Assembly: GCF_022347785.1 (NCBI RefSeq)
Contig: NZ_JAKRGA010000002.1
Span: forward strand, 372,001-436,000
Source of the DNA: Psychrobium sp. MM17-31
Lineage (GTDB): Bacteria > Pseudomonadota > Gammaproteobacteria > Enterobacterales > Psychrobiaceae
Length of the DNA: 64,000 nucleotides
Reading direction: 5' to 3'
The notes beneath the pieces are model-generated. The model did no database searches, was not told the origin of the DNA, and saw only the letters and a list, made by a program, of their open reading frames with translations. Of this stretch, positions 1 to 64,000 are shown one piece after another. Every line of letters begins with the position of its first letter. The stretch's first letter is position 1. The position numbers and the translations under genes are program-made.

Positions 1-321
1 TAAATTCCAATCATTGAGATATCTAGATACTGGCGCCATCTTAATCATTAGATCTTTATCTTCATGCTTAATAGCTGTTTCAGCTTGTTCAAGCACTTGC
101 TCAAAAGACTCATCATTAAAGTAGCGTGCATTGCGCTTTAATTTTTTCAATAATTTGTAATCGTCAAATTGATAGTTCGCCAATGAGTAAAAATCATCGG
201 CATGCTTATCTAATTTAGTGATTTGAGAGGTTACTTCTTTACAAAGTTTTGTATTTGCCTGCGCAGGAGTTGCAAGACTTAATATCGCTACGGATAGAGA
301 GGTGAGAAGTAATTTATTCAT
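1..321 (-). CDS. Secreted protein of unknown function, C-terminus cut by window edge
   Basis: An open frame starts at the ATG at 319-321 and runs 107 codons off the left edge without a stop. It begins MNKLLLTSLSVAILSLATPA, a signal peptide probably cleaved after AQA. The visible mature part is helical and rich in Lys, Asp and Glu, with one Cys (KLCKEV) shortly after cleavage. I recognise no family motif. It is transcribed away from the next gene, so the 322-648 region must carry its promoter. The reading is supported by the signal peptide and by uninterrupted coding; the function is unknown. Confidence 0.6.
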   Translation of the reverse strand, partial: MNKLLLTSLSVAILSLATPAQANTKLCKEVTSQITKLDKHADDFYSLANYQFDDYKLLKKLKRNARYFNDESFEQVLEQAETAIKHEDKDLMIKMAPVSRYLNDWNL

Positions 322-648
322 TGAAAGTCACTCGTTATTCCATGTTTATATAAACTAAAAGTACACTATCGTGAAAGAGACATACGTAATCTTTTATGAT
401 TACACGTTATCAACTGTTATTCGTACTTAACTATTCGACAAAAAGATAATTCTTCATGCCGAATTCACTAATTATAAATAAAAATGTCATAAAAGACCTT
501 CATTTCACGAAAAATACGTAAAACAGATGTTTGAATGTTTATATTTACTACCAATCACCTATCTTTTAGACGATTGTAAAAAGGGTTTGTGATTAACTGA
601 GGAGCTGAGGTAGATTAATACATAATCTGTTTTTAAAGGACTGGAAAA
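322..648. other. AT-rich divergent intergenic region with two small palindromes
   Basis: This stretch separates two divergent small secreted-protein genes and contains no convincing ORF. It has two perfect 6-bp-arm inverted repeats: GTAATC/GATTAC at 386-403 and AGATTA/TAATCT at 612-628. The second lies about 20 bases before the start of the right-hand gene and overlaps a possible -10 region, so it could be an operator. Neither is followed by a T-run, so they do not look like terminators. Confidence 0.35.
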
Positions 649-1008
649 TTGCGATTTATAACTATTGCCCTGTTAGCGCTTTATTCTACGCTTACCCTAG
701 CGGCACAGCAGTCAAGCGAAAATACGCCCTCCTCGCACAAAGTCCAACAGATATTTTTGCAAATGACTGCGCAACAAAAGCGGGATGCCTTCATCAGTAC
801 CATTACTTCGACAGGCAATATCTGTAAACAAGTTACCCAAATGGTATTTGATAAAATTAAGGATAATAAGGCCTATTGGTATGTTGCGTGTAATAAACGG
901 CACTATGAAGTCTATATTCGCGATGATGAAACCGGCACCACACATGTGACCTCTTGCACGGCATTAAACTTAATTGGACGAGTATGCCCATTGCAGGAGC
1001 TTGAGTGA
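649..1008 (+). CDS. Small secreted Cys-containing protein of unknown function
   Basis: The 119-residue protein starts at a TTG preceded by AAAGGA about 8 bases upstream. Residues 1-18 (MRFITIALLALYSTLTLA) form a signal peptide ending in an AxA-like site. The mature part has four cysteines (ICKQ, VACN, TSCT, RVCP) that could form two disulfides in the periplasm. It ends 3 bases before the convergent histidine-kinase gene. No family was recognised. The start is supported by the Shine-Dalgarno match and signal peptide. Confidence 0.6.
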   Translation: MRFITIALLALYSTLTLAAQQSSENTPSSHKVQQIFLQMTAQQKRDAFISTITSTGNICKQVTQMVFDKIKDNKAYWYVACNKRHYEVYIRDDETGTTHVTSCTALNLIGRVCPLQELE

Positions 1009-1011
1009 CGC

Positions 1012-2346
1012 CTAACCATCTAACGGCATTGTTACGGTAAAGCTTGCACCACCCAAAGCAGAGTGGCCTACATCGATTGTTCCGCGCATATTCAATACCG
1101 CCGCCTTGGTAATCGACAAGCCAAGTCCAATCCCACCTGTCTTTCTGCTACGACTACTATCTAATCTAGCAAAGGGAATGAATACTGTTTCATAACTCGT
1201 ACTGTCTATGCCAACGCCATCATCTTCTACCAGCATATAAACTTCACCTGACTCGACATAGACAATGATATTTACTTGGCGATTGGCGTAAATCAGCGCA
1301 TTTTTAATGAGATTATCTACGACTAATCGTAAATAAACAGGATTTGTCGTTATCCGAGCCTCGCTACAAATATTTAGCGCTATCGACTTGTCGCTGGGTA
1401 CAGTGACGAGTGCCATCCGCGATTTTATGAAATCCGATAAAAAAATCGTTTCATAATTCTGGTAATACTCTGCTGATTTTGAATTGGTCAATTTCGAGAA
1501 GTTAACTATTTGCGAAATCAATTCGTTAATATCAACAATGTATGCATCCACGTCATCGAGTAAGGCCGCCACCTTGTCATCACTGCTCTGCTGTCTCAAT
1601 AATCCAGCTGCGAGTTGAATTCTGCTCAATGGCGTTCTAATTTCATGCGGAATTGCATGAGCAAACACTTCCTTTTCTTTAACACTTTTATCAATTGCCT
1701 CAGCCATGTTATTAAAACTAATAGCAATATCATTGAGTGGCCGCAAGATGTCTTCATCGGCACGCGCACTCATATCACCGCGACCAAATCGTTTTTGTGC
1801 TTTGTTTAAGCCGTAAATCTGTCGATGCATTTTTTTTAACGGCCAATACAAACTAACAAATATTAAAACCAAACACAGAATTAAGAAAAACGGTGAGTCT
1901 AACTCATCGATATGCAATTCAGACTCTTCCCCCTCTACTCGCTCTTCATCGGTTTTTTCATAAATCAATAAACCTCTCATGGAAGTCACTGTAGAAAAAT
2001 ACGCAATGCGTTCACCTTCAACGAATTCATAATATTCAACGCTGTCACTTCGCCCAACGAACAAACATGATTGACATAGTTTTTTCCATTGTTGAGGCGA
2101 TATAAATTTAGCTGAATAATAAAATGAAAAGGGCGGCGGCAATTGATAGTCATATTGCTCAGAATGTTTCGAAACATCCTGCACAGCCAAATCTTTAAGG
2201 TAGTCGGCAGTAATCGAAAAATGGGTAAACTCCTCTTTTTTAAATACCATTTCTCCGACGAGTCGTGTCACTACAATACTGCATAACATAACAACCGCAA
2301 CGCCTAAATAGAGCCTAGAAAATAGCGAGAGGGGTAATCTAATCAT
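1012..2346 (-). CDS. Sensor histidine kinase, RstB-like
   Basis: A 444-residue inner-membrane sensor of an OmpR-class two-component system. Transmembrane helices lie near residues 10-30 and 151-171 and bracket a periplasmic sensor domain of about 120 residues. A HAMP segment (about 172-225) follows. The H-box HEIRTPL has the phospho-accepting His near 234. The ATPase domain has an N-box (DNLIKNA, about 344-350), G1 (DDGVG, about 375-379) and G2 (GGIGLGL, about 404-410). All catalytic motifs are intact. Its start overlaps the end of the upstream response-regulator gene by 8 bases, so the two are co-translated. The partner regulator resembles RstA, which suggests an RstB-like role; the signal sensed is unknown. 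The neighbouring lipid A modification genes suggest it controls envelope remodelling. Confidence 0.9.
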   Translation of the reverse strand: MIRLPLSLFSRLYLGVAVVMLCSIVVTRLVGEMVFKKEEFTHFSITADYLKDLAVQDVSKHSEQYDYQLPPPFSFYYSAKFISPQQWKKLCQSCLFVGRSDSVEYYEFVEGERIAYFSTVTSMRGLLIYEKTDEERVEGEESELHIDELDSPFFLILCLVLIFVSLYWPLKKMHRQIYGLNKAQKRFGRGDMSARADEDILRPLNDIAISFNNMAEAIDKSVKEKEVFAHAIPHEIRTPLSRIQLAAGLLRQQSSDDKVAALLDDVDAYIVDINELISQIVNFSKLTNSKSAEYYQNYETIFLSDFIKSRMALVTVPSDKSIALNICSEARITTNPVYLRLVVDNLIKNALIYANRQVNIIVYVESGEVYMLVEDDGVGIDSTSYETVFIPFARLDSSRSRKTGGIGLGLSITKAAVLNMRGTIDVGHSALGGASFTVTMPLDG

Positions 2347-3007
2347 TGATTAACTTATATCCTTTATTTCGCACGGTAGTGATAATTTGATAAGGCATTT
2401 GATCGTCTCCTAGCTTCTTCCGCAAACCAGAAATACGCATATCAATAGAGCGATTGCTAAAGTCATAATCTATACCACGTAGTGCCTGACAGCACTCTTC
2501 ACGACTAACAATATCCCCTTCATTATCGACAAGAATTTTTAGCATCTCAAATTCGGCATTTGTCAGTTCGAGCTTAATGCCACGACAAAATACTTGCTGA
2601 CTGTGTATTTCAATAACTTTATCAACGGCGGGTTGTTGTCGCATAGATCGTCTTGTTAACGCCTCGATACGAGCCACTAAAACATGAGGCTTGAGCGGCT
2701 TAACCAAATAATCATCGGCTCCCTGTCGCAAAAGACTCACTTCACTAATGTCGTCATCGCAGGCTGTTAAAACTAAAATGGGGTTGGTATAAAAATCGCG
2801 GGCTTTCTTGCATACTTCAATGCCATTCATTCTCGGCAGCATAAGATCTAGTATCACCAAATCAGGATTGATTCTCACAATAGAATCGATGGCCAAGGCA
2901 CCATCATCAATGGTGGTAACAGTATATCCTTCAGCCTCAAGATACATCGTCGTAAGACGTGATATTTCAGCATCATCTTCAACCAATAACACATGTGCTT
3001 TTTTCAT
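2339..3007 (-). CDS. Response regulator, OmpR family, RstA-like
   Basis: A 222-residue regulator with an N-terminal receiver domain (acidic pair at 11-12, phospho-acceptor Asp54 in VILDLMLP, conserved Lys103 in LVKPLKP) and a C-terminal winged-helix domain (about 125-222). The C-terminal motifs LRG.DYD...RSID and TVRNKGYKL closely follow E. coli RstA. It is the first gene of the kinase operon and divergent from eptA across 211 bases. A 10-bp tandem repeat at 3087-3106 in that gap has the half-site spacing expected for an OmpR-family dimer. I infer autoregulation and control of eptA-dgkA; this is not shown by the sequence alone. Confidence 0.9.
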   Translation of the reverse strand: MKKAHVLLVEDDAEISRLTTMYLEAEGYTVTTIDDGALAIDSIVRINPDLVILDLMLPRMNGIEVCKKARDFYTNPILVLTACDDDISEVSLLRQGADDYLVKPLKPHVLVARIEALTRRSMRQQPAVDKVIEIHSQQVFCRGIKLELTNAEFEMLKILVDNEGDIVSREECCQALRGIDYDFSNRSIDMRISGLRKKLGDDQMPYQIITTVRNKGYKLIND

Positions 3008-3086
3008 TCTTGACTCACACCGAATTTACGCAAAATAACAAAAAAGACCGCACTTTATAAGAATAGTTCGCTCATTTACACCACCC

Positions 3087-3106
3087 CTTACAAAGGCTTA
3101 CAAAGC
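3087..3106. promoter_or_regulatory. Candidate tandem operator for the OmpR-family regulator
   Basis: The sequence CTTACAAAGGCTTACAAAGC is a head-to-tail repeat of CTTACAAAGS with a 10-bp period, one helical turn. OmpR/PhoB-family dimers bind tandem half-sites with this spacing. It lies between the divergent response-regulator and eptA genes, about 112 bases upstream of the eptA start. The regulator assignment is inferred from position and geometry. Confidence 0.45.
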
Positions 3107-3218
3107 CACAATTTGAGTTACACGACCTTACTCAGTAAATGCAACCTCATTGCTAAGCTCCCGTCAAAAATCGTCACAGTTCCTTCGATAGATTTTTTAT
3201 GCACAGGATAAGACGTTA

Positions 3219-4853
3219 ATGCTTCAAAGATTACAACCTAAACTCACCAGTAGCCAATTGCTACTTGTTATTACCCTCTATTTCACCTTGGTATTCAACT
3301 ACCCATTTTTACAAGGATTCATGGGGGCTATTCTAGCGCTTGAGCAATTCAATATTGCATTTCTACTGTCAGTGCCCTTAGTTATTGGCTGTATTTTACT
3401 GATTGTCTTCTCAATCTTAGCGTTGCCGAAATTACTTAAACCAACCTTAATCGCTATTACATTAACATCGGCGTTAGTCTTTTACGCATCCCTTAACTAC
3501 GGCACAGTTTTCGATTATGGAATGATTCAAAATTCCGTTGAGACTGATCAAGGCGAGGCGCTGTCTTACGTAAACTTGCAGGCATTGATAACCTTTGTGC
3601 TCGTTGGTGTATTACCCGCCTTATTTATTGCGACCACTCAATTAACGCCGTTGAGTATTGGTCAAGCTGTTATTTCTCGCCTGCGACTAATTGCCGCCGC
3701 CTTTGCAGTGCTGCTTACTTTAGTGTTCTTTTTCTATCAAGACTATGCAGCAGTTGGCCGTAATAACAGCCATCTTAAGAAAATCATTAACCCAACTCAA
3801 TATATATACAGCGGAGTGAAGTACGTTAAACACAACTATTTCGACAATGAAATTCCTTTTAAAACGCTCGATAGCTCACCGACGCTCAATACCCCAAAAG
3901 AAAAAGAAGTGATGGTTATAGTGCTAGGTGAAACAGCTCGTGCCAAGAACTTCGCTAGTAATGGCTATGACAGGGATACCAACCTATACACAGCCCCTTA
4001 TGCCATGACCTCTTTTGAGAAAATGTATTCGTGCGGCACGGCAACTGCCGTATCCGTTCCTTGTATGTTTTCCTCAATGACGCGAGATAACTTCGAACGT
4101 CGCCAAGCCGACAAACAGCAAAACGTTATAGATATTGCCCAACTCGCCGGATTTGACGTGCAGTGGATAAGTAACAATGGCTGTAAAAATGTGTGCGACC
4201 GTGTGCCAACAATTAACATCGATCTCAACCAGCCAAGCCCGCTATGCGATGGCCACTATTGCCAAGATGAAATACTGCTAACACCGCTCGCCAAAAAACT
4301 CGCCAACCTGCAACAGGAAAAAACCTTAATAGTGCTTCATATGATGGGCTCACATGGCCCTACTTATTACAAACGCTATCCCAATAGCCATCAGAAATTC
4401 ACGCCTGACTGCCGGCGTAGTGACATTCAAAACTGCAGCCAAGAGCAGCTAATAAATACTTACGATAACACCATTGCTTACACGGATTTTGTCATTTCAA
4501 AAGTCGTTGCCCAATTAGATTACCTAGCACCGCAATACAAAGCATCGATGCTCTATATTTCAGATCATGGTGAATCTCTTGGTGAGTCAGGCGTTTACTT
4601 ACATGGCCTCCCCTACTCTTTTTCTCCCGTTGAGCAACGTCACATTCCAATGCTGCTGTGGAGTAGTAACCAACGTCATAGCAGCGCCTGTATTGCACAA
4701 CGTGCAAAAGAGCAAAGATTTAGTCACGACAACTTGTTTCACAGTCTGCTCGGCTGGCTTTCAATTTCAAGTAGTGCGTACCAAAACGAATTAGACATTT
4801 TCGCCCACTGCGAACCATCACCAAACATAGCCAACAACTCCCTCACACATTAG
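3219..4853 (+). CDS. eptA: Phosphoethanolamine transferase, lipid A modifying (EptA-like)
   Basis: The 544-residue inner-membrane enzyme moves phosphoethanolamine from phosphatidylethanolamine to lipid A on the periplasmic face, lowering surface negative charge and sensitivity to cationic peptides. Several transmembrane helices fill residues 15-175. The sulfatase-fold catalytic domain follows, with GETARAKN (zinc ligand Glu about 238), the nucleophile segment CGTATAVSVPCM (about 272-283), and the zinc-binding ISDHGES motif near the C-terminus. Numerous Cys pairs in the soluble domain match the disulfide-rich family. It is 8 bases upstream of dgkA, consistent with recycling of the diacylglycerol by-product. 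Length is typical of EptA (about 545). Confidence 0.93.
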   Translation: MLQRLQPKLTSSQLLLVITLYFTLVFNYPFLQGFMGAILALEQFNIAFLLSVPLVIGCILLIVFSILALPKLLKPTLIAITLTSALVFYASLNYGTVFDYGMIQNSVETDQGEALSYVNLQALITFVLVGVLPALFIATTQLTPLSIGQAVISRLRLIAAAFAVLLTLVFFFYQDYAAVGRNNSHLKKIINPTQYIYSGVKYVKHNYFDNEIPFKTLDSSPTLNTPKEKEVMVIVLGETARAKNFASNGYDRDTNLYTAPYAMTSFEKMYSCGTATAVSVPCMFSSMTRDNFERRQADKQQNVIDIAQLAGFDVQWISNNGCKNVCDRVPTINIDLNQPSPLCDGHYCQDEILLTPLAKKLANLQQEKTLIVLHMMGSHGPTYYKRYPNSHQKFTPDCRRSDIQNCSQEQLINTYDNTIAYTDFVISKVVAQLDYLAPQYKASMLYISDHGESLGESGVYLHGLPYSFSPVEQRHIPMLLWSSNQRHSSACIAQRAKEQRFSHDNLFHSLLGWLSISSSAYQNELDIFAHCEPSPNIANNSLTH

Positions 4854-4861
4854 GAACAATC

Positions 4862-5233
4862 ATGAATTTTGACAACACCAATAAGCCCAAAGGTGCCCTG
4901 CGTCTGTGGTTAGCATTTAAAAATACACTCAAAGGCCTAGGCTGGATGTGTAAGAACGAAGCAGCGTTTAAACAGGAAATATTACTAACTGCAGTGCTCA
5001 CTGTCGTTACCTTCTTTCTCAATGTAACACCTATTGAGCAAGCCATTTTAATTTGTTCTCTCTTGGTCATTTTACTCGTCGAAACCATTAATACCGCAAT
5101 AGAGGCTGTGGTTGATCGCATAGGACTAGAAATGCACCCGCTGTCTGGCCTAGCGAAAGATCTGGGCTCTGCCGCAGTATTTATTAGCTGCCTCATTAGC
5201 ACTATCATCTGGGGCGCAGTGTTATGGCCATAA
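4862..5233 (+). CDS. dgkA: Diacylglycerol kinase
   Basis: A 123-residue inner-membrane enzyme that phosphorylates diacylglycerol to phosphatidic acid with ATP. The protein has an amphipathic N-terminus and three hydrophobic helices. The family signature E.INTAIEAVVDRI (about residues 75-90) is intact, including the catalytic Glu and ATP/Mg ligands. It lies between two headgroup-transferring enzymes, both of which would generate diacylglycerol, and overlaps the next gene by 10 bases. The arrangement indicates a dedicated recycling role in this operon. Confidence 0.95.
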   Translation: MNFDNTNKPKGALRLWLAFKNTLKGLGWMCKNEAAFKQEILLTAVLTVVTFFLNVTPIEQAILICSLLVILLVETINTAIEAVVDRIGLEMHPLSGLAKDLGSAAVFISCLISTIIWGAVLWP

Positions 5234-7200
5234 TCACCATGTTTTCAAATAAACTACGCAGCCAATTGCTAGCAAAGCAGCTTGGTCCTTTTTGGTTAAG
5301 TGTTGTTTTCGCAATATCCTCACTACTATTACTGACACTGAGCCGCATGGCACTGACCATATGGCAAATAGATCGCGTTAATGATATTGACGCTTGGCTA
5401 TCTATTATCATTGGCGGCTTACGTGTCGATATTTCTACCGTCAGCTATATCTCCGCTATTCCTGTAATATTAGCCTGCCTAACATTGTTTATTTCTCACA
5501 TTACAAAGCTTGTGAAATGCTTTTCCATCATCTGGTACAGCGCATTTCTCATTCTCTTGGTCTATTTAGAAGTCATAACGCCAACCTTTATTAATGAATA
5601 CGACTTACGCCCTAATCGACTACTTATCGAATATCTCATTTATCCCAAAGAAGTGATGGCGATGCTGTCTAGTGGTTATAAACTAGAAATTCTCCTGTCA
5701 TCACTAGCGTTATTAATCACTGCGATTGTCGGTTTTCGTTTTCTAAAGTCACAATGGTGCGAAAAGACAGCTGTCAGGGGGCTAAAACGACCAGCATTAG
5801 CAATCTGCGCGATATTGTTAGTATTACTCGGCGCGCGCTCATCGCTGGGACATCGCCCACTTAATCCTGCGATGGTGTCATTTTCTACCGACCATCTCCT
5901 CAATACACTGGCGCTAAACTCAACCTATTCAGCGGCATTTGCCATAAAACAAATGCAACTAGAAAACTCAGCAGCTAGTTACTATGGCGAAATGCCGCAG
6001 CAAAATATTTATCAGAATATTCGAGCAAACATGCTGCACGCCGTTGAGGATTTCACAGACAATGACATCCCCACTGCGAGTTTCAAACAAGCAAGCTATA
6101 CAGGTAAGCCTAAAAACCTAGTTATCCTATTACAAGAAAGCTTGGGCGCGCGTTTTGTCGGAGGTTTGGGCGGTCTGCCACTAACGCCCAACCTAGATGA
6201 GCTAATGCAGCAGGGTTGGAACTTTACCGAACTCTACGCCACAGGAACCCGTTCTGTCCGAGGCATTGAAGCGGTGATTACAGGCTTTACACCGACGCCA
6301 TCACGGGCTGTGGTTAAGCTAGATAAATCACAACGAGACTTTTTTACCATTGCCAGTCTGCTCAAAAAGCACAACTATCACACCCAATTTGTTTACGGTG
6401 GAGAAGCCCACTTTGACAATATGAAGAGCTTTTTTCTCGGTAACGGATTTAATGAGATTGTCGACAGCGATGATTTTGCAAAAATTGACTTTGAAGGTTC
6501 ATGGGGGGCTAGTGACGAAGATCTTTACGATCAAGCGCATCTCGAGCTAGAAAAACTCAGCGCGCAAAACAAACCATTCTTCAGTTTAGTCTTTACCAGC
6601 TCTAACCATTCGCCATTCGAATACCCAGATGGCAAAATAGAGCCCTACGATAGCCCCAAACGCACCCGCAACAACGCCGCTAAATACTCGGATTTTGCTT
6701 TAGGAAAGTTTTTCGAAAAAGCACGCCATGCGAGCTACTGGGATAACACAATTTTCCTAGTTGTCGCAGATCATGACTCTCGTGTATTTGGCGCAGAGTT
6801 AGTTCCCGTTAAACACTTTCGTATTCCAGGTGTGATATTAGGTAAAGATATTAAGCCACGACAAGACGCGCGTTTAGTAAGCCAAATTGATTTAGCCCCT
6901 ACGCTATTATCATTGATAGGAATTAGCGATGTTACGCCGATGCTTGGTCACGATCTCACTCAAGAAATTCCCGTTGAAAAACAACGAGCGTTGATGCAAT
7001 ACGACAAAAATTTTGCCTATATGAGCCCAACTGAAATCACTGTCTTGCAACCTAACCTTGAGCCGCGTGGATTTGTGCGCGTTGGCAATAAGCTAACTGA
7101 AATTCCCATAGCGCAAAGGCTTATTGACCGAGCTAAAGCCCATGCTCTTTTTGGTTCTTTAGCTTACAGCAACCAACTTTATCAACTTACTGATGAATAG
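5224..7200 (+). CDS. LTA-synthase-like sulfatase-fold phosphotransferase, membrane-bound
   Basis: A 658-residue protein with about five N-terminal transmembrane helices (residues 18-205) and a periplasmic alkaline-phosphatase/sulfatase domain. Visible active-site elements are LQESLGAR (metal ligand Glu), YATGTRSVRGIEA (candidate Thr nucleophile) and VADHDSR (Asp/His metal ligands). These place it in the LtaS/OpgB-like group, which transfers phosphoglycerol (or related groups) from phospholipid to a glycan. The start at 5224 overlaps dgkA by 10 bases; an in-frame ATG at 5239 is an alternative. The substrate cannot be told from sequence; membrane-derived oligosaccharide or another envelope glycan is plausible. 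Its end overlaps the convergent gene by 14 bases. Confidence 0.8.
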   Translation: MAIITMFSNKLRSQLLAKQLGPFWLSVVFAISSLLLLTLSRMALTIWQIDRVNDIDAWLSIIIGGLRVDISTVSYISAIPVILACLTLFISHITKLVKCFSIIWYSAFLILLVYLEVITPTFINEYDLRPNRLLIEYLIYPKEVMAMLSSGYKLEILLSSLALLITAIVGFRFLKSQWCEKTAVRGLKRPALAICAILLVLLGARSSLGHRPLNPAMVSFSTDHLLNTLALNSTYSAAFAIKQMQLENSAASYYGEMPQQNIYQNIRANMLHAVEDFTDNDIPTASFKQASYTGKPKNLVILLQESLGARFVGGLGGLPLTPNLDELMQQGWNFTELYATGTRSVRGIEAVITGFTPTPSRAVVKLDKSQRDFFTIASLLKKHNYHTQFVYGGEAHFDNMKSFFLGNGFNEIVDSDDFAKIDFEGSWGASDEDLYDQAHLELEKLSAQNKPFFSLVFTSSNHSPFEYPDGKIEPYDSPKRTRNNAAKYSDFALGKFFEKARHASYWDNTIFLVVADHDSRVFGAELVPVKHFRIPGVILGKDIKPRQDARLVSQIDLAPTLLSLIGISDVTPMLGHDLTQEIPVEKQRALMQYDKNFAYMSPTEITVLQPNLEPRGFVRVGNKLTEIPIAQRLIDRAKAHALFGSLAYSNQLYQLTDE

Positions 7201-7942
7201 GTGATTTTAGCCACTGTAACTGCAATTGATGTTTAATGCCTTTAGCAACAACGGTTTGATAAGCGCTGCGCAACTTCTTAGCCAGCGCTTCGTCAGACTT
7301 TTTACTCAGCGCGATATAAAGTTTTTGGTCGATTTGCTTAAAATGAAAATCGGTTTCAACGCTGCTTTCATCGTGCTTAGTTTCTTTTAAAACTTCTTCT
7401 AGCGGACCTTGTGATGCAAACAAAAAGTCAAAGCGATTAGCAGCAAGCATATCCAACAGCTGAGCATATTTCACACCAGTAGTTAATCGAGAGAAACCAA
7501 GATTGAGTAGCGTATCGTGCTCAAAGGAAACTTTGGTGACACCAATGCGATAGTTTCTTGCCTCTGCCACTGAAGATACGGAAAGATCTTTACGTGAACT
7601 AAGCTTATATAAATAGTAATGCAGTTGGTCGACTTCACCGATCCATTTAAACAGTGGCTCTCGCTCTGGTGTTCTTACCATGGAAAACAAAACAACATTC
7701 TTTTGATTTAATGCTTGGTTGTAGCCACGTGCCCAAGGCACTATACGGATCTTGCTATTTATTTTCGCCTGCTTAAGTACCGCATCCATCAATGCCACAG
7801 CATAGCCAGTAGCATCACCCAATTCATCTTTATATTGGTATGGTGGCAAGTCCTCAGTCAGCACAGTAATTCGCTGAGCTACAACACTATGTGATAACAA
7901 TATTCCCCAAAGTAACAGCAATAATCGAAGAGCCATTGGCAA
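7187..7942 (-). CDS. Periplasmic solute-binding protein, family 3 (orphan)
   Basis: A 251-residue protein with a signal peptide (about residues 1-22, ending SVVAQ) followed by a type II periplasmic binding fold. The start of the mature domain, ITVLTEDLPPYQYKDE followed by GYAVALMDAVLK, is typical of amino-acid-type SBP_bac_3 domains, as is the PWARGYNQAL segment. No permease or ATPase gene is adjacent, so it may act with a distant transporter or be a stand-alone ligand sensor, as is common for this subgroup in Alteromonadales and Vibrio. The ligand is unknown. Confidence 0.8.
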   Translation of the reverse strand: MPMALRLLLLLWGILLSHSVVAQRITVLTEDLPPYQYKDELGDATGYAVALMDAVLKQAKINSKIRIVPWARGYNQALNQKNVVLFSMVRTPEREPLFKWIGEVDQLHYYLYKLSSRKDLSVSSVAEARNYRIGVTKVSFEHDTLLNLGFSRLTTGVKYAQLLDMLAANRFDFLFASQGPLEEVLKETKHDESSVETDFHFKQIDQKLYIALSKKSDEALAKKLRSAYQTVVAKGIKHQLQLQWLKSPIHQ

Positions 7943-8020
7943 TCCTTTTCCTAGGAGTCGGATTGATAAAATAACCTAAGTTACAATGCGATAAAAGAAT
8001 TATGTTTGAATTTTATACGG

Positions 8021-8458
8021 TTATTTCTTATCACGTACTAGGGGATAAAGTGCTTTAACTTGTAATTGTTCAGCAGCAGAAAGCCTCTTATAACCATACG
8101 GGAATGGCCATCCGTACCCCCAGCGAAAAGGGGTTGGTAAAAAAGGGCTGCCACCAAGCTGTACACCATTAAACATCATAATCGCGATTTTTTTATGGCC
8201 AGTATCAGCAACGCAAGATTGCAGTCGTAAATCAGATAACAAGCGTTGGGCCTTAGTGCCCCCCTGCCAATAATCTAAATCGTGTGCTTTACAGCAATGG
8301 AGCCATAAATCTGGCTGACCGATAGGTCCGTTGGGAAATAAACTACAACCATCAGTAGTAAAAGGAACAAGCGTTGACTGAGAGTTGCTGTCTGCTAAGC
8401 ATGAAAAAGAAAAAACGGAAAATATCAACAAAGATGCTGCTGTTATTTTCCGTATCAT
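8021..8458 (-). CDS. Small secreted protein with phospholipase A2-like CCxxHD motif
   Basis: The 145-residue protein has a signal peptide (about 1-22). The mature N-terminus carries TTDGCSLFPNGP, then HCCKAHDLDYW at about 54-64. The Cys-Cys-x-x-His-Asp core (Cys55, Cys56, His59, Asp60) matches the catalytic helix of secreted phospholipase A2, and the upstream Asp-Gly-Cys segment could form part of a Ca2+ loop. The C-terminal half is aromatic and Pro/Gly-rich (FRWGYGWPFPYGY). It stands alone, convergent with nothing and upstream-spaced from pdxJ. Enzymatic activity is inferred from the motif only. Confidence 0.6.
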   Translation of the reverse strand: MIRKITAASLLIFSVFSFSCLADSNSQSTLVPFTTDGCSLFPNGPIGQPDLWLHCCKAHDLDYWQGGTKAQRLLSDLRLQSCVADTGHKKIAIMMFNGVQLGGSPFLPTPFRWGYGWPFPYGYKRLSAAEQLQVKALYPLVRDKK

Positions 8459-8499
8459 ACTATTCTCAATATGCGCTTTTTAGGGAATAATCGGGCGAA

Positions 8500-9237
8500 T
8501 TAAACGCCGTGACGAGCTTCAATCATCTTAGCGCGAATATCTTTCACCGCTTGCTCAAGACCAACGATTGACGCGCGAGCAATAATTGAATGACCAATGT
8601 TCAATTCGTAAATCTCTGGGATCGCGGCAATTGGACCAACGTTGTGATAATGCAAGCCATGTCCAGCGTTCACGACAATACCTTTACTATGCGCGTAAGC
8701 CGCCATCTCTTGAATGCGTTTTAGCTCTTTTGCTTGCTCGAAGCTATTTTCAGCATCTGCGTAACAACCTGTGTGCAGCTCAATGTATGGCGCACCTACA
8801 GTAACTGCCGCATCAATTTGCGCTTTGTCAGCGTCGATAAATAGCGATACTTTAATACCAGCGCCTTTGAGCTGGGCCACAGCTTCTAGCATAGTATCGA
8901 GTTGACCTGCCACATCTAAACCACCTTCAGTGGTTAACTCTTCGCGCTTTTCTGGCACTAAACAAACGTATTCTGGCTTAACATTACACGCGATTGATAG
9001 CATTTCTTGCGTCACAGCAATTTCAAGATTCATGCGTGTTTGGATAGTTTGCGCTAGCGTGTAAACGTCTCGGTCTTGAATATGACGGCGATCTTCACGT
9101 AAGTGGATAGTGATGCCATCGGCACCAGCTAACTCAGCTACACTGGCAGCGTGAACTGGATCTGGATACGTGGTTCCGCGAGCCTGACGTAAGGTGGCGA
9201 TATGATCGATATTAACGCCAAGATAAATTGGATTCAT
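8500..9237 (-). CDS. pdxJ: Pyridoxine 5'-phosphate synthase
   Basis: A 245-residue cytosolic TIM-barrel enzyme that condenses 1-deoxyxylulose 5-phosphate with 3-amino-2-oxopropyl phosphate in vitamin B6 synthesis. The N-terminus [17 protein letters not shown] and the motifs [21 protein letters not shown] and VNAGHGLHY are the conserved PdxJ landmarks. It is the last gene of the lepA-lepB-rnc-era-recO-pdxJ run, 2 bases after recO. Length is normal (E. coli 243). Confidence 0.98.
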
Positions 9238-9239
9238 GA

Positions 9240-9977
9240 TTAATTCCTTAACGATTTTGAGCGTGAAAACAAACGCCTACTGTGCAATGGCTTAGTCCCC
9301 AACAATGGAGAAAGTGCTTGTCTCGTCAGCTGCTTTGCATGATTGCGGGTTATAGTGTCACAATAATTTGTGTTTGCAATATTAATTAACGATTGACCGA
9401 GAAATTTCCCATCGACTCGCGCGATAAATCCTTGCTCACTTAATAAGTCGTAACGCCAATGAGCTTCAATTGCCATGCCGTCAACATCGGTTAACAATGC
9501 AATGCCATGGCCGAGTTCACCGAGTAAAGACAATTCAAATTGTCGCAGCGATATTTCAATATCATCATTTTTGGAAAGTGCTAATAACGTGGCATGATAA
9601 GCAGAGTAAATCACTGGCTGAGCTGCTTCTTTAGCCAATAACCGCATGACTAACTCATTGAGGTAAATCCCGCTATACAAATATTGCTTAGCCAGTGGAA
9701 ATGCCAAGGTTGGAGAGTCAATTCGAGTCAGTGTTTTTAAATCCCCTTCTCCGCGCCAGCTAACCAACAAAGGTCTAAAAGGTTGTAATAAACTCTTATT
9801 GATATTTTTTTTGCGTTTGGCGCCATTAGCTACTGCAGCAATGCGACCATGTGACTCGGTAAAGAGTTCGACAATAAGGCTAGTTTCACTAAAGGGACGT
9901 GAATGAATGAGATAAGCGGCGCACAGTCCAGAATCACTGGAACTACGCGCCGAAGAATAAGGGTTAGTCGTCGCCAT
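9240..9977 (-). CDS. recO: DNA repair protein RecO
   Basis: RecO works with RecF and RecR to load RecA on SSB-coated gaps. The 245-residue protein has the N-terminal OB-fold segment ([21 protein letters not shown], shown here only as a landmark at residues 19-39) and the following GAKRKK basic turn. I chose the ATG at 9977, two codons inside a TTG at 9983, because it gives the usual short N-terminus. The start overlaps the end of era by 14 bases, implying translational coupling. Confidence 0.95.
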
Positions 9978-10884
9978 AACCAAGGCTATTTAAGGCGCGC
10001 TCGTCATCAGCCCAGCCAGATTTAACCTTAACCCATAGCTCAAGGAAGACTTTATTATCAAACATCTCTTCCATATCTTTACGAGCTTCGCGGCCGATCT
10101 GCTTAAGCTTCTCGCCTTTTTTACCGATGATCATGCGCTTTTGGCCTTCACGCTCAACTAGGATAAGCGCGCTAACGTTAAACACACCATTTGGTTGCAT
10201 GGTAAAGGCTTCAATTTCCACCGTGACTGAATAAGGTATTTCATCACCTGTAAATCTCATCAGTTTTTCACGGATGATTTCAGAGCCCATAAAACGCTGT
10301 GAACGGTCGGTAATATAATCTTCTGGGAAGTGATGTATCCCCTCAGGAATAGCTTCACGTGCTAAATCAACAAGCTTATCAACACCTTGACCGTGTTTAG
10401 CCGATATAGGAATGATCTGCTCGAAGTCATATTGACTCGCTAGCCATTGAAGATGCGGCATCATTTCAGAGCGAATTTGCACATTATCTTCTTTGTTAAC
10501 TACACAAATTACTGGAATATCGCGACAGCTCTTGCGCAGTTTATTCAAGATCATTTCATCGTCGCCAGTCCATTGCGTACCTTCAACCAAGAAAAACACC
10601 ATTTCAACGTTGCCGATTGAGCTCGCAGCAGCGCGATTCATCAAACGGTTAATAGCGCGTTTTTCTTCGCTGTGTAATCCCGGCGTATCGACGTAAATCG
10701 TTTGATAAGCACCATCGGTATCAATGCCCATCACGCGATGACGCGTGGTTTGTGGCTTGCGCGATGTAATACTAACTTTTTGTCCTAGAATGCGGTTGAT
10801 CAGTGTTGATTTACCAACATTGGGACGGCCAACAATGGCAACGAAACCACAATATGTTACGTCATCATTATTTTGCTGATGCAT
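9964..10884 (-). CDS. era: Ribosome-assembly GTPase Era
   Basis: A 306-residue GTPase that binds the 3' end of 16S rRNA during 30S maturation. The G domain shows GRPNVGKST (G1), DTPGL (G3), NKED (G4) and SAKHG (G5); the C-terminal KH domain contains [13 protein letters not shown]. It overlaps rnc by 17 bases, the classical rnc-era coupling. Length matches the family (about 300). Confidence 0.98.
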
Positions 10885-11554
10885 GAATAACCTCTAATGC
10901 TTTTTGCGCCGCGTCCTGCTCTGCTTTACGACGAGACGTGCCTACGCCTACGGTTTTATCGGCAACACCTTCAACGCTACACGACATGGTAAAACGCTGA
11001 TTATGCGCTTGCCCAGTAACTTCAATCACTTCATAAGTTGGCAGTGGCAATCGGCGACCTTGTAACCATTCCTGCAACTGTGTTTTTGGATCTTTTTGAC
11101 TAACGCCTGGCTTAATGCCTTCTAAACGAGTTTTATACCAACCCAGCACCAAAGACTCACATTGCTTCATATCACTATCGAGATACACCGCAGCAATAAT
11201 GGCTTCAACCGAATCAGCAAGAATCGAATCGCGACGATAACCGCCACTTTTCAGCTCACCGGGGCCTAAACGCAAGAAATCACCAATACCAAAGTCGCGG
11301 GCTAATTCAGCCAATGTTTGACCGCGCACTAAGGTTGCGCGCATGCGACTTAAATCGCCCTCAGGCACCTTGGGAAACTTAAAATACAAGGCTTCGGCGA
11401 TAAACATGCCTAGCAGTGAATCACCTAAAAACTCTAAACGCTCATTGTGCTCACCCCCCATGCTTCGGTGGGTTAATGCTTGAAGCAAGAAATCTCTATT
11501 TTTAAAGCGATAACCGATTTGTTTTTCTAATTTTTCGTACGGAATCTGTCTCAT
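10868..11554 (-). CDS. rnc: Ribonuclease III
   Basis: A 228-residue double-stranded-RNA endonuclease for rRNA and mRNA processing. The signature [12 protein letters not shown] with catalytic Glu and Asp is near residues 37-48, and a second acidic site lies in [14 protein letters not shown] (about 113-126). A C-terminal dsRNA-binding domain ends in [13 protein letters not shown]. It is 3 bases downstream of lepB and overlaps era. Confidence 0.98.
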
Positions 11555-11557
11555 TTA

Positions 11558-12472
11558 CTATTGTCCAATTTTTCCTATACGTTCGGTGCGAATACCACTC
11601 GGCACCCACGTTGGAAGAAAGTCTTGTGGCGAACGATCAAACTCAAAACTCGTCCACACGTATACCGCTTTACCCACCATGTTCTGCTCAGGAACAAAAC
11701 CCCAGAAACGGCTATCTAGACTGTTATCGCGATTGTCACCCATCACGAAATATTGCCCTTGTGGCACAACCCACTCGTCTTTACGGGGACCAGTGGCGCC
11801 AAAGTACTCAGGCGTGCCTACAAATGCAGGGTTATATAAAATTTGGTGCTCTATACCTAACAAGTTCTCGTTAGCTTCCGTTAACGGATAGCCTTCTTGA
11901 ATGAAATCACCTTGAGAAACGATATCTAACTCAACACGCTTAAACTGACCACAGCCTTCAACTTCCTGCCCATCAACACAAGGAGTTTTAATAGAAAGCT
12001 GCTTGTTGCGATAACGCACTACATCACCAGGCACACCGATTACGCGTTTAATGTAATCAACATCTGGTTTCGGCGGATATTTAAATACCACCGAATCACC
12101 ACGTTGAGGCTTACCAGTTTCCAATACCTTAGTGCGCAACACTGGTAGCTTAACGCCATAGGCGTACTTCTCTACCAGAATAAAATCGCCCACTAACAGC
12201 GTTGGCATCATAGAGCCCGATGGAATTTGAAATGGCTCGTACAAAAACGAGCGCAATACCAACACAAAGCCGATAACAGGGAAAATGCCGCGACAATTTT
12301 CCACCAGCGGCGATTCTTGTAACACCGCCTCTTTAGCTTCATCTTCAATATTGTCAGGCAAACCAGCCACTACTGCTTTGCGTTTAGGCAAGAACATAAA
12401 ATAATCAACTGCCCATACAATCCCTGTAAATAATGTAGCGAGAACTAAAATTAGTTCGAAATATACCGCCAT
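11558..12472 (-). CDS. lepB: Signal peptidase I
   Basis: The 304-residue inner-membrane protease removes signal peptides from exported proteins. Two N-terminal hydrophobic segments precede the periplasmic domain. The catalytic Ser lies in IPSGSMMPTL and the Lys in DVDYIKRVIG, with the GDNRDNSLDSR box near the C-terminus. It sits 3 bases downstream of lepA in the conserved lepA-lepB order. Confidence 0.98.
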   Translation of the reverse strand: MAVYFELILVLATLFTGIVWAVDYFMFLPKRKAVVAGLPDNIEDEAKEAVLQESPLVENCRGIFPVIGFVLVLRSFLYEPFQIPSGSMMPTLLVGDFILVEKYAYGVKLPVLRTKVLETGKPQRGDSVVFKYPPKPDVDYIKRVIGVPGDVVRYRNKQLSIKTPCVDGQEVEGCGQFKRVELDIVSQGDFIQEGYPLTEANENLLGIEHQILYNPAFVGTPEYFGATGPRKDEWVVPQGQYFVMGDNRDNSLDSRFWGFVPEQNMVGKAVYVWTSFEFDRSPQDFLPTWVPSGIRTERIGKIGQ

Positions 12473-12475
12473 TAA

Positions 12476-14272
12476 TTAGTCTCCAACTTTTAGTACGGCT
12501 AAGAACGCTTCTTGTGGTAAATCTACGTTACCTACAGACTTCATGCGCTTTTTACCTTCTTTTTGTTTTTGTAGAAGTTTCTTCTTACGACTCACGTCAC
12601 CACCGTAACACTTAGCAGTTACGTCCTTACGCAACGCTTTGATGTTAGTACGAGCGATAATTTGGCTACCGATAGCAGACTGTACCGCAATATCAAACAT
12701 CTGACGTGGAATTAGCTCTTTCATCTTCTCAACCACAGCACGGCCGCGATATTGTGCGTTGTCGCGGTGAGTAATCATCGCTAATGCATCAACGCGCTCG
12801 CCATTAACTAACATGTCAACACGCACCATGTTCGATGCTTGGAAACGCTTGAAGTTGTAGTCAAGTGACGCATAACCACGAGATGTCGATTTCAAGCGGT
12901 CAAAGAAATCTAGCACTACTTCAGCCATTGGCAGCTCATAAGTTACCGCAACTTGTTTACCGTGATACACCAAGTTAGTTTGCACGCCGCGTTTCTCAAT
13001 ACAAAGCGTAATAACGTTACCAAGGTACTCAGACGGCACAAGAATGTTAGCTTCAACGATAGGCTCGCGAATTTCGTGAATGTTTTGAACCGGTGGTAAA
13101 TCAGATGGGTTATCGACGTTTAATACTTCACCAGCCGTCGTTTCTACTTCGTAGTTTACCGTCGGTGCAGTGGTAATAAGATCAAGGTTATATTCACGCT
13201 CTAGACGCTCTTGAATAATTTCCATGTGCAGCATGCCAAGGAAACCAATACGGAAGCCAAAACCTAGTGCGCTTGATGTTTCAGGCTCAAATTGCAGAGA
13301 TGCATCGTTAAGACTTAACTTGTTTAACGCGTCACGGAAGTTCTCATAATCATCAGAACTAATTGGGAATAGACCTGCGTAAACCTGAGGTTTAACGCGC
13401 TGGAAGCCAGGTAACGGCTCTTCAGCGCCGTGCTTCGCTAGCGTTAACGTATCACCTACCGGCGCCCCGTGGATCTCTTTAATGCCCGCGATGATGTAAC
13501 CTACTTCACCACACTTAAGCACGCCAGTATCGGTTTGCTTCGGCGTAAAGATCCCTACTTTATCAATCACGTGAACATCACCGGTCGACATAACTTTCAT
13601 CTTGTCGCCAGCTTTAACCTGACCTTCCATAATACGAACCAGTGATACTACGCCTTGGTAGTTATCGAACCACGAATCAATAATCAGGGCGCGCAATGGA
13701 TCGTTATCGCTGACGTTATCCTCTGGTGCAGGAACCTTAGCCACAATTTCTTCAAGTACGTCTTCGATACCCAGGCCCGTTTTCGCACTACAGCGCACGG
13801 CATCAACAGCATCGATACCCACTAAATCTTCAATCTCTTCAGAGGCTGAATCAGGATCTGCTGAAGGCAAATCAATCTTGTTTAGTACAGGAACAACTTC
13901 TAAGTCCATTTCAATCGCGGTGTAACAGTTAGCAAGTGTTTGTGCTTCTACACCTTGCGCCGCATCAACAACCAATAACGCACCTTCACAAGCCGCTAAT
14001 GAGCGAGATACTTCATAGGTAAAATCTACGTGTCCCGGCGTGTCGATGAAGTTTAGCTGGTAAGTTTCACCATCTTTTGCTTTGTAGTCCAAGGTAACAC
14101 TTTGCGATTTAATGGTGATGCCGCGTTCACGTTCAATATCCATTGAATCAAGAACTTGCGCTTCCATTTCACGGTCTGATAAACCACCACAAAATTGAAT
14201 AAGACGATCAGAAAGAGTTGATTTGCCGTGGTCGATATGGGCAATGATAGAGAAATTACGTATATGCTTCAT
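12476..14272 (-). CDS. lepA: Elongation factor 4 (back-translocase GTPase LepA)
   Basis: LepA is a translational GTPase that remodels stalled ribosomes. The start chosen is the ATG at 14270-14272, giving [19 protein letters not shown] as in E. coli; a TTG five codons upstream is the longer alternative. GTPase motifs [17 protein letters not shown] and NKIDLP are visible, and the LepA-specific C-terminal domain follows. The resulting 598 residues match E. coli (599). It heads the six-gene leftward run. Confidence 0.97.
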
Positions 14273-14436
14273 TGAAAGAATAGCCAACTTAAAAATTTAA
14301 TTAATTTACGATCGGTTATCATTTGCAAACGGATCATAAATTTAGACACAAGAATTGTCGGCAATTCTATCGTAAATAAGCGCGACAAGCCAAAGGTATT
14401 CGCGCTAACAGTGAAAATCATCACATGAGGAGATAA

Positions 14437-14883
14437 CTAAGAATAGTGTGGTGCAACAATCACTATTGATGGGGAGAGATGTGAATTTTTACGTAGCCAA
14501 AATTTACCGAGTTGTTGGCTTAAAACGCCACAGCTAATGCCGAATAGTATTGCGCTGTAATTAGCCAAAGCGAGCGTATCAACCAGCCACTTTTGACCGA
14601 CAATGCTACCTAGCAAAAGCCCAACCAACGGCAGTAAATAAGTCACCGCGCTAGCCACTAAAACGTTTGCTTCTTTAGTGGCAATAGTCACCCACTGGCC
14701 AACATTAAGGATCTGATTGGTTGCTACTTTGATACGCTGTGTTTTACCGTTAAAAGCCTTAGCAACAGTCCCTACTCCACAACTATCTTCACTAGCACAG
14801 CCAGAACAGCTGGAGTTGAGCTCATACTCAAGCTCAACACCATTGTGAAAAACGTCGCGTACTAAGGCTTTTTGCTCAATCAT
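14437..14883 (-). CDS. rseC: RseC family protein (SoxR-reducing system / sigma-E locus)
   Basis: A 148-residue inner-membrane protein with an N-terminal cytoplasmic Cys cluster (CSGCASEDSCG, about residues 25-35), which could hold an iron-sulfur centre, and two transmembrane helices (about 73-95 and 104-123). The family takes part in reduction of SoxR and, in some bacteria, in modulating sigma-E. It is the fourth gene of rpoE-rseA-rseB-rseC, 3 bases after rseB. Confidence 0.93.
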   Translation of the reverse strand: MIEQKALVRDVFHNGVELEYELNSSCSGCASEDSCGVGTVAKAFNGKTQRIKVATNQILNVGQWVTIATKEANVLVASAVTYLLPLVGLLLGSIVGQKWLVDTLALANYSAILFGISCGVLSQQLGKFWLRKNSHLSPSIVIVAPHYS

Positions 14884-14886
14884 TGC

Positions 14887-15825
14887 CTAACCTTTCGGCT
14901 CAATTGATTGGGCAATCTTTAATGCCGTTTCATAGGGAATTCGGCCAATGACGGTAATATCCGTTAAGCCGCGTCTAAAGTTCGCAACCGACAGGCCATT
15001 ATTCGTTTGCAGCCTCGCTGGTAATTCCGCTTTTTGAGCGTTGGCAACGTAAACGGAGACTTGCGTCAATCCATCACTTAACATCAAGTAATCGACATTT
15101 TGCGCCGTGTTTACTACGCGATGCTCATCGCTGGCCTTAACCTCAAATCCTGCTGGCAGCCAACTAAAGCGCCAATTATCTTGCGCCGTAGACGGCAACA
15201 TAACTGTTTCGTGCTTTGGCTGAGCAGCAAGCTTTTCAATGTTATCGCTTGGTCGCTCGTTAAGGTGTAAACCAACCGCTTGAACCTGCTCAATCAGGTT
15301 GTTGTTAAGATCAAACAAATCGTAACGCAACAACAACTTAGTCTCGACGTCTAACCACAAAATATAGTTAAAGCGATTGTTATCTTTCGCTTTAAGACGA
15401 ATAAGCTGAGTTACACGGCCTGCAATGCGCCCTTTCTCAATCATTGTCAGGGTGTAATTATCGAGAATGTGCTGTACTTTACCAACAAATATCGCAGGCG
15501 ACGGCCCAATAATTTGCGCAGCATTAATACTGTATGGACGACTCTCAGGTTCCATATAAGTCACAACGTTATCAACCCGATAGCTGTGACGCACCGGACC
15601 ACTCAATGCAGCAATATAGACCACTTGACGATCGTTACTAACACCGTGTTCAAATAAATAAGTTTGGGCTGAATTTGGCTCTAAATGAACCATAGGAATG
15701 GTAAAATTGAGTGTTTGATGGGCCAAACTCATCGAGTCTAGCCAATCTGTCGGTGTCTTTTCAGCTAAAGCGACGCTCGAAAAGAGTAATGAAAAGGCAC
15801 CGATAATGCGACGACAAGTGAACAA
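14887..15825 (-). CDS. rseB: Sigma-E regulatory protein RseB
   Basis: The 312-residue periplasmic protein binds the periplasmic part of RseA and shields it from DegS until lipid or LPS signals arrive. It starts at a TTG with GGGGA a few bases upstream and has a signal peptide ending SSVALA at about residue 21. The fold is the LolA-like N-domain plus a smaller C-domain (MucB/RseB family). It is 9 bases after rseA. Confidence 0.95.
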   Translation of the reverse strand: MFTCRRIIGAFSLLFSSVALAEKTPTDWLDSMSLAHQTLNFTIPMVHLEPNSAQTYLFEHGVSNDRQVVYIAALSGPVRHSYRVDNVVTYMEPESRPYSINAAQIIGPSPAIFVGKVQHILDNYTLTMIEKGRIAGRVTQLIRLKAKDNNRFNYILWLDVETKLLLRYDLFDLNNNLIEQVQAVGLHLNERPSDNIEKLAAQPKHETVMLPSTAQDNWRFSWLPAGFEVKASDEHRVVNTAQNVDYLMLSDGLTQVSVYVANAQKAELPARLQTNNGLSVANFRRGLTDITVIGRIPYETALKIAQSIEPKG

Positions 15826-15834
15826 TACTTTCCC

Positions 15835-16416
15835 CTATTTGTCTTTTTGTGGCGAACTCGCCTTTAAGCGCTGCTGCAATAAATGATCTTTAATATAGGC
15901 ATTCATTTTACGCTCAACCGCCATGCGCTCTTCTTCAGTCATTTGCTGTTGAACATCAGTTGATGTTCTCGAGAACTGCTGACTTACTGGAGATGCATAC
16001 CCCCCCGTTGGCATGGTTTGTAATACTGGAATATCTTGCTCTGCTGTTTGATTAGACTGCAACTGAATTGCACTAACCACCATAACCGCAGCAACAGAGG
16101 CAGCGATGCCATATGAGCCAAAGCGACCAAATAGTGATACCACGTTACCACTTGGTTTTTCTACTTTTTCGTCTGTGGTATTAACCGCAGTTTTTGGTGC
16201 TAAGATAGCTGGTTCTAGCTCGATAGCAGCACTAACCTTACTGGCAAAATCTGTTGAAAAAGCTGGTGCTAATTCATCGCGCATAGCATCACCAATGGTG
16301 TGAAAACGCTCGAAGTCTTTTGCACTTTCTACATCGTTAATCAATGCTTCTAACTGTGCTGCTGAAAGTTCTTGTCCATCCATGAAAGACGACAATAATT
16401 CTTTATTCTTTGACAC
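15835..16416 (-). CDS. rseA: Anti-sigma-E factor RseA
   Basis: A 193-residue single-pass membrane protein. The cytoplasmic domain (MSKNKELLSSFMDG..., residues 1-95) binds RpoE; a transmembrane helix lies at about 101-118; the C-terminal periplasmic part, rich in Gln, is the DegS/RseB target. The start codon is GTG with AAGGT upstream. It follows rpoE by 12 bases, the usual co-expression with its sigma factor. Confidence 0.95.
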   Translation of the reverse strand: MSKNKELLSSFMDGQELSAAQLEALINDVESAKDFERFHTIGDAMRDELAPAFSTDFASKVSAAIELEPAILAPKTAVNTTDEKVEKPSGNVVSLFGRFGSYGIAASVAAVMVVSAIQLQSNQTAEQDIPVLQTMPTGGYASPVSQQFSRTSTDVQQQMTEEERMAVERKMNAYIKDHLLQQRLKASSPQKDK

Positions 16417-16428
16417 TATTAATACCTT

Positions 16429-17007
16429 CTATCGTTGCATTAGCGGATCGATTTGCTTATCTAACGCTTCACGAGCCCTAAAAATACGCGAACGAACTGT
16501 CCCAACAGGACATTCCATTACATTAGCGATATCTTCATAACTTAAGCCATCTAATTCACGCAGCGTGATTGCCGTGCGTAAATCTTCTGGTAACTTCTCT
16601 AGAGTAGCAACTACTACCCCTTGTAATTCATCGGTTAACAACAAGCGCTCAGGCGATGCACCTTCGCGAAGCTCTTCACCGCCATCGTAGTATTCACCAT
16701 CTTCAATATCGATGTCTGAACTCGACGGCCGGCGCTTTTGTGCAACTAGGTAGTTTTTAGCTGTATTGACCGCAATTCTATATAACCAAGTGTAAAATGC
16801 GCTATCGCCACGAAAGTTTGGCAGTGCGCGATATGCCTTAATAAATGCTTCTTGAGCAACATCTGGCACATCACCTTGGTTTTTCACAAAACGACTAACT
16901 AAATTTAATACCTTGTGTTGATACTTTCTAACTAAGAGATCAAAAGCGGCCTTATTACCTTGCTGTACTAATTCAACTAACTGCTGATCTGTTTTTGTTT
17001 CGCTCAT
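16429..17007 (-). CDS. rpoE: RNA polymerase sigma-E factor
   Basis: A 192-residue ECF sigma factor for envelope stress. Region 2 contains DVAQEAFIKAYRALPNF and TWLYRIAVNTAKNYL; region 4 contains LRELDGLSYEDIANVM and GTVRSRIFRARE. Length and order match E. coli RpoE (191). A sigma-E-type promoter at 17069-17096 upstream indicates autoregulation. The gene leads the rse operon. Confidence 0.98.
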   Translation of the reverse strand: MSETKTDQQLVELVQQGNKAAFDLLVRKYQHKVLNLVSRFVKNQGDVPDVAQEAFIKAYRALPNFRGDSAFYTWLYRIAVNTAKNYLVAQKRRPSSSDIDIEDGEYYDGGEELREGASPERLLLTDELQGVVVATLEKLPEDLRTAITLRELDGLSYEDIANVMECPVGTVRSRIFRAREALDKQIDPLMQR

Positions 17008-17068
17008 TCAAGCATTTTCCTCAACATTTGTTCCACTTTACTGATTGCTCGAAGTAAACGCACAATGA

Positions 17069-17096
17069 ATAGACTTAGGTGTCTGGTAAAAGTTCA
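17069..17096 (-). promoter_or_regulatory. Predicted sigma-E promoter of rpoE
   Basis: On the minus strand a TGAACTT -35 element (17090-17096) is followed after 16 bases by TCTAT (17069-17073). This is close to the sigma-E consensus GGAACTT and TCTGA with the expected spacing. It lies about 62 bases before the rpoE start codon, where autoregulatory sigma-E promoters are usually found. Confidence 0.5.
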
Positions 17097-17224
17097 CTTA
17101 ATGTAACAATTTTTTATTTTACGTAAAAACTACGCCTAATTTAACACCATTGGACGAGTTTTTTACTAGTTAATTCAACGTTTGTTAGCTAATATTGGCC
17201 AACTTCAAATTTCCATACAACATC

Positions 17225-18820
17225 ATGACAGACGCGATTGAACATTTCTGTGACACATTAATTATTGGTAGTGGCGCTGCTGGCCTAACGCTGGCGCTGC
17301 AAGTTGCTCAATTTTCAAAAGTTATCGTTTTGAGCAAAGCCAATATCAACGATGGTTCGACTTTCTACGCCCAAGGCGGTATAGCAGCAGTCTTTGATAA
17401 AAAAGACAGCATTGAATCTCATGTTTCAGATACTTTAATCGCAGGCGCGAATTTGTGTGATAAAAGTGTTGTTGAAATGACAGCGCAAAATGCCAAAGCA
17501 TCTCTAGAGTGGTTAATTGATTGCGGCGCAGATTTCGATCAAGAACTATCGAGTAAAGGCGAACAACGCTATCACCTGACTAAAGAAGGTGGTCACAGTC
17601 ATCGTCGTATCTTGCACGCCGCCGATGCGACGGGTAAAGAAGTACAAACCACTTTACAATCTCAAGTATTGGCCCATCCCAATATTACCGTGTTAGAACG
17701 TTATAATGCCGTTGATCTCGTCACTGCTTCTAAAGATGAAACGAAACGTGTTATTGGCGCCTATGTTTGGTGTCGCGATCGCGAACAAGTGGAAACAATT
17801 CACGCACAGCATATCGCGTTAGCAACTGGCGGAGCTAGCAAGGTTTATCAATATACGAGTAACCCTGATGTTGCCAGTGGTGACGGTATAGCCATGGCTT
17901 GGCGCGCAGGTTGTCGCGTAGCTAATTTGGAATTTAATCAATTTCACCCAACGAGTCTATTTCATCCTCAATCGAATAACTTTCTCTTATCTGAAGCATT
18001 ACGCGGTGAAGGCGCTTATTTAAAACGGCCTGATGGCAGCCGTTTTATGGATGACTTTGACGCACGTGGTGAACTTGCACCGCGCGATGTTGTAGCTAGA
18101 GCCATTGACTATGAAATGAAGCGTTTAGGTGTCGACTGTCTCTATCTGGATATTAGCCACAAGAATGACGAGTTTATTACCTCGCATTTCCCTACGATTT
18201 ATCAACACTGTTTGTCCTTGGGTATCGATATTACTAAAGAGCCGATGCCAGTAGTGCCAGCGGCGCACTATACCTGTGGCGGCGTCAAAACCGATAAACA
18301 CGGTGCAACAGATATCGAAGGCCTTTATGCCATCGGCGAAGTAGCTTACACAGGGTTACACGGCGCAAATCGCATGGCGAGTAATTCACTTCTGGAATGT
18401 TTAGTCTTTGCCAAAACTGCAGCTGACCATATTCAGGCGGACTTCAAAGCACCACATAGCCACACACCAATTGCTCCGTGGGATGAGTCTAAGGTCACCA
18501 ATTCAGATGAAGAAGTTGTCATTCAACACAACTGGCATGAACTGCGTTTATTTATGTGGGACTATGTGGGAATTGTGCGTACTAACAAGCGATTAGCCCG
18601 AGCTAAGCGCCGCGTTGAGCTATTGCAAACAGAAATCGACGAGTACTATTCTAACTTTAGAGTCTCAAATAATCTGCTTGAGCTACGAAATTTAGTGCAG
18701 GTTGCGCAGCTTATTATCGATTGCGCTATTGCTCGCAAAGAAAGTGTGGGGCTTCACTATAACCTTGATTATCCTCAGGCGAGTAAGAATAGTGGCCCTA
18801 CGGTATTAGGTCCTCGCTAA
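17225..18820 (+). CDS. nadB: L-aspartate oxidase
   Basis: The flavoenzyme oxidises L-aspartate to iminoaspartate, the first step of NAD synthesis. I start it at the ATG at 17225, giving [20 protein letters not shown] like E. coli NadB; a TTG at 17195 would add ten residues. The dinucleotide-binding [11 protein letters not shown], the FYAQGGIA segment, and the [12 protein letters not shown] flavin/active-site motif are intact. It is divergent from rpoE, a conserved arrangement, and its 3' end overlaps the convergent ygfX by 23 bases. Length is 531 (E. coli 540). Confidence 0.97.
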
Positions 18821-19241
18821 CACAACGTTGTCTGTGCCGTATGATTCGGCGCAGACGTCGATACTGTTGATTGGTCACAGCATCTCGCCAAATAAGCAGT
18901 TGAATATGTTGTGCTTCTTCTGTTTCTTCAAGCTTTAAACAAACCAATAAATGGGACTCAACGCTAGTGGGTAAAACCCTAGCATCGAAGATCAAGTTAC
19001 CGCGGTAATGGACATCTCCCGATTGACTAATTGTCAGTAGGTAATGCGCTTCTTTCTCAAACCACAATAGTGCACAAGCAGCAATAAAACCTCCGCCCCA
19101 TACGATGATGCCTAACCAAATAGATGAGAACCAACTCAGGCTGAAATAAAACATCAAGCCATGAAGCACAGCAAAAGCAGAGACTGCTGAAACCACCCTC
19201 ATTCTAGAGGCTGTCACTTCGACGGAGTATTTCGATTTCAT
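18798..19241 (-). CDS. ygfX: YgfX-like inner-membrane protein
   Basis: A 147-residue protein with two adjacent transmembrane helices (about residues 15-60), a short beta-rich cytoplasmic part and a C-terminal [20 protein letters not shown] motif like YgfX (CptA). In relatives it lies directly downstream of sdhE; here the pair is split by a gene on the other strand. YgfX was described as a toxin acting on cytoskeletal proteins, but this role is debated, so I call only the family. Its end overlaps nadB tail-to-tail. Confidence 0.75.
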
Positions 19242-19454
19242 CTTAATGTCGAACTCTTACTTAAAATAATTCACCCTATGAGTATAGGAGAGTTTCTCAA
19301 TGAGCCAAGAATCCTGATTTGGGGAACTCAACCGACACAATATCCTGATATAAGGAATGTCAAAACCAGCATAGTTCAATAAATCAATCACTTAAGATTG
19401 GCATCTTCTCTGAATACCTCCGCCTGATTAACAACACCATCAAGGAAATAATAA

Positions 19455-20438
19455 ATGACGAGTTATTCACTACTATCAACATTTAAAAGCTCGAAAATTA
19501 TCGCGCTGAGTTTTACATTGTTTGGAACAGCACTATTAGCGAAAAATTCTCTAGCATCTCAAACCAATGCCGCTTTAAACGAACAAGTTAAAAAGCAACT
19601 TGCTGCAATGCAAGCGCAACAAAACCTTCCCAAACTGACTTTAACTAAAGTACATCAAGCAAAAACCTTTACTCTTTGGAATACAACAGCGAATCAAAGT
19701 CCAACATGGGGGGCTTCCCTTGAGCAAGCAGCTCAGTTATTTGAATCTGTCGTTGGCTTACCTCAAGCCATTGATATTGTATTGGTGGATAAGCCTGCTG
19801 ATGTTGCGAGAGTCGATACTAGCGCTTTTAACTATCCATTAGTTCTACCCATCAACGCGGTTCGTTCAAAAAAAGTCAGCGAAGCATCAGTAATTGACGG
19901 GGTGATACGTCACGAAAGCTGCCATCAGTGGCTAATTAGTTACGCTAATTCCAAGGGGCTAAAGAGCATTCCAAACGCTGATGGCATGCCGTCATATGGT
20001 CACCCACAACTCCCTGACTGGCTCGATGAAACCGTCGCTGTCATGTGCGAAAACAGTGAATTAAAAGGCTCAAGACTCAAAGATAGTAAGTTTGAAAGCA
20101 TTGATATGAAGAACTATCTAACCATGGAGCACCCGGTTTACGCGCAAATTAAAACAATGCTGCAAGCTCAAAAACAAGCACAGGAGGTAAAATCAGAAAA
20201 TCACACCATGGTGTTAACACTAGAGGACAACGAGCAAGATAAACTAAATTACTATACTCAGTCCGCCTATTTTAAGCAGTTTTTAGTCGCTAAATTTGGC
20301 ATAAAATCACTAGGGATGATTGTCGATGATTTCATCGATGGCAAAACCATAGAACAATCACTGGCTTCGCGTTTTAATGTGGCTAGTATCAAAGCGCTTG
20401 AACGAGAATTTGAGAAGTTTTTAATCGAGTCGAAATAG
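19455..20438 (+). CDS. Secreted HExxH metallopeptidase-like protein
   Basis: A 327-residue exported protein with a signal peptide (about residues 1-35, ending NSLAS). The centre has RHESCHQW, an HExxH zinc motif, followed 34 residues later by WLDETVA, which has the position and form of a gluzincin third ligand (WLxExxA). The C-terminal region is helical (AYFKQFLVAKFGIKSLG), like the peptidase-MA fold. Substrate is unknown. It lies on the plus strand between ygfX and sdhE and ends at a shared bidirectional terminator, suggesting later insertion into a conserved pair. Confidence 0.65.
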   Translation: MTSYSLLSTFKSSKIIALSFTLFGTALLAKNSLASQTNAALNEQVKKQLAAMQAQQNLPKLTLTKVHQAKTFTLWNTTANQSPTWGASLEQAAQLFESVVGLPQAIDIVLVDKPADVARVDTSAFNYPLVLPINAVRSKKVSEASVIDGVIRHESCHQWLISYANSKGLKSIPNADGMPSYGHPQLPDWLDETVAVMCENSELKGSRLKDSKFESIDMKNYLTMEHPVYAQIKTMLQAQKQAQEVKSENHTMVLTLEDNEQDKLNYYTQSAYFKQFLVAKFGIKSLGMIVDDFIDGKTIEQSLASRFNVASIKALEREFEKFLIESK

Positions 20439-20455
20439 TAATTCGGAGCACCAAT

Positions 20456-20495
20456 AGCAAAAGGGCAGTTAATTTCAACTAACTGCCCTTTTGCT
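20456..20495. terminator. Bidirectional Rho-independent terminator
   Basis: The stem AGCAAAAGGGCAGTTA pairs with TAACTGCCCTTTTGCT around a 7-base loop. A and T runs flank the GC core on both strands. It lies between the convergent metallopeptidase and sdhE genes and can serve both. Confidence 0.85.
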
Positions 20496-20505
20496 GTATT
20501 TCTGG

Positions 20506-20766
20506 TTACACTTTTACGCGATTAACGATATAAGTCATCATCGCTTGCAGAGCAGGGTCATCACTCTTTTGATGGCCCATCGCCCACGCAAATAAATCGG
20601 GATCGTCACAACGCAACAAACGCTCGAACGTCGCTTTATCGACATCATTCAAATCATCCCATGCTTCTTCGACAAAAGGACTAAATAGTACGTCTAATTC
20701 CAACATACCGCGGCGACAGGCCCAGCGTAAACGAGGTTTATCTAGCGTTGGTTTTTCGTTACTCAT
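20506..20766 (-). CDS. sdhE: FAD assembly factor SdhE
   Basis: The 86-residue cytosolic protein helps attach FAD covalently to SdhA and FrdA. The landmark RWACRRGMLELD contains the conserved RGxxE segment needed for flavinylation, and DLFAWAMGH is the second family motif. Length matches E. coli SdhE (88). It is normally followed by ygfX; here a plus-strand gene intervenes. Confidence 0.95.
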   Translation of the reverse strand: MSNEKPTLDKPRLRWACRRGMLELDVLFSPFVEEAWDDLNDVDKATFERLLRCDDPDLFAWAMGHQKSDDPALQAMMTYIVNRVKV

Positions 20767-20795
20767 TTCTTTAATTCCTAAAACTAGTTGTGTAG

Positions 20796-21590
20796 CTAAA
20801 CTGCAACAGGCGCGCTAATGTGTGGGTGTGGATCATAATCACTGATTTCAAAATCTTCAAATTTGTAATCAAAGATAGAATCAGGTTTACGCATAATGGT
20901 AAGTGTTGGCATTGGACGTGGTTCACGACTGAGCTGTAAAGCTACCTGCTCCATATGGTTGCTGTATAGGTGGGTATCACCACCAGTCCACACAAACTCA
21001 CCGACGTCGAGTCCAACTTGTTGCGCCAGCATATGCGTTAACATGGCGTAGCTAGCAATGTTAAATGGCAGCCCTAAGAACACATCACAACTGCGCTGAT
21101 AAAGCTGACAAGAAAGTTTGCCGTTAGCAACGTAAAATTGGAACAAACAATGACAAGGGGACAATGCCATTTCACCTAGCTCACCAACATTCCATGCACA
21201 CACAATCATGCGGCGAGAATCAGGATCGTTTTTCAACAGTTCAACCAAATCAGTAATTTGATCGACAAATTCGCCATCGCCTTTTGGCCAGCTGCGCCAT
21301 TGCTTACCATAAACAGGACCAAGATCGCCATTCTCGTCAGCCCACTCATCCCAAATTCGAACGCCGTTATCGGTCAAATAGCCGATATTAGTATCGCCAT
21401 TTAAGAACCACAGCAACTCGTGAATAATAGAGCGTAAATGACATTTCTTAGTGGTCACTAATGGAAAGCCTTTGCTTAAATCAAAACGCATTTGATAACC
21501 AAACACACTGCGCGTACCCGTGCCAGTGCGATCTGATTTGTCATTGCCGTTATCGACAATGTGTTGCATTAAATCCAAATACTCTTTCAT
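20796..21590 (-). CDS. thyA: Thymidylate synthase
   Basis: The enzyme methylates dUMP to dTMP with methylene-tetrahydrofolate. The protein is 264 residues, exactly the E. coli length, with catalytic Cys146 in SPCHCLFQF, the phosphate-binding RRMIV and [18 protein letters not shown]. It starts 2 bases after lgt in the conserved lgt-thyA pair. Confidence 0.98.
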
Positions 21591-21592
21591 GA

Positions 21593-22405
21593 TTAAGCGG
21601 CTTCCTTTAACGACGATTTATTTTGTAATGCGCGATAAATTAACCACGCGCCAATAATGAGCATTGGGATAGTTAACATTTGTCCCATGCTTAAACTGTA
21701 TTCTGTTACCAATGATTCTAAATGCTTATCCGGTGCTCTAAAGAACTCAATAATAAAGCGACATACACCATAACCAAACAAGAACGCACCACTTATTAAG
21801 CCAAGTGGACGAGGCTTACGAGAAAGTAAAAATAACACTAAGAACAAACAGAAACCTTCTAGTGCCGCTTGATATAACTGAGAAGGATGTCTTGCCAGTG
21901 GGCCACCGCCCGGAAATACCATTGCCCAAGGCACATCAGTGACTCGTCCCCATAACTCGCCATTAATAAAGTTACCGATACGACCAAACCCTAATCCCAA
22001 GGGAACTAGCGGGGCAACAAAATCACCTATTTGCAATAGATGTTTCTTTTCACGACGCGCAAAGTAAAACAGTGCAGTTATTACACCAATGAGGCCGCCA
22101 TGGAATGACATACCGCCTTCCCAGACCTTAAATAAATAAATAGGATCGGCGAGGAATAAATCAAAATGATAAAACAAAACATAACCGATACGACCGCCGA
22201 GAATTACCCCTAAAAAGCCGTAAAATAGAAGATCACTAACTTGATCGCGTGTCCAACCAGAATTAGGTTTGTCTGCCTGTTTATTACCAAGCCAAATTGC
22301 CCCTGCAAAGCCCAACAGATACATTAATCCGTACCAACGAAGCGCAATTGGACCAATACTGAAAATAACAGGATCTATTTGCGGAAACTGAATAAACTCT
22401 TGCAC
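21593..22405 (-). CDS. lgt: Prolipoprotein diacylglyceryl transferase
   Basis: An inner-membrane enzyme that transfers diacylglycerol from phosphatidylglycerol to the lipobox Cys of prolipoproteins. I choose the GTG at 22405, with AAGGT upstream, giving [19 protein letters not shown] (270 residues) as in relatives. A TTG at 22441 would overlap the upstream permease gene. The Lgt signature [14 protein letters not shown] and about seven transmembrane helices are visible. Confidence 0.96.
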
Positions 22406-22415
22406 AAAGCTACCT

Positions 22416-23234
22416 TTAACTAAAAATAATTTCTGCTGCAACTATAAAGAGCAACACTGAAAAACACCGTTTTAACACCTTCACCGGTAATCGCTGCGCC
22501 ACGCTAACGCCCAGTGGCGCAGTAAACATCGACAAACAAATAATCCCCAATAACGCTGGAAGATAGATATAGCCAAGGCTCCACGTCGGCAAGGCAATTG
22601 ACGAGTTTAATCCCGCGCCTAAATAACCAATTGAGCCCATTGCAGCAACCGCGAATCCCACCGCAGCAGAAGCACCAATGGAGCGTCGCATATCGAGTTT
22701 AACGACCGATGTTAAAAACGGTACCAATAATACACCACCACCAATACCCAATAAACTGGCAATTACACCAATGATGAAGCATACAACCGTCAATGTGACC
22801 GATGAATACTCTGGACGTTCAATATATTCGCCTTCAATTTTCTTCGAACCATGCCACATTTGCACTGCCATCAACATTGCAAAAACAGCGAACAGAATTT
22901 GTAAATAATCACTGGGGATGAGATCTGCAAAATATCCACCAGCTAAGCCACCTGTGCCAACGCCAATTAGCATTTGTGGTAAGAAAAAACGGGGAATATT
23001 GCGCTTTCGATAGTGAGTTAATAAGGTAGAAATGGCCGTTAAAACAATTGCAGCCAAGGATGTTGCCAGCACAACGGGCATTAGCGCATCAGGTGCAATA
23101 CCAGTTAAGGGAAGCATTAAAATAAGTGCGGGGACAATAACCAAACCGCCACCAATACCGAGCAATCCAGCCAAGAAACCCACTACAGCGCCCAGTGCTA
23201 AACACATCAAGAAAATTTGTAGTGAGATATCCAA
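22416..23234 (-). CDS. TauE/SafE-family permease
   Basis: A 272-residue inner-membrane protein of about eight helices with the duplicated glycine-rich repeat of the family ([15 protein letters not shown] near residue 23 and [15 protein letters not shown] near 160). Members export sulfite, sulfoacetate or related anions; the substrate here is unknown. The start is a TTG. It is 10 bases upstream of lgt and conserved in this position in many gammaproteobacteria. Confidence 0.88.
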
Positions 23235-23271
23235 AGCGTTTTAACTCAATTAGTGATCAGTGAAAAAAGCG

Positions 23272-23775
23272 TTAATGACGATTTGCGTGCTCTTTTTTAG
23301 GAATTGGCATACAGTGGCCGACTAACTCTTTCATTGCTCGTCGGTAAACATCGCGTTTGAAAGAAATCACCTGTCTAACTGGATACCAATAACTTACCCA
23401 GCGCCAGTCATCAAATTCTGGATGGTTAGTACGCCCAAAATCGATCGCATCTTCTGAGCTAACCAGCTTGAGTAAAAACCAGCGCTGTTTCTGACCAATA
23501 CACACAGGTTTACTGTCGTGTCTAATCATGCGATTAGGCAATTTATAATGTAACCACGAACGCGTTGAACCGAGAATCTTGACATCTTTCGGTTTAAGTC
23601 CAACCTCTTCATAAAGCTCTCGATACATAGCTTCTTCAGGAGACTCACCTTTATCAATGCCACCTTGAGGAAATTGCCAAGAGTGTTGACGATGCCGTTT
23701 TGCCCACATTACTTGCCCATGTCCATTGCATATAATTATGCCGACATTAGGTCGGTAGCCGTCAGCGTCAATCAT
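23272..23775 (-). CDS. rppH: RNA pyrophosphohydrolase
   Basis: The Nudix hydrolase removes pyrophosphate from 5' triphosphate mRNA ends, initiating RNase E-dependent decay. The Nudix box [20 protein letters not shown] (residues about 38-57, continuing VGL) is intact, and the N-terminus [13 protein letters not shown] is typical. The 167 residues are a few fewer than E. coli. It is divergent from mutH across a 770-base region, the same synteny as E. coli. Confidence 0.98.
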
Positions 23776-24545
23776 GAAGTAACCTCAAAATAGGCGATTT
23801 TTATCGAGTAGAGACCTTATATCAGAATATGGAATAAATAGATATAACAGCCATTTAGATCGCGTAAAGATCGCACAGTTGATCTTTATTACAAAACCTC
23901 GAATATTATGATCCAACAAGGTTATTAACTTTTTCTGTGGATAAAGCAGTGTGAAAAATGAAATAAATGTCATTATATCCACAAAAACAGTAGCACCTAA
24001 TGCTATTAGCAGAGTTAACCACTTTTACACCCAAAACAAAAATAAATTTTAAAACATAAAGTTAACTAACTAATTCACAGGAAAGATAACAAATAACTCA
24101 CTACCTAAATTTATTCAGATTAACGGCTAATAAAATGCTAAAAGCACTGTTCGTTATTCATACAATTTAAAGTTACCCACAAAAATGGGATTAAAATTGA
24201 GTAAAATTTGCCTAAATATTACTAAATTTTAATTTTTATGTAAGTTATGAACAGCACATCAAATATCAAACTAACTTATCCAACAAATCTGTGCATAACT
24301 TTGTGCATGAGAGTCTTATATGTTAATTTTAATCGCACAATGCGTAAAAAACTGCGCGAAAAACTACCTCTAAATACGATTAACTTACTGTAAAATAAGC
24401 ATTAGCTAAAATCGTCACTATTTAACAACAAAATACTGAGCAAAAAACAATCACTAGTATTAAAGAATGAGTCAAGGCAAAGAGATTGCAGCTAACGCCT
24501 TATCCATCGTAAACTAATACCTCCTCATTAATAAGCTTCCTAACT
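23776..24545. other. Long rppH-mutH intergenic region with a DnaA-box cluster (DARS2-like)
   Basis: These 770 AT-rich bases have no credible gene. They carry DnaA-box-like 9-mers: TGTGGATAA (23936-23944, perfect complement of TTATCCACA), ATATCCACA (23975-23983), TTACCCACA (24173-24181), TTATCCAAC (24276-24284, weak), TGTGCATAA (24290-24298, fits TTWTNCACA on the other strand) and TGTGCATGA (24302-24310). The last two are tandem with a 12-bp period. In E. coli the DnaA-reactivating sequence DARS2 lies in exactly this mutH-rppH(ygdP) gap. I infer the same role here; IHF and Fis sites were not convincingly located by eye. Confidence 0.55.
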
Positions 24546-25217
24546 ATGTCACAGCCACCTATCTCCGAAAGCGATTTACTTGATGCCGCACAGGCGCTGT
24601 CAGGACTAACCTTGGCGCAGGTTGCTAGCGATAACAATATCCAAGTACCACAATCATTGCTTAGAAATAAAGGCTGGATCGGCAACCTATTGGAGATTGC
24701 CCTAGGCGCTAATGCTGGCTCTAAACCGATACAGGATTTTCCCGAGCTGGGCATAGAGCTAAAAACCATTCCTATCGACCGCACAGGAAAGCCACTTGAA
24801 ACGACCTTTGTTTGCGTAACTCCGCTACTCGGAATCGCTGGTCTACAATGGCAACAGAGCAACATCGCCAATAAGCTAAGTAAGGTACTTTGGGTGCCAA
24901 TATTATCTGAAAAGGAACTAGCCATTGGCGAGCGCCAAATTGGCACACCGTTCTTATGGCAACCATCACCACAGCAAAATCATTTATTGCAACAAGATTG
25001 GGAAGAGATCATGGAAATGATTGCGATGGGACAAATTGACAAGATTACCGGAAAAACTGGCGAAGTTTTGCAATTGAGACCAAAAGCGGCTAACTCTAAA
25101 GCGCTGACCGATGCCACAGGTCCTAATGGTGAACTAATTAAAACCCTGCCCCGCGGTTTTTATCTCAAAATTCCTTTTACTCACGATATCTTAAAACAGC
25201 AATTTGGTTTCGTATAA
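24546..25217 (+). CDS. mutH: DNA mismatch repair endonuclease MutH
   Basis: MutH nicks the unmethylated strand at hemimethylated GATC during mismatch repair. The 223-residue protein has the catalytic Asp/Glu/Lys set in DFPELGIELKT (Asp64, Glu71, Lys73) and the GWIGNLLE segment. The presence of mutH implies Dam-directed repair in this organism. Length is close to E. coli (229). Confidence 0.98.
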   Translation: MSQPPISESDLLDAAQALSGLTLAQVASDNNIQVPQSLLRNKGWIGNLLEIALGANAGSKPIQDFPELGIELKTIPIDRTGKPLETTFVCVTPLLGIAGLQWQQSNIANKLSKVLWVPILSEKELAIGERQIGTPFLWQPSPQQNHLLQQDWEEIMEMIAMGQIDKITGKTGEVLQLRPKAANSKALTDATGPNGELIKTLPRGFYLKIPFTHDILKQQFGFV

Positions 25218-25305
25218 TCTCCCCCTTTGCACAACGATTAAAATTGCTTAAGTTGTAATCTAATTAGACTTAGCGTAAAGTTCAAACTAGCGTTTGATTC
25301 GTTAA

Positions 25306-27441
<2,136 letters not shown>

Positions 27442-27469
27442 ATTAAAAAATCGATGGTGAGCTAATCCC

Positions 27470-28039
27470 TTAAGCACAAGAGATTAGCTTACCTTCTCTA
27501 TCTTCATGAAATCCATCTCCGTCGCTATCGGTAGATAATCGAGCACGCCCTATCTTAGTAATAATGAGAGCTCGATTGTAATGTTGTGGTTCATTGGCAA
27601 AACAAAAGCGAAAAGTACCATTCTGATTATTGGTCCAGCCACTAGCCACATATTGCAAGTAGCTCCTATTTGGAAAAGCACGCCATGTCACTTGTAAATT
27701 TTTCGCTCGTGCTTGAAAGAACTTAATAACTTTATCGTCAGGATCTCGTTTTCGATCACCATTGTGGTCGACAAACACTAGCACTCCCTCATGCCAATAC
27801 TTTTTTGCCATACACTTTTGGCCATCTGTTGACGCGCACATAATGACATCTGTTTTGTTATACAACGCATATTGCCTTGCCATTCTTTGCACTGCAACAA
27901 ATTCATTAACATGAGTGGTCATATGATTACGTAGTGTCATTTCCTTTAAAGACGAGGCACCTAGATGGAGGACGATTATAACAATAGCCATTGCTATCAT
28001 GAGCTCGACAATAGTAAACCCGCTAACTGATCGCTTCAT
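27470..28039 (-). CDS. GspH/FimT-type minor pseudopilin
   Basis: A 189-residue prepilin-like protein with the leader MKRSVSG|FTIVELM, Glu5 of the mature protein and a hydrophobic helix to about residue 30. The body carries the GspH/FimT features of a QRMARQYAL helix and a Cys pair (IMCASTDGQKCM), and it ends in Cys-Ala. GGAG precedes the start. No other pilus genes are adjacent here, so it probably works with a type IV pilus or type II system encoded elsewhere. Confidence 0.82.
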   Translation of the reverse strand: MKRSVSGFTIVELMIAMAIVIIVLHLGASSLKEMTLRNHMTTHVNEFVAVQRMARQYALYNKTDVIMCASTDGQKCMAKKYWHEGVLVFVDHNGDRKRDPDDKVIKFFQARAKNLQVTWRAFPNRSYLQYVASGWTNNQNGTFRFCFANEPQHYNRALIITKIGRARLSTDSDGDGFHEDREGKLISCA

Positions 28040-28204
28040 TTCATTGCTCCCTGCAATTTGCGTGTTTCAAAGTATAGTCAAGGGATTTACTTTAAGAGCG
28101 GCGATTAAAGTCACAATTTTAAATTGATAATATTTACATTCACTTAAATTAAAAATAATTGTGTTAGGCTAAGCCCACTCTAATAACAAGGTTTTGGATG
28201 ACTC

Positions 28205-30325
28205 ATGAAATTTAACCCGATACTTGTATCTCTGCTGTTAGCAACTGGGGCTGCGACTCAAGTCGCTCACGCGACGACTACAAAAACCATTATGGAAATA
28301 CAGGGCGCAGGCGCTCATTCCCCATTGGTCAATGTTGATAACAAACAATATGAATCAAAAAGTGAGATTACAACTACCGGTGTAATCACCCACATTCAGC
28401 AGCGCCCACTGGGTCGAGACATCGCCACGGGTTTTTATATTCAAGATGCAAAAGGCGATAATAATCCTTACACCTCAGATGCGCTTTTTGTTAGCGCGTC
28501 AAAAGAGCAGCTCGCAAAACTAGCTCTCAAAGTCGGTCAAACGGTAACTGTGACAGGAAAAGTCAAAGAGCATTACAGTTTTACTCAGTTATCTGGCAAA
28601 GACGTTAAAATTAGCGACACATCAATCACAATGATTAACGCTACTCCGGTACTGTTAAATCCCAAAGACAAACACCTGAGTGATGCGCTAGAGCGTTACG
28701 AAGGTATGCGAGTGAGTATTGATGACAGTAACAAGCTATTTGTCAGTCGTAACTATGGTTTTGATCGCAAGGTACGTCGCAATAACCTCGCTCTGTCATA
28801 TCAGTCAATCAACATGCAGCCCAATCAACAGGCAGCTCCTAGCTCACAAGCCTCTAACAACCAAGTTCGACAAATTCGCGATAACGAGTTGATTGTCGAG
28901 TCATTCAACAAGGCTCCTGCTGGCACTATCGCTTGGTATCCAAGCTTTGGGCAAAGCACTAACGGAGCAGATTACGATTACATTCGCATTGGCGATAGCG
29001 TTAATAGCATGGCGGGTATCGTAGGTTATTCACACGGCAACTATCGCTTGTTTGTGGAAACTACAGCAAACAAAGAAACCTTCACTCATCACAATCCACG
29101 TACCTCGGCGCCAAGTTTAAAAGACGGTGATATTAAGGTCGCTACCTTTAACGTACTCAATTACTTTAATTCTCCATTTGGTGGTGATGCCAACCCCCTA
29201 TCGCAAAATCGCGGTGCCAAGACTCAAGCAGAATTTGAAATGCAGCGAGCGAAAATCGTTAAGGCGATCCTTGCGCTAGATGCCGATATCATCGGTTTAA
29301 TGGAAATTGAGAACAATGGCACTCAAACCAATTCAGCGTTGCAGGATTTACTTAATCACATCAATAAAAACCTGCCGCTAGAAAAACATTATCAGTTTGC
29401 ATCTAATGGCCAAAAATACAATGGTACTGGCGCTATTACCTCACAGGTTATTTATCGCCCGAGTAAAATGTCTGTCGCTAATTTCCAAGTTATCGACATG
29501 CCACAGCAAGATGCGCCTGAAATTGGTAAAGAAAATGGTAAGAACTTCATGCGTAATGCAGTGACACCAACCTTTAAGTTAACCGAAAGTGGTGAAAGTC
29601 TTACCGTATCCGTTAATCACTTTAAATCGAAAGGCTCGACCTGTTGGGAAGATGTAGCGCTGCAAGACTCGAAAGATGTTGATCAGCAAGGTAGCTGTGA
29701 GCATTTTCGCGTATCAGGTGCTTACCACCTAGGAAAAACACTGGCAAAAATCGATGGCCATAAACTAATTATTGGCGATCTCAATGCCTATGCCCTAGAA
29801 GATCCATTATCGGTGCTAACAAATCGCCAGCACTTACCACAAGATTACGTCATTCGAGCAGCTCGCAATACGTACATTGGCGGTAATTCGTCGCAAGGTC
29901 AGCAGTTACACGGCGATGATGGCGCAGTTATCGACCAATCATTTGGGTACATTAATACGGTACGTGAACTCCATCCGAATGCATTCGGCTATAGCTTCTC
30001 AAATGTTGTAGGTACGCTAGATTATATTCTCGCGTCACCATCATTAAAGTCTCACATTGTTGATGTCACCGAATGGAATATTAACTCACCAGAGTCAACA
30101 TTATTTGAATATGGCACTCGATATACCGGTGATATGAAAAAGCTTGCCGATGTTTATCGCTCATCAGATCACGATCCAGTCGTTATTTCACTGGATTTTG
30201 GCAAGGCTCAAGGCCACGAAAAATCGGCAGATAAAGCGTCTGATGATAAGCAAAGCGGCGGTGCAGGCATCATAATGCTAATGGCTGGATTTGCCCTAGC
30301 ATTTCGACGCAAACTAATTTCGTAA
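28205..30325 (+). CDS. ExeM/NucH-family extracellular nuclease with GlyGly-CTERM tail
   Basis: A 706-residue exported DNase. A signal peptide (about 1-23) precedes an OB-fold-like domain (about 45-290). The endonuclease/exonuclease/phosphatase domain (about 310-665) contains VATFNVLNYF, IIGLMEIENNG, VNHFKSKGS, IIGDLNAY and SSDHDPVVI, covering the Glu, Asp, Asn and His active-site residues. The C-terminus has a Lys/Ser linker, SGGAG, a hydrophobic helix and RRK, which is a GlyGly-CTERM sorting signal for rhombosortase and type II export. Related enzymes act in extracellular DNA and biofilm turnover. Confidence 0.9.
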   Translation: MKFNPILVSLLLATGAATQVAHATTTKTIMEIQGAGAHSPLVNVDNKQYESKSEITTTGVITHIQQRPLGRDIATGFYIQDAKGDNNPYTSDALFVSASKEQLAKLALKVGQTVTVTGKVKEHYSFTQLSGKDVKISDTSITMINATPVLLNPKDKHLSDALERYEGMRVSIDDSNKLFVSRNYGFDRKVRRNNLALSYQSINMQPNQQAAPSSQASNNQVRQIRDNELIVESFNKAPAGTIAWYPSFGQSTNGADYDYIRIGDSVNSMAGIVGYSHGNYRLFVETTANKETFTHHNPRTSAPSLKDGDIKVATFNVLNYFNSPFGGDANPLSQNRGAKTQAEFEMQRAKIVKAILALDADIIGLMEIENNGTQTNSALQDLLNHINKNLPLEKHYQFASNGQKYNGTGAITSQVIYRPSKMSVANFQVIDMPQQDAPEIGKENGKNFMRNAVTPTFKLTESGESLTVSVNHFKSKGSTCWEDVALQDSKDVDQQGSCEHFRVSGAYHLGKTLAKIDGHKLIIGDLNAYALEDPLSVLTNRQHLPQDYVIRAARNTYIGGNSSQGQQLHGDDGAVIDQSFGYINTVRELHPNAFGYSFSNVVGTLDYILASPSLKSHIVDVTEWNINSPESTLFEYGTRYTGDMKKLADVYRSSDHDPVVISLDFGKAQGHEKSADKASDDKQSGGAGIIMLMAGFALAFRRKLIS

Positions 30326-30342
30326 ATAATGCGAATCAAACT

Positions 30343-30385
30343 AAAACGCCCGCTAGCACCATGGTGTTCGCGGGCGTTTCTTTTT
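30343..30385 (+). terminator. Rho-independent terminator after the nuclease gene
   Basis: AAAACGCCCGC pairs with GCGGGCGTTT around a loop containing CACCATGGTG, followed by CTTTTT. It lies 18 bases after the nuclease stop and before the convergent bufferin operon. Confidence 0.85.
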
Positions 30386-30408
30386 AGATAAGAATCTCTG
30401 AACGTAAA

Positions 30409-30861
30409 TTACTTAATTAAACTATCAACCGAAATTTTACCGCCGCCGTGTTTAATTAAATAAAGCAATGGCACTAGCCACAAGATGTGTGTAGGCCAAG
30501 CATCTGGATAAACTAAAAACTGAATCACCGCAGTCATCACTAACAAACCAAGTGCGCTCAATCTAGTCAAAATACCCAGAATAATGGCTCCCCCTAAAAA
30601 GAACTCACCATAAGTTGCTAAAGGCGCAGCAATATCACTAGGAATTATCGGTAACTCGTATTCATATTCAAACAATGCATAAGCAGAATCTGACACATTA
30701 AAAAACTGCCATTTTTGCCCCAAGATAGTGCCGCCATCTATTTTCGTTTGTGCACTGCGCCAAAACACCATACCAACAGCAATGCGTGCCACCAATGCGA
30801 TAACGTCATCAGGAATTTTACTCAACAACTGATTTATCGATTCAAAAAAATTCTTCATCAC
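30409..30861 (-). CDS. DoxX-family membrane protein of the bufferin operon (BufD-like)
   Basis: A 150-residue inner-membrane protein with four hydrophobic helices, typical of DoxX (VARIAVGMVFWRSAQTKIDGG at the first helix, positions 24-44). It is the fourth and last gene of the precursor-MNIO-DUF2063-DoxX operon and begins one base after the DUF2063 gene. In bufferin loci the DoxX gene is a regular member; its biochemical job is not settled and may concern redox chemistry at the membrane. The assignment rests on family plus gene order. Confidence 0.85.
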   Translation of the reverse strand: MMKNFFESINQLLSKIPDDVIALVARIAVGMVFWRSAQTKIDGGTILGQKWQFFNVSDSAYALFEYEYELPIIPSDIAAPLATYGEFFLGGAIILGILTRLSALGLLVMTAVIQFLVYPDAWPTHILWLVPLLYLIKHGGGKISVDSLIK

Positions 30862-30862
30862 T

Positions 30863-31699
30863 TCACTCCTCTGTACCTAACTGGAAACCACTAAATACGT
30901 TTAAACTAAATAAGTAACCGAGCATGCCGCCAAGTTCACTATCATCGATATCCCTTCCTGCTTCTTGAGCCGAATTCACCGTTTCTTGCCACGCAACGCC
31001 AATCGCTTTTCCGCTAATCAATTGGCTAAGCAACACATAACAATTTCTATCTAAGTTAACCATTTGCACGGCTAAATCTTCGCGGTAAACGATGAGGTTT
31101 GCCGCTACAGCATTATCTAAATCTATTGTTTGCTGCTCTTGCTGTTGATTTTGCTGCCAAATTTCGTCAATTGGCCACACTGAATCAAGCAAGTACAGCG
31201 AATCTACGACACTAAAGCTAACATTGGCCAATTGCTCGGCAGGAACCTGTCCCAATATTTGAGGATCGAATACCTCACTATCAGCTTGGTGATAGGCTTG
31301 ATTTTGCACAAACTCCAAACGCGCAACATCTGCTAAGAATGGTAAATCTACACAAGGTGGAAAGGTGCTAATGAACTCACTAAATTCCTCACCATAGTGT
31401 AATAATGCAGCGTGCTTTGGCGGGTGTAAACGAACAAATTCTGTGGCAGCTGCCTTAAAGCAATCATCGCCAATTAATTTTTTGATAACAGGATACAAAT
31501 CGCCAAGTGCGGTCGTAAGCGAGTGCATCACATTATTGCGATAAATAGCGAGTCTAAGCTCAGCTTCGTCCTTAGATGTAGTAACCTCACCTTTAGTGGC
31601 AAACAGCGCCATCAGCTCATGACAATCATCGTCCAGCATCGCGGTTAAGAGACTGTGCTCCATTAATGCTTGATAAGATTTCAAATTAGGTGCCGTCAT
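30863..31699 (-). CDS. DUF2063 partner protein of the MNIO enzyme (BufC-like)
   Basis: A 278-residue protein with the N-terminal DUF2063 domain (about residues 15-115: RLAIYRNNVMHSLTTALGDLYP, positions 49-70, then KKLIGDDCFKAAATEFVR). It is annotated in databases as putative DNA-binding, but in MNIO systems proteins of this type bind the precursor and help the DUF692 enzyme. The C-terminal half is acidic and Gln-rich. It starts one base after the MNIO gene stop, indicating translational coupling. Confidence 0.85.
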   Translation of the reverse strand: MTAPNLKSYQALMEHSLLTAMLDDDCHELMALFATKGEVTTSKDEAELRLAIYRNNVMHSLTTALGDLYPVIKKLIGDDCFKAAATEFVRLHPPKHAALLHYGEEFSEFISTFPPCVDLPFLADVARLEFVQNQAYHQADSEVFDPQILGQVPAEQLANVSFSVVDSLYLLDSVWPIDEIWQQNQQQEQQTIDLDNAVAANLIVYREDLAVQMVNLDRNCYVLLSQLISGKAIGVAWQETVNSAQEAGRDIDDSELGGMLGYLFSLNVFSGFQLGTEE

Positions 31700-31700
31700 C

Positions 31701-32546
31701 TCAAGATACCTGCCCTAAATAGTCATTAGCGATATTGGCTTGCGCTTCCAGCGTTTGCCACGTTGGAACATCGTGATCCCATTCGATCAGCGTAGGCATA
31801 GCCCCCACTCTGTTCAATGTGTGCTGATACAATTGCCATACATCGTCACAAACCTTAGAGCCGTGATCATCAATACGAATTTCACTATCAAGCAACTTTT
31901 GTACACTATGGCCCGCTAAATGAATCTCACCAACTTGCTCAGGCGCTATTGCATCGATATACCCCATAGCGTCAAAACCGTGGTTCATCGCACTAACGTA
32001 AACATTATTCACATCCAGTAAAATTTTGCAGCCCGACTGTTTAGCGACTTCGATTAAAAATTCCTGCTCCGAAAACTCGTTATAATTAAGCTCAAAATAG
32101 CTCGATGGATTTTCAACGAGGATTTCGCGACCTAACACTTCCTGAGTTTGACTTATATTATTAACGAATACTTGCAGGGTCTCTTTGGTGTACGGCATAG
32201 GTAATAAATCATTGAGACTATGAGCACCATGTCGTGACCAAGACAAATGTTCTGACACCATCGCTGGTTGATAGCGCTCTACCAACTGCTTTAGCTCAGA
32301 TAGCTGCTGTAAGCACAATCCATCGCTACTCCCCAACGACAGACCAACTCCGTGAATAGACAACGGGAACTCTTGACGAATACGCTCTAAATGACGATGA
32401 AAGCTACCGCCTTTTCCCATGTAATTTTCTGCGTGGATTTCAAACCAAGCGACCTTGGTTGGCTGACTGAGGATTTGTTCGATATGCTGGGGTTTTAAAC
32501 CAACTCCAGCACGTGCTGGAATTGGTTGATTTGAATAGTTAAACAT
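31701..32546 (-). CDS. DUF692 multinuclear non-heme iron oxidative enzyme (MNIO, BufB-like)
   Basis: A 281-residue TIM-barrel enzyme of the MNIO family, which uses a multi-iron centre to modify Cys residues of RiPP precursors. Characteristic segments are AGVGLKPQH, EIHAENYMGKGG, SIHGVGLSLGS, SEHLSWS, ENPSSY, LLDVNNVYVSAMNHG, EIHLAGHS and LIEWDHD; the His, Glu, Asp and Asn residues in these are the metal ligands of the family. It lies 12 bases downstream of the DUF2282 precursor. By analogy with bufferins it would convert precursor Cys into thiooxazole-type heterocycles. Confidence 0.92.
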   Translation of the reverse strand: MFNYSNQPIPARAGVGLKPQHIEQILSQPTKVAWFEIHAENYMGKGGSFHRHLERIRQEFPLSIHGVGLSLGSSDGLCLQQLSELKQLVERYQPAMVSEHLSWSRHGAHSLNDLLPMPYTKETLQVFVNNISQTQEVLGREILVENPSSYFELNYNEFSEQEFLIEVAKQSGCKILLDVNNVYVSAMNHGFDAMGYIDAIAPEQVGEIHLAGHSVQKLLDSEIRIDDHGSKVCDDVWQLYQHTLNRVGAMPTLIEWDHDVPTWQTLEAQANIANDYLGQVS

Positions 32547-32558
32547 TTAGTAATGCGA

Positions 32559-32822
32559 CTATTTCTTAGGCTTTAAGCTACCGCCTACGATTTTTTCACA
32601 AGTGCCTTTAGGAACAAACATCCAAGCATTTTTTTGACCATCTTTAGTTGATGAACCAGCACAAGATGTACCAGGACCCGCGTGACAATCGTTTTTACCA
32701 GCTTTGGCAATACCGTAACATTTTTCTAGTTTTTTACCTTTTGCTTCAACATCAACTGATGTTACTGCAGCTAAAGAGATTGCAGCAGCAACTGCACCTG
32801 TAACTAATACTTTGTTAGACAT
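32559..32822 (-). CDS. Bufferin-type RiPP precursor (DUF2282, BufA1-like)
   Basis: An 87-residue precursor with a strong GAGGAAG ribosome site. Residues 1-27 form a Sec-type signal peptide ending VEAK. The mature part has four cysteines at 35, 46, 54 and 75 in [23 protein letters not shown] and GTCEKIVGG, the DUF2282/bufferin pattern. The central cysteines are those modified by the MNIO enzyme in characterised bufferins. The protein would be modified, exported and chelate copper in the periplasm. It heads the four-gene operon; possible -35 TTGAGC and -10 TATGCT elements lie upstream but are weak. Confidence 0.9.
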
Positions 32823-33025
32823 AATTTCTTCCTCGTGTGTTGTTTAATTTAGTACAGCATATTCAAGTAACCGACATATGCTCAACTTATCTTAAAAGAC
32901 CTGATAGGCAAAAAATAATTTCAGCAAAATGAGTTATTTGTTTAAATACTATAACTACAGATTGATTACTAAACAACAACCTCCTGAAATAGTGGAGTTT
33001 TATTTCCACGATTTCATAGGAATTA

Positions 33026-36241
<3,216 letters not shown>

Positions 36242-36306
36242 TTAACTCGATGAATAAAATTGTATACTTTATATCAAATTAAATTCAGAATGTCGTGGCG
36301 AAGACG

Positions 36307-36334
36307 AAAAAAAAGCCAGCACGCTAGTGCTGAC
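36307..36334 (-). terminator. Rho-independent terminator downstream of the NhaC gene
   Basis: On the minus strand GTCAGCAC-TAGC-GTGCTGGC forms an 8-bp stem with one G-U pair and is followed by eight T residues. It lies between the NhaC-family gene and lacZ, so the two are probably separate units or partially attenuated. Confidence 0.8.
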
Positions 36335-36362
36335 TTCTTCAAAACTATGTTCTTTCTGCAGA

Positions 36363-37757
36363 TTACATTATCCAAGCCACGTAAATAACATAGCCAATTA
36401 ACGTTAAGGCGCCTGCTACTAAGTTATAAGGTAACTGCGTTTTAACGTGCTCAATATGATCACATCCACTGGCCATGGAAGCAACGATGGTTGAATCTGA
36501 TATCGGCGATGAGTGATCGCCAAAAATACCACCACCTAATACCGCGGCAACAAGGAACGCTGGTTCAAGTCCTGTACTAGCAGCCAAAGGCATAGCAATT
36601 GGAATAAGCACCGCAAAGGTGCCCCATGATGTTCCTGTTGCAAACGCCATAATACCAGCGGTAATGAATAATAGCGGCGCTATATACATTAGTGGAAATT
36701 CACTGCCGAGTAATTCACTAACAAAGGTGCCTGTGCCAAACGCCTTCACCGCATCACCAAAAGCAAATGACAACACAAGTATAACTACCACAGGCAACAA
36801 GTCTTTCATACCTGACGCACTAATCGTTAGTGCACGCTTAACATCAAACACCTTATCTTTGAGTAACATCGCCATTAAAATAACGTAACAGCTAATCACT
36901 GCCCACATTACAGACCAAGAGCCAGAGCCCTTGCGAATATCGCCATTACCGCTATAAAGCAACAAACCTAACGTAATAACACAGATGCCAACCAGTGGAA
37001 TAACTAAGTAACATGCTTTGGTCGCTTTTATCTTAAGCATTGGATCGCTAGCGTCGGTAACTTCCCCATTGTCTTCACTACTATAAGGATTAGGCACGCT
37101 ATTTTTCATCGGGCCGAAGACGCGAGTCGAAATAGCAGTGTAATAAACCATAATCAAAATAATAATTGGGTAAAAGTTAAAGAAGATGGTGTCAATGAGG
37201 ACACCAACAGTGTCAGACAGTTGATAGCCATCGAGTAAACCAAGAATATAAGCGCCCCAACCATTTACTAACAATAAAATACTGATTGGCGAACAAGTCG
37301 AATCGAGAATAAACGCCAAACGTGCGCGGCTCATGCCGTATTTATCAAACAGACTCTGACTGGCGATACCCGCAGTAAACATACTTAGATTGGTATCGGT
37401 AAAAATAGAGGTACCGATGACGGATGGCAGTAAACTGGCTTGTCGCTGATTAGTGACTAATCGCTTTTGCGCTAACCCATCGACAAAAGCATTTACGCCG
37501 CCACTTTGCTTCATCAACGCCAGTAATGCGCCAATGAGTAAACTGAATATAATGATACGGCGATTGCCATCACTAGACACTACATCCCACAAATTTCCCA
37601 ACGTGTCTTTAGCGCCTTGAACAACATCAAGTTGGGCATTGAGCATCCACGTGAGGACGATGCCTACTGTTAACGCCAAGATTGCATTGCGTTTCCACAC
37701 AGCAATTAAAATAGCCACTACCGGCGGAAGTAGTGTCCAAAATCCTTCAAAAATCAT
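36363..37757 (-). CDS. NhaC-family Na+/H+ antiporter or related transporter
   Basis: A 464-residue integral membrane protein of about 11-12 helices. Family motifs include GTSIFTDTNLSMFTAGIASQ, ATGTSWGTFAVLIPIAMPLA and GGGIFGDHSSPISDSTIVAS, the conserved NhaC/YuiF signature. Such proteins exchange Na+ for H+ or organic anions. It is followed by a terminator and then lacZ. Specific substrate uncertain. Confidence 0.85.
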   Translation of the reverse strand: MIFEGFWTLLPPVVAILIAVWKRNAILALTVGIVLTWMLNAQLDVVQGAKDTLGNLWDVVSSDGNRRIIIFSLLIGALLALMKQSGGVNAFVDGLAQKRLVTNQRQASLLPSVIGTSIFTDTNLSMFTAGIASQSLFDKYGMSRARLAFILDSTCSPISILLLVNGWGAYILGLLDGYQLSDTVGVLIDTIFFNFYPIIILIMVYYTAISTRVFGPMKNSVPNPYSSEDNGEVTDASDPMLKIKATKACYLVIPLVGICVITLGLLLYSGNGDIRKGSGSWSVMWAVISCYVILMAMLLKDKVFDVKRALTISASGMKDLLPVVVILVLSFAFGDAVKAFGTGTFVSELLGSEFPLMYIAPLLFITAGIMAFATGTSWGTFAVLIPIAMPLAASTGLEPAFLVAAVLGGGIFGDHSSPISDSTIVASMASGCDHIEHVKTQLPYNLVAGALTLIGYVIYVAWIM

Positions 37758-37865
37758 ACGGTTCTCTTTTTTTACGCCCTAGCTTGCAAAAGAAGCAGGC
37801 AAATAGCAAGGGATAATACATGATTTGAAACAATTGCGCTGAGCGTAAAGGGTATATCTCATAAC

Positions 37866-37892
37866 AAAAAAGGAGCCGAAGCTCCTTTTTTA
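37866..37892. terminator. Rho-independent terminator downstream of clpX
   Basis: AAAAAAGGAGC-CGAA-GCTCCTTTTTT forms a short stem with T/A runs on both sides. It lies 16 bases after the clpX stop and closes the clpP-clpX unit. Confidence 0.85.
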
Positions 37893-37907
37893 AACAAGTG
37901 TTGATTT

Positions 37908-39179
37908 TTACTCTGACGCGGCTTGCGACTGGGTTTCGTAGATCAAGATAGGATCTGATTCACCCTTGATAACGGTATCATCAATAACCACTTTGGTTAC
38001 CCCTTCAACCGACGGTAAATCATACATAGTATCGAGTAATACATCTTCAACAATAGAACGTAAACCACGAGCACCTGTTTTACGGCTCATCGCTTTCGCA
38101 GCAATCGCTTTTAGGGCATCTTCTCTAAACTCAAGCTCAACGTTTTCTAACGCTAACAGTGCAGCATATTGCTTAGTTAACGCGTTCTTAGGCTCAGATA
38201 GGATTTGAATTAACGCTTCTTCATCTAATTCATTCAGCGTCGCTACTACAGGTAGACGACCAATGAATTCAGGGATCAAACCGTATTTCACCAAATCTTC
38301 AGGCTCAACTTTAGCAAAAGTAGCCGATAAACTATCGCTTTCAGCACTCTTCACTTCAGCGCCAAAACCAATGCTCGAACCAACGTGTGAGCGGGCTTCG
38401 ATTACTTTATCTAAACCAGCAAAAGCACCGCCACAGATAAATAAGATCTTAGAGGTATCAACCTGTAAAAACTCTTGCTGTGGATGCTTACGACCGCCTT
38501 GTGGTGGAACCGCTGCTACCGTTCCTTCAATCAGTTTAAGTAGTGCTTGTTGCACACCTTCACCCGATACATCACGCGTGATCGACGGGTTATCTGATTT
38601 GCGAGAAATCTTATCGATTTCGTCAACATAAACAATACCGCGCTCGGCTTTCTCGACATCGTAATCACATTTTTGCAGCAGCTTTTGAATGATGTTTTCA
38701 ACATCTTCACCAACGTAACCAGCTTCAGTCAACGTCGTTGCATCCGCCATAGTAAATGGCACATCAAGCATACGAGCCATCGTCTCAGCTAATAATGTTT
38801 TACCACTACCAGTCGGGCCTATAAGCAGAATGTTACTCTTACCTAATTCAACGCCATCTGTCTTGCCAGCAAACTGTAAGCGTTTGTAGTGGTTGTATAC
38901 CGCTACAGACAATACTTTCTTCGCGTGCTGCTGACCAATAACGTAATCGTCTAGGTTTTCACGAATTTCATGCGGCGTCGGTAATTTATCCGGCTCTTCC
39001 GCATCCATTTTTTCTTTAATTTCTTCAGTGATGATATCAGTGCATAAATCTACACACTCATCACAAATATACACTGAAGGACCGGCGATCAACTTTCTTA
39101 CTTCATGCTGGCTCTTGCCGCAAAAAGAGCAATACAATAATGCTTTGCTGTCGTCATCGCCACTAATGATGTCTGTCAT
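37908..39179 (-). CDS. clpX: ATP-dependent Clp protease ATP-binding subunit ClpX
   Basis: The AAA+ unfoldase feeds substrates to ClpP. The 423-residue protein has the N-terminal zinc-binding domain (CSFCGK...CDECVDLC), Walker A GPTGSGKT, Walker [11 protein letters not shown], the GYVGEDVE pore loop and an IGF loop (SSIGFGAEV). Length matches E. coli (424). It follows clpP by about 100 bases. The usual downstream lon gene is absent; an NhaC gene follows. Confidence 0.98.
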
Positions 39180-39279
39180 CTATCATCCTCACTGGATCTT
39201 TCACACTTGATTACATCAAGTTTAACACTGCTCAAAATAGCAAACAAAACCCACCATTGAGCTATTTGCTATTTTTTGC

Positions 39280-39891
39280 TTATCGTTTAGTTAATATGGA
39301 GTCGATTAAGCCATAATCAAGGGCTTCTTGACTGCTCATAAAGTTATCGCGGTCAGTATCTTTCTCAAGTACTTCTAATGGCTGACCAGTATGCTCAGCT
39401 AATAGCGTGTTTAATTTGTTTTTAATGCCCAAAATTTCTTGTGCGTGAATTTGAATATCAGAGGCTTGACCTTGGAAGCCACCAAGCGGTTGGTGAATCA
39501 TCACACGAGAGTTAGGTAAACAATGACGCATGCCTTTTTCGCCGCCCGCCAATAAAAACGCGCCCATACTTGCCGCTTGACCAATACACACAGTACTTAC
39601 TTTAGGTTTAATAAATTGCATTGTGTCATAGATCGACATCCCTGCGGTCACACTACCACCTGGTGAGTTGATGTATAAGAAAATTTCTTTATCTGGGTTT
39701 TCTGCTTCAAGGAACAATAACTGAGCAACGATTAGGTTTGCCATATTGTCTTCAACAGGACCGACTAAAAAGATAACGCGCTCTTTCAACAGTCTTGAAT
39801 AAATATCAAAAGAACGCTCCCCTTTCGGAGTTTGCTCTACAACCATAGGTACTAAAGCGTCCATTGGTGATAAAGATGAATTGTGTTGCAT
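39280..39891 (-). CDS. clpP: ATP-dependent Clp protease proteolytic subunit ClpP
   Basis: The 203-residue serine protease forms the tetradecameric chamber with ClpX or ClpA. The catalytic Ser lies in GQAASMGAF and His in [11 protein letters not shown]; the Asp is in the C-terminal TDRDNF segment. [15 protein letters not shown] is the typical axial-pore N-terminus. It lies between tig and clpX in the standard order. Confidence 0.98.
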
Positions 39892-40095
39892 GGTTTATAT
39901 CCCTTAAAAATCGGTGTACTAATGATTATATAGTGCAAGTACGATAGAAAATAACTGAAATGCTTATCAACCGTGAGCTACGGTTAGTTACGCTATAAGA
40001 TAACCATTCGCTGTAGTAAAGACAATGACTATCTTGCATTTAGCCTGCAAAAATAGCGCCTAAATTGGATTTGTAGTTAAGTTAAATTTCAGGCA

Positions 40096-40128
40096 TAAAA
40101 AAACTCGCGTATAAAACGCGAGTTTTTT
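40096..40128. terminator. Bidirectional terminator downstream of tig
   Basis: AAAAAAACTCGCG pairs with CGCGAGTTTTTT around a TATAAAA loop, giving T-runs on either strand. It lies 16 bases after the tig stop, between tig and clpP. Confidence 0.87.
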
Positions 40129-40143
40129 AATCAAACGCAGTGA

Positions 40144-41448
40144 TTAAGCTTGTTGCTGAATCATGTCGTTGAATTTTTTCTTAACTTCTTTCACTTTAGC
40201 TTGCTCTAAGATGAAGTCAATTGCTTGATCTTCTAGTGCAAGGTCTTTCATGTTTTGGCTAAGTTTTTCATCTTTAGCGTAATGCTCGATAACTTCACTT
40301 GGATCTTCGTAAGCAGAAGCCATAGTTTCGATCATTTCTTTAACGCGGTTTTCGTCAGCTTCAAGTTTGTTTACCTTGATTACTTCACCTAGTAATAGGC
40401 CAACTTTAACGCGACGTTTAGCTTGCTCTTCGAATAACTCGTCAGGTAGCTGTGGAGCATTCTTAGGATCGATTTGACCACCGAAACGTTGCATAGCTTG
40501 CTCGCGTAATACTTGGATTTCACCTTGAGCTAGAGAAGCTGGGATTTCGATTTCGTTAACGTCGATTAAACCGTCGATAACTTGCTGCTTAACGTTGTTT
40601 TTAACGTTTTGGTTAAGCTCGCGCTCCATGTTCTTACGAACATCAGCTTTAAGTGTTTCGATGCCGCCTTCAGTAACACCGAATTTCTCTGCGAACTCGT
40701 CAGTTAATTCAGGTAGAACTTGGTCTTCAACTTTCTTCAGGTTGATTGCGAATACCGCTTCTTTACCTTTTAGGTTTTCTGCGTGGTAATCTTCTGGGAA
40801 AGTTACAGTGATGTCGAACTCTTCACCCGCTTTGTGAGTAACGATTTGCTTTTCGAAACCTGGGATCATGCGCTCTTCAGATAAGTTTAGAACGAAGTCT
40901 TCAGCTTTGCCGCCTTCGAACTCTTCACCGTCGATAGAGCCAGTGAAGTCGATAGTTACGCGGTCAGATTTCTTAGACTTACGCTTAACTTCTTTGTAAG
41001 TAGCGTGTTGCTTCTGAAGCGTTACTAGCATTTCGTCTAGATCTTTGTCAGTTACTTCAACAACTGGCTTCTCAACTTTGATTTTATCTAGGTTAGCTAC
41101 TTCAATTTCTGGGTAAACTTCAAAAGTTGCAGTGAATTCTAGGTCGCTACCTGCGTCGTTCTTAACAACTGCTAGTTGAGGCATACCTGCAGGGTTTACT
41201 TTCTCAGCTACAACTGCTTCGAAGTAATGACGTTGCATTAACTCACCAGCAACTTCTTGGCGAACAGCTGCGCCGTAACGCTTTTGAATAACAGTTACAG
41301 GTACTTTACCTGGACGGAAACCGTCGATGCGCTGAGTTTTAGATAATTGTTGAAGACGTTTTTTAACTTCAGAATCAACAGTAGCGGCTTCAACTGTAAT
41401 TGTTAGGCGGCGCTCTAGGCCTTGAGTCGTTTCAAGAGAAACTTGCAT
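40144..41448 (-). CDS. tig: Trigger factor, ribosome-associated chaperone
   Basis: Trigger factor binds nascent chains at the exit tunnel and has peptidyl-prolyl isomerase activity. I start at the ATG at 41448 ([17 protein letters not shown]), preceded by GAGGT; the longer frame upstream is not conserved. The ribosome-binding signature GFRPGKVP is near residue 44, a central FKBP domain (about 150-245) and a long helical C-domain follow. The 434 residues match E. coli (432). Confidence 0.98.
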
Positions 41449-41815
41449 TGCATACCTCAAAAATTTCAAATGGCCCTGTGGGCTCTTTTACATTAACGAC
41501 GTTAAAACAACGCGTTAAGTTATCTATAAATGCCGTTATTTGTTCTTAATTTCAACAAAAAACCAGCAAGACTATGGTTTTCGGACGCGACATTATAACG
41601 ATGGTTATCGAGTTAGTCGAGCCCTAATAATTGGCAATGTTTTTTTGCGTAATCAGACAAAAATATTGGGACTCTTTTCGAGACTTCAAGCCCGATCATA
41701 AATTTTTATCAAACCGCGCTATATCAGCATAAAATAGTAAGTCCTTTGTTTATCTCATCAGTTAGTGCATAATAATTTTTTAACAAATTTTTAAAGTGTC
41801 TTGGACCCCAAAATC
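41449..41815. other. Divergent promoter region of tig and the DUF3334 gene
   Basis: These 367 bases hold no coding sequence that I can support. The tig ribosome site (GAGGT) is at the left edge. The rest is AT-rich and would carry promoters of both genes; no clear -35/-10 pair, operator or RNA structure stands out beyond an imperfect AAACCA/TGGTTT repeat near 41560-41580. Confidence 0.35.
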
Positions 41816-42502
41816 ATGGTCGATAAAAAAAGTAACAATGTCAGCACCGACGATATCCTCTTAAAGTTATGTAATTCCGTATCAGGCGTTCTCACTAAAG
41901 CGTCGCACAGTCAAATTCATCATGCTGCCATGGTTCAAAAAATCAAAAAGACCAGCTTAAAGCCAGATATTGGCTGTTTCGTTATCTTTGACGGTGGTTT
42001 TTCAGGTTTAGTTATTATTAACTTTACCGCCGAAGCAGCGTTGGAAATTTATCGCGGCTACTTGCTCAATATGGGCATGCCAGAAAGTGAACTTGCAACA
42101 AGTCACACCGCCGATGAAGTAGCCAATGTGATGGGCGAGCTCATGAATCAGATTTTAGGTAAATTCATCTCAACCATTAGCCAAGATTTACAGACGTCTA
42201 TTACTCAAAGTCAGCCTAAAATGTTGACGGTAAATAAACAATTAGTGATCTCAATTGAAGCTAACTTAGACGAACCGGTATCGCGCCGCGTTTCGTTTAA
42301 AACAGCGCAAGGCAATGTGTTCTATTTAGAGCTTTCGATCGATGACACCCAATTCATTCAACTCAAAGAATTTGAAAGCGTGGAAACGGTTGACCCAGAT
42401 GAACTTTTAGAGCAACACCAGACTTCGGCGCCAACACCTGCTCCTGTAGCAACTGAAGAAGCCGCCGGAAATGACGATTTGTTAGATGAACTCGGTATCT
42501 AA
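41816..42502 (+). CDS. DUF3334 protein, CheX/CheC-like with an ExxN motif
   Basis: A 228-residue cytosolic protein of the DUF3334 group. The segment DEVANVMGELMNQILGKF (about residues 102-119) contains E-L-M-N followed by a Gly two residues later, resembling the ExxN phosphatase signature of CheC/CheX/FliY, and the alternating strands around it fit that fold. The C-terminus is a Pro/Ala/Glu-rich tail ending DDLLDELGI. I use the ATG at 41816; a TTG five codons earlier is possible. It is 35 bases upstream of a diguanylate cyclase gene, so it may be in the same signalling unit. Function is inferred. Confidence 0.65.
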   Translation: MVDKKSNNVSTDDILLKLCNSVSGVLTKASHSQIHHAAMVQKIKKTSLKPDIGCFVIFDGGFSGLVIINFTAEAALEIYRGYLLNMGMPESELATSHTADEVANVMGELMNQILGKFISTISQDLQTSITQSQPKMLTVNKQLVISIEANLDEPVSRRVSFKTAQGNVFYLELSIDDTQFIQLKEFESVETVDPDELLEQHQTSAPTPAPVATEEAAGNDDLLDELGI

Positions 42503-42537
42503 CTGATTAGTAACGAACGGATCAAGGATGATAAATT

Positions 42538-43539
42538 ATGAATAATGAAATTTTCGAATCAATCATCGAAATCACCCGCCAGAAAGATACAGACTCACTG
42601 GAGTACTCACTGGCGGCGACTCTCGCAGAATTAATTGACATCAATGAAATAAATTTATTGAACGTCCCTTACAAAGGTGAAGTTTCTTATCTCTCATCTG
42701 AATTGCGTTTAACAGTTCAACTTGAAGGCGGTAAAAAACGTTATAAATGGGACAACCAACTCACCAATGTCGACATTAACAGCGAACTTGAAACCGTTAT
42801 TGCTCATCACCAACCATTAAGCCATAAGATTTCTGATGACTATGAGTTTTACTTCCCTATTGTTATCAATGACGAGCTAAATTCAATTCTAAAAATTACT
42901 AGTCAAAATGATGTAATGCAGCACAGTGATTTGATTAATGGGTTTGTGCGAATTTATCAAAATTATCAAGTCATTCTCACTGAAAATGAACGAGATAAAC
43001 TGACAGGGCTACTTAACCGCAAGACCTTCGAAAACAAGCTTAATCGACTGCTAAAGCCACGTGATGAAACTTCAACATCAAGTTTATTGTCCAATTGCTG
43101 GTTGGTAATGATTGATATTGATCACTTCAAGTCAGTCAATGACAACTATGGTCATGTTTGCGGTGACGAGATCCTGCTTCACCTGTCTCAGTTAATGAAG
43201 GATTACTTTATTAACAACAGTTTACTATTCAGGTTTGGCGGCGAGGAATTTGTAATAGTCTTGGAATACATGCCAATGGAAGTAGCAATTGCCACTCTTG
43301 AGCATTTTAGAAACCTAGTCTCTGAATTCAATTTCCCATTTGTCGGCAATGTCACCATCAGTATGGGCTTCTCACAATTTTGCGTCGACGACTTTCCACC
43401 GAGTATTTTAGACCAAGCCGATAAAGCCCTTTATTACGCGAAAGAACACGGCCGAAACTGTCTTTATAATTACGAGCAGTTGATTGTAGAAGGCAAGTTA
43501 AACGCACCACAAGAAGCTGGCTCAGTAGAGTTGTTTTAA
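42538..43539 (+). CDS. Diguanylate cyclase (GGDEF domain)
   Basis: A 333-residue cytosolic protein. Residues 1-150 form a GAF-like sensor domain with no transmembrane helix. The GGDEF domain (about 160-325) has RDKLTGLLNRKTFENKL, the metal ligand Asp in VMIDIDHFKSVND, and the A-site RFGGEEFVIV, so c-di-GMP synthesis is expected. The residues before the A-site (INNSLLFRF) lack the RxxD inhibitory site. It probably shares a transcript with the DUF3334 gene. Confidence 0.92.
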   Translation: MNNEIFESIIEITRQKDTDSLEYSLAATLAELIDINEINLLNVPYKGEVSYLSSELRLTVQLEGGKKRYKWDNQLTNVDINSELETVIAHHQPLSHKISDDYEFYFPIVINDELNSILKITSQNDVMQHSDLINGFVRIYQNYQVILTENERDKLTGLLNRKTFENKLNRLLKPRDETSTSSLLSNCWLVMIDIDHFKSVNDNYGHVCGDEILLHLSQLMKDYFINNSLLFRFGGEEFVIVLEYMPMEVAIATLEHFRNLVSEFNFPFVGNVTISMGFSQFCVDDFPPSILDQADKALYYAKEHGRNCLYNYEQLIVEGKLNAPQEAGSVELF

Positions 43540-43643
43540 CACAATTTCAAACAGAGAGCCCGATCGTCATATAAGCCAACTAGTGGCTGACAACTAAAAA
43601 TCAGAAGCGCTTAATTTAACAAAAAGATTTATAAAGCGATAGT

Positions 43644-43660
43644 CGCCTGCGAAGCAGGTG
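43644..43660 (-). other. Short hairpin downstream of the tRNA cluster
   Basis: CGCCTGC and GCAGGTG pair around a 3-base GAA loop, located about 40 bases beyond the 3' end of the last tRNA-Pro. A T-rich stretch follows on the minus strand only after about 14 bases. It may contribute to transcript termination or processing, but is not a standard terminator. Confidence 0.35.
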
Positions 43661-43697
43661 CAATATAGTTTATTGGATCGTAGACAGTACGTGGAAG

Positions 43698-43774
<77 letters not shown>

Positions 43775-43851
43775 ACATCAGATATCTACCGAAGTAGGAA
43801 TTTACGAAGAACCGTTATGCCAGTGGCATAAGGAAGTCTGAGTAAATAAAG

Positions 43852-43928
43852 TGGGGTGACTAATGGGGCTCGAACCCACGACAACCGGAATCACAATCCG
43901 GGGCTCTACCAACTGAGCTATAGTCACC
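43852..43928 (-). tRNA. tRNA-His(GUG)
   Basis: The minus strand reads GGTGACTATAGCTCAG at the 5' end, includes anticodon loop TTGTGAT (anticodon GTG) and ends ACCCCA. The extra 5' G pairs with the discriminator C, the identity element of tRNA-His. CCA is encoded. It lies between the Arg and Pro tRNAs. Confidence 0.97.
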
Positions 43929-43948
43929 ACTAAAGACCTTTTATAAAA

Positions 43949-44025
<77 letters not shown>

Positions 44026-44144
44026 TCTTAACATTTTATAAAAATGTTAAATTTCAAAATAGTCACTCTTTTTAGACAAGCACAACTGCGTATCTAAAAA
44101 TAAGACCGTTACACAGTAGTTTAACGCAGCTTATTTTGAAATTT

Positions 44145-44221
<77 letters not shown>

Positions 44222-44455
44222 ACACTGATTGTAAAAGATTTCTCCTTAACAACGGAGCGAGATAGTACAGTTGTTATGAGCCTTGGTCAAACGTTTTTAA
44301 TAAAAAAAAATCGTTCGCTCAATTACCACGCAATAATCGACTAAAAACCCAACCCACTCCACTTTTAGCGCAAATACTCTTTATTGATCATGGTCACACT
44401 TTTTAGGCTGTGGCATAATAGCGCGTCTTTGAATTCTTGGAGCTAAAAACTCACC

Positions 44456-45310
44456 ATGAGCGCGCGAATAATTGATGGTAAAGCTGTTTCACAAAAAGTT
44501 AGAAATGATGTAGCGATTGAAGTTGCACGCATGAAAGAAGAAGGCCAAAGGATCCCTGGCTTAGCGGTAATCTTAGTTGGACTTGATCCTGCTTCTCAAG
44601 TTTATGTATCAAATAAGCGTAAAGCCTGTGATCAGGTAGGATTCAAATCACGTTCATTTGATTTACCTGATACCACACAGCAAGAAGAGCTATTAACGCT
44701 TATTGATGAGCTTAACCAAGATAAAGAAATCGATGGTATTTTAGTGCAGCTGCCACTACCCGCACATATCGATTCAGAGTTAGTACTAGAGCGTATTACT
44801 CCGCATAAAGATGTTGATGGCTTCCATCCATATAACATTGGCCGCCTAGCACAGCGTAATCCAGCCCTGCGTCCTTGTACACCTAAAGGTATTATGACGC
44901 TAATTGAGTCTACTGGAGTTAAGACGCACGGATTAGACGCAACGATTGTTGGCGCATCAAATATCGTTGGCCGCCCAATGACACTAGAGTTGCTACTTGC
45001 CGGCTGTACTACAACAACCTGTCATAGATTTACTAAAGATTTAGAGCAAAAGGTACGTGGCGCAGATTTATTGATCGTTGCCGTAGGTAAAGCGGGCTTC
45101 ATTCCTGGCGAATGGATCAAGCCAGGTGCTATCGTTATTGATGTTGGGATTAATCGCCTAGATGACGGCCGTTTAGTTGGTGATGTAGAGTTTGATACCG
45201 CAAAAAATAACGCGGCCTTTATAACACCAGTACCCGGTGGTGTTGGTCCAATGACGGTAGCCAACCTAATTGAAAATACACTGATTGCTGCCAAAGATTA
45301 CCACAGTTAA
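44456..45310 (+). CDS. folD: Bifunctional methylene-THF dehydrogenase / methenyl-THF cyclohydrolase
   Basis: FolD interconverts methylene-, methenyl- and formyl-tetrahydrofolate with NADP. The 284-residue protein shows [13 protein letters not shown] with catalytic Lys, [10 protein letters not shown], the [11 protein letters not shown] nucleotide-binding motif and [13 protein letters not shown]. Length is normal (E. coli 288). It is monocistronic and ends at a strong terminator. Confidence 0.98.
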
Positions 45311-45330
45311 TCGACTAGAAAGCAGTCATA

Positions 45331-45359
45331 AAAAAACCGCCTTAATCGGCGGTTTTTTA
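45331..45359. terminator. Bidirectional terminator between folD and nqrM
   Basis: AAAAAACCGCC-TTAATC-GGCGGTTTTTT is a symmetrical hairpin with A and T runs. It separates the convergent folD and nqr-apbE-nqrM transcripts. Confidence 0.9.
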
Positions 45360-45378
45360 TTATCTGATGTCTGAGCAA

Positions 45379-45588
45379 TTATTCAATAAGACTGATTTTA
45401 ATTTGCTCTTGTTCCATACGCTTCTTGCGTTTGTCACAAGGGTTATCACAATCACAGGCCTTCTCGACACCAATGGCACCTAGGCCACCACAACTCCCTG
45501 AAATCGCTTTCTTTTGCACGATGTAGCCAATAGCCATCGCTACTATCACAATTAAAAATGCTGCAAAGGTATATAAAAATATTGCCAT
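45379..45588 (-). CDS. nqrM: Na+-NQR maturation factor NqrM
   Basis: A 69-residue membrane protein (one N-terminal helix) with the family Cys pattern SGSCGG followed by CDCDNPC. NqrM is needed to form the iron site between NqrD and NqrE of Na+-NQR. It is the last gene of the nqr operon, 8 bases after apbE, matching the usual nqrF-apbE-nqrM order. Confidence 0.95.
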   Translation of the reverse strand: MAIFLYTFAAFLIVIVAMAIGYIVQKKAISGSCGGLGAIGVEKACDCDNPCDKRKKRMEQEQIKISLIE

Positions 45589-45596
45589 GTCAGTTC

Positions 45597-46637
45597 CTAG
45601 TTTACGGGTTTTACGAGGTATTGCTCAAAGGCGTCAGTATACACGGTATCAAAACCACTGTCTGTCTTAGTCACTAAATAAGCGGCCAAGTTTTGAGCTC
45701 GCGCAAACTCTAAGCCCTTCTCAGGTCCCATCAACATAATTGCCGTCGACAATCCATCTGCCGTCATACACGACGGATGAATCACACTGACCGATACTAA
45801 CTTGTGGTCGATAGGCATTCCGGTATCAGGGTCAATAATATGAGAGAAACGGCGACCGTTTTCTTCAAAGTACTGACGATAATCACCAGCCGTTGCCAAT
45901 CCATTATTGCGCGGCGAGATATACTCTTGAATTGCACGATGTGACGATACCGGCTTTTCGATAGCAATGACCCAATCACGTTGTTCGTTAGCACGGCCTT
46001 TAATACGCGCTTCACCACCGATTTCAACAAGGTAGTTGGCTACGCCTTCACCGTCTAAGTAATTGGCAACAACGTCAACGCCAAAGCCCTTTGCCGTTGT
46101 TGATAAATCGACGTAAAGCTCAGGAATTGCCTTAATCAAGTAGTTACCATCGACGGTAAGTTTACCGATGCCAACTTGGTTCATCGCTGTTTCTAGCTCA
46201 TCGCTACTTGGCAGTTTCTCAACCCGCATATTAGGACCAAAGCCCCACAAATTAACCAGAGGGCCGACAGTTACATCGAGCTTTCCTTCTGACAGCTGTG
46301 CCAAACGAATCGACTCACTAACTACTTTCGCTGTATCAGGCGACACTTCAAATGGCTCTAGTGAGCGTGATTGATTAAAGCGCGATAGCTCAGAAGTCTT
46401 GTCATACGTAGACATCTGCTCATTAACGGTTTTAAGCAGCTTATCAATAGCACTCTGACGTGCTTTTGCGATTTCTTCGCTATTTTTAGCTACGTCGATA
46501 TAGGTGATATGATAGTCCACGCCCATAGTGCGACCACTAAGCTTGATTTTTGTTTGCGTTGGCGTTGTATCAAAACAACCAGATAAAAAAATGGCCAGCG
46601 CACAAAGCGCCAGCCATTTAACATACTTAATAGCCAT
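45597..46637 (-). CDS. apbE: FAD:protein FMN transferase, lipoprotein
   Basis: ApbE attaches FMN to a Thr in the target motif of NqrB and NqrC. The 346-residue precursor has a lipoprotein signal with lipobox LSGC at about residue 21. The enzyme shows GRTMGVDYHITY, FNQSRSLEP, DLSTTAKGFGVD and IDPDTGMPIDHK, the FAD- and Mg2+-binding elements. It follows nqrF by 6 bases, directly beside its two substrates. Confidence 0.97.
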   Translation of the reverse strand: MAIKYVKWLALCALAIFLSGCFDTTPTQTKIKLSGRTMGVDYHITYIDVAKNSEEIAKARQSAIDKLLKTVNEQMSTYDKTSELSRFNQSRSLEPFEVSPDTAKVVSESIRLAQLSEGKLDVTVGPLVNLWGFGPNMRVEKLPSSDELETAMNQVGIGKLTVDGNYLIKAIPELYVDLSTTAKGFGVDVVANYLDGEGVANYLVEIGGEARIKGRANEQRDWVIAIEKPVSSHRAIQEYISPRNNGLATAGDYRQYFEENGRRFSHIIDPDTGMPIDHKLVSVSVIHPSCMTADGLSTAIMLMGPEKGLEFARAQNLAAYLVTKTDSGFDTVYTDAFEQYLVKPVN

Positions 46638-46643
46638 CAGGGA

Positions 46644-47870
46644 TTAACCACCGAAGTCATCAAGTAGGATGTTTTCATCTTCAACACCTAGATCTTTTAG
46701 CATGCCGATTACAGCAGCATTCATCATCGGTGGACCACACATGTAGTATTCACAATCTTCTGGCGCTTCGTGATCTTTCAAGTAGTTCTCGTAAAGCACG
46801 TTATGGATGAAGCCTGTTAAACCGTCCCAGTTATCTTCTGGTTGTGGATCAGACAGTGCAACATGCCACTCAAAGTTGTCATTTTCAGCCGCAAGACCGT
46901 TGTAATCATCTTCATAGAACATTTCACGCAATGAACGTGCACCGTACCAGAAAGACATCTTACGCTTAGACTTAAGACGCTTAAGCTGATCGAAGATATG
47001 TGAACGCATTGGCGCCATACCAGCACCACCACCGATAAATACCATCTCATTATCAGTTTCTTTAGCGAAGAACTCACCAAATGGGCCAGAGATAGTTACC
47101 TTATCACCTGCTTTCAAGCTCCAAATGAATGAAGACATTTTACCTGCAGGTAGTGACAGGTTGTTTGGCGGCGGCGTCGCGATACGAACGTTAAGCATGA
47201 TAATGCCTTCCTCTTCAGGATAGTTCGCCATTGAGTATGCACGCAATGTATCTGTATCAACTTTAGACTCGATGTCGAAGAAGCCGAAACGCTCCCAGTC
47301 ACCGCGATATTCTTCTGGAATATCGAAATCGCTGTATTTAATGTGGTGAGCAGGCGCTTCAATTTGAATGTAACCGCCGGCACGGAAAGGTACAGACTCA
47401 CCGTCAGGGATGCCAAGCTTAAGTTCTTTGATGAACGTCGCTTTGTTATCGTTAGAGATAACTTCACATTGCCACTGCTGAACACCGAAGATCTCGTCTT
47501 CAACTTCAATTTCCATGTCTTGCTTAACAGCAACTTGACAGGCTAGACGCTCACCTTCACGGGCTTGCTTCTTAGTAATATGGCTTTCTTCTGTTGGTAG
47601 TAATTCACCACCGCCAGAATGAACGTGTACTTTACATTGACCACAAGTACCACCACCGCCACAGGCTGAAGGAATGAAGATTCCTTTTGCAGCTAGTGCG
47701 CCAAGTAGCTTATCGCCAGGCTTAGTAACGACGCCTTTTTCAGGATCGCCGTTGATTGCTATGGTAACGTCACCCGATGAAACTAGTTTAGATTTAGCCA
47801 TTAAAATGATTAAAACCAAAACCAATACAATCGCAGTGAACATTGTTACGCCAAGAATAATTTCTTGCAT
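46644..47870 (-). CDS. nqrF: Na+-NQR subunit F
   Basis: The 408-residue NADH-oxidising subunit. A transmembrane helix (about 5-25) precedes a 2Fe-2S domain ([12 protein letters not shown] plus a later Cys in ERLACQ) and an FAD/NADH ferredoxin-reductase domain ([31 protein letters not shown]). Electrons from NADH enter here. It is preceded by nqrE with a 53-base gap. Confidence 0.98.
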
Positions 47871-47923
47871 AAACTTTTCCTTTGAACTTGGTTATTGAGC
47901 CGCTAGGCAGCCCAATCAACTAA

Positions 47924-48520
47924 TTATAACGAGATACCGCCGAACGACTGGAAGCCCAGTGCCATCAGACCAGAAGTGATAAAGGTAATACCTAAACCTT
48001 TCAGGCCATCAGGAATGTCTGAGTATTTCAGCTTTTCGCGAACCGCTGCTAATAAGACAATTGCCAATGTCCAACCAACACCACTACCAACACCGAATAC
48101 TACAGATTCAGCAAGGTTGTAGTTACGTTGAACCATAAAGGCAACACCACCGAAGATTGCACAGTTAACCGTGATAAGTGGTAAGAATACACCTAACGCG
48201 TTGTATAGCGCTGGCATGTACTTATCAAGTACCATTTCAACAATCTGTACCAGTGCCGCAATAACACCGATGTAAGTGATGTAGCTTAAGAAGCTTAAGT
48301 CGATACCTTCACCTAACGCGTTTGGCGCTAAGATCGCATGGTAGATGATTTGGTTAACAGGTACCGCAATCGCTAGTACGAAGATAACCGCAACACCAAG
48401 ACCAATCGCTGTACTAACTTTCTTAGATACAGCTAGGAAGGTACACATACCTAGGAAAAAGCTTAAAGCCATGTTTTCTACGAAAACGACTTTAACGAAT
48501 AGACTTAAATAATGTTCCAT
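47924..48520 (-). CDS. nqrE: Na+-NQR subunit E
   Basis: A 198-residue six-helix membrane subunit that pairs with NqrD to hold the membrane iron centre. The N-terminus [26 protein letters not shown] carries the conserved Cys25 region (first residues quoted only as landmark in two parts: [13 protein letters not shown] and [12 protein letters not shown]). A second conserved Cys is in VNCAIFGG. Order and spacing within the nqr operon are standard. Confidence 0.98.
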
Positions 48521-48529
48521 AATACTCCC

Positions 48530-49159
48530 CTAGTCCTTCTCAACTTGCTCTGGCTTGTACTGGCGAATTGCCCAGATAATCAAACCAATTACGAAGAATG
48601 AACTAAATGGTAGAATCAATAGGCCATTACCTTGATACCAACCACCGTTTTGAACAAGCGGTAGAATTTCGATATCAAATAACGTGCCCTTACTAAATAG
48701 TTCACGGAAGAATGCAACAGCCATTAACATAGCGCCGTAACCAATACCGTTACCGATACCGTCTAAGAAGCTCATGAATGGTGGCTCTTTCATCGCATAG
48801 GCTTCAGCACGGCCCATAACGATACAGTTAGTAATGATCAGTGCGATATATACCGATAGCTCTTTAGACATTTCATAAGCGAATGCCTTAAGTACTTGGT
48901 CTACCACGATAACCAAAGATGCGATAACAGCCATTTGCACGATAATACGTACGGCGTTAGGGATCTGGTTACGGATCATCGAGATGAATAAGTTTGAGAA
49001 AGCACAAACCAAGGTTACCGCAATGGTCATGATTAATGCTTTTTGCATCGAGCCTGTTACAGCCAGTGCCGAACAAATACCCAGAACCTGAAGGCCGATT
49101 GGGTTATTGTCTAGAACTGGACCCCACAGGGCTTTTTTCATTGCTTGAGAATCAGCCAT
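48530..49159 (-). CDS. nqrD: Na+-NQR subunit D
   Basis: A 209-residue membrane subunit of about six helices, homologous to NqrE in inverted topology. Conserved Cys residues lie in [10 protein letters not shown] and [14 protein letters not shown], ligands of the intramembrane iron site. It lies between nqrC (2 bases) and nqrE (9 bases). Confidence 0.98.
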
Positions 49160-49161
49160 GA

Positions 49162-49926
49162 TTATAAGCCTCCGTTACGGTACTTGTTGATGAATGGGCC
49201 AAAGCCTTCTTCACCAAGCCAGAAAGTAAAGGTGTTTTCTACGCCATTCGCTGTCAACGTTGCGCCAGACAGACCGTCTACACCGTGGATATCGCCGGCT
49301 TTAGCGCCGCCTTTAACCACTTTAATAGCGATTTCACCGTTGTCATTAAACAGCTTCTTGCCAACCCATTTTGCTTTCCAAACTGGGTTTTCAATTTCGC
49401 CACCTAGACCCGGAGTTTCACCTTGGTCGTAGTAAATTACAGACTTAACAGTGTTTAAATCAGTAGATAAACCAACGAAAGCGTACATCATTGACCATAA
49501 ACCACTACCGCGCATTTCTAGAACAACAGTCTCAGTGTTACCTGATTCGCCTTTCACTAGATAAACCACAGTTTGGTTAGCGCGACGGTTGATTTTAGCA
49601 ACGTCGTTGTTTGGTTTGATACTCTTGCTTGAATCTAACGCCGCTAAACGTTGATCGTAAGCTTCAGCGTCACCTTCAACAAACTCACCAGTGGCTAAAT
49701 CGATTAATTTAGCTTCTACGAACTTGTTGTAAGTTGCAGGAATATCACTGCCTGCTTGCGCAAGTAGACCAGATGCTTCTAAGATTTTAGTTTGCTTGTA
49801 AAGCAATTTATTTTTGGTTTGTAACGGTTTTAAACCAACCGCTGCACCAGCAACGATTACCGAACAAGCCAGACAAACGGCTAATACGAAAATTAGCGTT
49901 CTGCCAAATGAGTCTTTATTACCCAT
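49162..49926 (-). CDS. nqrC: Na+-NQR subunit C
   Basis: A 254-residue periplasm-facing subunit with one N-terminal transmembrane helix and a covalent FMN. The ApbE recognition motif DGLSGATLT places the FMN-bearing Thr at residue 223, against Thr225 in Vibrio. It overlaps the end of nqrB by 8 bases. Confidence 0.98.
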
Positions 49927-51124
49927 GACGAGCAGCCCTCCGCTTGATATTCGACTGAACTACGAAGTAGTCGAATAAAGGTGCAAATAAGTTTGCAAAT
50001 AAGATAGCTAACATCATACCTTCTGGGAATGCAGGGTTAACTACACGGATAAGCACAACCATAATACCGATAAGTGCGCCAAACGCCCAACGACCAGTAT
50101 TAGTGAATGATGCAGAAACAGGATCAGTTGCCATGAAGATCATACCGAAGGCAAAACCACCTGTTACTAGGTGCCATTTCCAGTCCATTGCAAACATGCC
50201 GTTTGTTTCGCTGCCGATAGCATTGAATAACAAACTAGTTGCAACCATACCGAAGAACACACCTAAGATAATGCGCCATGAAGCAATACGTTGGTAAACA
50301 ATAAATGCACCACCGATTAAGATAGCTAGTGTAGAAACTTCACCTACTGAACCTTGCATCTTACCTAGGAAAGCATCCATCCAAGTCATAGTACCTTGTA
50401 GTGCAGTCATGCCTTCGTTAGCAACAACGCTTAGTGCAGTTGCGCCAGAGAAACCGTCGATTGCAGTCCACACAGTGTCACCAGAGATATCAGGTGCGTA
50501 TGCGAAGAATAGGAAAGCACGACCCGCTAATGCTGGGTTTAGGAAGTTCTTACCAGTACCACCGAATACTTCTTTAGCAACTACAACGCCAAATGAAATA
50601 CCGATAGCTACTTGCCATAATGGAATAGTTGCCGGCAGGATAAGCGCGAATAAAATCGAAGTTACGAAGAAACCTTCGTTGATTTCATGGCCGCGTACCA
50701 TGGCAAATAACACTTCCCAGAAACCACCAACGATAAAGGCAGTGGCATAAATAGGCAGGAAGAAACAAGCGCCGTAGAACATTAAGGTTCCAACGCCGGC
50801 ATTGGCACCTAACTCACCGCCTAGAGCAGTAAATAACTGTTGTTGCCACGCGTCGCCCATTGCCATACCAGCAATAACAGCGTCGTTCGCTTGTAAACCG
50901 ATGTTGTACATACCCCAGAACATTGCTGGGAATGTCGCCATCCACACCATGATCATGATACGTTTTAATTCAACACCGTCACGTACGTGAGTTTTACCCT
51001 TGTTTACAAAACCTGGGGTATAGAAGATAGTCGCAGCAGCTTCGTAAAGCGCGTACCACTTCTCGTGTTTACCGCCTTTTTCAAAGTGCGGCTCGATACT
51101 CTCGAGATAATTTTTTAAGCCCAT
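49919..51124 (-). CDS. nqrB: Na+-NQR subunit B
   Basis: The large ten-helix membrane subunit that carries covalent FMN, riboflavin and the Na+ path. I start at the ATG at 51124 ([18 protein letters not shown]), preceded by GGAAGG; the longer frame to 51145 uses a TTG inside nqrA. The flavinylation motif DGFSGATA gives FMN-Thr229 in this numbering. Length is 401 residues, slightly shorter than Vibrio NqrB. Confidence 0.97.
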
Positions 51125-51128
51125 CTGC

Positions 51129-52472
51129 TTAACCTTCCTTCTCAATAGTCGTTAGTCGCTCACGTAAGATCTGACCGTGGTCGTACTTACCTGGACATAC
51201 GAAGGTACATAGTGCTAAATCTTCTTCGTCTAGCTCTAAACAACCTAATGCTTGAGCACCATCGTTATCACCAGCGCAAAGGTCACGCAGTAACATCGTT
51301 GGTAAAATATCTAATGGCATAACGCGCTCGTAGCTACCGATTGGCACCATGGCACGATCACTACCGTTAGTAGTAGTAGTTAGGTTAAGTAAACGCTTAG
51401 GCGATAAATGAGAGATGTAAGAACGCGTGATAGACACTACGTTTTTACCAGCTTTCATCCAGCCCATGAATTCTTTTTCACGGCCTTCCGCTAATACGCT
51501 AACTTGGTTGGCGTAACGACCTAAGAATGCAACAGCACCTTCAGCAGTAGCGCCTTGTAGGATAGAACCAGAAACAACACGTAAGTCGCCGTCAACTAAT
51601 TCACCAGCGGTTAAATCAGTTGTGCTAGCGCCCATGCGAGTGCGTACTAAACGTGGGTTCTTAACACCAGGACCTGCAAGAGAAACTACGCGGTCAGTGT
51701 GAATTTCACCAGTCGTGAATAACTTACCAAAGGCGATAACGTCTTGGTAACCAAGCGTCCATACTGTGCGCTCAGCACTTACTGGGTGCAAGAAGTGAAT
51801 GTGAGTACCAACAAGACCTGCAGGGTGAACACCCGCAAATTCGTGTTGTTCAACACTGCTTACATTGCTGTTTGGAACTTCAACGCCAGCTTTTTTACCA
51901 ACGAATACTTTACCGCTAGTTAAACGTGATAACACGGTTAAACCATTGATAAAATCTTGAGAGTTCTCGTTGATAATTACCGCAGGATCCGCTGCTAATG
52001 GATTAGTATCCATTGCTGAAACGAAAATCGCTGAAGGTTCAGAATCAATCGCAGGCACCTTTGAGAAAGGACGCGTACGTAGCGATGGCCATTGTCCCGA
52101 TTTTACAAGGTTGTCAACAACAACGCTGCGCTCTAATTGCGCTAGCTCAGTTGCTGGGAAACTTTGGAAAGTTTCTTGCTCTTCACCTTGAACATCGATA
52201 ACTAGAGACAAAAATGCTCGTTTAGCACCGCGGTTGATTTGTGATACGACACCACTAGCTGAAGCAGTATAAACTACGCCAGGATTTTTCTTATCTTCGA
52301 AAATTACCTGACCTTTTTTGACAGTATCGCCAACACGAACTTTCATCGTAGGACGCATGCCAAAAAACTCTTCACCCAATGTCGCAACTTGTTTGATGGA
52401 CGGACCATCATGGATTACTTGCTGGGGTAATCCTGCGATAGGCAGGTCCAGACCTTTTTTTATTGTAATCAT
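51129..52472 (-). CDS. nqrA: Na+-NQR subunit A
   Basis: The cytoplasmic quinone-associated subunit and first gene of the operon. The ATG at 52472 gives [18 protein letters not shown] as in relatives; a GTG four codons upstream is less likely. The protein has 447 residues (Vibrio 446) with no transmembrane helix. The C-terminal [20 protein letters not shown] is conserved. It ends 4 bases before nqrB. Confidence 0.97.
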
Positions 52473-52893
52473 ATTCACTTGCACTGGTTAACGGAAAGAA
52501 TTAGCCGTTAGGCTCGACAGTTGCTTGCTATTTTAAAATGTAAAGACTGCGTTTTAAATCCTTCCTAACTGACAAGATTTAAACCACATATCAATACAAT
52601 AGCGCTCAAATTTTTAGGACAATATTTTTTAAATTCGCACAAAAAACGTGCAGCATTAAAAGATACTACCCTAACTGGGGCGCAATTCTAGCATCAATAG
52701 CAAATATTCTGAATATGTAAATGAATGTTTTCGCCCTAGACTTTAGTTATTTTTGTTATAACCAGTCCAAAAACAGAGCAGTAGCTGATAGCGTAATCTT
52801 TGATTCTGCTGATAGTCGAAAATCTTTTAAGATTAAAACCAAAAAACGCGCTCAAGTGAACGCGTTTTAAACGAATAAACGAATAAGGGAAGT
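52473..52893. other. Promoter region of the nqr operon
   Basis: This 421-base stretch has no supported gene. The left part upstream of nqrA is AT-rich and should carry the nqr promoter; no canonical -35/-10 pair or known operator (for example a Fur box) was clear to me. The right part holds the terminator of the receptor gene. Confidence 0.4.
52841..52868 (-). terminator. Rho-independent terminator after the TonB-dependent receptor gene
   Basis: On the minus strand AAAACGCG pairs with CGCGTTTT around a 10-base loop, and the stem is followed by a run of six T. It lies about 25 bases beyond the receptor stop codon. Confidence 0.8.
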
Positions 52894-55002
52894 CTAAAAT
52901 TTATATTGATAGGTCAGGCTAGTGTGGCGAGTTCGTGCCATCATATTGCTACCGAATAGTGAATGTTCTACATATTCCTTGTCTGTTGCATTTTCAACGG
53001 TAAGAGATAAGCGATGTTTATTATCAAACTGATAGCTCGCAGTCAGATCGACTAAGGTTACCGCTTCGTGACTATTAACGGAAGTTAACGGCTCCTGACC
53101 AGAGGTTTTTCTTAACTCACTGCGATATTGAATTCTGCTACCTACATAAAGATTATCAAACTGCATCCCTAGCTTGGCATTAAACTGTTGCTTAGGTAGA
53201 TGAATCAGCTCATCACCACGTTGTAGCCCCAAATTTAATTGTTGAGCATCTAGCGTATAAGAAGCATCTCGCTGAGTATAATTAAAGGATATTGGCAAGC
53301 TAAAGCTATCAAAATCAAATTGATATCCACCAGTTAGCTCAATCGCATTAACTTCGATATCGGTAGAATCATTATCCAAGGCTAAGCAGGCATCTGTTTC
53401 ACCACAGCGCGTCAACGCGTTATCAAATTCACGCGCATAGCCAGTTAAAGAAACGAAAGACGTATCATCTTTATACACAACCCCAATAGCGGCCTGATTG
53501 TTGAGCTTTGCCAATTTCGGCGAGTACACTGAAATATCACCACTCACTCCCTGCCTTGCGCCAACAAAGCCAAACAGATTTGGCGTAAATTGATAGCTCA
53601 ACTGCAAGTTAAATAGCGTGTGATTGTCATCTTGTCGACTGTAACGTTGAATATCATTATTTTGACGGCGGTCGTCAAACTTAACCCAACGAACACCGGC
53701 GTCGACCTGCCAATCACCATTGCGCCACTTATCAGTAAGATAAAAAGCGTTAATTCTCGCTTCAAACTCTAAATTTTCAGCGCTATTATCACTTTCTTGC
53801 AGCGTTAGCGCTAGATTACTGTCTAGTTGATAATCTTCAGTTAGCGTTGTTTGCTCTAATTCTTCTTTTTGATACACCCATCCCATATTGAACTGATGGC
53901 GCCCCATCTGCTGTTCAATATCCATACGTATTCCAGACGATGTATATGTTGAATCAACTAACTCTTTATTAATGCTTTGGTTACCAATCGGATTACCTTC
54001 ATAGATTGCTAATAAAGGCGCGGTTAATAAAAAATGATTGCCTGATACACTATCTGTTTGCCTATTGTTGATAGCACCGCGGCGATAGTGGACATCAGTC
54101 GTCACCTGCTCGCCAGCAAATAAGGTTGTTTGATGGCGTACACCAAATAGTAAGTCGTCGCCACTAACATAATCACCGCGAGTTGCGCTGTATCTGTGGG
54201 TCGGCTTTGCATTAAAATCTGTATCGCTAATTCCAATCAAAGACTCATCATTGTGATAGTCTTGATAGTGCAGCATTAATTGCGTAGTTTGCTTATTTTT
54301 ACCATTGTTAGCCGCACTAATTTCGTGCATTTTAATCATCACTTCATTCGAGTCGAAGCGACCTTGCTCACCATCACTAAACTTGCGATGTGAGTCTTGT
54401 TGGCGTTTATTCACATACAATCGATGACCGAAATTATCACGCTGACTGCCATGGTCAATCACTATTCCACGCTGAGCAAATGAGCCGATAGTTAACGCAA
54501 GATTAGCGCTATCTTCTATCGCAGGTCGTTCACTCACTAGGCCAGCGGCATGTGATGAAGGAAATGTCACACCAGTAATGGCACCCTCAACACGAGCATT
54601 TTCCAAAAATAATGGCGTAATAGTTGTCAAGTTCGGAAAAAAATAAGGCAGTGGTGACCAACTTATATTGTCGCTCTCCAATGACACATTGTGAGTCAAT
54701 AGGTGGCTGTGATGGGAAATAATAGGACTGACATCATTTGGTAGCCGATTTACCGCGAAAATCCCCGGTAATTGATTAAGTGTTCGAGCAATATCACTAT
54801 AGAGCATCGACTCTTTAGCATCATTAGCCTGTTTTTTCTCAACAGGCTTCTTTTTATTCTTCACCAAAGAAATTGGCTTTTTTATTAAAGAAATCGTTTT
54901 TGGCTGCTCTTTAGCAACAGCGACTCCCGCACAACTCATTCCGACTGCAATCGCTACCAACGTCTTTCGGACGTGAACAAAAGAGTGACTCGTTGTTGTC
55001 AT
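52894..55002 (-). CDS. TonB-dependent outer-membrane receptor
   Basis: A 702-residue receptor. I choose the ATG at 55002 (MTTTSHSFVHVRKTLVAIAV) so that a signal peptide ending GVAVA at about residue 28 is N-terminal. A basic linker of about 30 residues (ISLIKKPISLVKNKKKPVEK) precedes the plug domain starting YSDIARTLNQLPGIF. The rest shows the alternating strands of a 22-strand barrel and ends in the outer-membrane signature YQYKF. The ligand is unknown; the barrel resembles FecA-type receptors. No transporter genes are adjacent. Confidence 0.88.
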   Translation of the reverse strand: MTTTSHSFVHVRKTLVAIAVGMSCAGVAVAKEQPKTISLIKKPISLVKNKKKPVEKKQANDAKESMLYSDIARTLNQLPGIFAVNRLPNDVSPIISHHSHLLTHNVSLESDNISWSPLPYFFPNLTTITPLFLENARVEGAITGVTFPSSHAAGLVSERPAIEDSANLALTIGSFAQRGIVIDHGSQRDNFGHRLYVNKRQQDSHRKFSDGEQGRFDSNEVMIKMHEISAANNGKNKQTTQLMLHYQDYHNDESLIGISDTDFNAKPTHRYSATRGDYVSGDDLLFGVRHQTTLFAGEQVTTDVHYRRGAINNRQTDSVSGNHFLLTAPLLAIYEGNPIGNQSINKELVDSTYTSSGIRMDIEQQMGRHQFNMGWVYQKEELEQTTLTEDYQLDSNLALTLQESDNSAENLEFEARINAFYLTDKWRNGDWQVDAGVRWVKFDDRRQNNDIQRYSRQDDNHTLFNLQLSYQFTPNLFGFVGARQGVSGDISVYSPKLAKLNNQAAIGVVYKDDTSFVSLTGYAREFDNALTRCGETDACLALDNDSTDIEVNAIELTGGYQFDFDSFSLPISFNYTQRDASYTLDAQQLNLGLQRGDELIHLPKQQFNAKLGMQFDNLYVGSRIQYRSELRKTSGQEPLTSVNSHEAVTLVDLTASYQFDNKHRLSLTVENATDKEYVEHSLFGSNMMARTRHTSLTYQYKF

Positions 55003-55325
55003 ATTTCTAACCCTTACCCATCTTTCAATATACAAATTGTCATGGAAGTTCGACGTTAAGCAGCGATTTCACGCAATTTAACACTTTCCTTGTCAAAGAA
55101 TTGTAGCGATGATTTAAAACCTATTCATTGAGCTATACCCTATCAATAATTTTAATAAAATTCGACCTTTGTAAAGAAACAGTTAATGCCTGATTAGGAA
55201 TAAACCTCCATTAAGTTCACATTTTTTGTCATTAAAGAATTAGAAAAAGCGCATTTCTAAATAAATACTGAAGCAAGAGCGCTTTTTTGCGACAATATGG
55301 CAAATTTACATAAAGTACCCAAGCG
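55003..55325. other. Divergent region between the receptor gene and rlmG
   Basis: These 323 bases are AT-rich with no credible ORF. A long-loop inverted repeat, AAAAAGCGC (55244-55252) with GCGCTTTTTT (55279-55288), lies about 38 bases before rlmG. Its 26-base loop makes a terminator unlikely. I found no clear Fur box although the leftward gene is a TonB-dependent receptor. Confidence 0.35.
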
Positions 55326-56453
55326 ATGAACACAATACTGACCATCAACTCAAAAGAGCTTCGCCTCAACCGTTTCCCTCCTTCAAATGATAAAAATCTC
55401 CAAGCGTGGGACTCAAGCGATGAGTACGTTATAAACTATTTAGTTGAGCAGCAATTGCAGCCGAGCAAGATTCTAATAATCAATGACACATTCGGCACCC
55501 TTGCTTGCGCACTTAGCGAACATGAACTTTATTGGCAAACAGACTCGCGTGTCGCACAATGTGCTGTTGAACAAAATCTCTCAGACAATTTCCTATACCC
55601 ATCAATTGAGTATTTAGATAGCCTTACAACGCCTAGCGTAACGCCTGACGTTGTGCTGTTAAAACTTCCAAAGAGCAATGCACTGCTAGCACAGCAATTA
55701 CAACAAATTAATCAGGTAATGGGCCCTAATACTCAGGTCATTGGTTTTGCCAAGGCGAAAGATGTTCATACATCCGGTTTAAAACTTTTTGAAAAATATA
55801 TCGGCACCACAACAACTTCGCTTGCTAAGAAGAAGTCTCGATTAATTTTCTCCACACCAACAGCTCAAAAGCTTACAAATGATGATCAACAGTTAATTGA
55901 GTGGCCGCTTGAAAACACCGACTACACTATTGCAAATCACGCCGGTGTTTTTGCCAACAGCAAGTTAGATATTGGCGCGCGCTTAATGCTCGAAAACCTA
56001 CCGTCAAACTTAGATGATGGCTATGCCATTGATTTAGGTTGTGGCAACGGCGTATTAGGATTGATGTTGGCGGACAAAAATCCACAGGCAACGATTCGCT
56101 TTACCGATGAATCGTTCATGGCGATCGCCAGTGCTAAACTCAACTGTGATAATGCTTTTGGAAGCACTGAGCGCTTTGAGTTTGATTGGCACGACTGTTT
56201 AAGCGACTACGATTATGACCAAGCTGATTTGATTATCTGTAATCCACCGTTTCATCAGCTAAAAACCGTCACAGATCACATTGCTTGGCAGATGTTTAAC
56301 GACGCCTATCGCACTCTGAAACACGGCGGTAAATTACGCATCGTTGGCAATCGTCATCTTGGCTATCACATTAAGTTACAGCGAATTTTTGACAACTGCA
56401 CCACAATCGCATCAAATAGCAAGTTCGTGATTTTAGAAGCCACTAAAGCATAG
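55326..56453 (+). CDS. rlmG: 23S rRNA (guanine-1835-N2) methyltransferase
   Basis: A 375-residue SAM-dependent enzyme modifying G1835 of 23S rRNA. It has the RsmC/RlmG two-domain plan: a degenerate N-terminal domain (RLNRFPPSNDKNLQAWDSSDEY) and a catalytic C-domain with SAM-binding DLGCGNGVLGLML and the NPPFHQ catalytic loop. The N-terminus follows E. coli RlmG (378 residues) closely. Confidence 0.95.
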   Translation: MNTILTINSKELRLNRFPPSNDKNLQAWDSSDEYVINYLVEQQLQPSKILIINDTFGTLACALSEHELYWQTDSRVAQCAVEQNLSDNFLYPSIEYLDSLTTPSVTPDVVLLKLPKSNALLAQQLQQINQVMGPNTQVIGFAKAKDVHTSGLKLFEKYIGTTTTSLAKKKSRLIFSTPTAQKLTNDDQQLIEWPLENTDYTIANHAGVFANSKLDIGARLMLENLPSNLDDGYAIDLGCGNGVLGLMLADKNPQATIRFTDESFMAIASAKLNCDNAFGSTERFEFDWHDCLSDYDYDQADLIICNPPFHQLKTVTDHIAWQMFNDAYRTLKHGGKLRIVGNRHLGYHIKLQRIFDNCTTIASNSKFVILEATKA

Positions 56454-56475
56454 AAATACAACCAAAAGGGTTATA

Positions 56476-57036
56476 ATGAAAAAACTCGCCTTTATTAGCC
56501 TGTTGGCAGCCAGCATTGTTGGCTGTAGTGCAGCACCAAGCCACTTTATCGTTAATACATCGCCAGCTATTACAACTAATACACCGGTGCTTAAAAACAT
56601 CGCTATTAACGTTAATGATCCTCGTAGTCGGCAAGCTATTTTACGCACCACTAACGATGGTAAGCACAGCTATATGTCAGCGCCAATCGCAACAACACAG
56701 TTAGTAAAGCAAGGCTTAGCTAGTCATTTTCGTCAGCAACTTGCCGTTGGTCTTAGCCCAATGAGCGCGCAAACACTAAATATCACCATCGACAAAATGG
56801 CGATGAAACTCGATCAAGGGTTGGTAAGTTATGAAGCGCAAAGTCTAATCGTATTTAATGTCAGCATTAATAACGGTACCAAAACCCTCACTAAATCTTT
56901 TAAACGCCAAGGAACGAATAAAGGCCCATTAAAAGCAGATATTGCAGTGCTGGAAAGTGAGTTTAGCGGACTATTACAACAGCTTTATAATGACATCGCG
57001 CAAGACGCCCAAGTTAAAAGCTACCTAAACATTTAA
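56476..57036 (+). CDS. YajG-family lipoprotein
   Basis: A 186-residue lipoprotein precursor with lipobox SIVGC (Cys17). The body has the conserved YajG order: IAINVNDPRSR, a central domain and a C-terminal LQQLYNDIAQDAQVKSYL. It is 22 bases downstream of rlmG and 9 bases upstream of a cyclophilin. In E. coli yajG is beside ampG; here ampG is nearby and convergent. Function unknown; outer-membrane lipoprotein expected. Confidence 0.85.
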   Translation: MKKLAFISLLAASIVGCSAAPSHFIVNTSPAITTNTPVLKNIAINVNDPRSRQAILRTTNDGKHSYMSAPIATTQLVKQGLASHFRQQLAVGLSPMSAQTLNITIDKMAMKLDQGLVSYEAQSLIVFNVSINNGTKTLTKSFKRQGTNKGPLKADIAVLESEFSGLLQQLYNDIAQDAQVKSYLNI

Positions 57037-57045
57037 GGAAGAGCC

Positions 57046-57690
57046 ATGATATTTCGTCATCTATTCGTCGCCTTGATAGCTACAGTAACACTAAGTACTA
57101 GCCTGCACGCCGCTGATAAAAAGAATCAAACCTTAGACCTACGTCAGCAATACCGCGGCGCAGATATTCTGCCTGAAAACGGTTTCCCTCAAGTCAAGCT
57201 AGTTACTAGCATGGGGGATATAGTCGTTGAGCTAAATCGCGACCGTGCGCCCGTTACTGCTAATAATTTTTTATGGCTGGTAAAAAATAAAGAATACGAT
57301 AATACTATCTTCCATCGCATCATAAAAAACTTCGTTGTTCAGGGTGGTGGCGTGGCTCCTGACATGACATCAAAACCAGATAACTACCTGATAGTTAACG
57401 AATCAGGTAACGGACTGACCAATGACTTTGGCACTATTGCCATGGCTCGAGAAACCGAACCTCATTCAGCTTCACGCCAGTTTTACTTCAACGTAAATCC
57501 CGAAGGAAATCGCAATTTAAATCCCAACTCTCGCAGATGGGGCTATACTGTGTTTGGAGAAGTAATAAATGGAATTGAAGTATTAGAGCAGATGGCCCAA
57601 GTTCACGTGGGTACTGACTCTAAAAAAGGTTGGGACGATGTTCCATTGACTAAAATTTATTTAAAGAGCGCAACTATTATTAATCCGTAA
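57046..57690 (+). CDS. Exported cyclophilin-type peptidyl-prolyl isomerase
   Basis: A 214-residue periplasmic isomerase with a signal peptide (about 1-22, cleavage near LHAAD). The cyclophilin domain is complete: VTANNFLWLVK, FHRIIKNFVVQGG, ASRQFYFNV and GYTVFGEVINGIEVLEQM contain the active-site Arg, Phe and Gln. It is 9 bases after the YajG-like gene and acts on envelope protein folding. Confidence 0.93.
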   Translation: MIFRHLFVALIATVTLSTSLHAADKKNQTLDLRQQYRGADILPENGFPQVKLVTSMGDIVVELNRDRAPVTANNFLWLVKNKEYDNTIFHRIIKNFVVQGGGVAPDMTSKPDNYLIVNESGNGLTNDFGTIAMARETEPHSASRQFYFNVNPEGNRNLNPNSRRWGYTVFGEVINGIEVLEQMAQVHVGTDSKKGWDDVPLTKIYLKSATIINP

Positions 57691-57743
57691 ATCGACAATC
57701 CAATAGGACGGTTTATCGATCAAGCAGCTAGGGAGATCCATCA

Positions 57744-58085
57744 TTGAGTATCTATATTTTGACACCTGAACTGTTTATTAAACAAAAAGCACAACAGCTG
57801 GTATACGTTGTCAATCAATTGATGAAACAAGCCATCCCATTCTCAGAAGTACACATTATACTTTGGGATATTTTAGAAGAGTGGAATCGATTGGATAAAG
57901 AAGATAGCGATGGTTTAAGCGATTTCGAACGCGTCTTCTGGCATTTGTTTTACACGATACAGTTTGAAACAGAGTGCGACTTAGCCAATAACAAGCACCT
58001 GCGATTGGCTATCGACAAATGTTGTAAATATTTACAGCAACCTGATTTACCCACACCAGCGGGATGTGTTGGCGTCAGACCATAA
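57744..58085 (+). CDS. Small cytosolic protein of unknown function
   Basis: A 113-residue protein starting at TTG with AGGGAG about 10 bases upstream. It is mostly helical and acidic and aromatic (FSEVHIILWDILEEWNRLD, FERVFWHLFYTIQFE), without signal peptide or membrane helix. The helical pattern suggests a small helical bundle. No family recognised. It is the last gene before a terminator and convergent ampG. Confidence 0.6.
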   Translation: MSIYILTPELFIKQKAQQLVYVVNQLMKQAIPFSEVHIILWDILEEWNRLDKEDSDGLSDFERVFWHLFYTIQFETECDLANNKHLRLAIDKCCKYLQQPDLPTPAGCVGVRP

Positions 58086-58086
58086 C

Positions 58087-58122
58087 AAAAAACGGGATTA
58101 TCATTGATAATCCCGTTTTTTT
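58087..58122. terminator. Bidirectional Rho-independent terminator
   Basis: AAAAAACGGGATTATC and GATAATCCCGTTTTTT form a long hairpin with a small loop and T/A runs. It separates the convergent hypothetical gene and ampG. Confidence 0.9.
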
Positions 58123-58138
58123 ACGCTTATTCATAACT

Positions 58139-59404
58139 TTACGTTTGATTAGCTTCTTTACTGCCTTCTACTTCTTTATCGTGCCAAGGTGCTACTTTAA
58201 ACAGCATTAACATACCCGGCACTGCGAGTCCTACGCACAAAAAGTAAAATCCTGTCCAGCCAATCTGCTCAACAATCAGTCCCGTTGTCGCATTAGCAAA
58301 AGTTCTTGGCAACGCGGTTAACGCGCTAAACAAGGCAAATTGCGTAGCGGCAAATGTTGGGTTGGTTTGTTTCGCCATAAAAGCAACGAATGCGGCAGTG
58401 CCAAGACCAACACCTAAATATTCAAAGCCCATCGCAAAGGCTAGTGCATAGACGTTATTACCAATTTCTGCCAGCGCTGCAAAGCCCAAAATACTGATAA
58501 TTTGCACAAAACCAAACAACCACAACGCCCTACTAATGCTAAGCTTGAGCATCACCAAACCGCCAACGATCAACCCAACGGTCATCGCCACTAAACTCGC
58601 CGTCTTGGCAACGACGCCAATTTGAGTTTTAGTAAAACCGAGATCGATAAAAAAGGGGGTTTGCAACGCCGTTGCCATGCTATCGCCGAGTTTATACAAA
58701 AATAAAAACGATAAAATAAACAACGCGCTTTTAATACCTTCGCGACCAATGAAGTCTTTAAAAGGCAATACCACCGCTTCTTGCAAAGACTTTGGCGTAT
58801 TGGCAGCAATATGCGCTTCTTTGATACACAAGGTGACAATAATACCTATTGCCATAAATGCAGCGACAACTAAAAATACCGTGCTCCACGGCATGTGATC
58901 AGCGAGAATAAAAGCAAGCGAGCCCGGCACAAGTCCCGAAATTCGATAAGCCTGAACACTCAACGAATTACCTAATCCAAGCTCTTGATCTGATAAAAGC
59001 TCACGCCGATACGCATCAATGACAATATCTTGGCTAGCGCTAAAAAAGGCAACGGCAGCTGCTAAATAAGCGACTGACCAAATATTGAGGGTGGGGTTAA
59101 TAAAGCCAAATACCCCAATGGATATCAGTAGCGCGATTTGAGTAATTAGCATCCAACCACGGCGCCGCCCTAAAAACGGAAAGCTAAAGCGATCAAGTGC
59201 AGGTGACCACACAAATTTCCACACATAAGGAATGCCAATCAACGAAAAAAGACCAATTTCCGCTAAACTCACCCCTTCGTCCCTGAGCCAGCCCGGCACT
59301 AGCTGATACAGTACAAATAAAGGCAGACCCGAGCTAAAGCCGGTAAAGATACAAATTAACATGCGGCGATTAAAAATCGCCTCTTTCATGGACAGTGCGG
59401 TCAT
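58139..59404 (-). CDS. ampG: AmpG-family muropeptide permease
   Basis: A 421-residue major-facilitator protein of about 12 helices that imports anhydromuropeptides for cell-wall recycling. Family landmarks are FTGFSSGLPLFVLY, PGWLRDEGVSL, WSPALDRF and SQDIVIDAYRRELL. It is shorter than E. coli AmpG (491), lacking the two extra helices, as in many marine species. It sits convergent to the YajG-linked genes. Confidence 0.9.
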   Translation of the reverse strand: MTALSMKEAIFNRRMLICIFTGFSSGLPLFVLYQLVPGWLRDEGVSLAEIGLFSLIGIPYVWKFVWSPALDRFSFPFLGRRRGWMLITQIALLISIGVFGFINPTLNIWSVAYLAAAVAFFSASQDIVIDAYRRELLSDQELGLGNSLSVQAYRISGLVPGSLAFILADHMPWSTVFLVVAAFMAIGIIVTLCIKEAHIAANTPKSLQEAVVLPFKDFIGREGIKSALFILSFLFLYKLGDSMATALQTPFFIDLGFTKTQIGVVAKTASLVAMTVGLIVGGLVMLKLSISRALWLFGFVQIISILGFAALAEIGNNVYALAFAMGFEYLGVGLGTAAFVAFMAKQTNPTFAATQFALFSALTALPRTFANATTGLIVEQIGWTGFYFLCVGLAVPGMLMLFKVAPWHDKEVEGSKEANQT

Positions 59405-59432
59405 TAACAGCCTTTATGATTGTGGTAAAAAG

Positions 59433-59918
59433 TTAGTCTCTAAAGTTCTCAAACTGGAATGGTTGCTCAGCATCACTTTGACGAATCAACGCCATAACCG
59501 CTTGTAAATCATCGCGTTTTTTACCAGTGACACGTAGCTTTTCTCCCTGAATAGCCACCTGAACTTTAATTTTAGAGGCCTTAATTTCTTTCACTAATTT
59601 TTTAGCAACCAAGGCTTCGATACCTTGCTTGAATTTAACGTTACTCGAGAAAGTTTTACCTGAATGCGTTGGTTTTTCATCAACTTCCATCGCCTTAGTA
59701 TCCACATTGCGACGTACTAGATTGGCGCGAAAGATATCAAGCATTTGATTGATTTGAAATTCATCTTCCGCTTTTAATACCGCAACTTCTCCGTTTAACT
59801 CGAAAGTCGCGTCTTTACCGCGAAAATCAAAGCGGGTTGCTAGTTCGCGATTTGAATTATCAACCGCATTTCTTACTTCAGTGATTTCAATCTCTGATAC
59901 AACATCAAATGATGGCAT
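59433..59918 (-). CDS. yajQ: YajQ-family nucleotide-binding protein
   Basis: A 161-residue cytosolic protein starting at the ATG at 59918 ([11 protein letters not shown]), preceded by GGAG; a five-codon extension in the open frame is not conserved. The features [10 protein letters not shown] and [26 protein letters not shown] (positions about 113-138) are family typical. Relatives bind nucleotides including c-di-GMP in some species. It is divergent from the VanZ-panE pair. Confidence 0.93.
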
Positions 59919-60083
59919 AAACAGCTCCAACAATTCTTAACTAATAATGTCGGGATAGTATCAGGTTTAAGCTGAATAAACAGGTAATAAATGCTGCGAA
60001 ATGTAAAAGTTATTTGTTTGTTATCAATAGCCTTGTGGTAAAGTTAGAGCAAGATTCGTTTTATTAGCAATTTGGAAATCACC

Positions 60084-60464
60084 TTGGCGTCTTTTATCAG
60101 CTCACTTTGGCACAATCGCACCTTTTCGCTGTCGGTGCTCGTCTTATCCCTTGCCATCTTTTCATATCTATTTTTTAGTAAGCAAAGCCTACCGCCGGGT
60201 GTGCCCCATTCTGATAAATACGGCCATGTCATTGTTTTCTTCTGCTTGAGCGTATTGATGTATCGCTGTTTCAATTTCTCTCGTCTGTGGCAAATCATAA
60301 TTTTGGTAGGCTATGGCGTAGCCGTTGAGTGTGTGCAGTATTACATCCCTTACCGCTCAAGCGGGCTCGATGATGTATTGGCAGATGCTCTAGGGGTTGT
60401 TCTTTTCTACGCACTCACTCTCATGCCAAGTGTTCGAAACCTGTTTGGCAAAAGTAATGCCTAA
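60084..60464 (+). CDS. VanZ-like membrane protein
   Basis: A small integral membrane protein of about 126 residues with three to four helices. The motif HSDKYGHVIVFFCLSVLMY and the C-terminal ECVQYYIPYRSSGLDDVLAD are the VanZ-like signature. I choose the TTG at 60084, which has GGAA about 8 bases upstream; a TTG at 60072 is the longer option. It overlaps panE by 8 bases. Function of the family is not defined in Gram-negatives. Confidence 0.85.
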   Translation: MASFISSLWHNRTFSLSVLVLSLAIFSYLFFSKQSLPPGVPHSDKYGHVIVFFCLSVLMYRCFNFSRLWQIIILVGYGVAVECVQYYIPYRSSGLDDVLADALGVVLFYALTLMPSVRNLFGKSNA

Positions 60465-61359
60465 GCCAGTTAGTCAACACATTTGCATCATAGGTCACGG
60501 TGCCATCGGACTGCTATGGGGTCACCATCTCACAGCGGCAGGACATCAAATTACATTCATAAGTCGTCGCCAGCAACTGCCGGCTTCGAAGCAGCGCATT
60601 AGCAGCTATAACGGAATAGAATCAGTCAACGAGTTCACTTTCAGCCATCAACTGCCACAAGATTGTGATTTGGTATTAGTTACCACCAAGGCCTACCAAG
60701 TACATGGCGCGCTTGCGCCTTTTTTAGCAGATATAAACGTGCCTATTATCTTGTTGCACAATGGCATGGGCGCGGTGGAAGCATTGCCATTAACAGCGCA
60801 TCAACAGGTCATGCTAGCCACTACTACTCATGGTGCACTCATCGATGAAAATAGTCTTAGTCATACAGGACTCGGTAATACAATAATAGGTAACTATCAA
60901 GGGCTAACTGATAGACAACTAGAGCATTGGCAACAACTACTTAAGTCGGCGCTACCTACCGTCGAAATTCATCATAATATTCAGCTGCCATTATTACTCA
61001 AACTCGCCATTAATTGCGTAATCAATCCTCTCACAGCGATTCACCAGTGCAAAAATGGCGAGTTACTATCTCCCAAATTCGATAGCCAAATCGATAAGCT
61101 CATTCACGAAATTCAGCAGGTAATTAGCCAGTTAGAACCCAATTGGCATCATGACAAAGCCTCTCTAAAACAAGCAGTTTTGGATGTAGCAAACGCTACT
61201 GCTAATAATTATTCTTCGATGGCGCAAGATGTAAAATACTGCCGAACAACAGAAATCGAATTTATTAATGGTTATATTTTAACTCAAGCAAAACGCCTCA
61301 AGATATCGTTACCGGAAAATGAGAATCTAATAATACGGCTAGCTAATGCAAATAAATAA
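60457..61359 (+). CDS. panE: 2-dehydropantoate 2-reductase (ketopantoate reductase)
   Basis: The NADPH enzyme makes pantoate for coenzyme A. The ATG at 60457 gives MPKPVSQHICIIGHGAIGLLWG with the dinucleotide-binding GHGAIG at the N-terminus. Conserved elements KAYQV, LHNGMGA, LLKLAINCVINPLTA and EIEFINGYI are present. At 300 residues it fits E. coli (303). Proximity to yajQ is conserved. Confidence 0.95.
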   Translation: MPKPVSQHICIIGHGAIGLLWGHHLTAAGHQITFISRRQQLPASKQRISSYNGIESVNEFTFSHQLPQDCDLVLVTTKAYQVHGALAPFLADINVPIILLHNGMGAVEALPLTAHQQVMLATTTHGALIDENSLSHTGLGNTIIGNYQGLTDRQLEHWQQLLKSALPTVEIHHNIQLPLLLKLAINCVINPLTAIHQCKNGELLSPKFDSQIDKLIHEIQQVISQLEPNWHHDKASLKQAVLDVANATANNYSSMAQDVKYCRTTEIEFINGYILTQAKRLKISLPENENLIIRLANANK

Positions 61360-61374
61360 TGAGGGACATATTAA

Positions 61375-62307
61375 ATGTTGACTAGAATTATTAGTTTCAC
61401 AGTACTATTACTTTCCTTGGTTTCAAATTTTAGCCGAGCGACTACTACAGAAGCATCCATCATTGAAACAAGTAAAAAATACGCCTTAGCAATAGTAACA
61501 ATTGACGAATTTGAACGCTTAACACAACTCGTTAACGAGAAGTGCGACTCACAGCTTTCGATTAGAAACAAAGATTACTTTACCATTGACTACTTCGTCA
61601 GACATCGGATTAATTACAACGTCAAATCATTTATTATTGACCATATTCCGACAGAACAAATTGAGAATGTGCAAGCGCAACTTGAGTTATTCGTCGCAGC
61701 CAACGTTGAGTGTACAATCAATGATTTATCAATATGGCACTATGAACATGTTGAAAGACCAATCTCAGAGTTGGCCGAAATGGTACGGAAGCTTCCACAC
61801 GCATATGAAATCGCGTCTAGAGACAAATTACCGCAATCTAAAGTCCGTCAATACTTTCATCAACAGCTTAAAAAATACGAGCAACTCCCACTACCAGAAG
61901 TATTTGAGTTAGCTAAAGCTTTAAACAATGGCCGCTATAGCTACAGTTTATTTTCGCATATAAAAAATGCGCCGATCGATTACCGAAAGTCGCTCGAGCT
62001 ATTTAAATATCTTTACGACCAAACGGGCCACTTAAAATACCTACATCAACTTGCAGGCGCCCAAGCTAATATCAGTAAAACAGCCGCCTTAGATTCTTAT
62101 CACAAGGCCGCTAAGCTGGGATACAACCGTTCACAACTTTGGCTAGGAACTTATTATGGCTGTCAGAAAAAACCATTAAAAGCGAAATACTGGCTCAACA
62201 AAGCGAAAAGCGGAGCACCAGAAGACGCCAACGATATTTCGATGGAAATTAAAGAATTAGGAGAACCAGTTAATTGCAGTAATACAGGTTGGACTCTTGA
62301 TTATTAA
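61375..62307 (+). CDS. Secreted protein with C-terminal Sel1-like repeat region
   Basis: A 310-residue protein with signal peptide (about 1-23, ending FSRAT) and GAGGG upstream of the ATG. The first 200 residues are helical with two Cys. The C-terminal part (YHKAAKLGYNRSQLWLGTYY, then KAKYWLNKAKSGAPEDA) resembles Sel1/TPR repeats, a protein-interaction scaffold. It is 15 bases after panE and may be read from the same transcript. Function unknown. Confidence 0.65.
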   Translation: MLTRIISFTVLLLSLVSNFSRATTTEASIIETSKKYALAIVTIDEFERLTQLVNEKCDSQLSIRNKDYFTIDYFVRHRINYNVKSFIIDHIPTEQIENVQAQLELFVAANVECTINDLSIWHYEHVERPISELAEMVRKLPHAYEIASRDKLPQSKVRQYFHQQLKKYEQLPLPEVFELAKALNNGRYSYSLFSHIKNAPIDYRKSLELFKYLYDQTGHLKYLHQLAGAQANISKTAALDSYHKAAKLGYNRSQLWLGTYYGCQKKPLKAKYWLNKAKSGAPEDANDISMEIKELGEPVNCSNTGWTLDY

Positions 62308-62343
62308 AACCGTTCTTTTCAATAAACTCGTAAAAATAACATT

Positions 62344-62895
62344 ATGAAAATAAAACAAGTCACGCCTTCCATTAAAATCTTCTTCGTCAGTTTAGTTGCA
62401 CTGTCATTAGGTGGCTGGCAATTTGGTTTCTACCTAGGTGCTTACGATACGATTTTTTTTCACTACGTGTTTAGTGTCTGGTTTATATCACTGGCATTCG
62501 TACTCGCCTATTTCTTTTTACCCAAAGCGCAACGTCCTTTTAATGCGTCCGCCCTCTTTCCGCTTATTATGCCTACGGTGTGGTTACTACTAGAGATAAC
62601 CAAGGCAGTAATGCCAGATAACACATTGATCTATTTCACCTCGACGATATTCGGCGTGGTCACTCTATGTTTTTGTGTGCCTTATATTGTCTATTTACTT
62701 ATCTCGATCACTCAATCGGAAGCGCTGAACCTACAACCTAAAAACCTGTTGTGGTATCTGGTTCTCACAGTATTTTTAATCTTTGCGATTGCTTATTTCG
62801 TCGGTAAAAATCACCACATTTTTCTGACCTGCCACGATTTTCAAATCAGCGGAGAAGCCATTCCAGAAAACTGCTGGAAGAACACTATGGAATAA
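62344..62895 (+). CDS. Inner-membrane protein of unknown function
   Basis: A 183-residue protein with about five hydrophobic segments (residues 12-30, 38-58, 70-86, 95-120, 137-155) and a short C-terminal tail with two Cys (LTCHDF, ENCWKN) probably on the periplasmic side. No Shine-Dalgarno is evident, which lowers confidence in the start. It follows the Sel1-like gene by 36 bases. Confidence 0.6.
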   Translation: MKIKQVTPSIKIFFVSLVALSLGGWQFGFYLGAYDTIFFHYVFSVWFISLAFVLAYFFLPKAQRPFNASALFPLIMPTVWLLLEITKAVMPDNTLIYFTSTIFGVVTLCFCVPYIVYLLISITQSEALNLQPKNLLWYLVLTVFLIFAIAYFVGKNHHIFLTCHDFQISGEAIPENCWKNTME

Positions 62896-63082
62896 TTCCC
62901 CAAGTAAAATTCGATACTTCACAAAACAGCATAAAGTTGTATAAAAAACCTACGCCACCCCACAATTTATTGCATCAGTACTATCGAGTTTTACTTATTA
63001 CTTGTAGTATGCCTTTCCAGTGTCTGGATTTAAAAATCTATTGGGCGGCACTTTGTAAAAGAACAGCGTGGTAGCAATTAAC

Positions 63083-63598
63083 GTGAATCGTAATTTAGGT
63101 TTTACTCTTATTGAATTAATTATCGTCATTATCATTTTGTCGATACTGGCGATTACAGCGCTGCCCAGATTTATTGACTTTTCTAAAGATGCACGCATTG
63201 CAGCGGTGACAGCAGAGGCTAGAGCGTTAGAATCGGGAGTTAACCTCGCTCGTCAGAAATGGCGACTATTAGGCTCACCACGCGCTAAAGACGCCCGTGA
63301 TGATGTGCAACTCTGGGGCAACAGCAGCGCGGGGCAAATTGATTTTAATATTCAAGGTTGGCCCGCACAAAGTTACGCTTTTGGTGATAGTGTCCTCACC
63401 AATGATGGTCCAGATGACTGCCTGTCGCTCTATCAAGCACTCGTAGAAAACGGTGATGAAAAAGCAGCTCTCAATCAAGACGCAACATTCCAAGTCACTA
63501 AAAGCAGTGGCAACTGTACCTACACTTTAGTTGCCGATTCGAGTTTAGGTATTTATTACGACCCGTTAACTGGACAAGTTAGCGTTTTTGGCAACTGA
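63083..63598 (+). CDS. MSHA-like type IV major/minor pilin
   Basis: A prepilin with leader MNRNLG|FTLIELIIVII, Glu5 of the mature protein and the ALPRFIDFSKDARIAAV extension typical of MSHA pilins. I choose the GTG at 63083 for the short leader; a GTG at 63068 would give a longer one. The mature part has a C-terminal Cys pair (DDCLSLYQ and SGNCTYTL) forming the D-region loop. The next gene begins 21 bases later, so this may be part of a pilus or export cluster continuing beyond the window. Confidence 0.85.
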   Translation: MNRNLGFTLIELIIVIIILSILAITALPRFIDFSKDARIAAVTAEARALESGVNLARQKWRLLGSPRAKDARDDVQLWGNSSAGQIDFNIQGWPAQSYAFGDSVLTNDGPDDCLSLYQALVENGDEKAALNQDATFQVTKSSGNCTYTLVADSSLGIYYDPLTGQVSVFGN

Positions 63599-63619
63599 TT
63601 AAACCAATCAAGGAAGATA

Positions 63620-64000
63620 ATGCGCTTAATTAAATTTGCAATCCTCAGCAGTATTATCACTATTATTGCCTGTTTTATTCAGCGTAATACACTTCCAAGC
63701 CAAATGGACTTTTCTTCAAAATTACAACTTGAGCCCATTCAATATCGGTCTTACGCAGAACCATTTAATGTAGCGATGAGCGGTATTAATTATAAAGTTG
63801 AGCCTCTTTATGATTACACCCTCTACGGTATGGTAGTTTCTTTAAAACAACACAACGGCGATAGCGGCCTTCATCGCGCATGGGGCGATCACTTAAACAT
63901 TGCGGATTTATGTGTAGTTTGGAGCGATACGGCATTTAGCCCATTGCTTCACAAAATAGAATTTTGGAACGGTCAATTTACATGTTTTACCCGCACCAGC
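63620..64000 (+). CDS. Membrane-anchored protein of unknown function, cut by window edge
   Basis: The frame opens with ATG at 63620 after AGGAAG and runs 127 codons to the right edge without a stop. MRLIKFAILSSIITIIACFI is a signal anchor or signal peptide. The visible part (YKVEPLYDYTLYGMVVSLKQ, WGDHLNIADLCVVWSDTAF) is beta-rich. No family recognised. It is 21 bases after the pilin gene and likely co-transcribed. Confidence 0.65.
   Translation, partial: MRLIKFAILSSIITIIACFIQRNTLPSQMDFSSKLQLEPIQYRSYAEPFNVAMSGINYKVEPLYDYTLYGMVVSLKQHNGDSGLHRAWGDHLNIADLCVVWSDTAFSPLLHKIEFWNGQFTCFTRTS

Follow-up and report, generated by a model that had tools for sequence, protein, structure and literature searches.

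A four-gene operon on the minus strand of the Psychrobium sp. MM17-31 genome, lying within the 64,000-nucleotide stretch of DNA analysed here (the window), probably directs the synthesis of a modified, copper-chelating exported peptide; an ECF sigma factor encoded at an unlinked locus probably activates it in trans and governs the genome's Buf2 operon as well. Its family matches, together with the likeness of its partner-protein model to known structures, make it a new member of the Buf1 bufferins, as these are described in PMC12452194, rather than a new system. The bufferin family already numbers thousands, and the operon adds one member; what is new is a sequence resembling a promoter, which suggests that Buf1 and Buf2 answer to one distant stress regulator. 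The host is, as the original prediction had it, a gammaproteobacterium, and going by the literature on Psychrobium it is marine. The features on which the argument draws are as follows.

32896..32923, minus strand: ECF-type promoter-like element TGAAA-N17-GGTCTT, with the -35 at 32919-32923 and the -10 at 32896-32901
32559..32822, minus strand: bufA1, DUF2282 precursor of 87 aa, assigned by PF10048 and Cys positions
31701..32546, minus strand: bufB1, MNIO (DUF692) maturase of 281 aa, assigned by PF05114, NF050167 and PDB 3BWW
30863..31699, minus strand: bufC1, DUF2063 partner of 278 aa with a C-terminal RRE-like domain
30409..30861, minus strand: DoxX-family membrane protein of 150 aa, assigned by PF07681
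30343..30378, minus strand: terminator-like hairpin AACGCCCGC / GCGGGCGTT, recognized by eye, between doxX and a convergent nuclease gene
16429..17007, minus strand: rpoE (sigma-E), about 13 kb off in the same window and judged the less likely regulator

The original prediction described four minus-strand genes at 30409-32822 with gaps of 12, 1 and 1 bases, and both coordinates and strands proved exact. It identified the set as a bufferin operon, which Pfam, NCBIfam MNIO and structure tests support, and proposed a profile search for DUF2282, DUF692, DUF2063 and DoxX; with Pfam, all four proteins score above their gathering thresholds. The frames are conserved in seven same-genus orthologues (68-91 % identity for the precursors, 59-73 % for the MNIO), so the arrangement is not due to chance, and the Buf1 four-gene order was found in 54 of 80 named relatives. 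By profile, the flanking genes are unrelated to the operon: a LacZ-type beta-galactosidase lies upstream of bufA1, and a convergent ExeM/NucH-type nuclease lies downstream. On inspection by eye, the hairpin before the nuclease gene is GC-rich with T runs on both strands; a terminator scan did not list it, as its loop exceeds the length allowed by the scan. The doxX start is ambiguous (GTG at 30861 or ATG at 30858). Elsewhere in the window, a cluster of four tRNAs (Pro, His, Arg, Pro) occupies 43698-44221 on the minus strand, and Rfam and tRNA scans returned nothing but these four.

The precursor belongs to DUF2282 by profile, as had been predicted (PF10048, 94.3 bits against a cut-off of 22.4, 4.4e-27), and its four cysteines stand exactly where they had been placed, at Cys35, Cys46, Cys54 and Cys75; all four are invariant in 9/9 aligned precursors, including the second Buf1 precursor of this genome. 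A Buf2 identity was rejected, since the precursor scores just 18.2 bits with the NCBIfam BufA2 model, whose cut-off is 60. By eye, the N-terminus resembles a signal peptide, with a Lys-containing start and a hydrophobic stretch followed by VEA-KGKK. Searching PDB sequences with the precursor yielded no relative, the single match (E 0.34) being a chance one.

For the maturase, bufB1 matches Pfam MbnB_TglH_ChrH (PF05114) at 2e-104, NCBIfam NF050167 MNIO_BufB with 383.8 bits (cut-off 310), and PDB 3BWW at 2.3e-40 in a sequence search. The NCBIfam HvfB, ApyH, MbnB and ChrH models each score below their cut-offs, and a methanobactin-type MNIO was rejected at 56.1 bits for TIGR04159 against a cut-off of 325. 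Asp249 has been proposed as the catalytic base of FonB in the account of that enzyme (PMC12668002), and our own mapping through the 3BWW match suggests that Asp257 of bufB1 occupies this position. Asp257 is invariant in 8/8 aligned MNIO sequences and in all three MNIOs of the genome. The residue following it is variable in the DUF2282-type MNIOs compared here and Asp in the Buf2 MNIO, the same pattern as has been reported for the two types.

The third protein matches Pfam DUF2063 above the gathering score (2.1e-23) and gives 60.4 bits, below the cut-off of 142, with NCBIfam HvfC, the Haemophilus-type partner. In structure comparison, its confident model resembles the known MNIO partners 3DEE and TglI, and the C-terminal half resembles RiPP-recognition (RRE) proteins; bufC1 thus combines DUF2063 with an RRE-like domain, as type-1 partners do. 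PDB sequence searches with bufC1, whether by single sequence or by profile, missed 3DEE, which structure comparison found. Separated from bufC1 by a one-base gap, the DoxX protein matches PF07681 with 57.6 bits (cut-off 23.6, 2e-15) and NCBIfam HvfX with 42.1 bits, below the cut-off of 80.

Two further bufferin operons are present in the assembly (4.17 Mb, nine contigs, listed as 100 % complete), which holds two DUF2282 and three MNIO matches. About 244 kb away, a second Buf1 operon (L007, 3438-7677) comprises genes for a YHS-domain protein, thioredoxin, a Buf1 precursor, an MNIO whose 306.2 bits fall just below the BufB cut-off of 310, a DUF2063 protein named by position and alignment A3 without a profile, and DoxX; a gene for an AraC-cupin regulator lies divergent to them. 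The other, a tandem Buf2 operon about 60 kb away (L006, 4415-11756), encodes a BufA2 precursor, an MNIO and a DUF2063 protein. This precursor has two units with six Cys each (NF050166, 139.5 bits over two stretches, cut-off 60) and carries a putative lipobox, LMGC, recognized by eye; inspection by eye spotted no doxX gene in the operon. An HlyD-type gene lies nearby, and other neighbouring genes look like BlaI, M56 and TolC types, a setting that resembles a metal-efflux locus.

No sigma factor or copper regulator adjoins the window operon, just as the original prediction held. Across eight same-genus orthologues, the best-conserved stretch upstream of bufA1 is an ungapped TGAAA-N17-GGTCTT, which in the window stands 74 bases before the bufA1 ATG, counted from the last base of GGTCT; besides this element and the ribosome-binding region, little of the upstream sequence is alignable. 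In the form TGAAA-N17/18-GGTCT, the element precedes Buf1 in 9/9 readable loci (eight genus genomes and L077, a close relative not placed inside the genus), Buf2 in 6/6 (five N17, one N18), and an unlinked ECF sigma gene in 8/8 readable loci, all N18, a ninth orthologue being cut by a contig end and left outside the count. These counts come from related species and are therefore not independent, and the pattern was itself derived from eight of the nine Buf1 loci, N18 being allowed only once the ECF loci had been seen. For N17 alone, the counts are 9/9 for Buf1, 5/6 for Buf2 and 0/8 for the ECF gene. Dinucleotide shuffles matched the N17/18 form in 1/9000 (Buf1), 3/6000 (Buf2) and 1/8000 (ECF) cases, and shuffles of Buf1 gave 4/9000 for N17. 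The element is absent from the 220 bases before both the YHS gene and the precursor of the second Buf1 operon, and a different, seventh Cys-rich protein adjoining an MNIO (L024) is likewise without it. A sigma-70 scan is uninformative, as its five promoter-like sites compare with 7.2 expected by shuffling.

Within the assembly, the wider pattern TGAAA-N16..18-[AC]GGTCTT has six matches against seven for a reversed-pattern control, so that the number of matches is not above control and their positions alone are telling: three of the six lie before bufA1, bufA2 and the ECF gene. The stricter TGAAA-N17-GGTCTT also has six matches, against one for its control, two of them before bufA1 and bufA2; a narrower pattern requiring TT in the spacer has none in the assembly, missing even the bufA1 promoter itself. 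Genus-wide, 61 wider-pattern matches were listed, of which 57 distinct ones were classed (the other four being two bufA1, one bufA2 and one duplicate sequence). Twenty-nine lie inside reading frames of at least 110 codons and 28 between frames, the latter including five before bufA1, three before bufA2, eight before the ECF gene and three before dsbC. Single intergenic matches precede genes for a thioredoxin, a glutaredoxin, a DoxX-like, a glyoxalase-like and a chemoreceptor-like protein and one protein without a Pfam match; two more precede an unknown protein without a Pfam match (one of them scanned), and for one no gene was found. As a general target dsbC was rejected, for eight dsbC-like loci comprise three exact matches, one with a single mismatch and four without the element, that of the present genome among them.

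To gauge its range, the 77 of 80 named loci with a plus-strand DUF2282 were scanned; the strict element occurs in seven (L073-L079, that is, six genus-genome contigs and L077) and is missing from the other 70. Among 21 other-genus loci of the order, drawn from 30 loci listed, it occurs in none. The half-element TGAAA[GT]TT, sought within 200 bases upstream, is present in 7/8 loci of neighbouring family f21, with a CTATCC-like -10, and in 6/7 of family f12, with N18-GGTAT/GGTTT, and is absent from f4 (0/2) and f25 (0/4); mononucleotide shuffles gave 32/1600, 45/1400, 6/400 and 6/800 for f21, f12, f4 and f25, respectively. Neighbouring families may thus have kept the -35 while the -10 drifted.

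The unlinked ECF gene (G000:C3:324092-324637; loci L185-L192 in the set) encodes sigma-70 regions 2 and 4_2 and matches NCBIfam PRK12517 with 248.4 bits against a cut-off of 197. The gene after it encodes a DUF3379 protein of 245 residues (1.3e-40), which is, by position, the likely anti-sigma factor. Within the open-licence literature, nothing was found in print on DUF3379/PF11859, with or without sigma factors. The element is common to the bufferin operons and the sigma gene, and this sharing, which does not prove recognition, suggests that the ECF-DUF3379 factor may control both bufferin types in trans. At the sigma gene, the -10 (GGTCTT) overlaps the TTG that is its apparent start, and between -35 and -10 a Shine-Dalgarno-like sequence, AAGG or similar, was seen by eye. 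This overlap makes simple positive autoregulation doubtful: either the ECF start lies elsewhere or the element transcribes the downstream DUF3379 gene only. A broader proposal, which we judge to be evenly poised, is that the Psychrobium factor commands a single envelope copper/thiol-stress regulon, comprising the unlinked operons of Buf1 and Buf2, bufferins that differ in their chemistry, and, in sister species, dsbC, thioredoxin, glutaredoxin and DoxX-like genes; the promoter across the ECF start codon may drive the anti-sigma gene alone, as a built-in negative feedback, and neighbouring families would have kept the -35 with a drifted -10.

By analogy with characterized relatives, from which modification, disulphide formation, export and copper binding are all drawn, the DUF2282 peptide would be made with a Sec-type signal and held in the cytoplasm by the RRE-like domain of the DUF2063 partner, while the MNIO would turn the central Cys46 and Cys54 into 5-thiooxazoles. 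A Cys35-Cys75 disulphide would form, the exported product would chelate excess periplasmic copper, and DoxX may have an accessory membrane or redox role. The unlinked ECF factor, probably held in check by DUF3379 as anti-sigma, would activate the operon and the Buf2 operon alike.

It is possible, if on balance unlikely, that what the operon answers is not copper itself but oxidative or thiol damage to the envelope, with the peptide serving as a redox buffer or binding other soft metals. A related operon of H. influenzae is described as dependent on the ECF factor RpoE2 and responsive to hypochlorite (PMC7907618), sigma-F genes of Caulobacter are described as responding to chromate (PMC3511200), and in sister species the element stands before dsbC (three exact cases) and, in one species each, before a thioredoxin, a glutaredoxin and a DoxX-like gene. 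However, the published accounts of bufferins and captophorins report copper binding and a link to copper protection (PMC12452194; PMC12668002), the Buf2 operon lies close to the HlyD-type gene and the BlaI-, M56- and TolC-like genes, in surroundings that resemble a metal-efflux locus, and the dsbC gene of this genome is without the element. The oxidative reading and the copper reading do not rule each other out.

Control of the operon by the classical envelope-stress sigma-E, RpoE, is rather improbable. The rpoE gene lies in the same window, where it and the three genes after it (14437-17007), presumably look-alikes of rseA, rseB and rseC, stand together. All nine of nine genomes have both RpoE and the ECF-DUF3379 factor, so presence does not discriminate between them, and two loci from gammaproteobacterial MAGs (L080, L081) show by eye a sigma-E-like GGAAC-N16-GGTCTGA before bufA1. 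The promoters tell them apart, though: the genus rpoE promoter is GAACTT-N14-AGTCT in 9/9 genomes, close to the Shewanella RpoE promoter as given in PMC4336711, whereas the bufferin element TGAAA...GGTCT is found in 15/15 loci (nine Buf1, six Buf2) and also precedes another ECF gene, which sets it apart from the rpoE promoter.

Control of the Caulobacter type, by sigma-F with NrsF, was rejected as well, bearing out the earlier suggestion that regulation here may differ from that system. The NrsF anti-sigma factor has no match in the assembly, the Caulobacter control being positive, and the element differs from the sigma-F promoter, described as GTAACC-N16-CGAA (PMC3511200), of which the genus loci hold no GTAACC-type counterpart. 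Of the 77 relatives whose DUF2282 lies on the plus strand, eight have a pattern resembling it, and the window's closest relatives, L073-L079, are not among these eight. That the locus is decayed or unused is scarcely credible: its one favourable point is the missing adjacent regulator, while all four frames are intact and the operon and its element are kept genus-wide despite differing surroundings.

If regulation in trans by the ECF-DUF3379 factor holds true, it would offer a route to the regulators of bufferin operons without an adjacent one, give the ECF-DUF3379 pair a function, and link copper-binding peptides to disulphide repair. In Neisseria, an ECF-containing operon reportedly includes an MNIO gene. 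Published accounts describe that operon (PMC2893595) and ECF control of such operons in Caulobacter (PMC3511200) and, in trans, in H. influenzae (PMC7907618), and the 2025 survey records sigma-factor genes in Buf1, not Buf2, clusters (PMC12452194).

Among known systems, the Buf1 operon of Caulobacter vibrioides likewise has the precursor family, four cysteines, MNIO, partner, DoxX and gene order; it has sigma-F/NrsF, whereas the window operon instead has TGAAA-N17-GGTCTT and no NrsF match. Within the genome, the Buf2 operon shares MNIO, DUF2063 and the promoter element with the window operon, but its precursor, with two six-Cys units and a putative lipobox, is unlike the four-Cys DUF2282 precursor of Buf1. 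The gig operon of Legionella, named after that of Cupriavidus, is described as bringing DUF2282 and DUF692 genes together and as responsive to gold and copper, with RpoS suggested as its regulator (PMC5413113). The captophorins (fontiphorin, gonophorin and oxazolin), as described in PMC12668002, are associated with copper and rely on an MNIO and a type-1 partner making 5-thiooxazoles; their precursors carry EGKCG repeats, in contrast to the four-Cys DUF2282 domain found here. The doxX/MNIO operon of H. influenzae has, in its published description (PMC7907618), another precursor type and an anti-sigma factor of 67 residues and ZAS type, against the 245-residue DUF3379 protein here; it is likened to the window operon in that its ECF factor, RpoE2, is encoded elsewhere and governs the operon along with envelope-repair genes.
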